From contig JAJFKY010000010.1 of the NCBI GenBank assembly GCA_021772975.1, positions 81,468 through 145,467 on the forward strand: a stretch of 64,000 nt of DNA, in the 5' to 3' direction. The translations under genes and the position numbers were made by a program. The number at the start of each line of letters is the position of its first letter. Position 1 is the stretch's first letter. The stretch is from Gammaproteobacteria bacterium. Its GTDB lineage: Bacteria; Pseudomonadota; Gammaproteobacteria; Xanthomonadales; Wenzhouxiangellaceae. Below the pieces are notes generated by a model that was given only the letters and a program-made list of their open reading frames with translations, had not been told where the DNA came from and searched no databases. Shown piece by piece: positions 1 to 64,000 of this stretch.

Positions 1-1736
1 TTGACCCGCCCGTTTTTGCCGACCGTACCCAGTAGAATCCATTCTTCACCCAGATCTCTCCGCAGCGTTTCCACGCTGTGCTCCTCGGTGATTCGGGTCA
101 GTTGAATCTCCCAGCCGGCGGCCAGCAACTCATTCAGATGCACGCTGTTGGCCTCCGCTGTCCAGGCAATGTGACCACGCTGTTGACGATCCAGGCGCCG
201 GTTTTTGTTCTGCATGGTATGACTGGCCGGCAGTTGAAACACATTGTGCTGACCAAACTCTCCGGCCAGCGCCTTACACACCAGGGCGTTGTAAAAATGA
301 TTGCCGGAAGTACATATCACGGCATTCAGATGATGCAGACTGACCCAGTCTTTGGCGTGTTCGGAAAGCAGCTCGCCATAGTAAAAATCGATGCCCGCCA
401 GGCGCGCCGCCTTCAACGCGGACCACGAGCCGTCGACCAGCTTGACACTGATATTCGCTGCGCCCAGCGCCTGGGCCAGCGCGGTTGAAAAGGCATTGGC
501 GCCGACAATCAGCAAACCGCCGTCGTGTTTAGCCGACAGACCCAGCCGCCGCGCCACACCTTCGATGGTCAAGCCATGCAGAATGACCGTGACCAGAATG
601 ACGGCAAAGGTAATCGGCAGTAACTGCTCAGCGTCAGCATAGCCTGCCTCCACCATACCCGGACCAAACAAACCCGCCGTGGCGGCGGCCACGATTCCGC
701 GTGGCGCGATCCAGGCCAGCAGTTTGCGATCTTCGCTACGCATGCCCGAACGCATGGTCGCCAGCCAGATACTGAGTGGGCGCACCAGCAGTAAAAATGC
801 CAGCACCAGCAACCCGGAACGCCAGCTCATCGCCTGCAGCACCTCCAGTTCAAGACTGGCGGTCAGCACGATAAACAGCGCAGACACCAGAATAATGCTG
901 AGATTTTCCTTAAAGCGGCGCAGATCTTCCAAACCACCGAGATTCATATTACCCAGCACCAGCCCCATCAGCGTAACCGCCAGCAGTCCGGCTTCATGCT
1001 GGAACAGATTGGCCAGTTCATAAGCCACCAGCACCAGCGCGATCAATAATGGCGGTTTGAGATGTTCGGGCACCAGCCCGCGGGCATAGGTCTTGCCCGT
1101 CAGCCAGCCGCCCAGCCCGCCGAACAACAGCGCGGCAAATATCGCCAGACCCAGATCCATGAGCACCTGCACACCCGAGCCGCCATCTCCCGAATAAATA
1201 AAATACTGATAGACCAGCACCGCCAGCAACACGCCGGTGGGATCATTGACGATGCCTTCCCACTTAAGCAGCGAAGCACTGTCCTGATTCAATTTGGCAT
1301 GCCGCAGCAAGGGCTGGATCACGGTCGGGCCGGTCACCACCAGCATCGCACCCAGGACCAATGCAACCGGCCAGCTCAGGCCACCGATGTAATACGCCGC
1401 TACCGCACCCAGCAACCAGGCAATCGGCGGCCCAAGCATCACCAGACGACGGATATGTCCGCCGACCCGCCGGAATTCACGCAACTCCAGGTCGAGTCCA
1501 CCTTCAAACAATACCAGCGCCACACCCAGACCGATCAGGTTCTGAAAGCCTGGCAGGCGGCTGTCGATGTCCAGTAAGCCCCCCCATAATTCGGCCAGTG
1601 GTCCCAACAGCAGGCCCAGCACGATCAGGACAATAATCGCCGGTATCCTGATTCGCCAGGATATCCACTGTGCCGCCAGACCCGCGACCACCACAATCAG
1701 TGTGGTAAAGCCAATATGCAAACCATGTTCCGCCAT
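1..1736 (-). CDS. CPA1-type Na+(K+)/H+ antiporter with C-terminal TrkA-N-like domain (3' end cut by window)
   Basis: Partial gene running off the left edge; about 578 residues are visible from the ATG at 1736. Residues 1 to about 400 are strongly hydrophobic with roughly a dozen membrane segments and carry NhaP/CPA1-like motifs (TGPTVIQPLLR, then WEGIVNDPTGVLLAVLVY). From about residue 415 a cytosolic Rossmann-like stretch begins with LLIVGANAFSTALAQALG, resembling a TrkA-N/RCK nucleotide-binding domain. By family it exchanges Na+ or K+ for protons across the inner membrane; the C-terminal domain probably gates it. The start ATG overlaps the hemH stop (TAATG), so translation is probably coupled to hemH. 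The cation is not determinable from sequence alone. Confidence 0.85.
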   Translation of the reverse strand, partial: MAEHGLHIGFTTLIVVVAGLAAQWISWRIRIPAIIVLIVLGLLLGPLAELWGGLLDIDSRLPGFQNLIGLGVALVLFEGGLDLELREFRRVGGHIRRLVMLGPPIAWLLGAVAAYYIGGLSWPVALVLGAMLVVTGPTVIQPLLRHAKLNQDSASLLKWEGIVNDPTGVLLAVLVYQYFIYSGDGGSGVQVLMDLGLAIFAALLFGGLGGWLTGKTYARGLVPEHLKPPLLIALVLVAYELANLFQHEAGLLAVTLMGLVLGNMNLGGLEDLRRFKENLSIILVSALFIVLTASLELEVLQAMSWRSGLLVLAFLLLVRPLSIWLATMRSGMRSEDRKLLAWIAPRGIVAAATAGLFGPGMVEAGYADAEQLLPITFAVILVTVILHGLTIEGVARRLGLSAKHDGGLLIVGANAFSTALAQALGAANISVKLVDGSWSALKAARLAGIDFYYGELLSEHAKDWVSLHHLNAVICTSGNHFYNALVCKALAGEFGQHNVFQLPASHTMQNKNRRLDRQQRGHIAWTAEANSVHLNELLAAGWEIQLTRITEEHSVETLRRDLGEEWILLGTVGKNGRV

Positions 1737-2866
1737 TAGCGTTGTTTCCCTGTTGAGGTGTTTCCATCGACCAGCGGTAGCGGATAATCATCCAGTTCAG
1801 CGCGCCGCAACGCCCGCTGCCGACGCTGACCGTCGTTATCAGTACTTAAGGCCGGCCAGTGCTGTAAATGCAACTGCAGTATTCCGGCCAGCATATCGAT
1901 CTGTGCCCTGGAGTCATTCAGGGCGGGAATGTAGTCCAGCTGTTGCCCACCGGCCGCCACGAACAGCTCCTGATTCTCCATCGCTATTTCCTCCAGTGTT
2001 TCCAGACAATCCACCGCAAACCCAGGGCAGACCACCTGGACCCGCCGACCGCCGTCGCGGGCAAATTGCTGCAACCATTGATCAGTATATGGCTGCAACC
2101 ACGGCTCACGCCCCAGGCGGGACTGGAAACTGACCTGCCAGGCGTCCGCGCTCAAGCCCAGCTGTTCAGCGATCAGCCGCGCACTGGCATGACACTGGCA
2201 GTAGTACGGATCTCCCTGACGGAAATAACGCTGTGGGATGCCATGAAAAGAAAACAGCAGTTTATCGCCACTGCCATGCACCTGCTGATAGGCACGAATA
2301 CTCTCGGCCACCGCAGCGGACCATTCCGGATGTTGAAAATATTGATTGACGAACCGCAGTTCCGGCAGCCAGCGCTGGCGCTGCAGCGCGCTGGTAACCG
2401 CATCAAATACACTGGCGGTGGTGGTCGCTGAATACTGTGGATATAGCGGCAGCACCAGCAAACGGTCTATACCCTCGCGCTGTAATGCCGCTAACACCTC
2501 GGGAATGCCCGGCCTGCCGTAAGTCATCGCCAGTGCAACGCTGGTCCCGCTCAGCCCTGGATGCCTGGCCAGGCCCGCGCTTAACCGCTGACTAAGAACC
2601 AGCAAAGGCGAACCGTCCTGGCGCCAGACTTTGGCATAGGCCTTGGCGGAGCGGCCGCTGCGAAACGGTAAAATAATGCCATTGAGCACCAGCCACCATA
2701 TCCAGCGCGGCACCTCTACCACCCGCCGGTCAGACAGGAACTGCTTGAGATAGGGCCTGACAGCTGCGGCAGTTGGCGCATCCGGAGTACCCAGATTTAC
2801 CAGCAACACGCCGATGCGCAATACTTGCTGATGATCGTAGCTGGCCTGCTGAAAACGCTCTGCCAT
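1736..2866 (-). CDS. hemH: Ferrochelatase
   Basis: 376 residues, normal for proteobacterial ferrochelatase, which inserts Fe2+ into protoporphyrin IX in the last step of heme synthesis. The N-terminus has the family opening GVLLVNLGTPDAP. The signature FSFHGIPQRYF then GDPYYCQCH places the metal-inserting histidine near residue 208. Further on, CPGFAVDCLETLEEI matches the conserved acidic helix. hemF lies 3.5 kb away on the same strand but in another unit. The stop codon overlaps the antiporter start by one base, which links two functionally unrelated genes. Confidence 0.96.
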   Translation of the reverse strand: MAERFQQASYDHQQVLRIGVLLVNLGTPDAPTAAAVRPYLKQFLSDRRVVEVPRWIWWLVLNGIILPFRSGRSAKAYAKVWRQDGSPLLVLSQRLSAGLARHPGLSGTSVALAMTYGRPGIPEVLAALQREGIDRLLVLPLYPQYSATTTASVFDAVTSALQRQRWLPELRFVNQYFQHPEWSAAVAESIRAYQQVHGSGDKLLFSFHGIPQRYFRQGDPYYCQCHASARLIAEQLGLSADAWQVSFQSRLGREPWLQPYTDQWLQQFARDGGRRVQVVCPGFAVDCLETLEEIAMENQELFVAAGGQQLDYIPALNDSRAQIDMLAGILQLHLQHWPALSTDNDGQRRQRALRRAELDDYPLPLVDGNTSTGKQR

Positions 2867-3060
2867 GTTTAGGCATCTCCGCTAAATCCGGCATCATAAC
2901 CGATGCTTGGAATCAGGCCCATCCCGACACATGCTACGGAATGGACGGTATCAGTGAGGTTATACGGCTAAAGTATTGAGGTATCAACACTTTGCAAATG
3001 ATTCTATGGCTGTTAGCATGGTAGGTTCTCAAGTACGGACGGAATCTGACGGTTACTGCA

Positions 3061-4029
3061 ATGAGTTTTACCCAGGCAAAAATCTGTTGCCACCGGATGA
3101 TCCGGTACGGTACCGTATTGCTGGCCATCGTCATGACCGGCCTGCTGCTGATAAGCAGCGCCAGCGCGCAGCCGTTCGGCTACTCAGTGAACTCCGACAG
3201 CCGTACCGCCAGCGAAGACACCATCGACAATCTGTATCTGATCAACCTTGCCAACGGCGAAGCCACCCGGATCGGTGCAGTGGGCTTTCTGGATGTTGAA
3301 GGCCTGGCTTTCAATCCGGATGGCGTATTGTTTGGCGCGGATGATGAAAGTAACTCACTGATCGAGATCAATACGCAGGATGGCGGCGGCTTTGCCCTGG
3401 GTGGTCAGACCAATAACCTGCAGCTGAACCCGACAGATTTATTTGATTTCGGGCTGACCTTTCTGTGTGATAACAACCAGGCCATATTGTCCTCTGACAA
3501 CATGCAGCAATTGCTGATGTCGGATTTGAACGACAATGCCCGCGCTCACGTGATCGGCAATACCAGCAATGTGCCCATCACCGGCCTGGCCAACCGGGTC
3601 ACGACTGATGGTGAACAGATTTTTGGTCTGGGTTCGGGCAACGCGCCCAGCCTGTACCGGATTGATGTTGAAACCGGAGTGGCCAGTCCGGTCGGACCAC
3701 TGCAAAACGCTGCTCCCTATACCGATGCCGGACTCGCTTTTGATGAAACAGGCCGGTTATGGGCCATCACTGACCGTTCCAGTATTGCCAGTGAAACCCT
3801 ACCCAGTCAGATTTTACTGATCGACATCGATACCGGCTCAGCCACCGTGGTGGCGGAGACCATTGACGGCCTGGAGTCGCTCGCCATCACCGCACCTGAC
3901 TGTGACAGCATTAACGGCACCATTGCCGATCCCACTGTAGAAGTACCGGCTCTCAACCGTTTCGGTTTGTTGCTGCTTATGGTGGTGCTGTTCACACTCG
4001 CAGGGTATCATTTACGCAGATCAAGATAG
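3061..4029 (+). CDS. Secreted beta-propeller-like protein with IPTL-CTERM-like tail
   Basis: 322 residues from the ATG at 3061. An internal ATG at 3097 gives a more typical signal peptide (hydrophobic VLLAIVMTGLLLI followed by ASA-Q) and may be the true start. The mature part has repeated blade-like units such as LYLINLANGEATRIG and LFGADDESNSLIEINTQDG, as in DUF4394/NHL-type propellers. The C-terminus is VPALNRFGLLLLMVVLFTLA followed by basic residues: a short motif, one hydrophobic helix and an Arg-rich end, the architecture of IPTL-CTERM sorting tails. It ends 15 bp before tatA and may share its transcript. Substrate and partners are unknown. Confidence 0.75.
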   Translation: MSFTQAKICCHRMIRYGTVLLAIVMTGLLLISSASAQPFGYSVNSDSRTASEDTIDNLYLINLANGEATRIGAVGFLDVEGLAFNPDGVLFGADDESNSLIEINTQDGGGFALGGQTNNLQLNPTDLFDFGLTFLCDNNQAILSSDNMQQLLMSDLNDNARAHVIGNTSNVPITGLANRVTTDGEQIFGLGSGNAPSLYRIDVETGVASPVGPLQNAAPYTDAGLAFDETGRLWAITDRSSIASETLPSQILLIDIDTGSATVVAETIDGLESLAITAPDCDSINGTIADPTVEVPALNRFGLLLLMVVLFTLAGYHLRRSR

Positions 4030-4044
4030 CCGGATTTTATACCC

Positions 4045-4284
4045 ATGCTGCAAAATATCAGTGCCGTACAACTCATTATCCTTCTCGCTATAGTCCTGTT
4101 GGTATTTGGCACCAAACGGCTGCGCAACCTGGGCAGCGACCTGGGCACCGCCATTCGCGGCTTCCGCAAAGGCATGAGCGAAGAAGATGAAGATGAATCC
4201 AAACAGCCAGAACAGTTAAGCAACAGCGCTGACGACGACTCCATCAACACCAAAAACAATACCCACAAAACGCACTCCGGTTAA
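4045..4284 (+). CDS. tatA: Sec-independent translocase subunit TatA
   Basis: 79 residues. One N-terminal membrane helix (about residues 6-22) is followed by the TatA hinge and amphipathic helix [20 protein letters not shown] and a charged, acidic tail. TatA oligomers form the conduit that exports folded, often cofactor-bearing proteins with twin-arginine signals. It is the first gene of a compact tatABC set: 8 bp separate it from tatB. Confidence 0.95.
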
Positions 4285-4292
4285 ATTCCGCC

Positions 4293-4682
4293 ATGTTTGA
4301 TATCGGCTTCGGTGAACTTGTCATCATCGGCCTTATCGGGCTGTTGGTGCTTGGTCCGGAGCGGCTGCCCGGGGTTGCCAAAACACTGGGTGGTTTTGTC
4401 CGCAAGGCACGCCGCACCTGGCATCAGATGCGGGTTGAGCTGGAATCTGAAGTTGATCGTTCCCGGATTCGGGATATCAAGAACGAAATGACCGAAACCC
4501 GCAAACAGTTGCGCGAGTCGGTTCAGGCCGCCGACGACTCGTTACGTCAGACGGGTGATAAACTGCAGCAGACCGTTAACGAAGTCAGTCAGCCCACTAC
4601 CGGTTCCAAAGCCAGTCCCCGTGCCGGCACCGCTGCAACCAGCAATAACGGCTCATCCCCGGATAAACCCTCTGATCAATGA
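4293..4682 (+). CDS. tatB: Sec-independent translocase subunit TatB
   Basis: 129 residues. It opens MFDIGFGELVIIGLIGLLVL with the TatB GPERLPGVAKTLGG motif after the membrane helix. A long charged amphipathic helix and a low-complexity Ser/Thr/Pro-rich tail follow. TatB works with TatC to recognise twin-arginine signal peptides. Its last four bases overlap the tatC start (ATGA), indicating translational coupling. Confidence 0.95.
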   Translation: MFDIGFGELVIIGLIGLLVLGPERLPGVAKTLGGFVRKARRTWHQMRVELESEVDRSRIRDIKNEMTETRKQLRESVQAADDSLRQTGDKLQQTVNEVSQPTTGSKASPRAGTAATSNNGSSPDKPSDQ

Positions 4683-5443
4683 GTACCGACACCGACACTG
4701 ATCGCGAGCAGACGCTGCTCGAACACCTGCTGGAACTGCGCAACCGGATCATGTGGTCGGTGCTGGCGGTGGTTGGTGCAACGCTGGTATTGCTGCCATT
4801 CTCGCAGGAAATCTATTCATTCATGGCGGAGCCGATGCTGCGCCACCTGCCAGCCGGCAGCAGCATGATCGCCATCGATGTGACCACACCTTTTCTGACC
4901 CCCTTCAAACTGACTTTGATGTGCGGGCTGGTGGTGGCTATTCCGGTGATCATTTATCAGTTCTGGTCGTTTGTAGCGCCGGGGCTGTATGAGAAGGAAA
5001 AGCATCTTGCCAAGCCACTGCTGGTCTCCGCGACACTGCTGTTTTATCTGGGCTGTGCGTTTGCTTACTACGTGGTGTTTCCGGTGGCGTTTGAATTCTT
5101 TACCCGCATGGCCCCCGAAGGCGTGGCGGTGTCTACTGATATCAGCAGCTATCTGCAATTCATCCTATCGCTGTTTTTTGCTTTCGGCATCGCCTTTGAG
5201 CTGCCCATCGCCATTATTATTCTGGTCGCGCTGGGCGTCACTACGCCGGCCAAACTGGCCACCAAAAGACCTTACATCTTTGTTGGAGCGTTCGCTGCCG
5301 GCATGCTGCTGACACCACCGGATATTATCTCCCAGACACTGCTGGCGATTCCCATGTGGATGCTGTTTGAGTTTGGTCTGGTGTTATCACGGGTGCTTGT
5401 TACCAAACCCCGCGAGCAGGCTGAAACGGATAGCCCGGACTGA
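4679..5443 (+). CDS. tatC: Sec-independent translocase subunit TatC
   Basis: 254 residues with six predicted membrane segments. The N-terminal cytoplasmic stretch LLEHLLELRNRIMWSV is the family hallmark and contributes to the twin-arginine signal-peptide site. FWSFVAPGLYEKEK is the conserved first-loop region. The length matches the family. The gene ends 5 bp from the convergent deacetylase stop, so there is no room for a separate terminator. Confidence 0.97.
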   Translation: MSTDTDTDREQTLLEHLLELRNRIMWSVLAVVGATLVLLPFSQEIYSFMAEPMLRHLPAGSSMIAIDVTTPFLTPFKLTLMCGLVVAIPVIIYQFWSFVAPGLYEKEKHLAKPLLVSATLLFYLGCAFAYYVVFPVAFEFFTRMAPEGVAVSTDISSYLQFILSLFFAFGIAFELPIAIIILVALGVTTPAKLATKRPYIFVGAFAAGMLLTPPDIISQTLLAIPMWMLFEFGLVLSRVLVTKPREQAETDSPD

Positions 5444-5448
5444 TCGCT

Positions 5449-6282
5449 TTAACGCTTGAGACTGTTCAGCAACGACATCAATTCGCTTTCCGAAGACCAG
5501 TCCCGGCGGCAGACGTAGCGGGGCAGAAGCCAGCGATTGCTGGCCGCCGTCACCGGTTCAGGCTCCGTGCTGAAAGCAGCCATCAGACCCGTTTGCTGTT
5601 GCCGGCCGGGTAAATAATCATACGCCAGAATATCCGGGCAATCGCCATAAGGATAGGCAAAATAACGGGCTGTACCGGCGCCATTCAGGCTAACCAGATA
5701 GGCCTGTGCCTGAGCGATCTGCCAGTCGCATTCCTGGCTATCCCGGAGCTGCTGAAATGATCCATAGTCACTTCCGTAACGCAATCTTTCAGCAACGCCT
5801 GGGTGTTTGTGATCCCAGGAGTGATTTTGGATGCTGAACAGACCTTCCGCCTGTGCGATTGGCCACCATTCATCACCCCACCAGCCCTGTCCAATCAGAC
5901 AGGTCTGGTCCAGACATTCGCGTGCCCGCGGGGAGACGATCACGAAACTGGTGACCAGTCCGGAAACGCCTGAATAAACCGGGTCCGAATGCACAAACTC
6001 ACGCAGGATACTGGCAAAGCTGCGCTGCATCCCGAACACCGGGTGCTCCAGGTCGTACCAGTCAAAATAACTGCCATCATCGAAGGTGATGGCCAGCGAG
6101 CGACGCGGCAGACTATCCATGCGCTGCCGGATGACCGCCTCAACCAGTTGCTTCAGCGTAATGATTGTCCAGCCGCTACGCCTGATTGAGTGCAGATCAC
6201 TGGCCAGCGCGAGATGATCGTTACTGGCATAATCCAGGCCGTCGACCTGGTTGCTGTGATAGGTCAATACCGGGACGCTCAC
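5449..6282 (-). CDS. NodB-type polysaccharide deacetylase family protein, probably cytoplasmic
   Basis: 277 residues. The NodB-homology signature LAITFDDGS lies at about residues 64-72, and the second metal motif NHSWDHKH (His-x3-His) is near residue 150. FAYPYGD near residue 210 matches the third conserved block. Such enzymes remove N- or O-acetyl groups from sugars with a divalent metal. No signal peptide or membrane helix is visible, unlike most peptidoglycan or chitin deacetylases. It is a clear paralogue of the protein at 45852-46676, sharing the opening VPxLxYHS, the TFDDGS core and a DE/DDWW patch. It ends the minus-strand hemF unit. Substrate unknown. Confidence 0.85.
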   Translation of the reverse strand: MSVPVLTYHSNQVDGLDYASNDHLALASDLHSIRRSGWTIITLKQLVEAVIRQRMDSLPRRSLAITFDDGSYFDWYDLEHPVFGMQRSFASILREFVHSDPVYSGVSGLVTSFVIVSPRARECLDQTCLIGQGWWGDEWWPIAQAEGLFSIQNHSWDHKHPGVAERLRYGSDYGSFQQLRDSQECDWQIAQAQAYLVSLNGAGTARYFAYPYGDCPDILAYDYLPGRQQQTGLMAAFSTEPEPVTAASNRWLLPRYVCRRDWSSESELMSLLNSLKR

Positions 6283-6335
6283 ATGCTGGCCAACAGGCTT
6301 TTGCGCAACACTAAAACGCCATCATCAGCGTTCGC

Positions 6336-7298
6336 TTAGATTGACTCAGCTGCAAGCCAGTCACGCGGGCTGAGACACTTATACAGCTGCGCTTCCTGGC
6401 TGTCAGCTTCAGGTTGCCAGTTATATCGCCAGCTGACCAGCGGAGGCAGTGACATCAGAATAGATTCGGTACGGCCATCGGACTGCAGACCAAACAGGGT
6501 GCCGCGATCATACAGCAGATTGAATTCCACATAACGGCCGCGCCGATACAATTGAAAGTCCCGCTGCTGCTGGGTGTAAGGCTGCTGTTCACGCTGCTCG
6601 ACTATGGGTAAATAAGCCGGCAGGTAACTGTCTCCCACCGCCTGCAGGAAATCAAAACTGGTGGCAAACGGCCAATGATTCAGATCATCAAAAAACAATC
6701 CGCCCACCCCGCGGGTTTCATCCCGGTGACGCAGGTAAAAATACCGGTCACAATAGGATTTATATTCCGGATAAACCTCCGCCCCGAACGGTTCACAGGC
6801 CGATTTTGCGGTCTGGTGCCAGTGCCGGATATCTTCCAGAAAAGGATAATAAGGCGTCAGGTCGTAACCACCGCCAAACCACCAGATCGGTTTTTTATCC
6901 GCTGCCTCAGCGATAAACAAGCGTATATTCATATGGCTGGTTGGCGCCAGCGGATTGTTCGGATGGATCACCAGCGAGACGCCCATTGCCTGAAAGCCAC
7001 AGCCGGCCAGCTCAGGACGCGCCGCGGTGGCGGGTTTGGGTAATTCCGGCCCGTGAATATGTGAAAAGGCCACGCCGGCCTGCTCGAACACTCTGCCGTT
7101 ACGCAACACCATGGTCACACCGCCACCGCCCTGCTCACGCTGCCAGCTATCGCGCTGGAAGCTGGCCTGACCGTCCAGTTGCTCGAAAGCATCACAGATA
7201 TGTCGTTGCAGGTTCTGCAGGTAACGCTTGACCGCGGCGATGTCGTTTTCGCCGGGGGTGTCCTGCGGTGAAGAAGATGGTGTGGGTGTATTATTCAT
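6336..7298 (-). CDS. hemF: Oxygen-dependent coproporphyrinogen III oxidase
   Basis: 320 residues, close to the family norm of about 300-310. Conserved blocks include [43 protein letters not shown] and [18 protein letters not shown]. The enzyme uses O2 to decarboxylate two propionates of coproporphyrinogen III in the cytosol, so the organism makes heme aerobically. Its start overlaps the tsaC stop by 4 bases (ATGA), so the two are probably cotranslated. Confidence 0.97.
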
Positions 7299-7855
7299 CG
7301 TAGTATTTTATCGCTAACCAGATCACGAATCTCACTTGGCTGGGCATTTGATCCGCACTCGCCCGCCACAATCAGGTCCAGTTTATCGTTGAAGTAATCA
7401 GCAACCTGGGCGGCGCTGACAGCGGGCGCCTGACCGGTGGGATTGGCGCTGGTGGAAATTATCGGCATATCCTCGCACAGCAAGCGGGCCAGTGCGTGGC
7501 CCGGACAGCGCAGCGCGATCCGATCAGTGCCGCCGGTTAACCATACCGGCGCCTGCCCGGAGGCAGGAAATAACCACGTAATGGCTGCTGGCCAGCTGTG
7601 ATCTGCTTTCGGCCACAACGCAGCATAGTTGTTATCCAGCCATGCCGAAACCTGTGATAGATCCTTGACCAGAGTGATCACGCCTTGCCCGGCTGCCCGC
7701 TGTTTGAGCTGGCGCACCCGCTGGACGGCAGCCTGATCGGCGGCGGCGCAACCCAGCCCGTATACGGCTTCGGTGGGATAGGCAATGACCTGCCCCGCCG
7801 CCAGAGCAACTCTGGCCTGTTTGATATCAGTAGTCGTAACGGTCATTGAATCCAA
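7295..7855 (-). CDS. tsaC: Threonylcarbamoyl-AMP synthase (YrdC/TsaC)
   Basis: 186 residues, single YrdC domain without the Sua5 C-terminal extension. [15 protein letters not shown] near residue 27 and [12 protein letters not shown] near residue 140 are the family substrate and nucleotide motifs. It makes threonylcarbamoyl-AMP from threonine, bicarbonate and ATP for the t6A37 modification of ANN-decoding tRNAs. It sits between topA (29 bp upstream) and hemF (4-base overlap), a common gammaproteobacterial arrangement. Confidence 0.94.
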
Positions 7856-7884
7856 CTCAACAGCAGTTGGCCGAGGGGAGATTT

Positions 7885-10347
7885 TCAGGCAGCTTCGGCG
7901 GTTTCCTGATCTTTTTTGGTCGTGTTTTTAGCAGCCTTTTTCTTGCTCGCGGCGGTTTTCTTTTTGGCCCGTTTTTTGCGGGTTTTTTTCTTACCGGTTT
8001 TTTTGGCTGCCTTCTTTTTCGCGCTTTTCTTGGCTGTTTTTTTAGCTGCTTTCTTACCACGCCGACCTTTGCGTTCGGGCGCATTGGCTAACAGTTCGAT
8101 ACACTCTTCCACCGTAAGACTTTCCGGCTCACGGTCCTTGGGTACGCTCAGGTTCTTTTTACCATCGGTGATATACGGCCCGTAGCGACCCCGCAATACC
8201 TGAATGCCGGCATCTTCGAAAACATGAATCGTGCGGTTGGCGTCGGCCAGCTTTTTCTCGGCCACCAACTCCAGCGCGCGTTCCCGGCTTACGGTATAAG
8301 GATCTTCTTCCTTGGGCAGGGAGGCAAACTTCTTAGCGTAACGAATATACGGCCCGAATCGGCCGATATTGACCACCAGTTCCTCGCCTTCCGGCGTTTC
8401 TCCCAGCTCCCGCGGCAGTTTGAATAATTCCAGTGCCTGTTCCAGGGTAATGCTGTTCAGCTTTTGCCCTGGCAACAGACTGGCAAAACGCGGCTTGTCT
8501 TCATCCTCGGCGGTGCCGATCTGGGCAAACGGTCCATAGCGCCCGAACCTGACCGATACCGGTTCACCGCTTTTGGGATCGGTTCCCAGCTCCCGGGCCT
8601 GACGCGCTTCGGCGCGGCTGACATTTTTTTCAGTGGTTTCAATCTGCGCGATGAACGGTTTCCAGAAATCCTGCAGTACCGGCAGCCATTCCTGTTCGCC
8701 GCGCGCAATCGCGTCCAGTTCATCTTCCAAGCGGGCGGTAAAATCGTAGTCGACGTATTGTTCGAAATATTCCGACAGAAATTTCGCTACCACCACGCCG
8801 GTATCAGTGGGGGTAAAACGGCGGCGATCCAGCTCCACGTATTCGCGGTCCACTAGTACAGAAATAATGCTGGCATAAGTGGATGGCCGGCCAATACCAT
8901 ATTCTTCCAGCGTTTTGATCAGACTCGCTTCACTGTAACGCGGTGGTGGCTCGGTGAAATGCTGCTCGGCGCGGATATCCGCCAGATTGATGGCATCACC
9001 TTCCTGCATGTCCGGCAAACGCACTTCTTTTTGTTGCTTGCCGCCGATCGGTGCTTCTTCATAAACCGCCAGAAAACCGGGCTCCCGGATGGTGGAACCA
9101 CTGGTGCGGAAACGGCTGTTATTGGCTGCTTCAAACTCCACGGTGACCGTATCCATGATCGCCGGCGTCATCTGACAGGCGATGCTGCGGCTCCAGATCA
9201 GGCTGTATATTTTGAATTGATCCTCACTCAGATAACGCTTCAACTTGTCCGGGGTATAACTGGCGTTGGTGGGCCGGATAGCCTCGTGTGCCTCCTGGGC
9301 ATTGCGTGATTTGGTGTTGTAGAAATTAGGCTTTTCCGGAAGTTTTTCCGGCCCGAACTGGCTGCTGATCTGGCTGCGAATATCGTTGATGGCATCCTGC
9401 GCCAGGGCTACCGAATCAGTACGCATGTAAGTGATCAGACCCTGGTTACCACCATCGATGGCAATGCCTTCATACAACTGCTGAGCAATACGCATGATCC
9501 GGGCCGCCGGCATGCGCAATTTACGCGAAGCTTCCTGTTGCAGTGTCGAGGTTATGAACGGTGGCGATGGGCGGCGCTTGCGCTGGCGTTTTTTGACTTC
9601 AGCAACTGTCAGACTGCCGTTAGCGGCACTGAGCAAGGTGTCACGAACCTGCTCGGCCTGCTCGGTGTTATTGATATCGAACTGCTCAAGCTTGTTGCCT
9701 GCCCAACGCACCAGATTGGCGCTGAACTCAAAGCTCTGCTCGTTCAAATCGGCTTCAATGCTCCAGTACTCCTGGGCAATAAAGTTCTCAATTTCTTCTT
9801 CGCGTTCAACAATCAGCCGCAATGCCGGTGTCTGTACCCGGCCCGCGGATAACCGGGGCTGCAGCTTTTTCCATAGCAGTGGTGAAAGATTAAAGCCCAC
9901 CAGATAATCCAACGCGCGGCGCGCCTGCTGGGCATCAACCAGGTCCATGGAGACGCGGCGTGGATTGGACACCGCCTCATTCACCGCCCGTTTGGTGATC
10001 TCACTGAATACCACCCGGTACAGTTCCCGGCCGTCCAATAACTGCTTGTCTTTCAGAATTTCCTGGACATGCCAGGCAATCGCTTCACCTTCGCGGTCAA
10101 GGTCAGTGGCAAGATAGATGGCCTCGGCCTTTTTGGCGGCCTTGATGATATTGTCGACGTGTTTTTTATTGCGTTCGATTAACTCATAACGCATGGCAAA
10201 GTCATTATCAGGTTCTACCGCACCTGACTTGGGTACCAGATCACGCACATGGCCATAGGATGCCAATACATGATAATCACTACCCAGGTATTTATTGATG
10301 GTAGTCGCCTTAGCCGGCGACTCGACGATCAGCAGATTTTTAGCCAC
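7885..10347 (-). CDS. topA: DNA topoisomerase I with lysine-rich tail
   Basis: 820 residues from a GTG start (MAKNLLIVESPAKATTI, the Toprim opening). The catalytic tyrosine is Y307 in LITYMRTDS. After the core come Cys-less C-terminal repeat blocks of the type VRFGRYGPFAQIG, VNIGRFGPYIRYA and VLRGRYGPYITDG. The last 70 or so residues are almost all Lys and Ala. No four-cysteine zinc ribbons remain; only two Cys residues occur in the whole protein. It relaxes negative supercoils in the nucleoid; the basic tail probably adds non-specific DNA binding. It lies downstream of dprA and smg. Confidence 0.96.
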   Translation of the reverse strand: MAKNLLIVESPAKATTINKYLGSDYHVLASYGHVRDLVPKSGAVEPDNDFAMRYELIERNKKHVDNIIKAAKKAEAIYLATDLDREGEAIAWHVQEILKDKQLLDGRELYRVVFSEITKRAVNEAVSNPRRVSMDLVDAQQARRALDYLVGFNLSPLLWKKLQPRLSAGRVQTPALRLIVEREEEIENFIAQEYWSIEADLNEQSFEFSANLVRWAGNKLEQFDINNTEQAEQVRDTLLSAANGSLTVAEVKKRQRKRRPSPPFITSTLQQEASRKLRMPAARIMRIAQQLYEGIAIDGGNQGLITYMRTDSVALAQDAINDIRSQISSQFGPEKLPEKPNFYNTKSRNAQEAHEAIRPTNASYTPDKLKRYLSEDQFKIYSLIWSRSIACQMTPAIMDTVTVEFEAANNSRFRTSGSTIREPGFLAVYEEAPIGGKQQKEVRLPDMQEGDAINLADIRAEQHFTEPPPRYSEASLIKTLEEYGIGRPSTYASIISVLVDREYVELDRRRFTPTDTGVVVAKFLSEYFEQYVDYDFTARLEDELDAIARGEQEWLPVLQDFWKPFIAQIETTEKNVSRAEARQARELGTDPKSGEPVSVRFGRYGPFAQIGTAEDEDKPRFASLLPGQKLNSITLEQALELFKLPRELGETPEGEELVVNIGRFGPYIRYAKKFASLPKEEDPYTVSRERALELVAEKKLADANRTIHVFEDAGIQVLRGRYGPYITDGKKNLSVPKDREPESLTVEECIELLANAPERKGRRGKKAAKKTAKKSAKKKAAKKTGKKKTRKKRAKKKTAASKKKAAKNTTKKDQETAEAA

Positions 10348-10409
10348 AGCAGTGTCTGTCCCAAACCATCAACCGAATCATCCTATTAACCATTATCAAC
10401 AAGCAACAA

Positions 10410-10889
10410 TCAGTGCCGAGCTTCCTGTTCATCATAAAACACCAGATCTTCTATCCAGGCGTAATTGGCTTCCTGCCCGGGTTGGTTAAACAGCACCATT
10501 AAAATAACCCATTTCAAATCATCCAGATCGACATCTTCCTGCTCCAGCGCCATACAGCGATCAATCACGACTTCGCGGCAGGCGGCATTGAGCACCCCAA
10601 GGTTTTCCAGATGCATCAGGAAACCACGGCATTCAGTATCCAGCCTGAGCTGTTCCTGAGTGCTGAACAGCCTTATCGGGGGGACGCAGTCGTTATCGCT
10701 TTTGACCTGCAAACGCTGTTCGGCCAACTCATCCAGCCAGCGAAAAGCTTTGCTGATTTCATTGCTGGTGAAACCGGCCTGGTGCAGACTGTTTTCCAGA
10801 TCGTCCCTGTCTGGAGTTACCTCGGGTTCATCATAAATATAATTTTCAAACAAATACATTAATACATCGAGTACGTTTTCTTTCATCAA
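10410..10889 (-). CDS. smg: Smg/DUF494 family protein
   Basis: 159 residues, mostly acidic and helical, opening MMKENVLDVLMYLFENYIYD as Smg proteins do. The biochemical role of the family is not established. Its position between dprA (4-base overlap) and topA (62 bp) is the classical gammaproteobacterial context. The conserved IYDEP and DLENSLHQAGF segments support the family call. Confidence 0.9.
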   Translation of the reverse strand: MMKENVLDVLMYLFENYIYDEPEVTPDRDDLENSLHQAGFTSNEISKAFRWLDELAEQRLQVKSDNDCVPPIRLFSTQEQLRLDTECRGFLMHLENLGVLNAACREVVIDRCMALEQEDVDLDDLKWVILMVLFNQPGQEANYAWIEDLVFYDEQEARH

Positions 10890-12055
10890 CCAACCTCGTG
10901 TATTCGGGTCCAGTTTCCGCCGGGTTCAGCAGCCACCTGGCCGCGCAACTCCAACATGAGCAGCATGGAGGAAATGGCCCCCGGCGTCAAATCGGTGGCC
11001 TCGACCAGTTCATCCAGGCTTAGGGGATCACCACCCAGGGCCTGCAACAGTTGCTGATAGTCTTCGTCCAAACCCTGCTGTAAGGTTTCGTTATGGTGGT
11101 CGGCGGCGGTTGGTTCAATAGACTGTGCAGTCTCCGCGGGCCTGTTCAGATTCGCCGCTGCGTTGATCTGCTGAGCTAATTGGCCGGCCAGCGGGGCGAT
11201 TTCCTGCAGCACCTGCGAAGCATTTTCGACCAGCCGCGCGCCATCCCGGATCAAGGCGTGGCAGCCACGGCTGGTAGGGTTACGAACCGAGCCCGGCACC
11301 GCCAGGATTTCCCGGCCCTGCTCACCAGCCAGCCGTGCGGTAATCAATGAGCCGCTGCGCAAACCGGCTTCAATCACCAGGGTGGCCAGACACAATCCAC
11401 TGATAATCCGATTGCGTGCCGGGAAGTGACCGGCGCGGGGTTCGGTGCCCAGTGCAAACTCCGAAACCAGCGCTCCCTGTGCGGCAATCCTCTGCGCCAA
11501 CAGCTTATTGGCGGCCGGGTAAACCCGGTCAACCCCGGTGCCGAGCACAGCTACGCTGGGCTGGCCTGCATCCAGCGCGGACTGGTGCGCCACCGCATCA
11601 ATGCCCTCCGCCAGCCCGCTGGTAACAATCAGACCTGCGCCAGCCAGCTGGGTAGCCATTTCAGCGGCCAGTAAACGGCCATTGTGACTGGGTGCACGGC
11701 TGCCCACCAGCGCGATCTGTGGCTGCCATAAACAATCCGGATTGCCGACCACATACAACAGCATAGGCGCGCCGGCTATGCCGGCCAGCAACTCAGGATA
11801 GCGATCACCGCCCAGCAGTAGAATATGATGTTGTGGATGCTCCGCCCATTGCAGATGCTGATCAATACGTTGCCGGTCAGGCGACCGCAGCCATTGGCGG
11901 CTGGCGGCTGGCAAGTTGACCTCGCCACTCAGGGCTCCAGCCAGTGCATCCGAGCCAGTATCATAGGCCTGCTTAAGCTGATGCAGGCGCTGGTTCCCCA
12001 GGCCTGGCGCAAGTGCTAGCGTGAGCCAGTCACGGACAGCCCGATAATCCTGCAA
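10886..12055 (-). CDS. dprA: DNA-processing protein DprA
   Basis: 389 residues. An N-terminal helical (SAM-like) region is followed by the Rossmann-like core with IALVGSRAPSHNG and VTSGLAEGIDAVAH. A C-terminal winged-helix domain occupies about residues 320-385 (DELVEATDLTPGAISSML). DprA binds incoming single-stranded DNA and loads RecA during natural transformation. It overlaps smg by 4 bases and lies 68 bp after the LysM gene. Confidence 0.95.
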   Translation of the reverse strand: MQDYRAVRDWLTLALAPGLGNQRLHQLKQAYDTGSDALAGALSGEVNLPAASRQWLRSPDRQRIDQHLQWAEHPQHHILLLGGDRYPELLAGIAGAPMLLYVVGNPDCLWQPQIALVGSRAPSHNGRLLAAEMATQLAGAGLIVTSGLAEGIDAVAHQSALDAGQPSVAVLGTGVDRVYPAANKLLAQRIAAQGALVSEFALGTEPRAGHFPARNRIISGLCLATLVIEAGLRSGSLITARLAGEQGREILAVPGSVRNPTSRGCHALIRDGARLVENASQVLQEIAPLAGQLAQQINAAANLNRPAETAQSIEPTAADHHNETLQQGLDEDYQQLLQALGGDPLSLDELVEATDLTPGAISSMLLMLELRGQVAAEPGGNWTRIHEVG

Positions 12056-12123
12056 GTCAGATCTGCCTGCTTATGCCGATCTGCCTGCTTGTGCACACGC
12101 AGCGCAGTCACGCACGGGCACGG

Positions 12124-13332
12124 TCAAACTGTTTCATCCGGGTGCCGCAGAATGTCACCGGCTCTGACCTCACGTTTACCGTCAACCACAATCGCATAAC
12201 TGATATCGGGATAACTGCGAAATACCATGACCCTTCCCGCCAGTTCGGGCGGCAAGGTTACGTTAGCTTCTTCCGGGGTACTGAAAATCCGCCGGAAGCT
12301 GTCGTGCCGGCCCTTGACCGGATCAGGAATTTCCCGGCCGGGTCTGAAGGTGGCAAAGACATGGCCCGGCTGGACGCCATCTTTGCTGCCCACGTCCAGC
12401 ATCACGATATCGTGATGCGCGGCCCCGGGGGTGACTTCAAACAAATCCATTACATGCGCATTGCCGGGAATCTCAGCCATCGCGCGCGGATAAAAGTTTT
12501 CGTCGTAAACGTACTCATCTATCGGCAGGATGTAATGCCCGACATCAATTTCGCGCCGGCCCTGGGTCACTTCCAAAATAGCCACATCGCCGGTTATTTT
12601 AAGCACGCGGGCGCGCGAAACCTCAAACAGTTCGTAGCCGATAATCGGATAATCCTTGCTATCCAGTGATTTGATGCCCCGCACCAGCAGCGAATCACTG
12701 CGGTACTGAGGACGATGCGTATCGCCGGCATAGCGGGGTATCAACGAGCGGCGCAGATAACGGCCACCATCGACTTCGCGGCGCGAGTCCTGATAAACGA
12801 AATTGGGCATGGCCACTACTACCATGCTGCCTTCTGGCGCATCCAGACCGCGGGCATAGAATTTCATGCCGCTGAAAGCAGACATCCGGTCCTCTTCAAT
12901 ACCCACCACGTAAGGCAGCTGGTCGAATTCATCGGCATCGACCATGCGTGGATAGCGTAAGAATCCTTCCAGCGCGCTCAACGGCAGCGCGGTGATGGCG
13001 TCTTTTTCATCCAGCACCCGGATTTGTGGCGAGCGCCGCTCCACCATCAATGCCGGGCGACCATTCAGATAGCTCAAATTCAGCACATCGCCCGGGAAAA
13101 TCAGATGTGGATTGGCGACCTGTGGATTGGCTTGCCAGATGGCCGGCCATTCCCATGGACGGATTAAAAACATCTGCGAGATATCCCACAGAGTGTCACC
13201 CGGCTGCACCACATATTCATCGGGATGATCGGAGCGCAACTCCGGACCATTGCCCTGTTGTGCCGCTAACGGCAACCACAACATGCCCAGGCAGGCGAGT
13301 ACTATAAAAGCGGCAGACAATTGACGTTTCAC
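12124..13332 (-). CDS. Exported LysM domain protein
   Basis: 402 residues. A signal peptide covers about residues 1-24 (hydrophobic AAFIVLACLGMLWLPLA, then AQQ). One LysM domain follows at about residues 40-88 (YVVQPGDTLWDISQMFL, then PHLIFPGDVLNL), which should bind peptidoglycan. The remaining 300 residues contain no catalytic motif I recognise. The gene is divergent from def, the usual place of this LysM family, and probably heads the dprA unit. The exact role is unknown. Confidence 0.85.
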   Translation of the reverse strand: MKRQLSAAFIVLACLGMLWLPLAAQQGNGPELRSDHPDEYVVQPGDTLWDISQMFLIRPWEWPAIWQANPQVANPHLIFPGDVLNLSYLNGRPALMVERRSPQIRVLDEKDAITALPLSALEGFLRYPRMVDADEFDQLPYVVGIEEDRMSAFSGMKFYARGLDAPEGSMVVVAMPNFVYQDSRREVDGGRYLRRSLIPRYAGDTHRPQYRSDSLLVRGIKSLDSKDYPIIGYELFEVSRARVLKITGDVAILEVTQGRREIDVGHYILPIDEYVYDENFYPRAMAEIPGNAHVMDLFEVTPGAAHHDIVMLDVGSKDGVQPGHVFATFRPGREIPDPVKGRHDSFRRIFSTPEEANVTLPPELAGRVMVFRSYPDISYAIVVDGKREVRAGDILRHPDETV

Positions 13333-13479
13333 TGGCGGACTCCTGTATGCTTATACCTTTTTCGGCAAGGTCTTAGGCCAACATTCCATGTGAGCCAAGA
13401 ATACCTCACTGGTGTGAAAATTCTATTTTAATCGGTATTTTACTATCATAAAGTGATTTAGTGCATTAACTCTATCATC

Positions 13480-13995
13480 ATGGCCCAACTTACCATTCTG
13501 GAATTCCCCGATCCGCGCTTGCGAACCGTGGCTGAACCGGTCACCGAATTCACCCCCGCGCTGCGGCAGTTAATCGATGCCATGCGCGCGACCATGTACA
13601 GCGCCAAAGGCATTGGACTGGCCGCCACCCAGGTGGATGTTCATCAGCGTTTGCTGGTAATGGACGTCAGTAACGAGCAGGATGATTTTCAGGTTTTCAT
13701 CAATCCAGAGATTATCCAGCGCAGCGGCGAGCAGATATATGAAGAAGGCTGCCTGTCGGTGCCGAGCATCTATGCCAGTGTCAAACGGGCCGAACAGATT
13801 CGCGTGCGTGCGCAGGATGCTGACGGCAACAGCTTTGAAAAGGACCTGGAAGACCTCGCCGCGGTCTGTCTGCAGCATGAGATGGATCACCTGCAGGGCA
13901 AACTGTTCGTTGATTATCTGTCACCGCTGAAACAGGCCATGGTCAAGAAAAAACTGGCCAAACAGCGCCGCGAAGCAACCGCTTCGGTTGCCTGA
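13480..13995 (+). CDS. def: Peptide deformylase
   Basis: 171 residues. All three family motifs are present: [17 protein letters not shown] (metal-binding Cys) and QHEMDHLQG (HExxH metal ligands and catalytic Glu). It removes the formyl group from nascent N-terminal methionine at the ribosome exit. It is the first gene of the def-fmt-rsmB block and is divergent from the LysM gene. The 147-bp divergent gap is AT-rich just before def and probably holds its promoter. Confidence 0.97.
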
Positions 13996-14959
13996 GGTGG
14001 CCCCGACTGAAAACCAGCATGCCTTGCGGATCATCTACGCGGGCACACCCGAGTTCGCGGTGCCTGCATTACAACAGCTGCAAGCCGGCGAACACCAGGT
14101 GGTGGCCGTTTTAACCCAGCCTGACCGGCCGGCCGGGCGCGGCCGGCAAATGCAGACCAGTCCAGTTAAACAGGCAGCAGCCGCCTCAGCCATACCGGTC
14201 TGGCAACCTGCCAGCCTGCGTCAATCGGAAATCCAGGCTGAACTGGCGGCGCTGGCGCCTGATCTGATGATTGTCACGGCCTATGGCCTGTTGCTGCCCG
14301 AGCAGGTGCTCAGCCTGCCCCGTTACGGCTGCTGGAACATCCATGCTTCGCTGCTGCCCCGCTGGCGTGGCGCGGCACCGATTCAACGCGCCATCGAAGC
14401 CGGTGATGAGACCACCGGAATTACCATTATGCAGATGGATAAGGGCCTGGATACCGGCGATATGCTGCTGCAGGCAGCGCAACCCATCATGGCCACCGAT
14501 ACTTCCGCCACACTGCACGATAAACTGGCCCAGCTGGGTGCGCTGGCATTGCAGCAATGCCTGACCGCCCTGGTAGAGGGGCGGCCCATGCCTGCCACTG
14601 CCCAGGATCACGAGCAAGCCACCTATGCGCATCGACTGAGCAAACAGGAAGCGGAAATCGACTGGCGCCAACCAGCTGAACTGATTGCCCGGCGGGTGCG
14701 CGCTTTTGATCCGTGGCCGGTCGCCTGGGCTGATCTACTGGGTAAGCGCACCCGAATCTGGCAGGCCAGTGTGGTGGCCGATAATGCCGTTCCGACTGGC
14801 GCGGGGCACACACCGGGCGAGCTCAGCGAGCACGCTCAACAATTGCTGGTTGCTTGTGGACGGGATTACCTCGGCATTGAAAAACTGCAGCCCGCCGGCA
14901 GCAGAATTATTGCTGCCATTGACTGGCTGAATGCCCATCGCCGACAGTTACCCGGCTGA
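13988..14959 (+). CDS. fmt: Methionyl-tRNA formyltransferase
   Basis: 323 residues from a TTG at 13988; a GTG at 13997, two bases after the def stop, is an equally credible start. The N-terminal domain has [16 protein letters not shown] and the catalytic [20 protein letters not shown] with [11 protein letters not shown]. The C-terminal OB-like domain recognises the tRNA. It formylates Met-tRNAfMet with 10-formyl-tetrahydrofolate, the counterpart of def beside it. Confidence 0.95.
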
Positions 14960-14972
14960 TCCCATACTGACC

Positions 14973-16286
14973 ATGCCCAAACCTCATTCCAATGCCCGTT
15001 ACTGCGCACTGCAGGTACTCATCGCGGTACTGACGGATGATCTGACCCTGGACCTGGCGCTGACCCAGCAACTGCCACGCTTGAACGAGCAGCGCGATCA
15101 GGCGCTGGCGCAAAGACTGGCCTATGGCGTATTGCGCTATTACACCGCCCTGGACGAACTGGCCGACCAGTTGCTGCGCAAACCACTGCGCGACAAACAT
15201 CCGGATTTGCATCTGGCCATGCTGCTTGGCCTGGAGCAACTCTGGCATATGGATCTGCCTGCGCACGCGGTCATTCACAGCACCGTCGAATTAGCTCGGC
15301 TGGCCAAAAAAGACTGGGCCACCGGCATGCTGAATGCGGTGCTGCGGCGTTTCCAGCGCGAGCATGCCAGCCTGTTGCCCCCACTGCAGGCACAACCGAC
15401 GCTGCGCTACGCCTGTCCGGAGTGGCTGCTGCAGCGTCTCCAAACCGATTGGCCGACACAGTGGGAGACCATCGCCGCGGCTAACCTGCAGCAACCGCCG
15501 ATGTGGTTGCGGGTCAACCTCAACCGGATCAGCCGTGCTGATTACCTCGACAAACTGAATGCCGGGGAGCTGACCGGCCAGCCCGGCTCAGGGATTGCCG
15601 ACGTTTGTCTCAGCAGCCCCTGTTCGGTTCAGCAATTGCCCGGCTTCGCGGACGGTGAAGTGTCGGTACAGGACAGCGCCGCACAGTGCGCCGTGCCGTT
15701 ACTGGATCTGGCGGCCGGACAGCGGGTCCTGGACGCCTGTGCTGCGCCGGGCGGGAAAACCACACAAATTCTGGAGGCCCAGCAGGATCTGGCGCATCTG
15801 ACGGCGCTGGATATTAAACCCGCCCGGATGCAGAAAATCACTGAGAACCTGACGCGGCTGGGACTGGAATGTGAGCTGATCTGTGCCGATCTGCTGGCCA
15901 CCGATAACCGTTGGGAGCATCATCACTATGACCGTATCCTGCTGGATGCACCGTGTACCGCCAGCGGCGTTATCCGGCGTCACCCGGATATCAAACACCG
16001 ACTGGAACCGGCCGGCATCGAACATCTGGCCGCGCTGCAATTACAGATGCTCAAGCGCCTCTGGCCAGCACTGTTGCCCGGCGGTATGCTGGTTTACGTG
16101 ACCTGTTCAGTCTTCGCCCAGGAAAATCAGCAGGTGGTGCAGCACTTTGTTGCTCAGCACGCCGACGCCAGTGCATTGCCAGTCTACCTGCCGCTGGGCC
16201 ACCAGAGCGGTGCCGGCTGGCAGATTCTGCCCGGACCGGATAATACCGATGGCCTGTTTTTTGCCCGGCTCCAGAAAAGCGCTTAA
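14973..16286 (+). CDS. rsmB: 16S rRNA (cytosine-967-C5)-methyltransferase RsmB
   Basis: 437 residues from the ATG at 14973, 13 bp after fmt. An in-frame ATG at 14931 would overlap fmt and adds residues unlike the family, so 14973 is preferred. Residues 1-140 form the NusB-like RNA-binding domain. The methyltransferase part has the SAM motif ACAAPGGKT, the motif IV cysteine in LDAPCTASGVIRRHPDIK and the catalytic-cysteine motif VTCSVF. It methylates C967 in the 30S subunit. Confidence 0.95.
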   Translation: MPKPHSNARYCALQVLIAVLTDDLTLDLALTQQLPRLNEQRDQALAQRLAYGVLRYYTALDELADQLLRKPLRDKHPDLHLAMLLGLEQLWHMDLPAHAVIHSTVELARLAKKDWATGMLNAVLRRFQREHASLLPPLQAQPTLRYACPEWLLQRLQTDWPTQWETIAAANLQQPPMWLRVNLNRISRADYLDKLNAGELTGQPGSGIADVCLSSPCSVQQLPGFADGEVSVQDSAAQCAVPLLDLAAGQRVLDACAAPGGKTTQILEAQQDLAHLTALDIKPARMQKITENLTRLGLECELICADLLATDNRWEHHHYDRILLDAPCTASGVIRRHPDIKHRLEPAGIEHLAALQLQMLKRLWPALLPGGMLVYVTCSVFAQENQQVVQHFVAQHADASALPVYLPLGHQSGAGWQILPGPDNTDGLFFARLQKSA

Positions 16287-16881
16287 GCTGCTGCTGGCCA
16301 ACCTGCTGTTGGCCAGTCTGCTGATGCTGCTGGGTGGCTGCGGACCTGACCCGCAGACGGCCAACGGGCACCTGGCAGCCAAAAATCTGGCCATGGCGTG
16401 GCGGGACTCTTTATGGGTCCAGGCGGGCCTGGAACTGGGCCTGAGTGATGCCAATATTGAGGCTCTGAACAGCGGCGTACCGTTGACCATCAGTGTCGAT
16501 TTGCGCCTTGGCCGACGCTATCAGGGCTGGGCCCGGGAAGTCCGCACCGAATCTTTCCACTGGCGCATCCGTTATCTGCCATTGAGTGAGCACTACGCGC
16601 TGGAAAACCCTATCACCCGTACCACTGAAAACTATCCCCGGCTGCGCACCCTGTTGACCGCCCTGCGCCTGCCCGCCTGGTACTCGACCCAGATCACCGC
16701 GGCGGAACTTGGCGACGGCAATTATCAAATGCAGGTGCGCACCCGGCTGAACCGCCTGCAGCTGCCCGCACCGTTGCGTTTGCCCGCCATGTTCTCCAGC
16801 CAATGGCGCCTGACCGATCGCTGGCATACGCTGTTGGTCCCGCTGCCAGAACAGCCTGAAACCGGCGGCCCATCGTTATGA
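16249..16881 (+). CDS. DUF4390 family predicted lipoprotein
   Basis: 210 residues from the ATG at 16249, which overlaps the end of rsmB by 38 bases. Earlier in-frame starts would encode an unlikely leader. The N-terminus is basic then hydrophobic (LLLANLLLASLLMLL) and ends in GGC, a plausible lipobox. The body matches the DUF4390 pattern of proteins encoded between rsmB and ntrY. Its last four bases overlap the kinase gene (ATGA). A role in envelope sensing with NtrY is only a guess from position. Confidence 0.75.
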   Translation: MACFLPGSRKALKLLLANLLLASLLMLLGGCGPDPQTANGHLAAKNLAMAWRDSLWVQAGLELGLSDANIEALNSGVPLTISVDLRLGRRYQGWAREVRTESFHWRIRYLPLSEHYALENPITRTTENYPRLRTLLTALRLPAWYSTQITAAELGDGNYQMQVRTRLNRLQLPAPLRLPAMFSSQWRLTDRWHTLLVPLPEQPETGGPSL

Positions 16882-19109
16882 GCAAGCGTGGCTGGCTGGA
16901 TAAACTGACCAATAGCGTTTTGCTCAGCCGGATATTTCCGGTCCTGGCGGTAGGCGCCCTGTTGCTGGCCGCGATGCTGCTGGTCACTGATGTACAGCAG
17001 GCGGGCGAGCGCATTTCAGTGCTGAATCTGTGGATTCTGGGCCTGGGAGTATTGGCGCTGCTATTTCTGCTCTCGGCCATAGGCGCACGGCTGTTTAACC
17101 TGATGCAGTCGTTGCGGCATGGCACGCCTGGCGCACGTCTGACCCGCCGGCTGGTGCTGATCTTTCTGCTGCTGACGCTGCCGCCGGTGCTGATCGTGTA
17201 CTTTTTTTCGCTGGAGTTCCTGGAGGAAACCATCGATGGCTGGCTGGACGTGGGTCAGGAACAGGCCTTGTCTGATTCCCTGCAGCTGGGCCGTTTATTT
17301 CTCGACCTGCGCACCATGGAAGCACAACGCCAGGTGCGCGATCTGGCGATCAACCTGAGCAGCCAGACTTCCGGCGAAAACGATGTCGACTGGTTCCCGT
17401 TGTTGATTGACAAGGTCAGCAGCAACGGTCCGAGTGAATTAAGCGTCCTGGACAACCGGGGCAATGTGCTGGCCACTGCCAGCATCAATGGCATAGAACT
17501 GAGTCCCGACCGGCCGAGCGACTTCACCCTGATCCAGATCCTGGACAATGGCCTGTACGCTGCCGCCGAGCCCATTAACACTCGGTCCGGCAGTGGCGCT
17601 CCGAATCCGGGCAGCCTGGAATTGACCGATGCACTTAAAATTCGCGCGGCGATGGTGCTGGAACAGCAGCGGGCTCGCCATGAAACCCGGATTTTGCAGG
17701 CCATTTATTATTTACCGGAGAGTTTTACCGGGCTGGCCAACCGCATTGAACAGGCTTTTTATCAGAATCAGACGGTCACTTTTCTGCGCCAGGCGTTAAA
17801 GGTCAGCTTTGTCATTATTCTGACTCTGGTTCTGTTGCTCAGCGTACTGCTGGCCATTCTGGCCGCGTTGACCGCCGCCCAGCGGCTGGTGCGCCCACTG
17901 ACCCAGTTGGCGCAGGCCACCGGTGAGGTGGCCGCGGGACGCTACCATCAGGAACTGACCACCGAAAGCGCGGATGAACTGGGTTTTCTGGTGGAGTCTT
18001 TTAACCATATGAGCCTGGAATTGGAACGCAGCCGGCTGGAACTGGAAAATCAGCGGCAGTATCTGGAAACAGTCCTCGGTCGATTGTCCGCTGGCGTGCT
18101 TTCCATAGATGGCCATGCCCAACTGGTCACCAGCAATGCCAGCGCCAGCGATATTCTGGGCTATGCGCTGAAACCCTGGCATGGCCAGCCACTGCACAAC
18201 ATCGCGCGCCAGGAACCGCGCCTGCGGTTATTGTTTGAACGGCTCGAGGAGCGCCGCCAACAACAGGGCGAATGGCGTGAAGAAATCCAACTGGGAGGAG
18301 AAGATAAGCCTTTGGTCCTGATGTGCCGCGGCAGCCAGCTGCCTGGCACGGATGGTGGTCTGGTGGTGGTCTTTGATGACGTCACGGTGCTGACCGAAAC
18401 CCAGCGCGAAGCAGCCTGGGCCGAGGTTGCGCAGCGGCTGGCGCATGAAGTCAAAAACCCGCTGACGCCAATTCGTTTATCGGCCGAGCGGCTGGGCAGT
18501 AAGCTGGCCGCGTCACTGGGGCCGGAACAACAGCAACTGCTGGAGAAATCCACCCGCACGATTGTGCATCAGGTGGAATCACTGCAGGCGCTGGTCAACA
18601 CTTTTGGTGACTACGCCCGCGAGCCCAGAAGTATCCTGCGGCCGGTTGATATTCATGTGATCATAGAAGACGTGCTGGCACTGTATGAGCCGACCGAAGA
18701 AGGGGTGACTTTTGACCGCCAGCTGGCTGCGCAACCGTCTTTGGCTATGGCTGATCCGGACCGGTTGCGGCAGATTCTGCATAATCTTATCCGCAATGCG
18801 ATCGAAGCACGCGGTGCGGTTGAACAACCACTGCGTATTACCCTGACCACCGGTAATAACAGCAAAAACGAATTGGCCGGTCTATCTCTGACCATCAGTG
18901 ATAATGGACCCGGTGTCCGAGCCGAGTTGCTGGAGCGTATTTTCGAGCCGTATGTCACCAGCAAGACCCGCGGCACCGGTTTAGGGCTGGCTATTGTTAA
19001 ACGCATTATCGATCAGCATGGCGGTTCGATCCGGATCGATAATGACGCTGGCGGTGGCGCCAGAGTGGTGGTCTGGTTACCGGCCGCCACCAGCGCCAGG
19101 CAGATATAG
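16878..19109 (+). CDS. ntrY: NtrY-like membrane sensor histidine kinase
   Basis: 743 residues. Three or four N-terminal membrane segments frame a sensor region, followed by another membrane segment near residue 310. HAMP spans about 325-380 and PAS about 385-490. The phosphoacceptor is H523 in RLAHEVKNPLTPIRL. The ATPase region has NLIRNAIEARG, DNGPGV and GTGLGLAIVKRI. The whole matches NtrY, which responds to redox or nitrogen state in other proteobacteria. The partner regulator gene follows 52 bp downstream. Confidence 0.92.
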   Translation: MSKRGWLDKLTNSVLLSRIFPVLAVGALLLAAMLLVTDVQQAGERISVLNLWILGLGVLALLFLLSAIGARLFNLMQSLRHGTPGARLTRRLVLIFLLLTLPPVLIVYFFSLEFLEETIDGWLDVGQEQALSDSLQLGRLFLDLRTMEAQRQVRDLAINLSSQTSGENDVDWFPLLIDKVSSNGPSELSVLDNRGNVLATASINGIELSPDRPSDFTLIQILDNGLYAAAEPINTRSGSGAPNPGSLELTDALKIRAAMVLEQQRARHETRILQAIYYLPESFTGLANRIEQAFYQNQTVTFLRQALKVSFVIILTLVLLLSVLLAILAALTAAQRLVRPLTQLAQATGEVAAGRYHQELTTESADELGFLVESFNHMSLELERSRLELENQRQYLETVLGRLSAGVLSIDGHAQLVTSNASASDILGYALKPWHGQPLHNIARQEPRLRLLFERLEERRQQQGEWREEIQLGGEDKPLVLMCRGSQLPGTDGGLVVVFDDVTVLTETQREAAWAEVAQRLAHEVKNPLTPIRLSAERLGSKLAASLGPEQQQLLEKSTRTIVHQVESLQALVNTFGDYAREPRSILRPVDIHVIIEDVLALYEPTEEGVTFDRQLAAQPSLAMADPDRLRQILHNLIRNAIEARGAVEQPLRITLTTGNNSKNELAGLSLTISDNGPGVRAELLERIFEPYVTSKTRGTGLGLAIVKRIIDQHGGSIRIDNDAGGGARVVVWLPAATSARQI

Positions 19110-19161
19110 TCGGCAACCGCCAAGTGTGGTAAATTTACCACAGCTCATTGATACCAAGCCC

Positions 19162-20457
19162 ATGCCGACACCCCACATTCTAGTTGTTGACGACGAACAG
19201 GATATTCGTGAACTGATCTCCGATATCCTGATTGACGAAGGCTATGAAGTCAGCACTGCCGGCACCGCCGAGCAGGCCAACCAGCAATACATTGACACCC
19301 GCCTGGACCTGGTGCTGCTGGATATCTGGATGCCGGACGCGGATGGCATCAGCGTACTGCAGGACTGGCAGAAAACTCAGCCGTTACTGTGCCCGGTGGT
19401 GATGATGTCCGGTCATGGCACGGTCGAAACCGCGGTCCAGGCGACCCGCCTGGGCGCTTTTGATTTTATTGAAAAACCGATTGCGCTGGCCAAGCTGCTG
19501 GCGACTGTCAAAAAAACCCTGGAACAGGCCGCGCTGGAACCGGCCGCTAATTCCCAACAGCAGGGCATTAACACACCTATTGCCGAGCCGCAGGGCAAAA
19601 GCCCGGTCCGTCAGGCACTGCGCCGACAAATGCGCCAGTTGGCCGAACACCCCCATCATTACTGTATTGTGGGCGCTGCCGGCACTCAGAAAAACCTGAT
19701 CGCCGGCTGGATCCATCAGCACAGCAGTTTGCACGATCAGCCTTTCATCCAGTATGAAGAGGCCAGCCAGCTGGAAAAACTGATCAAGCACAATAAACTG
19801 GCCGGCTGTCTGGTGCTGGACGCACAATATTTACCGGATGCCAGCCAGCAGAACCGGCTGGCGCAATATCTCAAGGAAACCTCCGGGCAGCCTCTGCGGG
19901 TCGTGTTATTGAGCGAAATACCGCCACGTGCGCTGCTGGATGATGAACTGCTCAGCGAGCCTTTGTTTTTTGCCTTAAGCGCAGCGGTGCTGACACTGCC
20001 ATCGCTGAGCCAGCATATTGAGGATGTCCCGGATATGCTGCGGTACTACACGGAATTGTTACCCGATAGCGAGAATCTGCCCTACCGGCATATGTCACTG
20101 GCCGGTCAGAACTGTCTGCGCCAATATGCCTGGCCGGGTAATGAACAGGAGTTGGTCAATCTGATCCGGCAATTGCTGTTGCTGGGTAATGAAGGTGAAA
20201 TCACCCGCGCGGAAGTCGAACAGGTACTGGCCAGCCAGCAGGTAGCGGGCGAACAACGCACTGACGGCAATATTTTTGACCAGCCATTACGTCAGGCTCG
20301 CGAGCAGTTTGAGCGCGAATATCTGATTTATCACCTACAACAGGCTGATGGCAGCGTGGGTGCAATGGCTGAGCAGGTCGGCATGGAACGCACCCATCTA
20401 TACCGCAAACTGCGCGGTCTGGGACTGGACCCTAAACAGGTGACACGGGCCGATTAA
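19162..20457 (+). CDS. ntrX: NtrX-like response regulator with degenerate, shortened AAA+ domain
   Basis: 431 residues from the ATG at 19162 (MPTPHILVVDDEQD). The receiver domain has phosphoacceptor D54 in LVLLDIWMPD. The central domain is not a normal sigma-54 activator. The Walker A is GAAGTQKN instead of GESGTGKE near residue 170. The whole GAFTGA loop region is missing, and the Walker B is LVLDAQ instead of LFLDEI. WPGNEQELVNLI retains the sensor-2-like element, and the C-terminal Fis-type helix-turn-helix (AMAEQVGMERTHLYRKLRGL) is intact. It probably binds DNA under NtrY control but should be unable to remodel sigma-54 polymerase. Confidence 0.88.
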   Translation: MPTPHILVVDDEQDIRELISDILIDEGYEVSTAGTAEQANQQYIDTRLDLVLLDIWMPDADGISVLQDWQKTQPLLCPVVMMSGHGTVETAVQATRLGAFDFIEKPIALAKLLATVKKTLEQAALEPAANSQQQGINTPIAEPQGKSPVRQALRRQMRQLAEHPHHYCIVGAAGTQKNLIAGWIHQHSSLHDQPFIQYEEASQLEKLIKHNKLAGCLVLDAQYLPDASQQNRLAQYLKETSGQPLRVVLLSEIPPRALLDDELLSEPLFFALSAAVLTLPSLSQHIEDVPDMLRYYTELLPDSENLPYRHMSLAGQNCLRQYAWPGNEQELVNLIRQLLLLGNEGEITRAEVEQVLASQQVAGEQRTDGNIFDQPLRQAREQFEREYLIYHLQQADGSVGAMAEQVGMERTHLYRKLRGLGLDPKQVTRAD

Positions 20458-20539
20458 GCGGCAATCAGCAGCATTTGCCAGAGCGCTATCGACTGACCAG
20501 ACAATCACCGCCGGAATGCTCTAAAATTACCCCTAAACT

Positions 20540-21916
20540 ATGAAAATTATTATCCTTGGAGCAGGCCAGGTGGGCGCCGGTTTGGCATTCTCGCTGGTAC
20601 GTGAAAACAATGACATCACCATCGTTGACACCGATGAATTACGGCTGCGCGAGTTGCAGGACCGCATCGATATCCGCGGAGTGGTGGGCAATGGTTCACA
20701 CCCACAGGTATTGATGCGCGCCGGTGTTGAGGACGCCGATATGCTGGTGGCGGTGACCAACAGCGATGAAGTCAACATGATTGCCTGCCAGGTCGCTTAT
20801 ACCCTGTTCAACACACCCACCCGCATTGCCCGGGTGCGCGAAGCAGAGTATCTGTCTCATCCCAGTCTGTTTGAACGTCAGCATATTCCAATCGATCTGC
20901 TGATCAGTCCAGAGCAGCTGATATGCGATCACATCAAGCATTTGATTGAATATCCGGGCGCCCTGCAAGTACTGGATTTTGCCGACGGCAAAGCCCAGAT
21001 GGTGGCGGTACGCGCACTCTCCGACGGCCCTCTGGTTGGCCAGGAGCTGCGCGCGCTGAGGGAACATATGCCAGACGGCGTGGATGCCAGAGTGGTAGCC
21101 ATCTTCCGCGATACAGAAGCCATTATCCCCGAAGGGGACACGATCATCCGGCGTGATGATCTGGTGTTCTTTCTCGCGGCACACCACGACATCCGGACCG
21201 TGATGCAGGAGTTGCGGCGACTGGACGATCCGGTCAAACGCATTATGCTGGCCGGCGGTGGCAATATCGGCAGCAAACTTGCCGCTGAACTGGAAGACCA
21301 TTACCACGTCAAGCTGATCGAGCGCAGTCCCACCAAGGCCCGCAGCATTGCTGAAAACCTGGAAAAAGCCATCGTGCTGGTGGGTGATTGTGCGGATGAA
21401 GAGCTGCTTAACGAAGAAGGCATCGACCGTATCGACGTATTTTGTGCCCTGACCAATGACGATGAAGCCAACATTTTGTCTTCCATGCTGGCCAAGCGCC
21501 TGGGCGCGGACAAAGTCATGACGCTGATCAATCGCCCAGCCTATGCCGATCTGGTGGAAAGCGACCGTATTGATGTGGCCATTTCGCCCGGGCAGGTCAC
21601 CATCGGTGCATTACTGACGCGCATCCGGCGGGGTAATGTGGCGCGGGTGCACTCGCTGCGGCGTGGCGCGGCGGAAGCCATGGAAGCCGTGGCCGAAGGC
21701 AATATCAATAATTCTCAGGTTGTTGGCCGCAGCATCTCTGAAATTGATTTGCCTTCCGGGACAACCATCGGCGGCGTCGTGCGCGATGATAAAGTGCTGA
21801 TTGCACATCACGATACCGTGATCGAAACCGGTGACCACGTGATTCTGCTGGTTACCGATAAACGGCATATTCATGAGATTGAGCAACTGTTCGAAGTCTC
21901 GGCAACGTTTGTCTGA
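20540..21916 (+). CDS. trkA: Trk potassium uptake regulatory subunit TrkA
   Basis: 458 residues with two tandem RCK units, as in TrkA. The first nucleotide site is MKIIILGAGQVGAGLAFSLV and the second lies near residue 235 (RIMLAGGGNIGSKLA). It binds NAD(H)/ATP and gates the TrkH channel on the cytoplasmic face. It lies 10 bp before trkH and 82 bp after ntrX, so transcription with the two-component system is possible. Confidence 0.96.
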   Translation: MKIIILGAGQVGAGLAFSLVRENNDITIVDTDELRLRELQDRIDIRGVVGNGSHPQVLMRAGVEDADMLVAVTNSDEVNMIACQVAYTLFNTPTRIARVREAEYLSHPSLFERQHIPIDLLISPEQLICDHIKHLIEYPGALQVLDFADGKAQMVAVRALSDGPLVGQELRALREHMPDGVDARVVAIFRDTEAIIPEGDTIIRRDDLVFFLAAHHDIRTVMQELRRLDDPVKRIMLAGGGNIGSKLAAELEDHYHVKLIERSPTKARSIAENLEKAIVLVGDCADEELLNEEGIDRIDVFCALTNDDEANILSSMLAKRLGADKVMTLINRPAYADLVESDRIDVAISPGQVTIGALLTRIRRGNVARVHSLRRGAAEAMEAVAEGNINNSQVVGRSISEIDLPSGTTIGGVVRDDKVLIAHHDTVIETGDHVILLVTDKRHIHEIEQLFEVSATFV

Positions 21917-21926
21917 CAGCTGACCC

Positions 21927-23378
21927 ATGACCGCTGCCAATTTACAGCGCCTGTTCGGATTACTGCTGACCATGGCGGGCGTCAGCCAGCTGCCGCCACT
22001 GCTGGTCGCCATCATATTCAATGATGCCAGCCGCGAACCTTTTCTGATCAGTGCCTGCGGTGAAATATTAATTGGTCTGGTACTGTTTTTACCGGTTCGG
22101 CACGGCCCCATGGAACTGCGTGTGCGTGATGGTTTTCTGGTGGTGGTGATGGCCTGGTTGACCATCGGTATCGGTGGCGCGGTGCCGCTGTGGCTGCTGA
22201 AGCAACCGAGCATCAGCCTGGTTGATGGCCTGTTTGAAACCATGTCGGCCTTGACCACCACCGGTGCGACCGTGCTGACCGGCCTGGACACGATGCCACG
22301 CGGCCTGTTGTTTCATCGCGCGCAACTGCAATGGCTGGGCGGCATCGGTATTATCGTACTGGCAGTCGCCATTTTGCCGATGCTGCGGATTGGCGGCATG
22401 CAGCTGTACCGGGCCGAAACGCCGGGACCGATGAAAGATTCCAAACTGACCCCACGCATCACCGAAACCGCCAAAGCACTGTGGCTGATTTATCTGGCTT
22501 TAACGGCGGCCTGCGCACTGGCCTACTGGCTGGCTGGAATGGGGTTTTTTGACGCAGTAACGCATGCTTTTACCACGGTTCCGATCGGCGGGTTTTCCAA
22601 TTACGACACCAGCATGGCGCACTTTGGCAATCCCTTGATAGAAATGGTGGCAATGCTGTTTATGGTGATCGCCGGGATGAACTTTGCGCTGCACTTCGTG
22701 GCCTGGCGCAATGCCAGCATTCAGGCCTATTTTCAGGATGCCGAACTGCGCGCGTACCTGGGTCTGCTGGCTTTTTTCATACTGCTCACAACCCTCGAGA
22801 TACTGCGCCTGGGCGTTACCCCGAATATTGGCGACGCGCTGCGTCTGGGTGCTTTTCAGACCATCTCAACCCTGACCACCACCGGTTATACCACCGACAG
22901 CTTTTATTTATGGCCAGGTTATCTGTCATCACTGTTTTTGATTCTGTGCCTGATCGGCGGCTGCGCCGGCTCTACCGGAGGCGGTATGAAAGTGATTCGG
23001 GTAATGCTGTTATATAAACAGATGGTGCGGGAAATCAAGCGTCTGGTGCATCCCAATGCAGTCCTGGCCATCAAGCTGGGCGACCGGGCGGTATCCGATA
23101 ATGTGATCAGTGCCGTGTGGGCTTTCTTTTTTCTATACGTGGCCAGCATCGTGTGTATCGGCATGCTGCTGCACGCCAGCGGGCTTGACCCGGTCACCGC
23201 ATTTTCCGCCACCGTTGCCTGTCTGACCAATCTGGGTCCTGCGCTGGGCGAAGCCGGACCGCACTATGGCACCCTGGGCGCCTTTCCAAAGTTGCTGCTG
23301 ACCTTTGCCATGCTGCTGGGCCGCCTGGAATTGTTTACCCTGCTGGTGTTGTTTACGCCGGGGTTCTGGAAAGACTGA
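21927..23378 (+). CDS. trkH: Trk potassium channel/transporter subunit TrkH
   Basis: 483 residues and polytopic, with four pseudo-repeated pore loops. Filter-like segments include SALTTTGATVLTG, TTVPIGGFSNYD, STLTTTGYTTDS and ACLTNLGPALGEAGPHYG. It transports K+ into the cell with TrkA bound on the inside. It immediately follows trkA, the canonical pairing. Confidence 0.96.
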   Translation: MTAANLQRLFGLLLTMAGVSQLPPLLVAIIFNDASREPFLISACGEILIGLVLFLPVRHGPMELRVRDGFLVVVMAWLTIGIGGAVPLWLLKQPSISLVDGLFETMSALTTTGATVLTGLDTMPRGLLFHRAQLQWLGGIGIIVLAVAILPMLRIGGMQLYRAETPGPMKDSKLTPRITETAKALWLIYLALTAACALAYWLAGMGFFDAVTHAFTTVPIGGFSNYDTSMAHFGNPLIEMVAMLFMVIAGMNFALHFVAWRNASIQAYFQDAELRAYLGLLAFFILLTTLEILRLGVTPNIGDALRLGAFQTISTLTTTGYTTDSFYLWPGYLSSLFLILCLIGGCAGSTGGGMKVIRVMLLYKQMVREIKRLVHPNAVLAIKLGDRAVSDNVISAVWAFFFLYVASIVCIGMLLHASGLDPVTAFSATVACLTNLGPALGEAGPHYGTLGAFPKLLLTFAMLLGRLELFTLLVLFTPGFWKD

Positions 23379-23398
23379 AACGTCACTGCTTGCGGATA

Positions 23399-23722
23399 AT
23401 GGATATCAAAGCCCTGGAACAACTGCTCGACGGCCCGCGCGACAACGCCATGCTGCGCCTGACCCTGGCCCGCCAATTGCAGCAGCAGGGGCAAACAGCT
23501 GCGGCCATCGAGCACCTGCGGGTGGCGCTCGATCAGCAAAGCGATTACAGCGCGGCCTGGAAACTGCTGGGACAGTGTTACACGCAAACCGGCCAGAATG
23601 AACAGGCCAGGGCCGCTTATCAACAGGGTTTGAGCGCGGCCCGCCAGCGCGGTGATAAACAAAGCGAAAAGGAAATGCAGGTGTTTTTACGGCGCCTGGA
23701 TAAAGCCACCAGCGGCGAATAA
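23399..23722 (+). CDS. Small tetratricopeptide-repeat protein
   Basis: 107 residues from the ATG at 23399; a TTG 9 bases upstream is less likely. Two to three TPR units are visible: MLRLTLARQLQQQGQTAAAI, then SAAWKLLGQCYTQTGQNEQA. No signal peptide. TPR proteins scaffold protein contacts; its partner is not evident. It lies 20 bp downstream of trkH on the same strand and converges on the acyltransferase gene. Confidence 0.75.
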   Translation: MDIKALEQLLDGPRDNAMLRLTLARQLQQQGQTAAAIEHLRVALDQQSDYSAAWKLLGQCYTQTGQNEQARAAYQQGLSAARQRGDKQSEKEMQVFLRRLDKATSGE

Positions 23723-23770
23723 CGCGGCCAGTCCGGTAGGATAGCCCGACAGGCTCTAGCAGCGAAGATA

Positions 23771-24646
23771 CTACGATTGAATCAGCGGGGCTTTCGCGAA
23801 CCGGTTATAAGACCATTGATACTGGGGTGGATTCCACTCCGCTACCTGCTCCACTCCCTGATTCAACGCGGCTAATGCGAGACCATCATCATCGGCATCA
23901 ATGCCAAATGGCGCGGGGATAAAGCGCAGCTTGAAGCTGTGCTTGTCGGCCAATCGCTCGCAGCCGGCAAACACTACCGCGCAGCGGGTTTTACGCACCA
24001 GACGGGTCAGCAGCAACATGGTTTGCGCCGGTTGATCGAATAACAGCGCAGCACGGCCCTGTCCCGCCTTGGGACGCTGATCCGGCAGAATGCCGACATA
24101 GCCACCACCGCGTAGTATTCGCAGTAAACGGCGGATGCCTGCAGCGGTTGCGGGCACCGCCCGGCCTCCAGTGCGTTCACGATACAGCCGCAATTGCCGG
24201 TCTAACTCAGGCTCGGCGGGTGGCTTGTACAGCATCGCGGTATTGGTCAGAGTGGCGCTCAGGTACAGTCCGGTCAATTCCCACTGACCAAAATGCGGCA
24301 CCGCCACGATCACCCCGCGACCACGTTGCCGGGCTGCCTGCAACACCTCCCGACCTTCAACCACGGTGACCGATGCCAGTATTTTTTCTACCTGGCCATG
24401 CCATAGCAGGCCTGTTTCCAGCAGACTCAGCGCACGATGCTGCAGATGCTGTTTCAGCCATTGCCTGTGCTGGGCTGGTGTAAGCGCCGGGAAACAGCGG
24501 GCGATATTTTCACTGGCGCGATCACGCCGGCGGTTGGGCAACACCAGCAACAGGCCACTCAGTAATTTTGCCAGTGCAATCCTGGGCCCGGCCGGCAACG
24601 CGGCCAGCGCCTTCCCCAGCCAAATCAGATAAGCTATTCGTTTCAT
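23771..24646 (-). CDS. LpxL/HtrB-family lipid acyltransferase
   Basis: 291 residues from the ATG at 24646; a GTG at 24652 is an alternative. The catalytic HxxxxE-type motif VPHFGQWELTG lies near residue 118, and ILPDQRPKAGQGR matches the second substrate block. An N-terminal hydrophobic stretch anchors it to the inner membrane. Family members add a secondary fatty acid to lipid A. A second, more distant member is at 44020-44946. It is divergent from dtd with only 25 bp between starts. Confidence 0.88.
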   Translation of the reverse strand: MKRIAYLIWLGKALAALPAGPRIALAKLLSGLLLVLPNRRRDRASENIARCFPALTPAQHRQWLKQHLQHRALSLLETGLLWHGQVEKILASVTVVEGREVLQAARQRGRGVIVAVPHFGQWELTGLYLSATLTNTAMLYKPPAEPELDRQLRLYRERTGGRAVPATAAGIRRLLRILRGGGYVGILPDQRPKAGQGRAALLFDQPAQTMLLLTRLVRKTRCAVVFAGCERLADKHSFKLRFIPAPFGIDADDDGLALAALNQGVEQVAEWNPPQYQWSYNRFAKAPLIQS

Positions 24647-24671
24647 GGTCACAGGATAACTGGAGTCACGG

Positions 24672-25139
24672 GTGATTATACTGCTGCAACGGGTAAGTCA
24701 GGCTTCAGTCAGCGTGGCCGGCGAGATGGTGGCCCAGATCGGTCCGGGGTTATTAGCGCTGACTGGCTTTGAACGTGGTGATAGTGACCCTGAATTACAA
24801 CGTCTGGGCGAGCGCCTGCTGAATTATCGGGTATTCGCTGATGACCAGGGAAAAATGAACCTCAGCCTGCTGGATGTCCAGGGGGGGTTATTGCTGGTTC
24901 CACAGTTCACCCTGGCGGCAGATACTCAAAGCGGTAACCGGCCGGGCTTTTCGCATGCTGCACCACCAGCTGCCGGGGAACAATTGTTCCGGCAATTCAG
25001 TGCGCAACTGCGGCAGACGCTTCCGGCGCTGGAATGCGGCGTGTTCGGTGCCAATATGCAGGTCAGCCTGATCAACGACGGACCGGTCACATTCTGGTTA
25101 CAAAGCAGACCCGGGCGCGATAAGCTATCAGGATGTTGA
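24672..25139 (+). CDS. dtd: D-aminoacyl-tRNA deacylase
   Basis: 155 residues from a GTG start. The Gly-cisPro motif is present as NDGPVTFWLQ at the C-terminus, and the other active-site block reads LLVPQFTLAADT, with Pro where E. coli has Ser (SQFTL). It hydrolyses D-amino acids, and mischarged glycine, from tRNA. The length is slightly over the E. coli enzyme because of a short extra tail. Confidence 0.94.
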   Translation: MIILLQRVSQASVSVAGEMVAQIGPGLLALTGFERGDSDPELQRLGERLLNYRVFADDQGKMNLSLLDVQGGLLLVPQFTLAADTQSGNRPGFSHAAPPAAGEQLFRQFSAQLRQTLPALECGVFGANMQVSLINDGPVTFWLQSRPGRDKLSGC

Positions 25140-25200
25140 TACCGGTTAATATCATCACCGCACTGCCGCCGGTATTGCCTGGGCAGCCAAACGGCATCGC

Positions 25201-26076
25201 ATGATGCACGATCACCACCCCCATACTCACTCGCACAGCAGCGAACGCAGGGTTTTCTGGGCGATGCTGGTAACCGGCTTGTTTATGCTGGTGGAACTGG
25301 TTGGCGGGATTCTGTCCGGTTCGCTGGCGCTGCTCGCGGACGCTGGCCACATGCTCAGCGATTTCGCTGCACTGTTGCTGGCGTTTGTGGCCTTCCGCAT
25401 CAGTCACAAACCGGCTGATGCCAAACGCAGTTACGGTTATGACCGCTTCCAGATTCTGGCCGCATTTATCAATGGACTGGCTTTGATTGTGATCGCGATA
25501 TGGATTTGCGTGGCCGCGGTACAACGTTTTTACGAACCGGTCCAGGTCCTGGCCACACCGATGCTGATCGTGGCCATCATCGGGCTGCTGGTGAATATCA
25601 TTGTCTACCGAATTTTGACCACCGAGCAGACCGATAACCTGAACGTGCGTGCCGCCGCGCTGCATGTCATCGGCGATCTGCTGGGTTCGGTAGCGGCGAT
25701 CGCGGCAGCGGTCATTATCCTGCTCACCGGCTGGATGCCGGCCGATCCGCTGTTATCAATCATTGTGGCCCTGCTGGTATTAAAGGCCGGTGTAAGCGTG
25801 ACCCGGCGGGCCGGCCATATTTTGCTGGAAGGCACGCCGGATAACCTCCCTCAGGACACCATTCTGGACACTCTGAAAAACATTGAGGGCGTGCAGGATG
25901 TGCACCATCTGCATGTCTGGGCGTTGACCGCGGAGCGTCGTCTGGCGACCGTGCACCTGGTCACCGAAGCCGAATATGTGGATCAGGTCCGTATCAGTGC
26001 AGTGCGGATTCTGAACGAGCAGTTCAGCATTGCTCATCCCACCGTGCAGGTGGAAATTAAGCCCTGTATTTCCTGA
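25201..26076 (+). CDS. CDF-family zinc (divalent metal) exporter
   Basis: 291 residues with six membrane segments. A His-rich N-terminus (MMHDHHPHTHSHSS) precedes TM1. Metal-site motifs are DAGHMLSD in TM2 and HVIGDLLGS in TM5, the HxxxD pairs of zinc-type CDF proteins. The C-terminal cytoplasmic ferredoxin-like domain includes VHHLHVWAL. By family it exports Zn2+ (or Cd2+, Co2+) in exchange for H+, like ZitB/CzcD. The gene stands alone on the plus strand 61 bp after dtd. Confidence 0.92.
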   Translation: MMHDHHPHTHSHSSERRVFWAMLVTGLFMLVELVGGILSGSLALLADAGHMLSDFAALLLAFVAFRISHKPADAKRSYGYDRFQILAAFINGLALIVIAIWICVAAVQRFYEPVQVLATPMLIVAIIGLLVNIIVYRILTTEQTDNLNVRAAALHVIGDLLGSVAAIAAAVIILLTGWMPADPLLSIIVALLVLKAGVSVTRRAGHILLEGTPDNLPQDTILDTLKNIEGVQDVHHLHVWALTAERRLATVHLVTEAEYVDQVRISAVRILNEQFSIAHPTVQVEIKPCIS

Positions 26077-26164
26077 CACCAGCTGCTACTGGTACAGCTT
26101 CCCGACTTTGGTCAGGGCCTTGGCAGGCGCTGAGTATTCAATCATCTGACGGGCGCCAGAGGGT

Positions 26165-26740
26165 TTAATTGTTATTAAAGTTGCTGGAATACTGTTTCAT
26201 GAAAAAAGTCCGCGGCTCAACCTCGGCCAGCACATTACCACGTCGATCAAGCAGTTCGGCGCGTACCGTGTGTGTACCCCGTTCAATACCTTCAATCGTT
26301 ATCCGCGAACCGCTGATCAGAGCTTCGCGCCGGTCATCAATGTAGACTGCGATGCGCATGCCGCGACGCATCTCAGGCTGCACCTCGAAACTGACCGGCA
26401 GGTTTTGTGAAGTACCCCAGAAAGTTTCTTCACTATTGGGACTGAGCATGTTCAATCTCACCGATGGGCCCGATCCATCCCCGTCATTATCACGACGGAC
26501 CGGTGCCGGGGTGGCCGCCACACTGGGCACCACATTGGCTTGCGGTAGATCCATGGGCTTGGCTTCGGGGGTCGGCGGCTGATCAGAAAACACCACATTG
26601 CCGTTTTCATCATAGGATTTGTAAATTTCCGTGGCCAGCAGCGTACCAGCCGACCCAAACCACGCCAGCATGCTCAACAAGCTGATTACCAGAACATTCC
26701 GCGCAGATCTAAAACCGTTATTCATACTTGCCGGATACAT
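26165..26740 (-). CDS. DUF4124 domain secreted protein
   Basis: 191 residues. The ATG at 26740 is preferred because GGAG lies 8 bases upstream; an ATG at 26725 lacks such a site. A signal-like hydrophobic stretch (NVLVISLLSMLAWFGSAGTL) precedes the DUF4124 core EIYKSYDENGNVVFSDQPP. The C-terminal half has Ig-like segments (VSFEVQPEMRRGMRIAVYID; GTHTVRAELLDRRGNVLAE). It lies downstream of glnA on the same strand, as DUF4124 genes often do in gammaproteobacteria. Function unknown. Confidence 0.82.
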   Translation of the reverse strand: MYPASMNNGFRSARNVLVISLLSMLAWFGSAGTLLATEIYKSYDENGNVVFSDQPPTPEAKPMDLPQANVVPSVAATPAPVRRDNDGDGSGPSVRLNMLSPNSEETFWGTSQNLPVSFEVQPEMRRGMRIAVYIDDRREALISGSRITIEGIERGTHTVRAELLDRRGNVLAEVEPRTFFMKQYSSNFNNN

Positions 26741-26760
26741 CGTTTCTGCTCCATCGTTGC

Positions 26761-26785
26761 TACCCGGCCGACCGGCGGCCGGGTA
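26761..26785 (-). terminator. GC-rich hairpin between glnA and the DUF4124 gene
   Basis: A perfect 10-bp stem (TACCCGGCCG against CGGCCGGGTA) with a 5-base loop lies 51 bp after the glnA stop. There is no T-run on the glnA strand, so it may be a weak terminator, an mRNA-stabilising hairpin or an attenuator for the DUF4124 gene. Confidence 0.4.
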
Positions 26786-26835
26786 CACCGGTAGTTGTCC
26801 GGTAATGACTTGGACAATACCACCACAACGTGAAT

Positions 26836-28245
26836 TCAGGATGAATAATACATTTCGAATTCCAACGGATGGGTGGTCATCCGCATGCGGTTGACTTCGT
26901 GCATCTTGAGACTGATGTAGCCATCAATCAGGTCATCGGAAAACACTCCGCCAGCCTTCAGAAACTCACGATCCTGATCCAGCGCCGCGAGCGCCTGATC
27001 CAGGCTGTTGGCCACGGTAGCCAGATTCTTCTCTTCCTCAGGCGGCAGATCGTATAAGTCCTTATCCATCGCTGAACCCGGGTCAATCTTATTCAAAATG
27101 CCATCTATACCGGCCATCAACATCGCGGCAAAGGTGAGATAACTGCTGCCAACCGCATCGCCGAAACGGATTTCAATGCGCCGCGCCTTGGGGCTGCTGA
27201 CCCAGGGAATCCGACACGAAGCCGAACGGTTGCGGGCTGAATACGCCAGCGCAACGGGTGCTTCAAACCCCTTCACCAGACGTTTGTAGCTGTTGGTGGT
27301 GGAGTTGGAAAAGGCGTTGATGGCATGCGCATGTTTGAAGATGCCGCCAATATAATGCAAAGCGGTATCTGACAGACCACCATAACCATCACCGGCAAAG
27401 ATATTCTGCCCGCCTTTAGCAATCGACTGATGCACATGCATGCCACTGCCATTATCACTGACCACCGGCTTGGGCATAAAAGTCGCGGTATGCCCAAACT
27501 GATGAGCGGTATTGCGGACCACATATTTGAACAGCATCATTTCATCGGCTTTACGGGTCAGAGTGTTGAACCGGGTGCCGATTTCGCACTGTCCGGCAGT
27601 GCCTACTTCATGATGATGTACTTCAACCGGAACGCCTACCGTTTCCAGTATCTGACACATGGTGCTGCGCAGGTCGCTCAGCGAGTCCACCGGCGAAACC
27701 GGGAAATAGCCGCCTTTGACACCCGGCCGATGGCCGGTATTGCCCTCCGGATAATCCTTATTGGAACTCCAGGCTGCCTCCAGAGAATCGATGGCATAGG
27801 ATGACCCGCTCATGGCCACCTGCCAGCGCACCGAATCGAACACGAAAAACTCCGGCTCCGGTCCAAAATAGGCGTCTTCGCCGACCCCGCTGGCTTTAAG
27901 AAAAGCCTCGGCCCGCTTAGCCAGCGAGCGCGGACAGCGCGCATAGGGTTCCATGGTGCTCGGTTCCAGCACATCACAGCGCAGGATCAAGGTATTCTGC
28001 TCGGCGAACGGGTCCATTACTGCCGTACTGTTATCCGGCATCAATACCATGTCGGACTCGCTGATGCCTTTCCAGCCGGAAATCGATGAGCCATCGAACA
28101 TCTTGCCATCTTCCAGCAATTCCTCATCGACGGCACTGCGAGGGATGGTGATGTGGTGTTCCTTGCCTAAGGTGTCGGCAAAACGCAAATCAACAAAATC
28201 GATATCTTCATCAGATAGCTTTTTCAAAATAGCGTCATTATTCAT
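26836..28245 (-). CDS. glnA: Glutamine synthetase type I
   Basis: 469 residues from the ATG at 28245 ([20 protein letters not shown]), exactly the E. coli length; in-frame codons further upstream extend beyond the family start. [10 protein letters not shown] and the Glu/His metal ligands are present. The adenylylation tyrosine (Tyr397 by mature numbering) is kept in DLYDLPPEE, so GlnE control is likely. It makes glutamine from glutamate, ammonia and ATP. I found no sigma-54 -24/-12 promoter or NtrC partner gene nearby. Confidence 0.97.
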
Positions 28246-28433
28246 GGTGAATACGAATCCTTGGTGAGTGATTGGCGAAAAGTTAGGCGGCGAAAACTCA
28301 GGGAAGCATACTGCTTTGCCCGGCGACAGGTTGATTGTCACCGTGCAATGGATACTTGTCTCGTCGCATGTCGGGCGGTAATGCGGCCATCGCAGACTGA
28401 ATCAGACGTTCCTGAGCTGTAGAATAGTCATTA

Positions 28434-28463
28434 TAGTGCGGCAGAACAGATTCTGCCGCACTA
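28434..28463. promoter_or_regulatory. Perfect 13-bp stem-loop upstream of glnA
   Basis: TAGTGCGGCAGAA and its exact reverse complement are separated by the 4-base loop CAGA. The stem is GC-rich but has no T-run on either side, so it is not a textbook Rho-independent terminator. It lies about 190 bp upstream of the glnA start and 200 bp downstream of prpD. It could end the prpD transcript or act as a regulatory structure. Confidence 0.5.
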
Positions 28464-28482
28464 CATCTGACCGATATTTTAC

Positions 28483-28498
28483 CATACTGTACCGTATG
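28483..28498. promoter_or_regulatory. Near-palindromic operator candidate
   Basis: CATACTGTACCGTATG reads the same on both strands except at one symmetric pair of positions, and has a GTAC centre. Its 16-bp dyad symmetry is typical of dimeric repressor sites. It sits 20 bp beyond the stem-loop, on the glnA upstream side. No regulator gene nearby suggests an identity. Confidence 0.3.
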
Positions 28499-28665
28499 TG
28501 ACCGGCATCAAACCCAGCTGGGCCTAATGCCGGTTGCTTTGTTACTCAGCCGGAGCTTTCAGAAGATGTCCAGCTGGCTAAGGCTATGCCATGCCCTCGT
28601 CACAACCGCTCGGAGAACGGGTATTCCGAACATCCCCGGCGCATCAACACCTGCCTGAACCGGCC

Positions 28666-30114
28666 TTACAACCTGAAGTCAGCCAGCCAGTCATCGACTG
28701 CCAACTCGCTTAGATGCTGCTGATCCGCGCACGACTTGACTATGCTTTTAGCCTGCCGGGCCGGATAATGCTGGGCAATCGCACGTTCAAATTTGTCGAT
28801 CAGCACCGGAATACCCTCATCCCGGCGGCGGCGATGGCCAATCGGATAATCAATGGCCACCCGGTCGGTGCTGCTGCCATCCTTGAAGAACACCTGGATG
28901 GCGTTGCCGATGGCGCGCTTGTCCGGGTCAAAATAATCTTTGGTGAAGCTTTCGTTTTCACTGACCTGCATTTTGTCACGCAGCGCATCGATGCGCGGAT
29001 CATTGGCCACATCATCGTTGTAACTGGCCGCGCTCAATTCGCCGAAAATCATCGGCGCCGCAATCATGTACTGCAGGCAGTGATCGCGATCAGCGTAATT
29101 ATCCAGCGGGCCGGTCTTATTGATGATCCGGTCGCCGGCTTCCTGGGTTTCAACCACGATCCGATCAATATCTTCCAGCCGCTGTTTAACCTGCGGATGC
29201 AGTTGCAGAGCACATTCGACTGCCGTCTGGGCATGGAACTCGGCCGGGAAGGAGATTTTGAACAATATGTTTTCCATCACATAACTGCCGAATTCACGTT
29301 GGAACTGGAATGCTTTGCCCTTGAACAGCACGTCGTAGAAACCCCAGGTTTTGGCGGTCAAAGCCGATGGGTAGCCCATTTCACCGCGCAGCGCCAGCAA
29401 AGCCAGCGTGACTGCCCGGCGGCAGGCATCACCGGCTGCCCAGCTTTTACGCGACCCGGTATTGGGCGCATGCCGATAAGTGCGCAAAGCGCCGCCGTCG
29501 ATCCAGGCATTGGATACCGCATTGATCACATCCTGCCGATCACCACCCAACATCCGGGTGACCACTGCCGTGGAGGCCACACGCACCAGCAGCACGTGAT
29601 CCAGGCCAACCCGGTTATAGCTGTTTTCGAGCGCCAATACACCCTGGATTTCATGCGCCTTGATGGCGGCCGTCAAGACGTCCTGAATGCTTAGCGGGGC
29701 CTTGCCCCGGGCGCGATTTTGCCGTGAGATATAATCCGCCACCGCCAGAATAGCGCCCAGGTTATCTGATGGATGACCCCATTCGGCGGCCAGCCAGGTG
29801 TCATTAAAGTCCAGATAACGGATCAGCACCCCGATATTGAAGGCGGCCTGCACCGGGTCCAGCTGGTAAGCCGTACCGGGCACCCGCGCACCGCCCTGCA
29901 TATCGGCGCCAGGCACCAGCGGACCAAGCAGCTTGGTGCATTCCGGAAAACGCATGGCCAGTGCGGCACAGGCCAGACTGTCCATCAGACAATACCGGGC
30001 CGTGGTATAGGCCTCTTCGCTATTAATCTGGTAATCGCAGACATAATCAGCAATTTTTTGCAGAACTTCATCGGCAGCTGGGCGCTGGGCGGATTTGGTA
30101 TCAATATGTGACAT
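28666..30114 (-). CDS. prpD: 2-methylcitrate dehydratase, MmgE/PrpD family
   Basis: 482 residues, almost the size of E. coli PrpD (483). The conserved [25 protein letters not shown] and [19 protein letters not shown] segments support PrpD rather than a shorter MmgE paralogue. It dehydrates 2-methylcitrate to 2-methyl-cis-aconitate in propionate breakdown. No prpB, prpC or prpF is present beside it, so the rest of the pathway, if it exists, is elsewhere. Confidence 0.9.
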
Positions 30115-30182
30115 GATCAGTGGGTTTCCGTATGGGTCTGTGTTTACAGAGCGCGATTGTAGCGGTTGCGATATGCGGACAC

Positions 30183-30211
30183 AAAAAAAGGGGGGCTGAA
30201 ACGCCCCCCCA
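30183..30211 (-). terminator. Rho-independent terminator of the TonB receptor gene
   Basis: On the minus strand a GGGGGGC/GCCCCCC-type stem with a short TTTCA-like loop is followed by seven T residues. It begins about 28 bp after the stop of the receptor gene at 30239, in the correct orientation. Confidence 0.85.
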
Positions 30212-30238
30212 GTCAGGGTTCACGTGGTCGTTATTATC

Positions 30239-33200
30239 TTAGAAATCGTAACGGGCACCAATCTGGATACGCCACAGTGAGGCCTGGGTCACCAGACGCT
30301 CGGTCGACGGGGTATCAAAATTGTTGAAACTGAACTGCCCGTCCTCATTGATGCTGGCATCAACAATCGGATTATTGAACTCAAAACCGATTTGCCTCAG
30401 GTCGTTGGCATCACTATCGATCAGGTTCAGGAAGTTCTCGATATCAAAGAACAGCGTGATTCTGTCATCGTTGAAAAATCCTGGCAGTTCCTGTGTGAAG
30501 CGGATATCCAGATCGGTAAAAGTGCTGCTGTTGAAGGCATTCCGAGGTGCGATCTGGCCACGGAACTGATCCAGGCCACTTTCCGCCAGAAACGCGTTGA
30601 AGCCCGCCAGGTCGAAGTCATCGGCATAAACAACCAGCGGATCATTTTCCAGGGGCACATACAGCAATGAGCGATCTTCGCGTTCACGGCTGTCGCCAAA
30701 CAGGTTGTTGGAGCTGTTGCCGGTATCGAAGTTATAACTGAATGGACGGCCCGAACGGATGGTCGCAAACAGGTTCAAAGTGGTTTCGTAATCACCGAAG
30801 AAGGCTTTTCTCAGCGTACCGCGGAAAATCGCATTGTGCGGAATTTCGTCGTTGGCTGTCGCTACAACCGGGTTATTGAAATCAGCCAGTGACACATTAC
30901 CGAAGTTACTGGTCGGCACCGAACTGGTTACCGGATGTATATCTTCACTGTCGGTATACGAGTAACCAACCGTCGTTTCAAAGTCGACGCCCGTTCCGCC
31001 AATGTCATACCAGGCTTTACTCAATGAGATAGACAGGTTATGCGTGCGTCCGCCACCGCCATTGGTGAGCAGAATATCGTCGGTAAAACGAGCGTCGCAG
31101 ATACTGGCGTCGCCGGGGTTGGAAGCACAATCGGGGTCCAGGAAATCGACTTCGCGATAAACCGGGCGGCCATCCGGAGCAATATCGACCTGGGCCAGAT
31201 TCAGACCCTGGAACAGGTAAGGATTTTCCGCATCGGAATAAATATAGTCGAAGGTAACCGTGAAATCGTTCAGGAAGCTGTGGGTGATGCCGAAGTTAGC
31301 CCGAAATACAGTCGGCAAATCCAGTTCCGGATCAATCGCCGCCACCTGGCCGTCACCAGCCACCAGTTGGTCAACGGCAAACTGTGGCACGCTGGAACCA
31401 TTGGCTGAACCTGGGCCCAGCAAATCAGAGTTGTCGTCATCCAACTGTACATTGTCGGTGATCACACCAACATTGCTGAATGAACCCGAGAAAATAACAC
31501 TCGGATCACCGCCGGAGAACACGCCTACACCACCGCGCAAGGTGGTGAAGCCCCAGGAATTCACCGGCAACTCATAGCTGAAGCCGATTCTAGGCTGCAA
31601 TGCCTTGAGGCCATCGAATACCTGCTCAGCATTGTCAAAACCATAACGTTGCTGGAAGAAGGCATTGCTGATCGGCCGATCATTGGATTTATAGTAGTCA
31701 TAACGAAGACCAGCCAGCAAGGTCAGGCCGCCGACCGGATTCCATTCATCCTGCAGATAGAATGTATGGATATCACGTTTGAACTCGGCGGCGGCATCAT
31801 TAATATTGCCGGTAACCACACCGTTGAATTCAAATTCGGTGGGATCCTGAGCCGCCAGGCCTTCAATGCTGTCAAATACGTATGCACCGGAGGTGGCTGG
31901 AAGAAACAGGTTGAATACATCGAATGAATCCAGCTCATAACCGAAAGTCACTTCATGATTGGCGACTTTGTAGTCCGCCTTGAATTTAGCCTGATCGGTC
32001 TGCGAACGTAAATCATTGGTCTGGCGGAAGAAGTCAGGTCCGGCGAAGACACTGCCGTCATCCAGATCCACTTCGATTTCAGCAAAACCTAAACCCAGCA
32101 AGGGGTCCTGGGTATCTTCGTTATCAAACCGCGATAAGCGGACCTCAGTGGATAACTGATCGGTCCAGTTGGAGAACAGGCGCAACGAGTAAGCGTCGAT
32201 GTTATTGCCGGAGTTATAAAAATGTGATGAAAATGCCAGGTCACCAAAACTGGCATTATTATCGACCTGGGTGGTGAAATCTTCCCGGGTACGCTGATAG
32301 TTAAACGCCAGACGGTGATCATCGGTCAGATTGGCATCGATACGCACCAGAATTCTGCGATTATCATCGGTGGCTGAGCCCAGTGGTAACACGCCTGGGT
32401 CATAGTTGTAGGTGTTCAACAGAATATTTCTTATCTGATCAATCTGACCGGCGGAAATACCGTCAACCACGTTGGGCAGGCCAGAACCGGCAGGGCCATC
32501 ATCGACCGCTTGATCACCGATGGTTTCTTCATAGGAGACAAAGAAGAACAGGCGATCTTTAAGGATCGGGCCACCGATAAAAGCACCGAAGTTGTGCGAT
32601 TCAAAATCGCCCGACTGGTTAGATGCCAACGCATCACCGCGGTAGTATTCAAACACGCCACCGGTGAACTCATTGGTGCCGGATTTGGTAACCACGTTGA
32701 TATTACAGCCGCTGAAGTTGCCGTATTCGACGTCAAACGGCGCAAATTCCACTGACACCTGATTGATCGCATCCAGCGGAAACGGCTGAGCTTGACCGGG
32801 GAAGGCCACGTTCAAGCCAAAGGTATCATCCTGGCGCACACCGTCAACGGTAAAACTGTTGAAGCGTGAGTTGGCGCCGGCACAACTGACTGCGCCATCC
32901 TGGTTGGCCGGATCAATGGTTACGCGTGGATCAACCCGGAACACATCACGAATATCACGCGAAATAGAAGGCAGGTCCTTGATGTCCTGCAGGTCATAAG
33001 AGCTGCCGGGACCCAGTGCCCGCTGGTAACCACCGACGTCGGCAATGCCGACAACCTGCAGTGCGCCCAGATCGGCAGATTCGTTTTCCAGGCCAAACGT
33101 CAGCGTGGCTGTGTCTGACAAAGTAATAAACACATCGTCAACGCGCTCGTCAACGTACTCGTCGCTGTCGACCTGCACACTGTAGGGCCCACCGACTTCC

Positions 33201-33427
33201 AGCCCGCGGGCAGTGAACTGTCCGGATGAGGTGGTGACGGTGGTAATCCGGCGATTGGTTCTGGTGTCGGTAACGGTCACGTCGGCATTGACTACAGGAT
33301 TACCCTGTGGATCCAACACGGTACCCGAAATGGTTGATGTGACCTGCTGCGCCACCGCTGGCTGGACAAATGCCGCGCCCAATAATGCAGTGATAGCACC
33401 TGCCAGTACTAGTTTCTTGAAAGACAT
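30239..33427 (-). CDS. Oar-like TonB-dependent outer-membrane receptor
   Basis: 1062 residues. Signal peptide at 1-26 (LVLAGAITALLGAAF, then AVAQQ). A carboxypeptidase-regulatory-like Ig fold occupies about 30-115 (ISGTVLDPQGNPVVNADVTV). The plug lies at about 135-280 (FNSFTVDGVRQDD; INVVTKSGTNEFTGGVFEYY). A long beta-barrel follows and ends in aromatic RIQIGARYDF, the BamA recognition signature. This matches the Oar/OmpA-like receptors common in Xanthomonadales relatives, which import large substrates or adhere to surfaces. No TonB/ExbBD genes are in the window. Substrate unknown; the upstream secreted protease could supply peptides. Confidence 0.9.
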   Translation of the reverse strand: MSFKKLVLAGAITALLGAAFVQPAVAQQVTSTISGTVLDPQGNPVVNADVTVTDTRTNRRITTVTTSSGQFTARGLEVGGPYSVQVDSDEYVDERVDDVFITLSDTATLTFGLENESADLGALQVVGIADVGGYQRALGPGSSYDLQDIKDLPSISRDIRDVFRVDPRVTIDPANQDGAVSCAGANSRFNSFTVDGVRQDDTFGLNVAFPGQAQPFPLDAINQVSVEFAPFDVEYGNFSGCNINVVTKSGTNEFTGGVFEYYRGDALASNQSGDFESHNFGAFIGGPILKDRLFFFVSYEETIGDQAVDDGPAGSGLPNVVDGISAGQIDQIRNILLNTYNYDPGVLPLGSATDDNRRILVRIDANLTDDHRLAFNYQRTREDFTTQVDNNASFGDLAFSSHFYNSGNNIDAYSLRLFSNWTDQLSTEVRLSRFDNEDTQDPLLGLGFAEIEVDLDDGSVFAGPDFFRQTNDLRSQTDQAKFKADYKVANHEVTFGYELDSFDVFNLFLPATSGAYVFDSIEGLAAQDPTEFEFNGVVTGNINDAAAEFKRDIHTFYLQDEWNPVGGLTLLAGLRYDYYKSNDRPISNAFFQQRYGFDNAEQVFDGLKALQPRIGFSYELPVNSWGFTTLRGGVGVFSGGDPSVIFSGSFSNVGVITDNVQLDDDNSDLLGPGSANGSSVPQFAVDQLVAGDGQVAAIDPELDLPTVFRANFGITHSFLNDFTVTFDYIYSDAENPYLFQGLNLAQVDIAPDGRPVYREVDFLDPDCASNPGDASICDARFTDDILLTNGGGGRTHNLSISLSKAWYDIGGTGVDFETTVGYSYTDSEDIHPVTSSVPTSNFGNVSLADFNNPVVATANDEIPHNAIFRGTLRKAFFGDYETTLNLFATIRSGRPFSYNFDTGNSSNNLFGDSREREDRSLLYVPLENDPLVVYADDFDLAGFNAFLAESGLDQFRGQIAPRNAFNSSTFTDLDIRFTQELPGFFNDDRITLFFDIENFLNLIDSDANDLRQIGFEFNNPIVDASINEDGQFSFNNFDTPSTERLVTQASLWRIQIGARYDF

Positions 33428-33957
33428 GGCTAAACCTCTTACTTATTTGCTCTGCTTGAATAAAGAAACCGCTGTGTTTAGCTCACACAACGAGTCTGTC
33501 TGGGGTAACCAGGGCCGTGATTGGCCGCTCGGCTTATAGTGGCACATATTAAACCAGTGTTAAATGACACTTTGTTTACCGCGCCAGCAGGGATTCTGGC
33601 AACCGGTAAAGTGCGAAAGATATACTATTGTTAGATTTGTAATGTAAGAGCCTGATACGTATGCGTTCAGACTGCCATTGGGCTGCAGTGATGCGGTTTG
33701 ACAGCCGGTTTATGCAGGGCAGTGTTTTTTAGCTTACCGTTCGGGTTTTTGCTGTCGGCCACTGTGCCCAACGGCTGATCTGCGCGCGAACGGCCAGTCA
33801 TTGGGATGTCTGACCGACTGATATTGCCCTTGCAACTCTGGTCTTAGCGGCCAGCAGAATGTACCAGTGCCTGTCTCTGGGGGACGATTGAGCACGAATA
33901 ACCCCGGCGCCTGGCCGGGGTTTGGCGTTGCTGATTAACTGTCGGTGCTACCGACCT
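33428..33957. other. 530-bp intergenic region upstream of the TonB receptor
   Basis: The region separates the metalloprotease stop from the receptor start, both on the minus strand. It must contain the receptor promoter. A TATAAG-like -10 candidate occurs near 33533-33540 on the minus strand, without a good -35 at standard spacing. A hairpin next to the protease gene is listed separately. No coding signal is visible elsewhere. Confidence 0.5.
33900..33922 (-). terminator. Hairpin terminator candidate after the metalloprotease gene
   Basis: AACCCCGGC and GCCGGGGTT form a perfect 9-bp stem with a 5-base loop, 36 bp after the protease stop. The minus strand continues TT-ATTCG, a weak T tract, so termination may be partial. 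Confidence 0.55.
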
Positions 33958-35166
33958 TTAGCGAAAACCCGCCACCGTGGCAGCACGCTCGCGATGGACG
34001 CGATCGTTATCGCTGAAGCTGGTGGTGCCAAACGGAAAGCCGTTGAAGGTGAAGTCCGGGTTGGAGAAACCACCCACTCGCGGTAAACCGGTGCTGGTGG
34101 TGCCCATGATGGTACGGAAGTTACCGGCACTGCTGGCTAAACCATGACCGTATGAAAACGGTGTAGTGGTGGGATCATTCTGGTGGCGGGCGCCAAACAG
34201 ATGACCGACTTCATGCACGAAAGTGAAATCAGTACAGGTGTATTTGACCACGAAAAAACCGTTGCTCGCACCGCCGCCAATGGCGTTAACAATACCGCAG
34301 ATGCTGGGGTCGTTGGGCGTGGCCACGATCATACCAACCAGATCCGCGGATATCGAGTTGCGGGTACTGTTGGCCAGCGCATCATTAAAGCCATCGTTTA
34401 AATTCTTCAAACCCGAAGCATTGGATTGAGCTGTACTGCGCTCATTATTGGTAGCCCGATACAACCCGGCACTTTGCATATTGATATCGATACCGGTGGC
34501 CGAATAAGCCTGATTGGACTGAGAAATAAAGAAGTTCATCCGGTCCACGATCGGACTCACCCCACCGGCCGCATTGATAGCCGTGTTAGAGGCAATCTGC
34601 ATCACCCGGACGGTGCTGGTCATACGCGTGGCCGCGACCTCTTCAGCAGCTATAGCCAGCTCGGATTTAGGCGTATCATCGGCATAGCCCAACTGAGTGA
34701 AGTCTCTTTCCGCCAGTACATGCTGACCGTTCTGCAGGGTGCTGATCTCATAAATTTTATCGGCCAGGCGAATCTGGCCAAACAGCCGGTTCCCGCTGAC
34801 GACAAAGTTGACCAGGTCGCTTACCACCTCATTGGAACCAGGGCTGCGCGGTACATCAATGCTGCCATTCCAGGAATAATAGCCTCCTTCCATATCATAA
34901 TTGTGTGTTTGCTGGACGATATAACTGTCGCCGCCGAGATTAAAATTAAACGCCGGAGCATCCTTGCTCAACGCCTGCATATTGACGGCCACAGCTTCAA
35001 TGAAACTTGAGGACTGGCTTAAATCGGCGATCCCCGGCTGGCTGCTGATATCCACCGGGGCTCTGAGATTGCTCAATAAATTGGGGGCTTGTGTCTGTGC
35101 CTGGGTGTTACCGCATAAAGCCGCGGTGATAAACAGCGTCAGGCAGACGCTTTTTTTAATTGACAT
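33958..35166 (-). CDS. Secreted metzincin-type zinc metalloprotease (reprolysin-like)
   Basis: 402 residues from the ATG at 35166, chosen because AGGAG lies 9 bases upstream; an earlier in-frame start at 35196 would break the signal peptide. Residues 1-24 are a signal peptide (KKSVCLTLFITAALCG). The zinc site is HEVGHLFGARH beginning at H318, followed by the Met-turn segment FRTIMGTT, the pair that defines metzincins. Residues 40-180 look like a prodomain. There is no C-terminal sorting tail. It should act outside the cytoplasm. Confidence 0.88.
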   Translation of the reverse strand: MSIKKSVCLTLFITAALCGNTQAQTQAPNLLSNLRAPVDISSQPGIADLSQSSSFIEAVAVNMQALSKDAPAFNFNLGGDSYIVQQTHNYDMEGGYYSWNGSIDVPRSPGSNEVVSDLVNFVVSGNRLFGQIRLADKIYEISTLQNGQHVLAERDFTQLGYADDTPKSELAIAAEEVAATRMTSTVRVMQIASNTAINAAGGVSPIVDRMNFFISQSNQAYSATGIDINMQSAGLYRATNNERSTAQSNASGLKNLNDGFNDALANSTRNSISADLVGMIVATPNDPSICGIVNAIGGGASNGFFVVKYTCTDFTFVHEVGHLFGARHQNDPTTTPFSYGHGLASSAGNFRTIMGTTSTGLPRVGGFSNPDFTFNGFPFGTTSFSDNDRVHRERAATVAGFR

Positions 35167-35832
35167 GATCCATGTCTCCTTTATTTTACTTTCCATAGCG
35201 AATGTAACCTTGAGAGCGAGCGAACCCGCTGGAAGTTACTCCTGACTTACAAGTACCACGAAATTTCCATGTTCCGCAAGAGGCAGGACATCGATTAAAG
35301 CCTCGCTGAAATGCTTAATGCGCATGCGCTTATGCCAATCAGTTATTACTAACCGCGGTCATGCTCCAGTCGAAACCAGGCATTGCTAATAATTATGGAA
35401 TATATTCACAAAGCCTTCACGATATATGCCTGTTAAAGCCCAAATAAATATAAATAAAATTGACCTTAGTAGTTAAATTTGAAACTAATTGGCAGGCAAT
35501 CTCACTATCGTGATTTTTTAAAAAAATAACCGGATAAGACCCATTAATCATCAGAATAAAGCCGCAAATTGACTGCACGCATTCAATTTTGCGCTTACTG
35601 CAGTACGGATTCACCAGCAAATGAATCCCAGCAGCACGCCAATCATGCTTGATCTCACCCGTGGATTTACCTTCATCAACGATAAATACTCTGGGATTCC
35701 GAGCGGTTATTCTGGCTTCAAATGCCCCGCACCTGGATGCTATGCCAGGTACATTTTGCTGGCTGTATTTTTGCTGATAGCGATTGCCAGCCCGGTAACC
35801 ACCGCTGACTGACAACCACTGTCAGCTGCTGA
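35167..35832. other. 666-bp intergenic region with AT-rich core
   Basis: Positions of about 35380-35600 are much richer in A and T than the surroundings. An open frame on the minus strand (35417-35815, 132 codons) lacks a recognisable domain and a clear ribosome-binding site, and a 63-codon plus-strand frame overlaps it. Neither is convincing. The part next to 35166 should contain the protease promoter. The rest may be the remnant of transferred DNA. Confidence 0.4.
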
Positions 35833-36447
35833 TTAACTCAGCCCTTCACGTTGCATGGCCTGCTGCACACCTGGATTGGCCAGCATCCTGTCCATATAGG
35901 CTTTAATGTTGGGGAAACCATACGCGGAGCTGGCCATATTGCGCGACCAGCGAAATACGGTAAAAGCGTAGGCGTCGGCGATGCTGGGTTTATCACCAGC
36001 GGTGTAGGTCTTACCGGCCAGCCAGGTATCACAATGCCGCAGCAATCCCGCCACCAGATTTTCCGCGGCCTGTTTGACGCGGGCGTATTCATCATCATTA
36101 CCGTTCACAATAAACCGCGGTTGGAAAAAATAGGCGGCGTGGGAGCGGTGCAGATCACTGGTGACAAAGCTCAGCCAGCGGTTGATCTCATACTGCGAAC
36201 GCGGATCGCCGGGTCCACCAATATCAGACTCTGGATGACTGTCCGCAATAAACCGTAGTATGGCATTGCATTGTGTCAGCACACTGCCATCATCCAGTAC
36301 CAGGGTTGGTGCCTGTGCAACCGAATTGATCTGACGGTACTGCTCACTGCGCAGATCAGGCTTTTCCAGCTCAAATTCGGCGCCCACCCAGTTCAGGGCA
36401 ATATGTGGCGCCATTGAGCAGGCTCCCGGCAAATAATACAGTTTCAT
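35833..36447 (-). CDS. Glutathione S-transferase, beta-class-like
   Basis: 204 residues. The N-terminal thioredoxin-like domain begins MKLYYLPGACSMAPHIAL, with a Cys near residue 10 where bacterial beta-class enzymes bind glutathione. VAQAPTLVLDDGSVLTQ carries the cis-Pro and glutathione-contact segments. The C-terminal helical domain has KPSIADAYAFTV, the conserved N-capping box. It conjugates or reduces electrophiles with glutathione in the cytosol. No linked substrate pathway is visible. Confidence 0.9.
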   Translation of the reverse strand: MKLYYLPGACSMAPHIALNWVGAEFELEKPDLRSEQYRQINSVAQAPTLVLDDGSVLTQCNAILRFIADSHPESDIGGPGDPRSQYEINRWLSFVTSDLHRSHAAYFFQPRFIVNGNDDEYARVKQAAENLVAGLLRHCDTWLAGKTYTAGDKPSIADAYAFTVFRWSRNMASSAYGFPNIKAYMDRMLANPGVQQAMQREGLS

Positions 36448-36512
36448 ATCTGACCTCGAATTGATTGCTGAGCCGCTTATAGTAACCTGCTTGCTATAAG
36501 CACTGTGCGAAG

Positions 36513-37280
36513 TTAATTTTTGGGCGGCCAGGGAAAGAAGGCACTGGTGGTGCGCTGATATTCACGATAATCATCTCCCCGGCTTTTTAACGCCTGCTGC
36601 TCGGTATAGGGAATACCTGTCAGGCGATATAAAAACAGCAGCATCACCACCGGCCCCAGCAATGCCAGCCACCAGTAGCCACCGCCAACCGCCAACAGGG
36701 GATAGCTGCACCAGTGCAGCCACTCAAAAAAATAATTGGGGTGGCGTGAATAACGCCACAGGCCTTCCCGGCAGGTTTTACCCTGACTGTCGGGACGATG
36801 TTTGAAACGGGCCAATTGGCGATCAGCAATACTTTCGCCGCTGATCGCGACTAGCCATACAATCACTGCCAGAACAGCCCAGCTACTGAACCCCGCCGGA
36901 TTATTGGCCGTTACCCAGAATACCCAGCCAAATAACCAGGCCACCAGCGCCTGGGCCAGGAAAAACCATAATAAGTTGGACTGTTGTTTTTCACCCCAGC
37001 GCTGGCGCATCGCCTGATAGCGGCCGTCTTCGGGTTCTCCGGCCACCCGTACACCCAGATGCCAGGCCAGCCGCAGCCCCCAGAAACCACCCATCACAGC
37101 GGTTAACAGCCGCATGCTTTCAGAGCCGTCACCCAGCCACGCATGGATGATAGCCAGCGCGCCCAGCAATGCCGACCAGACCACATCGACCCAGCCTGCG
37201 TTATCAACCCGGCGTTGATACAGCCAGGTAAGGCACATGATAATTGCACTGAAAAGCAGTAACACCAGTTGTATACGCAT
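36513..37280 (-). CDS. DUF1295 membrane protein (steroid 5-alpha-reductase-like fold)
   Basis: 255 residues with six to seven membrane segments. The C-terminal motif LWRYSRHPNYFFEWLHW matches the cofactor-binding part of the DUF1295/steroid 5-alpha-reductase and isoprenylcysteine methyltransferase superfamily. Such proteins reduce or methylate lipidic substrates in the membrane, but bacterial members mostly lack assigned substrates. It lies 65 bp upstream of the GST gene on the same strand. Confidence 0.85.
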   Translation of the reverse strand: MRIQLVLLLFSAIIMCLTWLYQRRVDNAGWVDVVWSALLGALAIIHAWLGDGSESMRLLTAVMGGFWGLRLAWHLGVRVAGEPEDGRYQAMRQRWGEKQQSNLLWFFLAQALVAWLFGWVFWVTANNPAGFSSWAVLAVIVWLVAISGESIADRQLARFKHRPDSQGKTCREGLWRYSRHPNYFFEWLHWCSYPLLAVGGGYWWLALLGPVVMLLFLYRLTGIPYTEQQALKSRGDDYREYQRTTSAFFPWPPKN

Positions 37281-37346
37281 GTTTTGTCTCTATGTTTTAA
37301 CTCAAGCTTTTCGTCATCAAGTGTAATATGGATGAGCTAGACTAGT

Positions 37347-37657
37347 GAACCTCTGATTTAATCTGACATGGTCGCGCCATATAAGATTTACAGGGGGATT
37401 GAAATGCTCCAAGACAAGGCGTCTTGCGCAGTGCAATAGCCGGTCTATTGCCAAGCAACGCAACGCAGGATTGGAGCATTTCAGGCGTAACCCCCTGTGG
37501 GAGCTGCCTTATTTGGCGCAGTGCAGCCCATAGACAATGGCCAATCTGTCCACTCGACATAGCCAGCTATGCCTGCGTTGACGGATTTATAGATTATGGC
37601 ACTGCACTGCACCAAATAAGACTCGCTCGCGGCCATGCCAGATTAAATCAGAGATTC
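37347..37657. repeat. 311-bp MITE-like element with terminal and nested inverted repeats
   Basis: The ends are imperfect inverted repeats of about 30 bp sharing TCTGATTTAATCTG, then CATGG and CGCG. Two more hairpins are nested inside. GAAATGCTCCAA (37401-37412) pairs with 37471-37482, with CAGGGGG (37391-37397) pairing 37491-37497. CTTATTTGGCGCAGTGCAG (37508-37526) pairs with 37602-37620 at 18 of 19 bases. There is no coding capacity. The size, termini and lack of genes fit a non-autonomous miniature transposable element or a large REP-like element. Target-site duplications are not obvious. It ends 49 bp before the ATG at 37707. Confidence 0.75.
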
Positions 37658-37706
37658 CTTAGCACTGTACCGTGCTTCTTAATGGCAATACATCTAGGAT
37701 AAAACC

Positions 37707-38732
37707 ATGCATAAAACTTTATCAGTTACCTTGGGTTTGCTGACCACATTATCGTTATTGACCACTGCCAACGACAGCCGGGCGGCTGAAATTACCATCC
37801 AGGAGTGGCCGGTGCCCTGGGAGAACACCCGTCCGCGGGACCCCTTCGTGGCCCCGGATGGCCGGGTTTGGTTTGTCGGCCAGGCCGGTCATTATGCAGC
37901 GGTTTTTGATCCCGGCACTGAAACATTTACCCGCATTGATATGGACGACGGCACTGGCCCGCACAATCTGATCGTCGACGGCGATGGCATCGTCTGGTAC
38001 GCGGGCAATCGCGCCGCACATATCGGCAGATTGGATCCTGGCGCGCCCGGCGGTGAGCAGATCAAAAAATACCCCACTCCCCAGGACACTGCCGCCGACC
38101 CGCATACCCTGATTGAAGCGGACAATGGGATGATCTGGTTTACCGCCCAGCAGAGTAATGGCATCGGATGTTTTGATCCGGCTACCGGTGAGGTACGGAT
38201 GCTGAGTGTCCCAACCAGTCGCGCCCGCCCCTACGGGATTGATCTGGACGGTCAGGGCAACCCATGGGTAGTTCTGCTGGGCACTAACAAACTGGCTCGG
38301 GTAGATGCCGAGGCTTTCACCTTGGAAGAAATCGAAATGCCACGTGCGGCGACCCGTCCGCGCCGAATTGCCATCAGCAGTGACGATCTGATCTGGTATG
38401 TCGATTATGCCGAAGGCTACCTGGGCCACTACAATCCGGAAACCAAAACATTCAAGGAATGGCCAACGCCCGGCCGCCAGGCCGAAGGCCTGCGCGGCAG
38501 CGGTCCGTATGCCATGGCCATCGATGCTCAGGACAGAATCTGGCTGGTAGAAACCTTTCCCGCCCCTAACCGCCTGGTTGGTTTTGATCCGGCCAGTGAA
38601 ACATTTATCAGCGAGACCGCCATTCCCAGCGGAGCGGGTTCAGTCCGGCATATGTATTATGATACCCGCACCAATTCAATCTGGTTTGGCACCGATGCCA
38701 ACACCCTGGGAAAAGCCCAGCTACCAGACTGA
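37707..38732 (+). CDS. Exported Vgb-like (streptogramin lyase family) beta-propeller protein
   Basis: 341 residues. The signal peptide is at about 1-27 (LSVTLGLLTTLSLLTTA, then SRAAE). Repeating blades show the Vgb/NHL pattern, for example DGRVWFVGQAGHYAAVFDPG, DGIVWYAGNRAAHIGRLDPG and DLIWYVDYAEGYLGHYNPE. True Vgb enzymes linearise streptogramin B, but most family members are of unknown function, so lyase activity is not claimed. The inverted-repeat element lies directly upstream and may carry or disrupt its promoter. Confidence 0.85.
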   Translation: MHKTLSVTLGLLTTLSLLTTANDSRAAEITIQEWPVPWENTRPRDPFVAPDGRVWFVGQAGHYAAVFDPGTETFTRIDMDDGTGPHNLIVDGDGIVWYAGNRAAHIGRLDPGAPGGEQIKKYPTPQDTAADPHTLIEADNGMIWFTAQQSNGIGCFDPATGEVRMLSVPTSRARPYGIDLDGQGNPWVVLLGTNKLARVDAEAFTLEEIEMPRAATRPRRIAISSDDLIWYVDYAEGYLGHYNPETKTFKEWPTPGRQAEGLRGSGPYAMAIDAQDRIWLVETFPAPNRLVGFDPASETFISETAIPSGAGSVRHMYYDTRTNSIWFGTDANTLGKAQLPD

Positions 38733-38761
38733 ATCCGCAAAAAACATAAGAGCCTGAAAAC

Positions 38762-39028
38762 ATGCCTATCCAACATGATACCGACAATCAGCGCTACGTC
38801 CTTACCGTCGGTGAGGGCCACGATGATAATGCGGTGGTGCTGCGCTACCACCGGCCCGACGCCCGCACCATTGACTTCACTTCTACTTTTACGCCGCCCA
38901 GTCTGCGCGGTCAGGGGCTGGCCCGTAAAGTAGTGGAGCATGCTCTGGATAAGGCCGAACAGCAGGATCTAAACATCATTGCCACCTGCTGGTATGTGGC
39001 CAAACTGCTTAAAGAAAGGCAGCAGTAA
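38762..39028 (+). CDS. Small GNAT-fold N-acetyltransferase (YjdJ-type)
   Basis: 88 residues. The compact acetyltransferase core has IDFTSTFTPPSLRGQGLARK, where RGQGLA is the acetyl-CoA pyrophosphate loop, and ends with ATCWYVAKLL as in the short YjdJ-like family. Its substrate is unknown. It lies 29 bp downstream of the Vgb-like gene and is followed by a terminator. Confidence 0.85.
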   Translation: MPIQHDTDNQRYVLTVGEGHDDNAVVLRYHRPDARTIDFTSTFTPPSLRGQGLARKVVEHALDKAEQQDLNIIATCWYVAKLLKERQQ

Positions 39029-39038
39029 CCTTGTTGAG

Positions 39039-39065
39039 CAGCCGGGTTTATTGCCCGGCTGTTTT
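39039..39065 (+). terminator. Rho-independent terminator overlapping a convergent stop codon
   Basis: CAGCCGGG and CCCGGCTG form a perfect 8-bp stem followed by TTTT on the plus strand, 11 bp after the acetyltransferase stop. The amidohydrolase stop codon (minus strand, 39048-39050) lies in the loop, so the hairpin right arm is also coding sequence. Confidence 0.7.
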
Positions 39066-40610
39066 AGCGTCACTTACCATCTTGCGCACGTCAGCCAGTA
39101 ACTGATCGACGTCGAATATGACGCCATCCTTGATGGTGTAACGGATACCGCGCATCCGGCCGGGTGTGCCATCCTCCAGCAGCCGGTAATGACCGGTGCC
39201 GTACAACAGTTTGAAGTTGGCCAGCGGGTTTTCCCGCACCACCACCAGATCGGCTTTCTTGCCAATCGCGATAGAACCGATGTCCTCGTCCATGCCCAGC
39301 GCTTCGGCGCCATTGAGCGTGGCCGACGTAAGCACTTCCAGGGGGTGAAAGCCGGCTTCCTGCAGTAATTCCAACTCGCGAATATAACCAAAGCCATAGA
39401 GTTTGTAGATATAGCCCGAATCAGACCCGGTGGTTACCCGACCGCCATGGTTCTTGTAATCATTCAAAAACGTCATCCAGCGTTCAAAATTGCGCTTCCA
39501 GTCGATCTCATGCCGGGTGGTCCAGTCGAACCAGTACGAGCCGTGCGCTTCGGGGCTGGGCTCGAAAAACTTCAGCAATTTCGGATGGGCATATTCTTTG
39601 TGCCATTCAGCATTCTGCTCGCGCATCAGATCGCGGCTGGCTTCATAAATGGTCAGCGTTGGATTGATGGTGAAATCCAGCTCAATCAACTCATCACGTA
39701 CCGCATTCCAGTGCTCGCTGCCCGGTTCAGCGGCCTGCAGCCATAACCGGCCAGCCTCACCGAAGCGATGCTGCTCGTTGTTGTAGTTGTAATCGAGCGG
39801 GTAATTCTGAATCACCTGATCGGTAAACAAAGCCTCCGGCAAGCCATACCAGTGTTCCATGGTGGTCAATCCGGCCCGGGCTGAGTCCAATACATTCCAG
39901 CGCACTACGTTTAGCTGCGCATGGTGCATGGCGCTACCCAGGTTTTGCTTACCCGCTTCATCAAACGCCGCGCTCATGATGGCCGGGCTGGCGCCAAAGA
40001 ATTTGATGCCTTTGGCGCCTTGCCGGCGAATGCTTTTAACCCAGTCACGAGCCTGTTGCGGGGTACTGATCGGCTCCTCGGCGCCCATTCCAAAGCCGGC
40101 ATAAGGCACAATCCTGGGCGCCGTGATGGCCAAAGCCTCACTGCGCTCGACGTGCTCCCGCACCCACTCCAGACCGTTGAAACTGCCTGGCTCACGCACG
40201 GTGGTGATGCCATGCGCCAGCCACAGCTTGAGCACATATTCGGCGCTTACGCCCTGCTCATCCCCGCCCAGATGACCATGCATATCGATAAAACCCGGCA
40301 ACACATACTGACCGCTTAAATCCAGTTCCCGATCATCCGGCCCGGCCTGCGGGCGATTATCCGGGTCAATCTCAGCACCGGGGTTACCCACGCTCTGAAT
40401 TCGGGTAATCCGATCATTTTCAATCACAATGTCAACCGGCCCTTGAGGCGGAGCGCCCTCACCACTGATCATGATCACACCGCGCAGGATCAGACGCTCG
40501 AACGGGCCTTCGCCTTGCTCTCGCTGCGGAGCCGGGGTGGGCGCCGCCAGCGCCAGGGTAACCGTTGCAGCCAGGCAGAGGATCAAAAAAATTCGCAGCC
40601 GGTTGTTCAT
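39048..40610 (-). CDS. Exported metal-dependent amidohydrolase
   Basis: 520 residues. Signal peptide at about 1-23 (LRIFLILCLAATVTLALA). The amidohydrolase TIM-barrel has the metal pair HGH in FIDMHGHLGGDEQG, KGIKFFGASP (candidate carbamylated Lys strand), a His in AGLTTMEHWYG and a catalytic Asp in TTGSDSGYIY. The beta-sandwich subdomain flanks the barrel (GEDIGSIAIGKKADLVVV-like segment). It resembles imidazolonepropionase-like secreted hydrolases and may cleave peptides or cyclic amides in the periplasm. Substrate not predictable. Confidence 0.88.
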   Translation of the reverse strand: MNNRLRIFLILCLAATVTLALAAPTPAPQREQGEGPFERLILRGVIMISGEGAPPQGPVDIVIENDRITRIQSVGNPGAEIDPDNRPQAGPDDRELDLSGQYVLPGFIDMHGHLGGDEQGVSAEYVLKLWLAHGITTVREPGSFNGLEWVREHVERSEALAITAPRIVPYAGFGMGAEEPISTPQQARDWVKSIRRQGAKGIKFFGASPAIMSAAFDEAGKQNLGSAMHHAQLNVVRWNVLDSARAGLTTMEHWYGLPEALFTDQVIQNYPLDYNYNNEQHRFGEAGRLWLQAAEPGSEHWNAVRDELIELDFTINPTLTIYEASRDLMREQNAEWHKEYAHPKLLKFFEPSPEAHGSYWFDWTTRHEIDWKRNFERWMTFLNDYKNHGGRVTTGSDSGYIYKLYGFGYIRELELLQEAGFHPLEVLTSATLNGAEALGMDEDIGSIAIGKKADLVVVRENPLANFKLLYGTGHYRLLEDGTPGRMRGIRYTIKDGVIFDVDQLLADVRKMVSDAKTAGQ

Positions 40611-40675
40611 GGTGTTTCCTTGTTAAACTGAACGCAGTATAACGATTCAGCAAGTGTTGAGGCAGTGCGCTTCCG

Positions 40676-41398
40676 ATGGCAAAGATTCTTATTAACTCCA
40701 TTCCCAAAAGCGGCACCTACCGGGTTGCCGCTTTGCTGCGGCAGGCGGGGGTTCAAGCCAGCGGGCTGCACATCACCGAAGACAAGGTCTGGGACTACAC
40801 CGGCGTCGATGTAGCCACCGGACGGTCAGATCCTGATTCAACTTTGCAGGCCGGTATGACGCCTGCCCAGGCGCTGCATCAGGTCCCGGATAATCACTTA
40901 CTGGTCGGCCATTTCGGATTCAGCATTCAGCACAGCCGGTTATTGAAACCATTCACCACTATTTTTTTGATTCGCGATCTGCGCGAAGTGATTGTTTCCT
41001 GGTGCCGCTGGCAGGTATTCAGCGGTCAGAGCGAGGGTCTGGCTGAAATTGAAGATAAACAGCAAATGATTGTCAGTTTTCTTAACCTGAGCGCCCGACC
41101 CACCGCCCAGATCGTGCTGTCATTGTTACCCTGGTATTTTTATCTCCCCGCCAGGCATATCTTCCAGGTTGCGGATCTACATCAGATGGAAACGCTGGCA
41201 AGATTGTTTCAGGTCTGCGAACTAGCACTGACAGATTCCGAAATTGAACACATCCGGCAATCAGTGGATGCACAAAACACCCTGACCAAGGTGCCTGGCG
41301 GCACCTTGTTAGATGAATACTGGTCAGAACAGGCTGAACAGTTGTTTGTATCTCATAACCTGGCGCGCATCAATGCAATACTAGGCTATAAAGACTAG
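40676..41398 (+). CDS. Sulfotransferase family protein
   Basis: 240 residues. The 5'-phosphosulfate loop is INSIPKSGTYRVAALL at about residues 6-21, and the 3'-phosphate motif is FLIRDLREVIVSWCRW near residue 100. These are the PAPS-binding elements of cytosolic-type sulfotransferases. It has no signal peptide. It lies alone, divergent from the amidohydrolase with 65 bp between starts. It is not closely similar to the sulfotransferase at 44980 and its acceptor is unknown. Confidence 0.85.
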   Translation: MAKILINSIPKSGTYRVAALLRQAGVQASGLHITEDKVWDYTGVDVATGRSDPDSTLQAGMTPAQALHQVPDNHLLVGHFGFSIQHSRLLKPFTTIFLIRDLREVIVSWCRWQVFSGQSEGLAEIEDKQQMIVSFLNLSARPTAQIVLSLLPWYFYLPARHIFQVADLHQMETLARLFQVCELALTDSEIEHIRQSVDAQNTLTKVPGGTLLDEYWSEQAEQLFVSHNLARINAILGYKD

Positions 41399-41419
41399 CA
41401 AAGCCTGTGATTCAGCTGC

Positions 41420-41833
41420 CTAATAACCGATGGGGTTGGTCAGCTTCTCTAAAAATAGTGTTCCAGTACCATCAGGGTTATCAAAATCAACCGAAAACTG
41501 GGACGAGCTTGCTGACCTTGGCGTTTTTAATGGCCCAAATTCTCCCCAAGGTGTTATCACCCGATCGTTCGGGTTATACGCGGGACCAAATACCGGGACT
41601 TCCGGCATTCTTGGCTCGTCAATCAGTTCCCATCGGCACCCATTGGCGAAGCAACCCTCTAATTGCCCCAGATAATACCAGGCCTAGTCACCTTGCTGGT
41701 TATAAGTTAACCATAACCCGACGATATTCCGTGAGTTGCGATCACTGGTGTCTATCCGAGCAGGCATGAAAATAAAACCTTCACCACTGCGAGATTCATC
41801 GAACGATGAATGAAAAATTAACGGCGCGTTCAT
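41420..41833 (-). pseudogene. Remnant of a secreted-protein gene with in-frame amber codon
   Basis: On the minus strand one frame runs 138 codons from the ATG at 41833 to the TAG at 41420, interrupted only by a TAG at 41686-41684. Both halves are protein-like: SRSGEGFIFMP and VGLWLTYNQQGD before the stop, AWYYLGQLEGC directly after it. The pattern RSGEGF, then LW.TY..QG, then AWYYLG is a repeat common in secreted gammaproteobacterial proteins, and the amber sits in the middle of it, where a Gln or similar would be expected. The 5' part of the original gene, including any signal peptide, is missing. Confidence 0.65.
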
Positions 41834-41849
41834 AAAGCAAAAGTGACAC

Positions 41850-41879
41850 AAAAAAAGCCCCGCAGTGCGGGGCTTTTTA
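41850..41879 (-). terminator. Rho-independent terminator of hppA
   Basis: GCCCCGC and GCGGGGC form a perfect stem around AGT; seven T residues follow on the minus strand and five T residues on the plus strand. It lies about 20 bp after the pyrophosphatase stop and is symmetric, so it could also stop plus-strand transcription. Confidence 0.9.
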
Positions 41880-41895
41880 CTCGGAATGGATTCGA

Positions 41896-43911
41896 TTAAC
41901 GCGTTAACAAAGGCGCAATAACCAGGCTGACAATCGCCATCACGTTGATCAGAATGTTCATCGCCGGGCCAGAGGTATCCTTGAATGGATCGCCCACGGT
42001 ATCACCAACCACTGCCGCCTTATGCACATCTGATCCCTTGCCTCCGTAGTTGCCTTTTTCAACAAACTTCTTGGCGTTGTCCCAGGCGCCACCGGCATTG
42101 GCCATGGTCAGCGCGAGCAACACACAGGAAATCAGCGCGCCAGCCAGCAGGCCGCCAAGAGCGTGTGCGCCTAACACGAAACCGACCACAATCGGTGAAA
42201 ATACCGCCAGCGCGCCGGGCAAAATCATCCGCTGCAAAGCTGCACGCGTGGCGATATCAATGCAACGGGCATTATCCGGTTTACCTGTGCCTTCCAGTAG
42301 ACCGGGGATTTCTTTGAACTGACGACGAATTTCATGAATCATTTCAAACGCGGCATCACCCACCGCACGCATGGTAATGGCGGATACCAGAAACGGGAAA
42401 ATACCGCCCAGGAACATCCCCATCAGCACATTCGGATTGCTGATATCCAGCGTGAATCCGGGAATATGAATGGCCACGGTTTTGATAAACGCCGCGATAA
42501 TCGCCAACGCCGCCAAACCCGCCGCACCAATCGCAAAACCTTTGCCGATCGCAGCCGTGGTATTGCCCACTTCATCCAGGCCATCGGTGATTTTACGGGT
42601 TTCCTCGCCCAGACCGGCCATTTCAGCAATCCCGCCGGCGTTATCCGCCACCGGACCATAGGCATCAATGGCCATGGTGATACCGACCGTAGCCAGCATA
42701 CCTACTGCACTGATACCAACACCGTATACACCGGCGCCTTCCGGCAATAGGAAACTGGTGATAAAAATGATCGCTGCGATAATCAACACCGGCCCAACCA
42801 CTGATTCCATACCCGTCGCCAGGCCGGAAATCATCACGGTTGCCGGGCCGGTCTGGCCGTCTTTGGCAATATCCCGAACCGGCTTACCGCCAGTGTAGTA
42901 TTCGGTAATCAGTCCGATGCCAATGCCACCAGCCGCGCCGGTAACCACACACCACCAGACATTTACGCTAACGCCCAGCGCGGAAACAATAAACCAGGCC
43001 GCGCCAATAAAGATCACCGCGGCACCAAATGTTCCAAAACGCAAGGCTGCCGCCGGTTCAGCACCAGAGGCCATGCGTACGATCAGAATGCCCAGAATCG
43101 AACACAGCAGGCCACCGGACGCCAGTGCCAAAGGTAAAAACATCAGCATCTGCTGCTGCCCCATCACCGTGGTGGCGGCAAAAGTACTGGCAATGGCGAT
43201 ACAGGCGATCATGGAGCCACAATAGGATTCGAAAATATCTGAACCCATACCCGCCACGTCACCCACATTGTCACCGACGTTATCGGCGATCACGCCCGGG
43301 TTACGCGGATCATCTTCGGGAATGCCGGCTTCAATTTTACCCACCAGATCAGCGCCCACATCAGCACTCTTGGTGAAGATGCCGCCGCCTACGCGTGAAA
43401 ACAGCGCTACCGTCGATGCGCCCATGCCAAAGCCATGAATGGCTTCCGCATGCTGTGGGTCACCGCCGAAAAAGTAGTACAGACCGCCCAGACCAAGCAG
43501 ACCCATCGCGGCTACCGTCAGGCCCATGATCGAACCGCCGTAGAACGCTACCGACAATGCTGCCGCTGGCCCTTCCGTGGCCGCCGCCGTAGTGGTACGC
43601 ACATTGGCCCGGGTAGCGGTATACATGCCGATATAACCGGCGATCGCTGAGCTGAGCGCACCGGTCACGAAGGCCGCAGCGGTATGCCAGCTAGGGAAAG
43701 CAAAGAACAGACCTATCGCCAGCACCAGTGCAAAGATGCCCAGAATAGAATATTCACGCTTCATGAAAACCATGGCGCCATCGTGAATCGCCTCAGCGAT
43801 TTCCGCCACCTTGCCCTCGCCGGCAGGATAACGTTTGACGACCAGGTATATGATAAACGCTGCCAGCAAACCGAATACGCCCAGTAGTGGCGGTATAAGT
43901 GATTGATTCAT
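41896..43911 (-). CDS. hppA: Membrane-bound proton/sodium-pumping pyrophosphatase, K+-dependent type
   Basis: 671 residues, about sixteen membrane segments. The catalytic loop is [19 protein letters not shown] followed by [27 protein letters not shown] carries Ala at the position that is Lys in K+-independent enzymes, indicating the K+-dependent class. It hydrolyses cytoplasmic PPi and pumps H+ or Na+ outward. The ion cannot be assigned from the motifs I can see: the membrane Glu in DIFESYCGS occurs in both Na+-pumping and K+-dependent H+-pumping enzymes. It is a single-gene unit with its own terminator. Confidence 0.95.
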
Positions 43912-43989
43912 AGTGTTTTCCGATAGTTCGATGAATACGGCTTCGCCGCCGTGTTATGCGTCGCGGCTGACGGAGTAAACCAACCGGCT

Positions 43990-44019
43990 ATTGTACTAGC
44001 AGGCCGCCTGGTTGAGCAA
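43990..44019 (-). promoter_or_regulatory. Candidate sigma-70 promoter for hppA
   Basis: On the minus strand TTGCTC (44014-44019) and TACAAT (43990-43995) are separated by 18 bp, 79 bp before the hppA start. The spacing and -10 are good, the -35 is fair. It begins right at the end of the acyltransferase gene. Confidence 0.35.
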
Positions 44020-44946
44020 TCAATTAGGTTGTTTATTACCGACCTGGGATCCCATATCCGCAAAAAACTGCCCGGCTACCGGCCACATTGACCAGCCGCC
44101 CGGTACTTCATCCAGGTTGCGCTGTAACCAGTCCTGCAAATCTGTATAAAGCTCGTCTGCTTGCCGGTAAGCGCCTTTGGATTCCAGCTCCAGAATACGC
44201 TGCCCGCTATCCGGGTCGATCATAACCCGGAAGAACAGGGTCTGGATCCGCAGCTTGATGACCATCTCCGCGAGCCCTGAACTGAGCTTGACCGGCTGAC
44301 CGAAAAGCCGTATTTGCCGACTGGGCTGGTTGGGCGCCGCCGGCACATCCGCCAGCACCAATACTGATCCCTCATGCTGGAAAGCCTTGATCACTTTGCG
44401 GGGATAACTGCCCGGGGTGTAACGTTTACCGGGGAACAGCTTCTCCAGGTGCCGGCGCCGCAGACTGACATACCAATAGCGCAGCAACTGCCCGGCGAAC
44501 TCCGCACGCTCCCGTTTGCGTAAAATATATACCACCTGGTGACCCTTTGCCCGTAACTGATGCAACACCGCAAAACCGGTGTTCCAGTGCGTTCCGATCA
44601 CCACAAAAGCGCCGGTCTCAGGAAACTCGCCCCGGCGCTTGATCTGGGCGCGCAGCTTCCAGGGCGCCAGCATGGATAGCCAGATATCGACATGATCCAG
44701 TAAAATGGTCAGACAGTGATCGGCCCGCCATTGAGCTTCATCGGCAACGCTGGTCAGCTTTTTACAGTTTTCCAAAGCCCGGGCTGACTGCCCGGCATAC
44801 CACGAGGTATGCCGACACAGTCTTTGCAGCAACGGCCAACTCCACCGCCAGGGAAGCACCACCACTATCATGGGTATGACAAACAAAGTCAGACAATCTT
44901 TGCTTTCGGTTCGCAATCTGTTCAGCGTGATGTTGATAAACCGCAT
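44020..44946 (-). CDS. LpxL-family lysophospholipid/lipid A acyltransferase-like protein
   Basis: 308 residues. An N-terminal hydrophobic helix (LTLFVIPMIVVVLPW) precedes the acyltransferase core. The first motif reads VVIGTHWNTGFAVL, with His but no Glu four residues on, so it departs from HxxxxD/E. LVLADVPAAPNQPSRQIRLF corresponds to the second substrate block. It diverges from the sulfotransferase gene with only 33 bp between starts, suggesting a shared control region with the modification cassette. It is distant from the homologue at 23771. Confidence 0.8.
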   Translation of the reverse strand: MRFINITLNRLRTESKDCLTLFVIPMIVVVLPWRWSWPLLQRLCRHTSWYAGQSARALENCKKLTSVADEAQWRADHCLTILLDHVDIWLSMLAPWKLRAQIKRRGEFPETGAFVVIGTHWNTGFAVLHQLRAKGHQVVYILRKRERAEFAGQLLRYWYVSLRRRHLEKLFPGKRYTPGSYPRKVIKAFQHEGSVLVLADVPAAPNQPSRQIRLFGQPVKLSSGLAEMVIKLRIQTLFFRVMIDPDSGQRILELESKGAYRQADELYTDLQDWLQRNLDEVPGGWSMWPVAGQFFADMGSQVGNKQPN

Positions 44947-44979
44947 CTCGTATCGTTCGTTGTTTCAATAAATCAGCCC

Positions 44980-45840
44980 ATGCCAGACCATCAATTGCCA
45001 GCCTTTTTCATTGTCGGCGCCCAGAAATGCGGCACCAGCTGGTTGCATCGGCAGTTGTCCTCGCACCCGCAAGTGTACCTGCCGGAAGACAAGGATCACG
45101 AATATTTTTCGTTGCTGCACCCCGATCCCGGACAGGCCCGGCAGGCATGGCAGCAGCGCTTTGCCGGCGCAGCGCCGGGACAACTGATCGGGGATGCCGC
45201 GGCCAGTCATTTTCTGACACCGCTGGACCAACCATGGCATATCCGCCCCCGGGATTACAATCCAGCACTATTGTCAGGCATGATTGAGGCGCTGGGCCAG
45301 GCATTAAAGATCATCGTACTGCTGCGCGATCCGGTAGCACGCGCCGTTTCGGCCTATCTGCATCATTACGCCATGGGTCAGCTGGATTTGAGCCACGGCA
45401 TTCTGGAGGCGCCGGATGAGTTGGGTATTGTTTCGATTGGCATGTACGGACAGCACCTGAGCCACTGGCTGGGGGTACTGGATGCCGGCAATATTTATCT
45501 GGAAACCCGTCCCATCAGCACATCAGCCGATGACATTCTGACCAGCATCTGCCGGTTTCTCGGGATTACGGACAAACACCCGTTCAGCGGCGTCACACAG
45601 CCGGTGTTTCCCGGCATCCAGCGGATTCGGAACGAGCAGGGTATCTGGGTCAAACACCAGCGCCTGCGGCAGGCGCTGCCGGACATCCAGCGCGCCGTAC
45701 CCAGCATGAGCATTGACGGTGAGGATTATGTGCGGCTGATTCATACCCAGGAACTTGCTAAGCTGCACGCTATCTTCGCTGAAGATCAGCAGTTATTGCA
45801 GCAATTGATCGCCACTAACCCTATCTACACTGGAACCTGA
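44980..45840 (+). CDS. Sulfotransferase family protein, first gene of the modification cassette
   Basis: 286 residues from the ATG at 44980 (MPDHQLPAFFIVGAQKCGTS). Further upstream in-frame codons antisense to the acyltransferase are not family-like. The PAPS 5' loop is GAQKCGTSWLHRQL at about 13-26 and the 3' motif is VLLRDPVARAVSAYLHH near residue 115, as in heparan/NodH-type sulfotransferases. SGVTQPVFPG-like C-terminal positions bear the acceptor region. The deacetylase start follows 11 bp downstream, so cotranscription is very likely. Confidence 0.9.
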   Translation: MPDHQLPAFFIVGAQKCGTSWLHRQLSSHPQVYLPEDKDHEYFSLLHPDPGQARQAWQQRFAGAAPGQLIGDAAASHFLTPLDQPWHIRPRDYNPALLSGMIEALGQALKIIVLLRDPVARAVSAYLHHYAMGQLDLSHGILEAPDELGIVSIGMYGQHLSHWLGVLDAGNIYLETRPISTSADDILTSICRFLGITDKHPFSGVTQPVFPGIQRIRNEQGIWVKHQRLRQALPDIQRAVPSMSIDGEDYVRLIHTQELAKLHAIFAEDQQLLQQLIATNPIYTGT

Positions 45841-45851
45841 GCGAACCCACC

Positions 45852-46676
45852 ATGCAAGTTCCGATTCTCTGCTATCACTCGCATATCATCACCAGTCCTG
45901 ACTATGCCGGCAACGGGCATCTGGCGCTGGCGCGCGATCTTGAACTGATCATGGAACACGGCAAAACCGTGGTTCCATTGCGTCAGGTTATCGACGCGCT
46001 TGGCCGCCAGGACAGGCACGCGCCGGATAACGCCGTGGTGATTACCTTTGATGATGGCTCCAAAGCGGATTTCATGCCGATCGAACATCCGCAGTTTGGC
46101 CCGCAGCCAGGGCTGTACCCGATTTTACAGCGGCATGAGCACCGCTATCCGCAAACGGTCGGTGCAGTACACGCCACCAGTTTCGTGATCGCCTGCCCAC
46201 AGGCACGCCAGCAAATGGATACCGCCTGTTTATTCGGACTGGACTGGATGAGTGATGACTGGTGGGCGCAGGCCGAAGCCAGCGGCACCCTGAGCATTGA
46301 ATCGCACAGCTGGAACCACAATAACGCGGTATGTGATGACGTGCCGGAGGGCACCGGTGACCAGTTTTATTCAATTGATACCTTTGCCCGGGCAGAGCGG
46401 CAGATTCGCGATGCAGCAGCCAGCATCGCCAGAATATCCGGACGCCGTCCGGACATTTTCGCTTATCCTTACGGGCATGTGAGCGATTATCTGGGACATG
46501 AGTATTTCCCGCGCTTTCAGCAGCACCACGGCATGCTGGCGGCACTGGCTACCCGGCCTGACTATGTAACTGAAAACACCTCACGCTGGCACCTGCCCCG
46601 GTTTGTGCATGGCGAACATTGGCGCGACCCGGAAACATTTATCCAGATTATCAATGGTCAGATGCAGAGCCTATGA
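45852..46676 (+). CDS. NodB-type polysaccharide deacetylase, cytoplasmic paralogue
   Basis: 274 residues. VVITFDDGSKAD near residue 62 and ESHSWNHNN near residue 155 carry the Asp and His-x3-His metal ligands; FAYPYGHVSDYL is the third block. It aligns along its whole length with the protein at 5449-6282 (same VPxLxYHS start, DDWW patch and R-W-x-LPRxV end). No signal peptide is present. The stop overlaps the oxygenase ATG (ATGA). In a cassette with a sulfotransferase it recalls the NodB/NodH pair of Nod-factor synthesis, but that is an analogy only. Confidence 0.88.
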   Translation: MQVPILCYHSHIITSPDYAGNGHLALARDLELIMEHGKTVVPLRQVIDALGRQDRHAPDNAVVITFDDGSKADFMPIEHPQFGPQPGLYPILQRHEHRYPQTVGAVHATSFVIACPQARQQMDTACLFGLDWMSDDWWAQAEASGTLSIESHSWNHNNAVCDDVPEGTGDQFYSIDTFARAERQIRDAAASIARISGRRPDIFAYPYGHVSDYLGHEYFPRFQQHHGMLAALATRPDYVTENTSRWHLPRFVHGEHWRDPETFIQIINGQMQSL

Positions 46677-47440
46677 AATTACCCAGACTGTTAACGGACA
46701 AGCAACGCTGCCTGCTGCGCATCGCTGAGCAGGATAGCTTCATTCCCCATGCCACACTCAATGCCGGGCTGGCGAAATGGCAACAGCAATATCAGAGCGC
46801 CCAACCCTTTCCCCATATCTGTCTGGATAATGTGTTTGATCGCGAACTGCTGCAGCACATCGCGCGTGACTTTCCCGACGCCAGCCACCAGCAGGGCTGG
46901 GATACCTACCGCAAAGAAAATGAATGGCTGAAAAATGCCACCGGACAGGACGCCCGGATTTCGTTTTTAATCCGGCATTTTCTATATGCCTTAAACTCCC
47001 GTTCGTTTCTGGCCTGGCTGGAGCAACTGACCGGTATTAAAGGCTTGATCCCGGATACCGAATTTATCGGCGGCGGTCTGCATGCCACACTGCCGGGAGG
47101 CAAACTGGGCATTCATGCTGACTTCAACAAGCATCAGCGCAATGGTCTGGATCGCCGCCTTAATCTGCTGCTGTACCTGAACCAGGGCTGGCAGGAACAA
47201 TGGGGCGGGGCACTGGAGCTATGGGACCAGGCATTAACCGGCTGCCAGCAAAAAATATTCCCGGTATTCAATCGGATGGTCATTTTTTCCACCACCGACT
47301 TCAGTTTCCATGGTCATCCACAGCCCTTAAACTGTCCGGATAACGTTATCCGCAAGTCCATTGCTTTATATTATTATTCCAATGGCCGTCCACAGTCGGA
47401 AGTCTCTGAATCACATTTGACTAATTATCAAACTATTTGA
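46673..47440 (+). CDS. 2OG-Fe(II) oxygenase, prolyl-4-hydroxylase-like
   Basis: 255 residues from the ATG at 46673, overlapping the deacetylase stop by 4 bases. The iron ligands are H148 and D150 in GIHADFNKH and the distal His at about 213-215 in SFHGHPQP. The Arg in VIRKSIALYYY should hold 2-oxoglutarate. LNLLLYLNQGWQEQWGGALELW is the usual core strand pair (given here as LLYLNQGW and WGGALELW). Such enzymes hydroxylate peptides, lipids or small molecules. It is probably cytosolic. Confidence 0.88.
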   Translation: MKLPRLLTDKQRCLLRIAEQDSFIPHATLNAGLAKWQQQYQSAQPFPHICLDNVFDRELLQHIARDFPDASHQQGWDTYRKENEWLKNATGQDARISFLIRHFLYALNSRSFLAWLEQLTGIKGLIPDTEFIGGGLHATLPGGKLGIHADFNKHQRNGLDRRLNLLLYLNQGWQEQWGGALELWDQALTGCQQKIFPVFNRMVIFSTTDFSFHGHPQPLNCPDNVIRKSIALYYYSNGRPQSEVSESHLTNYQTI

Positions 47441-47473
47441 ACATCATTCTAAAATTTACGCCGGATCATAATT

Positions 47474-48235
47474 ATGGATAACCAATCTCTGTGGGAAAAG
47501 ATACAGCAGCGTGACTGGTTTTATACCTTTCATCTGCCCTCCGGTGACAGCACCCGCTCTTATCTGCCCGCCGAAGCACAAGCCGTACATGCCACCCGGC
47601 TGCAAATGCTGCAAACCTGCCTCAAAGATTATTATGGTGAGTCACCCGCGGATATAACCGCCATTGATCTGGCCTGCCATCAAGGTTTTTTTTCGCATCA
47701 CCTGGCCGCCGCCGGACACCGCCGGGTTACCGGTATCGATGCCCGGCAGGAACACATTGATGACGCCCGCCTGATCTGCCGCGCGCTGCAGCACGACAAC
47801 ATTGAATTTGCCCAGCGTGACGTGTTTTCGCTGTCACCCGAGCAGGACGGCCAGTTCGATACGGTACTGATGTTTGGTTTGCTCTATCACCTGGAAAACC
47901 CGGTTGGAGCGCTGCGGGTAGCCAAATCGCTGTGCAAAAAAGTCTGTCTGGTCGAAACCCAGGTAGGACCGCATATCTCCGGTCAGCTTGACTGGGGTCA
48001 TTATGAATTTGTGAAGCCCATGATGGGCAGTTTCACGGTGATTGACGAAAGCCACGAAACGCATGGCCCGGAGATGAGTACACTGGGTATTTGTCTGGCG
48101 CCTTCAACACAAACGCTGATCTGGATTATGCAGAAAATCGGCTTTGACCGGGTTGAACTGCTAACGCCTCCGGAAGGCGCTTATGAACAGATTCGCTTCG
48201 GCAAAAGAGTAATGGTGGCAGGCTATATTGATTAA
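47474..48235 (+). CDS. Class I SAM-dependent methyltransferase
   Basis: 253 residues. The SAM-binding motif I is ITAIDLACHQGFFSHHLA near residue 60, with acidic motif II VTGIDARQEHIDDA. VLMFGLLYHLENPVGALR is motif IV/V as in DUF1698-type and TylF-like enzymes. It lies 33 bp after the oxygenase on the same strand and ends the cassette. Acceptor unknown; an O-methyl addition to a group made by the oxygenase or left by the deacetylase is one possibility. Confidence 0.88.
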   Translation: MDNQSLWEKIQQRDWFYTFHLPSGDSTRSYLPAEAQAVHATRLQMLQTCLKDYYGESPADITAIDLACHQGFFSHHLAAAGHRRVTGIDARQEHIDDARLICRALQHDNIEFAQRDVFSLSPEQDGQFDTVLMFGLLYHLENPVGALRVAKSLCKKVCLVETQVGPHISGQLDWGHYEFVKPMMGSFTVIDESHETHGPEMSTLGICLAPSTQTLIWIMQKIGFDRVELLTPPEGAYEQIRFGKRVMVAGYID

Positions 48236-48304
48236 CTTCCGGCGATTAACCGCAGGCAATCTTACCAGCTCCCTGAACATGCCGAACTTTAGCGGAGTCG
48301 GGTG

Positions 48305-48832
48305 ATGCATAGCCGTGTACATAACCCGGTACCCGGCCAGTGCCCGGAGTGTCTGGTGTTTCTGGAAGTCAATCAAGCACGCGAGTTGATTGGTGAGCTG
48401 TTTGAACGCAAGTTCAACACGCCCTTCAGGGTTGATTACGGGCATCACCAGATAGCCTTCTATAAACGCCACGAGCACCATTACGTACCACTCGGCTATC
48501 TGAACATGCTGCCCTATAAACAGGTTATCCTGGTGGGCGGCGGCATGACGGATGGTCGTGCGTTTAAGCATGTTGAGCCACAGCACGCCAGCCAGATCAG
48601 TGCCGCCGGCGGGGTTTTATATTGGGGCCTGAAACACGCTTTTTCCTATTATGCCGATCAATGTCTGGCATTCTTCGGCTATGTTGATGATGAGCGCGCG
48701 CATGCAGTCGATCTGAAAGCCGGCTTTGCAGATACCGAGCACGATAAGCTGGTGGTTAATTTTCACAAGCCCTTGAGCACTGTTAAGCAACGCAAATTAA
48801 TCAGGCTGGTGCATCAGCTTGGTCCGTTTTAA
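48305..48832 (+). CDS. Hypothetical protein, possibly GNAT-like
   Basis: 175 residues from the ATG at 48305 (GTG at 48302 is an alternative). I do not recognise a characterised family. Segments HHYVPLGYLNML, KQVILVGGGMTDGR and CLAFFGYVDDERAHAVDLKA alternate strands and helices and recall acyltransferase-like hypothetical proteins in which a GN/GDxR loop precedes a helix. No signal peptide. It follows the methyltransferase by 69 bp on the same strand and could extend the cassette. It converges on prmA. Confidence 0.65.
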   Translation: MHSRVHNPVPGQCPECLVFLEVNQARELIGELFERKFNTPFRVDYGHHQIAFYKRHEHHYVPLGYLNMLPYKQVILVGGGMTDGRAFKHVEPQHASQISAAGGVLYWGLKHAFSYYADQCLAFFGYVDDERAHAVDLKAGFADTEHDKLVVNFHKPLSTVKQRKLIRLVHQLGPF

Positions 48833-48929
48833 CCCCTCATCGCCATCAGCGATAAATTCAAGCCTGCGATCTGTTGCTGCGTTTTAACCAGGCGCGGTCC
48901 TGCTCCGGGCACTATTGAAAGCCCTTGAA

Positions 48930-49805
48930 TTAATCTTTTCTCAGCACCAGCCTGGCCCAGTCCTCGCAGCTGGCGTGTCCCTCCAGTCTGGCCAGTTTAC
49001 TGTAAGCGATTTTCAATTCGGTTAACTGAGTATTCAAAACGCCTGAGAGCACGATATATCCAGATGGCCTGGTAAGCCGGCAAAACTCCAGTGACAGTTC
49101 GATTAACGGCCCAGCCAGAATATTGGCCAGCAGCACATCCACCGGCTCGCACCTGGCGCTGTCGGGATCACTGATAATCAGCTGACCGGCCACTCCATTA
49201 AGTCGCGCATTTTCACCGGTCGCCTGCAGTGCCTGGGGGTCATGATCGATGGCATATACCGTGCCGGCACCTTTTAGAGCACAGGCAATCGCCAGAATAC
49301 CCGAGCCGCAACCATAATCAATCACCGTTTTACCGGCCAACTCTGTTTGGTCTATCCATTCCAGGCATAAGCGCGTGGTTGGATGGGTTCCGGAACCAAA
49401 TGCCAGCCCCGGATCCAGTCGGATAATGGTGTGTCCGTCGCCGACAGGCGGTTCAATATGTGATGGGTAAATCCACAGACGCTGACCAAACTGCATGGGC
49501 TGATACTGATCCATCCAGACAGTTTCCCATTGCTGGTCATCCAGTTCCGCACTGCTCACGGCCGCTGGAGAAATGCCCGCGGCGGTCAGCTTCAGGAGGA
49601 TATCAGTTGGCTCGATTTCACCCGGAAACAATCCGGTTACAATAACCCGGTCCCAGATCGGATGGGTGTTGGGATCGGGCTCCAGAACTGGCTGGTCGGC
49701 CGCATCCGTGAAGGTAACCGATAGCGCCCCCAGCGCCAGCAGCTGGGTTTCAATGGCGGCACTGTCCGCCCCGTCCGTGCTGACATTAACCTGCAACCAG
49801 GCCAC
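48930..49805 (-). CDS. prmA: Ribosomal protein L11 methyltransferase
   Basis: 291 residues. The N-terminal substrate-recognition domain starts MAWLQVNVSTDGADSAAIET. The SAM domain has GLAFGSGTHPTTRLCLEWID and VIDYGCGSGILAIAC, followed by LLANILAGPL, all standard for PrmA. It trimethylates L11 on the free protein. It is the last gene of the aroQ-accB-accC-prmA block, 8 bp after accC. Confidence 0.97.
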   Translation of the reverse strand: MAWLQVNVSTDGADSAAIETQLLALGALSVTFTDAADQPVLEPDPNTHPIWDRVIVTGLFPGEIEPTDILLKLTAAGISPAAVSSAELDDQQWETVWMDQYQPMQFGQRLWIYPSHIEPPVGDGHTIIRLDPGLAFGSGTHPTTRLCLEWIDQTELAGKTVIDYGCGSGILAIACALKGAGTVYAIDHDPQALQATGENARLNGVAGQLIISDPDSARCEPVDVLLANILAGPLIELSLEFCRLTRPSGYIVLSGVLNTQLTELKIAYSKLARLEGHASCEDWARLVLRKD

Positions 49806-49813
49806 GGCGGCGG

Positions 49814-51172
49814 TCAGTTCTGCTGGTCTTTGGCCAGCAGTTTTTCCAGGTAGTGAATATTCTTGCCGCCTTCCACAAAACCCGGATCTTTAAGCAGGCG
49901 CTGATGCAGAGCAACATTGGTTTTAATGCCGTTAACCACCATTTCATCCAGCGCTACCCGCATCCGGGCCATGGCTGTGGCGCGGTCCGGACCATGCGCA
50001 ATCAGCTTACCGATCATCGAGTCATAATGTGGCGGTACGGTATAACCGTCATAGATGTGACTATCCACCCGGATGCCCGGACCACCGGGGGTGTGCACCG
50101 CTTCAATCGTGCCCGGCGAGGGCATAAAGCTGACCGGGTCCTCCGCGTTGATGCGGCATTCGACCGCATGCCCCAGAATACGTATATCAGACTGGGCATA
50201 GCGCAGTTTTTCACCTGCTGCGATGCGAATCTGCTCCTGAACCAGATCGACACCGGTAATTCGTTCAGTGACCGGATGTTCGACCTGAATACGGGTATTC
50301 ATCTCGATGAAATAAAATTCGCCGTTTTCATACAAAAACTCAAAAGTCCCGGCACCCCGGTAGCCAATCCGGTTACAGGCTTCAGTACAGACCTGTCCGA
50401 TTCGGCTGCGTTCTTCAGCAGTAAGACCAGGCGCGGGAGCTTCTTCAATGACCTTCTGGTGACGTCGCTGCATGGAGCAATCGCGTTCGCCCAGATGTAT
50501 CGCGTTGCCGTGGGTATCGGACAGCACCTGAATTTCCACATGCCGCGGGTTTTCCAGGTATTTTTCCATATACACGGTTTTATCGCCGAAAGCGCTGCCC
50601 GCTTCCTGTTGGGTCAGACTGATGGAATCAATCAGCTTGGCTGGATCATGCACCACCCGCATACCACGGCCACCACCACCGGCTGCCGCCTTGATCAGCA
50701 CCGGATAACCGATTTTTTCGGCAATCTGACGGCACTGCCCGGCGTCAGCGGGCAATGGACCACCAGAACCCGGCACGCAGGGTACTCCAGCCGCCAGCAT
50801 GGCTTTGATCGCGGAGACCTTGTCACCCATTAAACGGATGGTTTCCGCACGTGGCCCGATGAAGATAAAACCGCTTTGTTCGACGCGTTCAGCAAAGTCG
50901 GCATTTTCCGCCAGAAACCCATAACCCGGATGCACCGCCTGGGCATTGGTGACCTCCATGGCGGCAATGATGACCGGAATGTTGAGGTAACTCTGGGTGG
51001 CGGGCGGGGGGCCGATGCAAATCGCTTCATCCGCCATCGCCACATGTTTCAGATTCCGGTCGGCGGTTGAATGCACCGCTACCGTGCGGATACCCATGGC
51101 GGCGCAGGCACGCAGCACCCGCAACGCAATCTCACCCCGGTTGGCGATCAGGACTTTATCGATAGCAGCCAT
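49814..51172 (-). CDS. accC: Acetyl-CoA carboxylase, biotin carboxylase subunit
   Basis: 452 residues from the ATG at 51172 ([20 protein letters not shown]); a TTG at 51178 is unlikely. The ATP-grasp domain has [13 protein letters not shown] and [13 protein letters not shown]. AccC carboxylates biotin on AccB with bicarbonate and ATP in the first step of fatty-acid synthesis. It lies 11 bp downstream of accB. Confidence 0.97.
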
Positions 51173-51183
51173 AACCAATCGCC

Positions 51184-51636
51184 TCAGGCAATGATGAAAA
51201 GTGGTTGATCGTATTCGACCGGCTGTCCGCTCTCACTCAAGACAGCGACGACCTTGCCGGCTTTATCCGCCTCGATCTGATTAAACATTTTCATCGCTTC
51301 GATAATGCATAAGGTATCGCCCGGCTCAACCAGCTGACCAACACTGACAAACGCTTCGGCCTCCGGCGTGGGGGCTGAATAATAAGTCCCCACCATGGGT
51401 GAGCGCACCACATGACCATCCGGGAGTTTGCTTTCGTCGTCCGCACTGTCGGCAACAGCCGCAGGTGCTGCCGGTGCAGGCGCAGCCGGGGCCTGAGGCA
51501 TGGCTGGCATAGCGACCTGCGAGGAGACCATCTGCCGTGACAGGCGAACCGATTCTTCACCTTCATGAATTTCAATCTCACTCAGGTTAGAGTCTTCAAG
51601 TAACTCAATCAGTTTTTTTACCTTGCGTATATCCAT
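51184..51636 (-). CDS. accB: Acetyl-CoA carboxylase, biotin carboxyl carrier protein
   Basis: 150 residues. An N-terminal [20 protein letters not shown] helix precedes an Ala/Pro-rich linker (residues about 40-70). The biotinyl domain has K116 in IEAMKMFN, 35 residues from the C-terminus as in E. coli. Holo-AccB carries carboxybiotin between AccC and the transferase. Confidence 0.97.
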
Positions 51637-51755
51637 GTTTATTCCCGAATAATTGACTGGCCGGCTATTGGTACTGGCCTGATATTATGATTTTATTTAA
51701 TGACAAACCGATTGATCAGCTATTGTCTGACCACCAGCTGTCCGATATTAACTTT

Positions 51756-52211
51756 TTATCCATCCAGATAGTTGATCAGCGCCTGCAACCCCAACACATA
51801 ACCATCCGGGCCAAACCCGGCTATGGTGCCGATCGCAATATCACTGAAATAAGAATGCTGCCGGAATGCTTCACGCCCCAGCGGCTGAGAAAGATGCACT
51901 TCGACAAAAGGTAATCCGACCGCCAGTAACGCATCACGCAAGGCGATACTGGTATGGGTAAACGCAGCTGGATTGAATACCACGCCGTGGGTGCCATCGC
52001 TGGCTGCCGTATGTATCCGCTCCACCAGCTCATGCTCGGCGTTGGTCTGCAGATGACCCAGTTCAAACTCACAGGTGCCGGCAAACTGCTGGCATTCAAG
52101 CATGATCTCGTCCAGCGTTTTGGAACCATAGATAGCCTGCTCACGTTGACCAAGCAAATTCAGATTAGGCCCGTTCAATATTAGTAATCTGGCCACGACA
52201 GCCACTTTCAC
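51756..52211 (-). CDS. aroQ: Type II 3-dehydroquinate dehydratase
   Basis: 151 residues from a GTG; further GTG codons at 52205 and 52196 could also start it. LLILNGPNLNLLGQRE is the family opening with the catalytic Tyr in AIYGSKTLDEI. NPAAFTHTSIALRDAL and EVHLSQPLGREAFR complete the active site. It makes 3-dehydroshikimate in the shikimate pathway. The order aroQ-accB-accC is classical; 119 bp separate it from accB. Confidence 0.95.
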   Translation of the reverse strand: MKVAVVARLLILNGPNLNLLGQREQAIYGSKTLDEIMLECQQFAGTCEFELGHLQTNAEHELVERIHTAASDGTHGVVFNPAAFTHTSIALRDALLAVGLPFVEVHLSQPLGREAFRQHSYFSDIAIGTIAGFGPDGYVLGLQALINYLDG

Positions 52212-52338
52212 CTGTGGATTTTCTTGATATATTAAGTGTGCATCAAGCAGCGGGCTATGTCTACACTAATGATTAAATTATCCGGAATTTGGGCGCAGAT
52301 AAGCGCATATTTGGCTATTATCGTGACAATTTTCTTAC

Positions 52339-53088
52339 ATGTCTAAGTATTCCCGCGACCGTCCGCTGCGTATGGCGGTATGGTCAGGTCCGCGCAATAT
52401 CTCTACCGCGATGCTGCGATCCTGGGGTAATCGCAGTGATACGGCGATTGTTGATGAACCTTTTTATGCGCATTATCTGGCGGAAACCGGGCTTCAGCAT
52501 CCCGGCTATGCCGAAGTGCTGGCGCATCAGGAAAACGATTGGGAGCAGGTTAAAAAAACCCTGCTCGGGCCGGTCCCGGACAATCAGCCGATTTTCTATC
52601 AAAAGCATATGGCGCATCATCTGCTGCCGCACATGCAGGGCGATTGGCTGCACCGGTTACAGCATGTATTCCTGATCCGACGGCCAGCTGCCATGCTGCT
52701 GTCACTGGCTCAGGTACTGTCCCAGCCGGCACTGCCTGATACCGGTCTGCCCCAGCAGCTGGATTTGTTTGAACAGATCAAGCAGCATACCGGCATGACG
52801 CCCCTGGTGGTCGATTCGGTGGATTTGCTGCGCCAGCCGGAGCCCATGCTGCGAGCCTGGTGCGCGCACATGGAGGTTGAGTTCACAGCGGCCATGCTCA
52901 ACTGGCCACCCGGACCACGTGACACTGACGGTATCTGGGCCAAACACTGGTACGCCAGTGTGGAAAAATCGACCGGCTTTATGCCGTATAAAGCACGGCC
53001 GGCAGAGCTTCCCGACACACTGCTGGAGCTGCAGCTGGCCTGCGACCCCTATTATCACACCCTGTACGAACAGCGTTTGCAGGTTTAG
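52339..53088 (+). CDS. Sulfotransferase-like P-loop protein paired with aminotransferase IV
   Basis: 249 residues. The opening MAVWSGPRNISTAMLRSWGN contains a degenerate PAPS-type loop (GPRNIST) and is followed by TAIVDEPFYAHYL, a hallmark of a sulfotransferase-like family. HVFLIRRPAAMLLSLAQV is the 3'-phosphate region. Plants have proteins that fuse this domain to a branched-chain aminotransferase-like domain, the same pairing as this gene and the next (14 bp downstream). Biochemistry of the family is unknown; PAPS use is not certain. Confidence 0.82.
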   Translation: MSKYSRDRPLRMAVWSGPRNISTAMLRSWGNRSDTAIVDEPFYAHYLAETGLQHPGYAEVLAHQENDWEQVKKTLLGPVPDNQPIFYQKHMAHHLLPHMQGDWLHRLQHVFLIRRPAAMLLSLAQVLSQPALPDTGLPQQLDLFEQIKQHTGMTPLVVDSVDLLRQPEPMLRAWCAHMEVEFTAAMLNWPPGPRDTDGIWAKHWYASVEKSTGFMPYKARPAELPDTLLELQLACDPYYHTLYEQRLQV

Positions 53089-53102
53089 CCCGAGTTTTTA
53101 TC

Positions 53103-53999
53103 ATGCTGCAATCTTTTGATTCAAAAAATACCGATCTGCTGGTCAATATTAACGGACAGCTGGTGCATCGCGACCAGGCGGCCATCAGTCCATTTGACAG
53201 TGCAGTGCAGGGGGGCGATGCGGTCTGGGAAGGGCTGCGGTTGTATCAGGGAAGGATTTTCGCTTTACAGCAGCATCTGGCCCGCTTGCACAGCTCCGCC
53301 AAGGCACTGGCTTTTGATGATATCCCCAGCACCGCGAAAATCACCGCGGAAATCAAACGCACTCTGGCCGCCAACAACATGACTGATGGCGTACACATTC
53401 GCCTGACCTTGTCACGCGGTGTCAAAGTCACCTCCGGTATGGACCCGCGTTTGAATCAAACAGGGCCCACTCTGATTATCCTGGCGGAACATAAGCCACC
53501 CGTGTATGACAAATCCGGCTTGAGCCTGATCACCAGTAGTATCCGGCGTTTCCCGCCAGACTGCCTTGATCCAAAAATCCATCACGCCAATCTGCTGCAA
53601 TCCATTCTGGCTAAAATCGAAGCCAATCACGCCGGAGCGGATGACGCGCTGATGCTTGATTATCAGGGCTTTATCGCGGAAACTAACGCCACCCACGTAT
53701 TTATCGTACATGCCGGCACCGTCTATACTCCACATACCCATGCATGCCCGGAAGGCGTTACCCGTACCACGGTATTGCGCCTGTGCCGGGAACATCAGAT
53801 CGAACATCAGATCAAGAATCTTTCCCTGACTGAGTTATACCGCTCCGACGAAGTATTCTGCACCGGCACCATGGGTGAAATTGTACCGATAGCCAACGTC
53901 GACGGCAGACCCATAGGCGACGGTAACTACCCCATGACCAGCCGAATGGGCGAGCTCTACAGCCAATGCACCGCCAGTGAGGGCGAGCGCGTAGTGTAA
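53103..53999 (+). CDS. Class IV (BCAT/D-amino acid type) aminotransferase
   Basis: 298 residues, PLP fold type IV. ISPFDSAVQGGDAVWEGLRL is the N-terminal signature, and the cofactor region includes GFIAETNATHVFIV and CTGTMGEIVPI. The block that should hold the PLP lysine reads DPKIHHANLLQSILAKIEAN, where the Lys is two residues earlier relative to the NLL anchor than in typical D-amino acid transaminases. This matches a distinct subgroup rather than IlvE itself. It is cotranscribed with the upstream sulfotransferase-like gene. Substrate unknown. Confidence 0.85.
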   Translation: MLQSFDSKNTDLLVNINGQLVHRDQAAISPFDSAVQGGDAVWEGLRLYQGRIFALQQHLARLHSSAKALAFDDIPSTAKITAEIKRTLAANNMTDGVHIRLTLSRGVKVTSGMDPRLNQTGPTLIILAEHKPPVYDKSGLSLITSSIRRFPPDCLDPKIHHANLLQSILAKIEANHAGADDALMLDYQGFIAETNATHVFIVHAGTVYTPHTHACPEGVTRTTVLRLCREHQIEHQIKNLSLTELYRSDEVFCTGTMGEIVPIANVDGRPIGDGNYPMTSRMGELYSQCTASEGERVV

Positions 54000-54032
54000 A
54001 CTTGCAACCGGCTTCACCAGTACTAAAAATAT

Positions 54033-55247
54033 ATGGCACAAGATTCCAGCAGCAACGCCGGCAATAGCTCAGAGCAGGTCAATCCACAGGTTATTGACGA
54101 GCCCGCGAACAACGAACAAACCGCTGATGTCGCCAAGGAGTTTACTGAACGCATTGACAGTCTGCGCGAGTACTTGCCTGAACCGTTGATGGCGGTCTGG
54201 GACACCGTTGCGCAGTATCCGATTATCGGCTCCGTGGTGGTCGCGATATTTGGTTATCTGGCGGCCAAAGTGGTGGTCTGGTTGATGCACAAGACGCTCT
54301 CGCAACTCAGCCGGCATACCAAGTCAACCACCGACGATAAGCTGATTGCCATGCTGTCACGCCCGGTATTTGTGACCATCCTGTTGTTTTTCCTGGTCCT
54401 GGCGGTACGGCCGCTGACCACCGGCGGTGTGTTTTACAATACCTTCGGCAACATCATGGCATCGCTGGTGATTATGACCTGGTTGATGACACTGCTGCCG
54501 GCCAGCAAGTTAGTGCTGGAATCACTGGGCCGCAACAATAGCCGCTTCAATCTCATCGAAGAGCGCACCATCCCGCTGTTTAACATTCTATCGATTGTGC
54601 TGCTGGTGGGGATGGGAGCGTACGCACTGCTGATTTTGTGGGGCATCAACCCGGCAGCCTGGCTGGCTTCCGCCGGTGTACTGGGTATCGCGATAGGCTT
54701 TGCCGCCCGGGACACATTGGCCAACCTGTTTTCCGGGGTCTTTATTGTTGCCGATTCACCTTACAAAATCGGTGATTTTATTAATCTGGACACCGGTGAG
54801 CGTGGTCAGGTGACCAGCGTGGGGCTGCGCAGCACCCGGCTGATGACTCGTGACGATGTGGAAATCACTATTCCGAATGCCGTTATTGCCAATGCCAAGA
54901 TCATCAATGAAAGCGGTGGCCCGTATGAGAAGAGCCGTATTCGCATTAAAGTTGGCGTCGCCTACGGCACTGATGTCGATCAGGTGGTGAGCATCCTGGA
55001 GGACGTCGCCAATAATTTCAAAGCGATTTCCGCGTCTCCTTCACCGCGGGTGCGAATGCGTGGGTTCGGTGATTCCAGCGTGGATTTCGAGCTATTGTGC
55101 TGGATTGATGCACCGGTGCAACGCGGCAAAATCAGTCACGAGCTGTATATGTCAGTGTATAAACGCTTCGCAGCTGAAAATATCGAGATCCCGTTCCCGC
55201 AACAGGACGTTTATATCCGCAGCCTGCCTAAGCAAATGGCTGACTGA
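54033..55247 (+). CDS. Small-conductance mechanosensitive channel, MscS family
   Basis: 404 residues. A charged N-terminus of about 50 residues is followed by membrane helices; the pore helix is about WLASAGVLGIAIGFAARDTL. The beta domain contains DSPYKIGDFINLDTGERGQV and the middle strand block RDDVEITIPNAVIANAKIIN. It opens on membrane tension to release solutes after osmotic downshock. It starts 33 bp after the aminotransferase gene on the same strand. Confidence 0.92.
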   Translation: MAQDSSSNAGNSSEQVNPQVIDEPANNEQTADVAKEFTERIDSLREYLPEPLMAVWDTVAQYPIIGSVVVAIFGYLAAKVVVWLMHKTLSQLSRHTKSTTDDKLIAMLSRPVFVTILLFFLVLAVRPLTTGGVFYNTFGNIMASLVIMTWLMTLLPASKLVLESLGRNNSRFNLIEERTIPLFNILSIVLLVGMGAYALLILWGINPAAWLASAGVLGIAIGFAARDTLANLFSGVFIVADSPYKIGDFINLDTGERGQVTSVGLRSTRLMTRDDVEITIPNAVIANAKIINESGGPYEKSRIRIKVGVAYGTDVDQVVSILEDVANNFKAISASPSPRVRMRGFGDSSVDFELLCWIDAPVQRGKISHELYMSVYKRFAAENIEIPFPQQDVYIRSLPKQMAD

Positions 55248-55279
55248 CAAAACTATTCCGTGAACGGTTGCAATTACTC

Positions 55280-56782
55280 ATGACTCAGACAAAGGCAGGC
55301 TGGATGATGCGTTGGGGTTTGTTATTGGCAGCGTTATTGCCGGGTTTTGTTGCCGGCGCCAGCATTTCCGCCGCGCTCGGCGTTGCCGATGGCATGGGTC
55401 TGGCCGGTTCCGCGGTGGTACTGGCTTACGGCCTGGCAGGCATGCTGGTCGCCGTTGTCCTGTCAGTGCTGGCCGGCCGCTGGCTGCCACGACAGATAGT
55501 GTCCGCATTGCTGTTTATGCTGCTTGGCATAACATTGATGCTGGCACTGATGCTTTATCTGCGGCTTACCCATGATATTAATCGTCAGGGCCTGTTTGGG
55601 AGCACGCAACAACTGTCATCGCCGGTAACTGGAGCGGCCGATCAAACGATGCCCCCACCCAGCCCAGCCTCTGAAGCAGTCGCCAAATCCGAACCCGTAT
55701 CAAGCTTGCATACCGACCCATCCTGTTGGTCACAACCCAGAAATTATCATCAACCGATTGCCGGCACCGAGTGGGCCGAACGGACCCGGTTATTCAGCGG
55801 CGCCCGCTCGCAGCCGGAACAAGCGGGGGTATGGGCGCCTAACCAGGCCTATCGTTTCTGGGTTTCCAAGTTACCCGGCAAAGACCTGACCGAAGTGTTG
55901 ATTGACCATGAGCATGACGGCATGTTGATCCTGCAACTGGTTGAGCCTGCAGGCTCGCCGGAAGTCCGCTGGGTGAATGAAAAACTGCTGTTTGTGCGGG
56001 TTGCCTGGGGCCGTGTGCTGTTTTCCGACATGCTGCTTGATGTCGAACAGGCACAGCTTATTTATCACGAATTACTGCAGGATGGCAGCATCGCTTTCCA
56101 GCAATATCAGCAAGCCTGCAGCGGCCCTGATGCAGCAGACTGCCAGTGTGTCGATGGCTTTAACAAAGTGCTGGAACCGCCTGTCAGCGCGCTCAACGAG
56201 AACTCCATGCTCGGGTTGTTGGCGCTGCCGGGCATATTGACTGATAAAGACACTGACCAGCCTGACGGCACGCTGCCGGCCTATCTGAAAATCAATGGCG
56301 ATTATCAGCGTATTACCGACAGCCTGGATGCCGGAATACTTGAAACCCGTGAATATGCTTACCAGCAGCCTGGTGCGGTGGTCTATCAACGCGACCGGGA
56401 CTGGTATGCAGTGCGTACCCTGCCAGCCGGACGGGAGTTATGGATTCAGGCGCAGGCCGGGTTTAATTTTCATCCGGTTGCAGAACTGTTACCACAACGC
56501 TTGAATTATTTGAATGAGCATTGGGACGGTTGGCTCTGGTCTGAACCCGGCGGCAGCCAGGCGCGGCAACGCACAATACCTGAATGGCAGCAGAAGCCAC
56601 ATGAAACGCCTGTGGTCATCGAAAGCACGCGCATACTGGATGGCCGCTTGTGGCTCAAAGTTGGCTTTTATTCCGGCCCGATCTGTGCAGGCCCGGAACC
56701 GGCGGTAGAAAACGTCGGCTGGGTTCCGGCCTACGCCACTTCTGGCCATCTGGTGGCCTGGTTTTTCTCGCGGGGCTGCTAG
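55280..56782 (+). CDS. Membrane-anchored protein of unknown function with SH3-like C-terminus
   Basis: 500 residues from the ATG at 55280 (a TTG at 55268 is also in frame). Three hydrophobic segments lie at about residues 10-35, 45-67 and 75-97. A Pro/Ser-rich linker (about 105-140) follows, and then a 360-residue soluble part, probably periplasmic, with several Cys residues. The end (LWLKVGFYSG, then GWVPAYATSG) resembles bacterial SH3 folds. I do not recognise a named family. It lies 32 bp after mscS and its stop overlaps the stop of the convergent EamA gene by 4 bases. Confidence 0.7.
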   Translation: MTQTKAGWMMRWGLLLAALLPGFVAGASISAALGVADGMGLAGSAVVLAYGLAGMLVAVVLSVLAGRWLPRQIVSALLFMLLGITLMLALMLYLRLTHDINRQGLFGSTQQLSSPVTGAADQTMPPPSPASEAVAKSEPVSSLHTDPSCWSQPRNYHQPIAGTEWAERTRLFSGARSQPEQAGVWAPNQAYRFWVSKLPGKDLTEVLIDHEHDGMLILQLVEPAGSPEVRWVNEKLLFVRVAWGRVLFSDMLLDVEQAQLIYHELLQDGSIAFQQYQQACSGPDAADCQCVDGFNKVLEPPVSALNENSMLGLLALPGILTDKDTDQPDGTLPAYLKINGDYQRITDSLDAGILETREYAYQQPGAVVYQRDRDWYAVRTLPAGRELWIQAQAGFNFHPVAELLPQRLNYLNEHWDGWLWSEPGGSQARQRTIPEWQQKPHETPVVIESTRILDGRLWLKVGFYSGPICAGPEPAVENVGWVPAYATSGHLVAWFFSRGC

Positions 56783-57642
56783 GCAGCTGGCCTGGTTTTC
56801 CCCACCAGGCTGATAGCAATTCCACCGAGTATCAATCCGCCCGCCATCCATACCCGGATGGGAATAGTTTCAGCCAGTACCAGCACACCTCCGCCAGCGG
56901 CCAGTGCCGGCACCATCAGTTGCACCATGCCGGCCTGGCTGGCGCTGAGCGACGGCAATGCCCGGTACCAGCAGACATAACCCAGCCCGGAGGCCAGGGC
57001 GCCGGAAATAATCGCCAGCAACAGACCTTGTGGCTGGATATTCCAGTTAAAATTAAACAGCCCGCACAGCACCGCCAATAGCATCACCAAAGGCAAGGCC
57101 GCGATAAAATTATTCGCTGTATCCTTAACCGGCTGCACACTGCCGCGGCCGACCCAGGTGTATATCGTCCAGGCAATACCCGCGCCGGCCATCAGACAGG
57201 CGGATAGTATTGACGGACGGGAAGCGTCGGGTAGCATCAGCCATACAAATCCAATGTTGGCAACAATCAAAGCCAGCCACTCCCATGCTGTCTGCCGCTG
57301 CCGTTGCCAGACCGCCATGCCCAATAAGCCTATCTGCACACTGCCAAACAGTATTAAAGCGCCTGTCGCGGTAGTCAGTTGTAAATAAGCAAAGGAGAAC
57401 AGGGCGGCATATAAAAACAGCATCGCTGCCGGCAGTATTCGTGGGGAAAAAGCCGTGCCTGTTGACACCGACCGGAACATAATCAACCACAGGATCAGTG
57501 CGCCACTCAGCACGCGCGCGGTGGTGAAACTGACCGCATCAATACTACCGGTAGCCAATGCCAACCGGCATAACACCGAATTGGCGGCAAAGCCCAGCAT
57601 CGCCAATAAGGTATAAAAAATAACCGGCCAGCTCAGCCGCAC
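56779..57642 (-). CDS. EamA/DMT-family transporter
   Basis: 287 residues from a GTG start, with ten membrane segments in two EamA repeats (first about 5-130, second about 150-285). LAMLGFAANSVLCRLAL and GALASGLGYVCWYRALPSLS are typical DMT segments. It probably exports metabolites or amino acids; the substrate cannot be read from sequence. Confidence 0.88.
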   Translation of the reverse strand: MRLSWPVIFYTLLAMLGFAANSVLCRLALATGSIDAVSFTTARVLSGALILWLIMFRSVSTGTAFSPRILPAAMLFLYAALFSFAYLQLTTATGALILFGSVQIGLLGMAVWQRQRQTAWEWLALIVANIGFVWLMLPDASRPSILSACLMAGAGIAWTIYTWVGRGSVQPVKDTANNFIAALPLVMLLAVLCGLFNFNWNIQPQGLLLAIISGALASGLGYVCWYRALPSLSASQAGMVQLMVPALAAGGGVLVLAETIPIRVWMAGGLILGGIAISLVGKTRPAA

Positions 57643-57675
57643 TGATCACCATAAACTCTGGAAACTGGCGTCAAC

Positions 57676-58113
57676 TTATTTAACCTTAAACAGGCTGCGG
57701 CGATGTCGGTGCACCGAAGCGCAGCCGGCATAATTATTAAAACGCCGATTCCAACGCCACACGTCATTCGCCCGTCGCCAGCGACCATGATAAAACTCCA
57801 TCAGGCAGGCTCCGTCGCTGGTGGTGATAGTCACCAGATCATGCGCCCGGGTGTTTGCATAGGGCGGATAAAATTTGGACTGACCCCAATAGCGCGAGCC
57901 TTTGCGACGGGCATAATTTGCCCAGAAGCGGCGTGGGCTGACCCACGAGTTTGCCCGGTTATCCCAAACCACAAAACCATTGTCATGCTGGCGCGCCTGC
58001 CCATGTCGAGGTGAGTGATCGCGTTTATTTTGTGCATCAGCCTGCCATGCCGCGCATAGTAATATTATCGCGATACCCGTTCGGAATATCGCATTAACCG
58101 GCAGTTGATACAT
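57676..58113 (-). CDS. Small secreted basic protein of unknown function
   Basis: 145 residues from the ATG at 58113, whose A is shared with the stop of the upstream gene (TGATG). A signal peptide is plausible (FRTGIAIILLCAAWQADA). The mature protein is rich in Arg, Trp, Tyr and Asn with two Cys (DGACLMEFYHGRWRRANDVW; YAGCASVHRH). No family recognised. Coupling to the peroxiredoxin-like gene suggests they act together in the envelope. Confidence 0.65.
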   Translation of the reverse strand: MYQLPVNAIFRTGIAIILLCAAWQADAQNKRDHSPRHGQARQHDNGFVVWDNRANSWVSPRRFWANYARRKGSRYWGQSKFYPPYANTRAHDLVTITTSDGACLMEFYHGRWRRANDVWRWNRRFNNYAGCASVHRHRRSLFKVK

Positions 58114-58913
58114 CAATTGACTGCTAAAGCTTTTCTGGCATATTTGTTGTAAGAATTTGCGGCGGCAATCAATATGTCGGGATCCAAACGTGTTTGATAG
58201 TTTGGATTAACATACTGGAAATGGATTATCCCATCCGTACCAATAATAAAGGTGCCCGGCACAGGCAGGTAATTGTGCTCCTGACCGGAGGCCTGGCGCA
58301 GACTTGAGCCACCCTTGAAGAATTCCTTTAGATCGCCCTGCTCAACCTGATACGCCACTCCGAAACTGCGTGCAGCCTGCATACTGGAGTCTGAATACAG
58401 ACTATAGCCAATATCCGGCTCCGCCAGGCTTTCATACAGCAGCTCGGGCTTATCGGCACTGATAAACCAGACCTCGAAGCCTTGCTCCAACAATGTTTTT
58501 TCAGCTTTACGCAATTCCGCCAGATGCAGATTGCAGTATGGACACCAGCCACCACGGTAAAAAGTGATAACCAATGGCTTTGACAACTGATCGGGGTTGA
58601 CTTTAAGGGTATTACCGGTCAGTCCGGTGACAGTAAATTCAGGAGCAGCAGTGCCTGGCAATAACGGCTTGACTGAACTTGGGCCAAGCCCGATAGACCC
58701 GGTATCGTATTGATAACCAGTGTCACTGCGCCGCAGTTTGGCAAAAATATCACCCTGCTCAATTTCACGCTGCTGATAAGTGATTTTCTCATCGGGTTGC
58801 CGGTTGAATTCAAAGCGAAGCTTTTCATCCTGGGCCTGACCGTTCACCACCAGTAGTGTACCGATGACGCCAACAGCAACACCCGCAGCGCGTATTAAAT
58901 ATCGGGAAAACAT
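58113..58913 (-). CDS. Exported peroxiredoxin-like (AhpC/TSA) protein
   Basis: 266 residues. The N-terminus carries a signal or anchor helix (IRAAGVAVGVIGTLLVV). The redoxin core has FYRGGWCPYCNLHLAEL with a CxxC pair near residue 135, typical of the AhpC/TSA-related peroxiredoxin-like family, and PVPGTFIIGTDGIIHFQYV as the cis-Pro region. It would act in the periplasm on peroxides or disulfides. It is cotranslated with the small secreted protein. Confidence 0.85.
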   Translation of the reverse strand: MFSRYLIRAAGVAVGVIGTLLVVNGQAQDEKLRFEFNRQPDEKITYQQREIEQGDIFAKLRRSDTGYQYDTGSIGLGPSSVKPLLPGTAAPEFTVTGLTGNTLKVNPDQLSKPLVITFYRGGWCPYCNLHLAELRKAEKTLLEQGFEVWFISADKPELLYESLAEPDIGYSLYSDSSMQAARSFGVAYQVEQGDLKEFFKGGSSLRQASGQEHNYLPVPGTFIIGTDGIIHFQYVNPNYQTRLDPDILIAAANSYNKYARKALAVN

Positions 58914-59046
58914 AATTTGCAGCCTGGCTTTGGTGAAAGGCAGTCAAGCATACCAGAAGCCGGTCTAATCCGCCGACGCTGATCCCGCCGGGCAACTGCC
59001 CGGCTTAAGCTCACCGACGCAGGCGCGCCGGTGAGTTGTCAGTGCT

Positions 59047-61428
59047 TTAATTTCTGAGTTTGATATTGGCCAGTCTGGTACCGGTAAACAACGCCAGTAG
59101 CAGGAACAGCAAGGCCATAATAATCATACCGGTAAGGCCGAGGGCGGGCACTGGAACAATCACGCCCACCACAGCCGCGTCTACATTATTACTGGTATCG
59201 ACATCCACGCCATCGCTGCTGGCGGTGGCCACATTTTCCAGCACGCCTCCGGTGGGAATCGCAATCAGGTTTACGCTGATTTCATAACTGATGCTCTCAC
59301 CGGGACCAAGATCACCCAACTCACATACCGGGACGCCATCCGGGTCGTTCTGACAGCCGTCCGTGCTGACGAACTCCAGCACCGCCGGCAGGTTATCCGT
59401 CACGATCACGTTCGATCCCAATGCCAGACTGATATTGGTCACCGTGATGGTATAGGTAAAGCTATCACCCAGCATGACAAAGTTCTGGCTGGCCACCTTT
59501 TCAATCGCCAGATCCAGCTCATTGCCTACGGCCGGGATGTCTTCATCACAATCATTACCGCTACCGCCCACATTGGGACATTCATCCGGCACGGTCACAC
59601 TGTTGCTGATGGTAGAGACACCATTGTCCAGCGGGTCATCCACCACCACACTGAAGATCAGGGTGGTGACACCCGGATTGACACCGTCATTGGCAGCCAC
59701 CATCACCGGCGCATTGGTATCACACACCGTACCCGGCATATCACCGGCAATACAATCAAAATCATCACCGCCGGCTGCCGTGGTGTTGGCCGGCACCGTT
59801 TCCTGAATCTCTCCAATGGCATAAGTTTGCGCCACCCCACCGGAGTTGGTCAGCGTAATCGTGTAGTCGAGCTGCTCACCGGGCTCGGCCATGCCATTGC
59901 CATTCGCATCAGCCACTGTCTTGGTTACCGCGATATCCGGTGCCGCTGCATTGGTAAAAGTGCAGGTGATCGGGCTTTGGGTATTCGGGTTACCGACGTT
60001 CAGGTCGGCACCGTCAATGGTTAACGTTGTGCCCATCAGACTGGTCATCACCGTGCTGCCTGCAGCATCCATGCAATCGGCTGATACCAGCGTGAAAAAC
60101 ATCGGTAATGTTTCGCTGATGGTGGCATCCGAACCCAGCATTTCCACAAACACGGGCGGTGCGGATTCCGCTGTACCCACAGTCATGGTAGTAATGCTGA
60201 CGTTATCCGGATCAGTATTGGTCAAGGCGAAATCGAAAGTGCCGACCGTACCAGTGCTGATCTTCTCGACGATAATCTGGAATGACGGCACCACTACTGT
60301 GGCTGCCGCATTCACATTAACCTGCGCGAATAATTCAGATGTGCCGTCAATGCTCACATTGTTGTTAATCTGGCCGTTCATGCGATCCGCCGGCGTGACA
60401 GTCAGGCTGGCTTCACAAATCACGGTATCACCGGCCGGCAGATTGCTGCCGACCCCGGCAAACGCTATGCCACCCTGGGTGTTGGCATCACACACAATTG
60501 CACTCAGGCCGGGCAATGGATCGTCAATTGAATCAATCACAATATCATCGGTATTGGCATTGGTGATAATGATTGAATAGGTAATCTCATCACCCACGCT
60601 GGCAAAACCATCCGGTGTCAGATCATTACTGATCGCCGGCACTTTGGCCGCATTCAGACTGGCCGTTTCAAATAATTGCGGCAGGGCAACAAACAGATCG
60701 TCATCAAAAACCGTCTGGCCATTGGCTCCATCCGCGGTCAAGGTAGCCACATTGGTGATGTCGAACTGTGAATTATCATCCGGCACTGTGTAGGTTGAGC
60801 TGCATACAAAACTGCTATCCAGAGCCAGAGTGGTTGACGGGCAGACGATGGTAGTACCCAGATCATCAACTACCAGCACATTGTTTAATACCGCGGCCCC
60901 GGTATTGATTACCGTAAATGAATAATCAATCGTATCGTTGGTGGTAAACAGAAAATCCCCGTCATTATCGTTATGTACTGCACCAATCAACACCGTGCCA
61001 ATGGCTTCATCCGCCGGCATTCCTCCAATCAACAGGGTATGCGAGGCTTTGCTGCGAAATCTCTGGCCAGCGCCATCGGTACCCAGCGCTACAATATCCA
61101 TGGGCAACCTAGCCAGGCCCGGCGGAGCGGTAACCTGCGCCTCACAAGCAATGCTGTCCCCAGCAGCCAGGCTGCCCGCTGAAGTGCTGAATACATTGCC
61201 CTGGCTGGTCACTCCGGCACATACAAAACTGTCCAGATGGCTGCTGCTGTTGATCACAATTCCATTGACCGGAACTGAATTCGGGTTGCTCAAACTGTAA
61301 GTCAAGCTGTATGCATTACCCGCTGGCGCACTATTGAGCACGACCTGGCTGTCAAGCGTAGCCGCCGTAGCTGATTGCAACATCAGCATCAGCCCAAAGG
61401 CAAACATATAATTATGTTTAAGTTTCAT
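59047..61428 (-). CDS. DUF11-repeat surface protein with C-terminal sorting tail
   Basis: 793 residues from the ATG at 61428 (AAGG upstream). Signal peptide at about 1-22 (MFAFGLMLMLQSATA region). DUF11 or related Ig-like repeats follow, with motifs such as IDYSFTVINTGAAVLNNVLV, ITYSIIITNANTDDI, LDYTITLTNSGGVAQ and FTYTITVTNISLALGSN. A Ca-loop-like linker (DANGNGMAEPGE) precedes some repeats. The tail VPALGLTGMIIMALLFLLLA, then a basic end, has the form of an IPTL-CTERM-like signal. It is probably displayed on the surface. The neighbouring DUF11 gene lies 88 bp upstream. Confidence 0.85.
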   Translation of the reverse strand: MKLKHNYMFAFGLMLMLQSATAATLDSQVVLNSAPAGNAYSLTYSLSNPNSVPVNGIVINSSSHLDSFVCAGVTSQGNVFSTSAGSLAAGDSIACEAQVTAPPGLARLPMDIVALGTDGAGQRFRSKASHTLLIGGMPADEAIGTVLIGAVHNDNDGDFLFTTNDTIDYSFTVINTGAAVLNNVLVVDDLGTTIVCPSTTLALDSSFVCSSTYTVPDDNSQFDITNVATLTADGANGQTVFDDDLFVALPQLFETASLNAAKVPAISNDLTPDGFASVGDEITYSIIITNANTDDIVIDSIDDPLPGLSAIVCDANTQGGIAFAGVGSNLPAGDTVICEASLTVTPADRMNGQINNNVSIDGTSELFAQVNVNAAATVVVPSFQIIVEKISTGTVGTFDFALTNTDPDNVSITTMTVGTAESAPPVFVEMLGSDATISETLPMFFTLVSADCMDAAGSTVMTSLMGTTLTIDGADLNVGNPNTQSPITCTFTNAAAPDIAVTKTVADANGNGMAEPGEQLDYTITLTNSGGVAQTYAIGEIQETVPANTTAAGGDDFDCIAGDMPGTVCDTNAPVMVAANDGVNPGVTTLIFSVVVDDPLDNGVSTISNSVTVPDECPNVGGSGNDCDEDIPAVGNELDLAIEKVASQNFVMLGDSFTYTITVTNISLALGSNVIVTDNLPAVLEFVSTDGCQNDPDGVPVCELGDLGPGESISYEISVNLIAIPTGGVLENVATASSDGVDVDTSNNVDAAVVGVIVPVPALGLTGMIIMALLFLLLALFTGTRLANIKLRN

Positions 61429-61466
61429 AAGCAAAGCCTTGATTTAACGGTATATTTAGAGTGTAA

Positions 61467-61505
61467 CACCAGTCGACCAAAACTGCATTCTTTTATCGAC
61501 TGGTG
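61467..61505 (-). terminator. Inverted repeat between the two DUF11 genes
   Basis: CACCAGTCGA and TCGACTGGTG form a perfect 10-bp stem around a 19-base loop, which itself contains AAAA/TTTT for partial extension. It lies 12 bp after the stop of the partial DUF11 gene. There is no clean T-run after it, so a terminator is likely but a regulatory hairpin is possible. Confidence 0.4.
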
Positions 61506-61516
61506 CTTCTCCCTGC

Positions 61517-64000
61517 TCATTTACCGCCTGCGTTAAAGTTACTGAACACCGCCGATGCCCGCGAGGTTACATTCTGCCCGTTACTGCCTGCGCCCAGTAC
61601 CGTGGCAGTATTGGTTACCCGGCGATTGTCCACATCCTGTTGGGTGATCGTATATTCACCCTGACACGTCGCCACCTCGCCCGGAGCCAGTGGATTGCTC
61701 AAAATCAACTCCCCTGCTCCAATCGCGGCGGGCACATCACAGCCGATGAAGGTGCCATCACGGGACTGCAGACGTCGATCAATCAACCGTACGTCACTCA
61801 GATCCACGGTTCCGGTATTCTCGATGACGAAGGTGTATTCGATAATTTCACCCACGTCACCAAAACCGTCCTGGTCATTATCGGTCAGCTGCCGGTTGGT
61901 CTTTTCCAGATCAATGGCTGCCTGATCGACAGGTATTGGTTCGCAATCATTGGCGTCGGCATCAACAGTGCCTACCATCACCGCTTCATTAAAGAAGCCG
62001 CTGCCGGGGCCGCCGGTACAGCTGGTGCTGCCGCCGATGGTAGCCGGATTAACCGCTACCCGAATGGTGACTCGATAGGTATCGCTATCACCGGCCGGCA
62101 AGGGCACGTCAAAATCCGATATCTGCAGCGGGGTATTATTCTGCGGCACAAAGTTACCGCCGTTAGATGCCAGCCCTGGTTCCAGCACACCATCAGTGGT
62201 ACTGGCATTACCTTCAAGCAGATTAATCTGGTTGGCGCCGCCCGGATAACCCAGTTGGTCTTCCAGCGTATAGACTGCGTCCACACCACCCTGATTATTG
62301 ATGACCAGACTGTAGCTCACCCGGAATACCGTCGCGCTGATCTGAGTCACCGCGGTGATGTCTTTGCTGAGCACGACGTTGAGCACGGGTATGCTGGTTG
62401 GGCCACAATCAAGCTGGTCCACCACACCGTCGTTGTTAGTGTCATCATTGCTGTCGATCACGCCATCGCCATTAATATCCGGCAGACCATCGATAAACAC
62501 CGTACCATCCGGACAACTTGGCAGATTATCGACTGTTGCCTGATTCAGAATCTCGGCAACACCGGCTGGTATCGGATCAACCGCCTGTACGGTGAAGGTC
62601 ACCGTGATGGTTTCGCCGCCAGCAATATCAATGCTAAATCCGCTGGTACGCAGATCATTGATCGTAGGATTGGCCGGCATGATATCGCTGCCACCCATGA
62701 TACTCAGCAGTTGTGCTCCATTGATGACCAGATTCGGGTCAGATAATGGATCCATCACCACTGCATCGTTGGCTACCGTGTTACCGGCATTCATGATGCT
62801 GATGGTATAAGTCAGTACCTCGCCATCTTCGACAATACCGTTACCACTGGCATCACTGACAGCCTTGGTCGGAATTAGCTGCGGTTCAGCCGGTGTGCTC
62901 ACTGAGCAGACATTGCCGGTATCGTCATCCGGGTCATTACACTCGTTGGGCACGATTACGCGGTTGATAATGTTATCAATTGAGCTATCCAGCGGATTAT
63001 CAGCGATCACAATGAATGTCAGCACCACTGTCCCCGCGGCCATGCCATCACTGGCAACCACGGTAAATGGATTGTTGTTGAAACACTGTGTGCCAGCCGG
63101 ATCACCCGACGTACAGTCAAAGTCATCACCGCCCACCGCCGTGGTGCCAACCGGCACTGTTTCAATAATATCGCCAGCTGCGAAACTGACCGGCTGACTG
63201 CCTACATTTTCGAAGGTAATGGTGTAGGTCAATGTTTCGCCATCCTCAACCTGGTTGGCTACCGCACCACTTTCATTGGCCAGCGCTTTGGTGACAATAA
63301 TATTGCCCGGGGTCGGCAAAGTACTGGTACAGCTCGCCTGAGTACAGGCATTCATACCGCCTTCGTCGGTTACCACCACCAGGTTATCAATACTGATGTC
63401 ATTAGCAGGGATGGGGTCTACTACCGTCACGCTGTAACTGATAGTCGCGATAGCACCCGCGGCGATATCCAACGTGATACCAGTCTGTAGATCACTGATG
63501 GTTGCACTCGCAGGCTGCACGTCAGCGGCATTGGTTATCACCAGCATCTGTGCGCCGTCGACAACCACCGCGGGATCATCAACTGCATCCATAACGTTGA
63601 CATCATTCGCAACAGTACCGCCTAAGTTGGTAATACTGATGGTGTAAGTCAGCACTTCACCCGGATCAGCGATACCATCGCCACCCGCATCAGCCGCACT
63701 CTTATCGGCCACCAGGTCAGCCGGTGTCGGGGTGTCTTCGTCACAGTCATTGCTGCTGCCACCCACGTTCGGACATTCGTTCGGAACCACCACGCTGTTG
63801 GCGATACTGGTGACATTGGCCGGAATCGGATCATCCACGGTCACAATAAACGTCAGAGCCGCTACACCCGGGGTCATGCCATTGCTGGCCGCTACGCTGA
63901 ACGCGTTGGTATTGCTGCAGGCACTGCCCGCGGTCACTGCCGCACAGGTAAAGTCGTCACCACCGGCATGCATGGTGTTGGCTGGAACCACTTCGCCAAT
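61517..64000 (-). CDS. DUF11-repeat giant surface protein (5' end cut by window)
   Basis: At least 827 residues; the frame runs past the right edge. Repeats of about 130-200 residues carry the phrase VPNECPNVGGSSNDCDED (and variants) and DUF11 strands such as LTYTISITNLGGTVANDV and YTFVIENTGTVDLSD. Each repeat starts with a D-x-G-x-G-type loop (DAGGDGIADPGE, DASGNGIVEDGE, DNDQDGFGDVGE). One stretch, DINGDGVIDSND then TNNDGVVDQ, looks like dockerin or thrombospondin-3 Ca2+ loops. The C-terminus ends FNAGGK with no sorting tail. A secreted adhesin or surface-layer role is inferred. Confidence 0.85.
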   Translation of the reverse strand: MGEVVPANTMHAGGDDFTCAAVTAGSACSNTNAFSVAASNGMTPGVAALTFIVTVDDPIPANVTSIANSVVVPNECPNVGGSSNDCDEDTPTPADLVADKSAADAGGDGIADPGEVLTYTISITNLGGTVANDVNVMDAVDDPAVVVDGAQMLVITNAADVQPASATISDLQTGITLDIAAGAIATISYSVTVVDPIPANDISIDNLVVVTDEGGMNACTQASCTSTLPTPGNIIVTKALANESGAVANQVEDGETLTYTITFENVGSQPVSFAAGDIIETVPVGTTAVGGDDFDCTSGDPAGTQCFNNNPFTVVASDGMAAGTVVLTFIVIADNPLDSSIDNIINRVIVPNECNDPDDDTGNVCSVSTPAEPQLIPTKAVSDASGNGIVEDGEVLTYTISIMNAGNTVANDAVVMDPLSDPNLVINGAQLLSIMGGSDIMPANPTINDLRTSGFSIDIAGGETITVTFTVQAVDPIPAGVAEILNQATVDNLPSCPDGTVFIDGLPDINGDGVIDSNDDTNNDGVVDQLDCGPTSIPVLNVVLSKDITAVTQISATVFRVSYSLVINNQGGVDAVYTLEDQLGYPGGANQINLLEGNASTTDGVLEPGLASNGGNFVPQNNTPLQISDFDVPLPAGDSDTYRVTIRVAVNPATIGGSTSCTGGPGSGFFNEAVMVGTVDADANDCEPIPVDQAAIDLEKTNRQLTDNDQDGFGDVGEIIEYTFVIENTGTVDLSDVRLIDRRLQSRDGTFIGCDVPAAIGAGELILSNPLAPGEVATCQGEYTITQQDVDNRRVTNTATVLGAGSNGQNVTSRASAVFSNFNAGGK

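Follow-up and report, generated by a model that had tools for sequence, protein, structure and literature searches.

A six-gene cassette of putative tailoring enzymes in a gammaproteobacterial genome, most of whose families also adjoin in other members of the order

Six adjacent genes occupy positions 44020 to 48832 of the window (the whole stretch of 64,000 nucleotides that was analyzed), and the families of five of them also adjoin elsewhere in the order. The best reading of this cassette is a plug-in toolkit in which an amine is unmasked and the molecule is then re-capped. We give an even chance to the more specific proposal that it remodels a single N-acetylated substrate; this would probably be an amino-sugar lipid or a glycan linked to lipid, located on the cytoplasmic side of the inner membrane. 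The cassette genes, with a deacetylase paralogue found elsewhere in the window, are as follows.

44020..44946, minus strand: LpxL-like acyltransferase of predicted LpxM/PatA fold, 308 aa (predicted structure; weak matches of relatives)
44980..45840, plus strand: sulfotransferase, 286 aa (Pfam, PDB profile matches, motifs)
45852..46676, plus strand: NodB-like (CE4-like) deacetylase, 274 aa (PF01522, motifs, partial PDB profile matches)
46673..47440, plus strand: 2-oxoglutarate (2OG)-Fe(II) oxygenase, 255 aa (PF13640, motif, overlap with the NodB-like gene)
47474..48235, plus strand: SAM-dependent methyltransferase, 253 aa (PF13847)
48305..48832, plus strand: ORF6, unnamed family, 175 aa, or 176 aa from a GTG at 48302 (predicted GNAT fold)
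5449..6282, minus strand: paralogue of the NodB-like deacetylase

All genes were found at the place given in the initial annotation, and remeasurement confirmed the packing that it described. The LpxL-like and sulfotransferase genes diverge across 33 bp, 11 bp separate the sulfotransferase gene from the NodB-like gene, the latter shares a 4-base ATGA overlap with the oxygenase gene (whose ATG start lies inside it), and 33 bp separate the oxygenase and methyltransferase genes. The start of the sulfotransferase was set by aligning homologues, and reading the N termini by eye alone gave no sign of signal peptides. Five genes had been listed correctly, but ORF6 (48305-48832) had been left unmentioned even though it lies within the annotated range, which ends at 48832. 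It begins 69 bp after the methyltransferase gene and belongs to the cassette.

The family assignments of the sulfotransferase, deacetylase, oxygenase and methyltransferase held, with Pfam scores above the cutoffs throughout. The sulfotransferase matches PF00685 (44.3 bits) and PF13469 (43.3 bits) and carries GAQKCGTSW at residue 13 and RDPVARAVSAY at residue 116, which we take to be the PAPS-site motifs. Its PDB profile matches include 3rnl, heparan sulfate 3-O-sulfotransferases and NDST1. The same genome has an APS kinase match above the cutoff, which counts in favor of the model, because PAPS supply needs such an enzyme. For both the sulfotransferase and ORF6, other solved relatives rank beside or above the sugar-directed ones.

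The NodB-like protein scores 44.5 bits against PF01522 (cutoff, 23.1), and CE4 motifs 1 (TFDDG, residue 65) and 2 (HSWNH, residue 152) are intact. The CE4/NodB homology domain is defined by motifs including TFDD, H(S/T)xxH and RxPY (PMC6415152). Motif 3 of the window protein is AYPY (residues 204 to 207), without the arginine of RxPY, and its alanine is nearly invariant in a 12-row NodB alignment, in which motifs 4 and 5 were not recognized by eye. Profile matches in the PDB are to PgaB and other polysaccharide deacetylases, are partial and cover the first ∼85 positions; an NCBIfam match to residues 23 to 252 falls below the cutoff.

The kinship of the acyltransferase with LpxL was upheld by structure prediction and by relatives, but neither Pfam nor NCBIfam gave a match for the protein itself at an E value of 0.01. 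Its predicted structure matches LpxM and PatA, pointing to that fold, and 4 of 32 aligned relatives give weak Lip_A_acyltrans matches (best E value, 1.4e-4). An N-terminal hydrophobic helix is visible by eye. In the motif GTHWNTGF, His120 is kept and the acid of HX4[DE] is replaced by Phe125; Asp200, invariant in 32/32 alignment rows, may be the equivalent of the distal acid of PatA (E200) and LpxM (D192). Unlike LpxM and PatA, glycolipid acyltransferases with which it shares its predicted fold, the LpxL-like protein thus lacks the HX4[DE] acid and is paired or fused with a deacetylase.

ORF6 belongs to a family recorded in the sources as hypothetical protein and often adjoining NodB-like genes. 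Structure modeling predicts a GNAT fold for it, and AAC(2′) is among its solved relatives. The window protein matched no GNAT model, nor do the ten listed families of 62 relatives include one, and no NodA model occurs among the listed Pfam matches of those 62 relatives at an E value of 0.1.

Evidence for joint function comes from colocation, sampled in 299 genomes of the same order with neighbors defined as lying within 2.5 kb. A NodB-like gene is nearby for 18 of the 21 copies of this sulfotransferase subfamily (0.06 expected), for 59/81 of the ORF6 family (0.17 expected) and for 20/82 of the LpxL-like genes (0.14 expected). The neighborhood exceeds chance, the expectations assuming a genome size of 3.4 Mb for every genome and the binomial figures ignoring shared ancestry. 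The counts leave out NodB rows of <195 bits (≤61 bits among those listed), sulfotransferase rows of <56 bits, methyltransferase rows of <248 bits, oxygenase rows of <119 bits and one ORF6 fragment; all LpxL rows were counted except 18-bit fragments. The idea that all sulfotransferases cluster with NodB was rejected, as the next 21 weaker ones are near NodB in 0/21 cases, a control weaker than its size because a counted NodB is present in the genomes of just 9 of the 21. The paralogue at 5449..6282 has no cassette partner within 2.5 kb. Nonadjacency in related genomes had been named as what would undo the cassette idea; the genes were found to be neighbors there.

Gene fusions and partner choice point the same way. 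A natural LpxL-NodB fusion exists, followed by an overlapping sulfotransferase gene, an LpxL-sulfotransferase-NodB run also occurs, and NodB is fused to ORF6 at three loci. Just 2 of 131 NodB copies lie near both ORF6 and LpxL or sulfotransferase genes, where 15.4 would be expected. These two exceptions to either-or partnering include the window, which has the sole locus found here with GNAT, LpxL-like and sulfotransferase partners together. At least seven changes of partner label occur on the NodB tree (computed quickly under LG+G4, with branch support from SH-aLRT alone). At the same spot in a genus sibling, the LpxL-like, NodB-like, 2OG and methyltransferase genes are kept, together with a 43%-identical sulfotransferase.

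The oxygenase (PF13640, 68.4 bits; HxD...H present by eye) shows weak PDB likeness to prolyl hydroxylases. Of the 24 copies of its subfamily, 7 adjoin NodB or LpxL, compared with 0 of 80 paralogues, 50 of which share a genome with NodB or LpxL, and a 2OG-NodB-ORF6 arrangement occurs in two genomes of another family. An impression from 41 genomes that the oxygenase was a genus-only recruit was overturned by this larger search.

The claim that the genes serve one molecule is thus well supported for the LpxL-like, NodB-like, sulfotransferase and ORF6 proteins by pairing, fusions and partner choice, is supported for the oxygenase and is borne out only at the genus level for this methyltransferase (PF13847, 56.2 bits). 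It is plausible, if doubtful, that the other five genes form one pathway and that the methyltransferase is a passenger with a conserved job of its own. Its family has 75 close copies in the 299 genomes, 73 of them away from NodB and the 2 near it both within the genus, and in three of 14 loci read away from NodB it lies between tgt-like and queA-like genes. Against a passenger role, it directly follows the 2OG gene in both genus members, and a different methyltransferase family is found beside the 2OG subfamily in five other genomes (5 of the 23 copies with surroundings fetched, from 24 oxygenase copies of ≥180 bits). LpxL and the methyltransferase also co-occur phyletically (44/79 versus 31/220 genomes), but this comparison was uncorrected for ancestry and was set aside. 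A 413-aa neighbor in L131/L140 was also considered as carrying an O-antigen exporter domain, a reading that was rejected; Pfam finds a methyltransferase domain in it but identifies no other part.

We predict that the six enzymes would act as follows on one N-acetylated molecule. The NodB-like enzyme would take off the N-acetyl group, leaving a free amine. This amine or a nearby hydroxyl would be re-capped with a fatty acyl group by the LpxL-like enzyme or, alternatively, with an acyl group by ORF6 or with sulfate by the sulfotransferase. A hydroxyl may be put on by the oxygenase and a methyl group by the methyltransferase. The substrate, cellular place, reactions and their order are what we infer; solved relatives include sugar-directed enzymes, namely, PgaB (partial), heparan sulfate sulfotransferases with NDST1, LpxM/PatA and AAC(2′). 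The product, predicted to be heavily decorated, may be, as initially hypothesized, a hitherto undescribed sulfated lipid, glycolipid or small molecule.

Among the closest known systems is rhizobial Nod-factor tailoring (NodB, NodA, NodS and NodH). NodB deacetylates, NodA acylates and NodS methylates the amino sugar (PMC5080398). The likeness to Nod-factor tailoring (NodB, NodH) drawn in the initial annotation survives in its logic, since an amino sugar is deacetylated and then acylated, methylated and sulfated, but not in membership: the cassette proteins match no NodA, NodC or NodB-equivalog model. The cassette adds an LpxL-like acyltransferase and a 2OG oxygenase, the ORF6 relatives lack a NodA match, and no NodC chitin synthase was found among the cassette proteins (Pfam) or, by eye, among the genes at 41896-49805. 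Heparan sulfate N-deacetylase/N-sulfotransferase (NDST) likewise has a deacetylase and a sulfotransferase in one pathway, whereas the cassette has separate bacterial genes, with LpxL-like and GNAT-like partners that have no counterpart in NDST. In the open-license literature, searches on this gene combination and on Nod-type combinations turned up no account of the former.

A polymeric surface glycan (an O-antigen, capsule or exopolysaccharide repeat unit, acylated while lipid linked) is an unlikely target. The solved profile relatives of the NodB-like protein are polysaccharide deacetylases, including PgaB, with which it shares a CE4-like domain, and in a Nitrotoga record a TPR-repeat glycosyltransferase of family 41 is found ∼1.8 kb away from a copy of NodB. 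The cassette, however, has no glycosyltransferase, polymerase or export gene; in contrast to PgaB systems, it has no adjoining secretion or polymer system, and its partners differ. Many neighbors are housekeeping-like in those of the 80 NodB-ORF6 neighborhoods that were read by eye. In Actinoplanes missouriensis, one wps cluster combines sulfotransferases with a methyltransferase and another has a polysaccharide deacetylase, but such sulfated-exopolysaccharide clusters carry glycosyltransferases and Wzx/Wzy genes, and the accessible part of that paper names no LpxL-like, 2OG or ORF6-type gene in them (PMC13390465).

It is more improbable still that the target is a small metabolite or a sugar-free amino-containing lipid, in which case the CE4-like enzyme would be a general amidase. 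Loss of the motif 3 arginine, the unrecognized motifs 4 and 5 and the weak likeness of the oxygenase to prolyl hydroxylases would fit such a role, but the sulfotransferase, LpxL-like protein and ORF6 have sugar-directed solved relatives, albeit outranked or equaled by others for the sulfotransferase and ORF6. Chance gathering of unrelated tailoring genes at a permissive spot between pyrophosphatase-like and PrmA-like genes is very improbable: gene sets do vary there (in genomes G000, G001, G004 and G007), but the same pairs recur elsewhere in other families, where genes are also fused and partners have switched repeatedly. The idea of an island that is mobile or was imported recently was rejected, there being no tRNA in the window, a cassette G+C content like that of its surroundings and the same spot in siblings.

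Beyond the toolkit reading of this locus, we tentatively suggest, with some doubt, that Lysobacterales and some betaproteobacteria share a kit centered on a cytoplasmic CE4-like amidase that unmasks an amine, with swappable caps added by a new GNAT family, a one-dyad acyltransferase of LpxM/PatA type or a sulfotransferase of heparan-sulfate type; the product of the window's locus would then represent a new class of sulfated, acylated amino-sugar lipids. This would liken the kit to a bacterial counterpart of NDST and NodB/NodA. If true, bacteria of soil, sludge and the sea would have a widespread, unnamed tailoring kit that makes sulfated and acylated molecules, the hypothetical-protein family of ORF6 would gain a predicted GNAT fold and a partner, and N-acylation and sulfation following the same deacetylation step could be compared in a natural setting. 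Cultured relatives (Tahibacter, Dokdonella and Marinicella) make the kit directly testable.

The genes of the cassette and its two flanks, the latter named from reading the translation without a family search, are as follows.

41896-43911, H+-pyrophosphatase-like flanking gene
44020-44946, minus strand, LpxL-like acyltransferase
44980-45840, plus strand, sulfotransferase
45852-46676, plus strand, NodB-like deacetylase
46673-47440, plus strand, 2OG-Fe(II) oxygenase
47474-48235, plus strand, methyltransferase
48305-48832, plus strand, ORF6
48930-49805, PrmA-like flanking gene

The spacing claimed in the initial annotation (33 bp, 11 bp, a 4-base overlap and 33 bp) agrees with that measured, and the five-gene cassette it described is borne out and enlarged by a sixth gene, ORF6. 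Pfam matches were found for four of the six proteins; the LpxL-like protein and ORF6 had no Pfam or NCBIfam match at E 0.01. Among the 120 listed of 179 ORF6 relatives, all those named by their source are hypothetical proteins, except for one UniRef entry (GNAT). Motifs of the kind that mark active enzymes in the NodB-like, sulfotransferase and oxygenase families predict activity for these three cassette proteins: the sulfotransferase carries GAQKCGTSW and RDPVARAVSAY, the oxygenase HAD and a distal His, and the deacetylase both TFDDG and HSWNH. Motif 3 of the deacetylase lacks its Arg, by the CE4 motif definition of PMC6415152, and neither motif 4 nor motif 5 was recognized in the alignment. 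APS kinase has a single above-cut-off match in the genome.

Co-location and fusions support well, for the core of the cassette, the initial proposal that its enzymes act on one molecule; support is weaker for the methyltransferase. Across 299 genomes of the order, by record titles Lysobacterales (Xanthomonadales), with proximity defined as ≤2.5 kb on one contig, the sulfotransferase subfamily is close to NodB in 18 of 21 copies and to NodB or LpxL in 20 of 21; none of the 21 next weaker sulfotransferases is close to NodB, and 9 of these come from genomes where a NodB was counted. ORF6 is close to NodB in 59 of 81 copies, and 74 of the 76 genomes having ORF6 contain NodB. For LpxL the count is 20 of 82 copies (59 of the 82 in NodB-containing genomes). 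Sulfotransferase-NodB pairs cover 11 genera and LpxL-NodB pairs 12. The oxygenase subfamily (≥180 bits) lies close to NodB or LpxL in 7 of 24 copies and weaker oxygenases in 0 of 80, 50 of which are in genomes with NodB or LpxL. A set of oxygenase, NodB and ORF6 is found in two genomes from another family, in one of which the oxygenase and NodB frames overlap by four bases. Among the loci of the best 80 of 141 NodB relatives, some shortened by contig ends and with record titles including Dokdonella, Tahibacter, Rudaea, Wenzhouxiangella and Marinicella, ORF6 occurs in 57, an LpxL-like gene in 6, the cassette's sulfotransferase subfamily in 6, and the window-type oxygenase plus methyltransferase in 1, the genus sibling.

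At locus L086/L152 a single 569-aa frame encodes both LpxL and NodB, and the gene for a Sulfotransfer_3 protein comes next, overlapping that frame by 11 bases; L120 has a one-strand run of LpxL, sulfotransferase and NodB. NodB and ORF6 are also fused, in L128, L146 and L155, all close kin of one another. Among 131 NodB copies, 56 are close to ORF6, 36 to LpxL or sulfotransferase, and 41 have none of the four partners nearby; only 2, those of the window and G054, are close to both types, where 15.4 would be expected (Fisher test without ancestry correction, p 2.5e-8). In a tree built from 118 NodB proteins, 99 of them labelled with one of the two partner types, there are 9 label changes, of which starred branches force at least 7, against a mean of 28 after shuffling, so partners group by ancestry yet have been repeatedly exchanged. 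Most simply read, ORF6 and LpxL/sulfotransferase would be alternatives for completing a modification begun by NodB. One Gallionella record contains a NodB homologue (L114 2364-3425) with an apparent N-terminal signal sequence and a long tree branch.

The only other sampled member of the genus, G001, has at the matching spot LpxL (65% identical to the window), NodB (68%), oxygenase (80%), methyltransferase (84%), sulfotransferase (43%, shifted downstream) and a second NodB; ORF6 has no match anywhere in its genome. At this spot G004 carries sulfotransferase, NodB, LpxL, sulfotransferase and NodB, and G007 sulfotransferase and NodB. Between the pyrophosphatase-like and PrmA-like genes, the subsets of tailoring genes differ among G000, G001, G004 and G007.

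Of 75 copies of the window-type methyltransferase, two are close to NodB, both within the genus. Two of the 75 are close to LpxL: one belongs to the genus, and the other is in G073, where an LpxL-like fragment at the end of a contig lies 2.2 kb away. Genes resembling tgt and queA by eye enclose its close relatives in 3 of 14 other fetched loci (L234-L236; three genomes). A different methyltransferase family lies ≤0.6 kb from the oxygenase in G026, G037, G153, G268 and G071, among 23 oxygenase copies with fetched surroundings:

L255 5164-6123
L256 8172-9113
L258 7198-8139
L025 8059-8991
L026 6052-7059

In L260 a member of this other methyltransferase family lies 0.7 kb from NodB. A two-part protein of ~410 aa, with an N-terminal part lacking a family assignment and a methyltransferase domain, adjoins ORF6-NodB in two records and is close to the oxygenase in a third:

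L131 8219-9460
L140 10992-12218
L258 8401-9657

Related genes elsewhere in the window are the following.

5449-6282, minus strand, NodB-like paralogue, 39% identical to the cassette deacetylase
40676-41398, plus strand, second sulfotransferase, upstream of the pyrophosphatase-like gene (PF00685 at 24.1 bits against a cut-off of 22)
52339-53088, plus strand, Sulfotransfer_5 protein (174 bits)
53103-53999, plus strand, aminotransferase-like gene (by eye), next to the Sulfotransfer_5 gene

With the Sulfotransfer_5 gene, three sulfotransferases fall inside 13 kb. In the genus sibling a close relative of the second sulfotransferase (L088 896-1618) occupies the corresponding position, and the Sulfotransfer_5/aminotransferase-like pair is also found in G001 and G004. 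The paralogue, which adjoins TatC-like and HemF-like genes (by eye), is retained in the genus sibling.

We propose that NodB-like deacetylation would come first, followed by re-capping, and that the target is probably an amino-sugar lipid or lipid-linked glycan. For the sugar and the membrane, this proposal draws on solved relatives and on the LpxL-like membrane helix: the deacetylase partially matches PgaB, the sulfotransferase resembles heparan sulfate sulfotransferases (ranked below 3rnl, for which a substrate is unstated), the LpxL-like protein resembles LpxM/PatA, and ORF6 resembles AAC(2'), level with other GNATs. No account of such a gene combination was found in the open-licence literature searched, which was also queried for Nod-type combinations, and a prior description elsewhere is possible. 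Cassettes that deacetylate and decorate are already a known kind, of which the present one is a variant.
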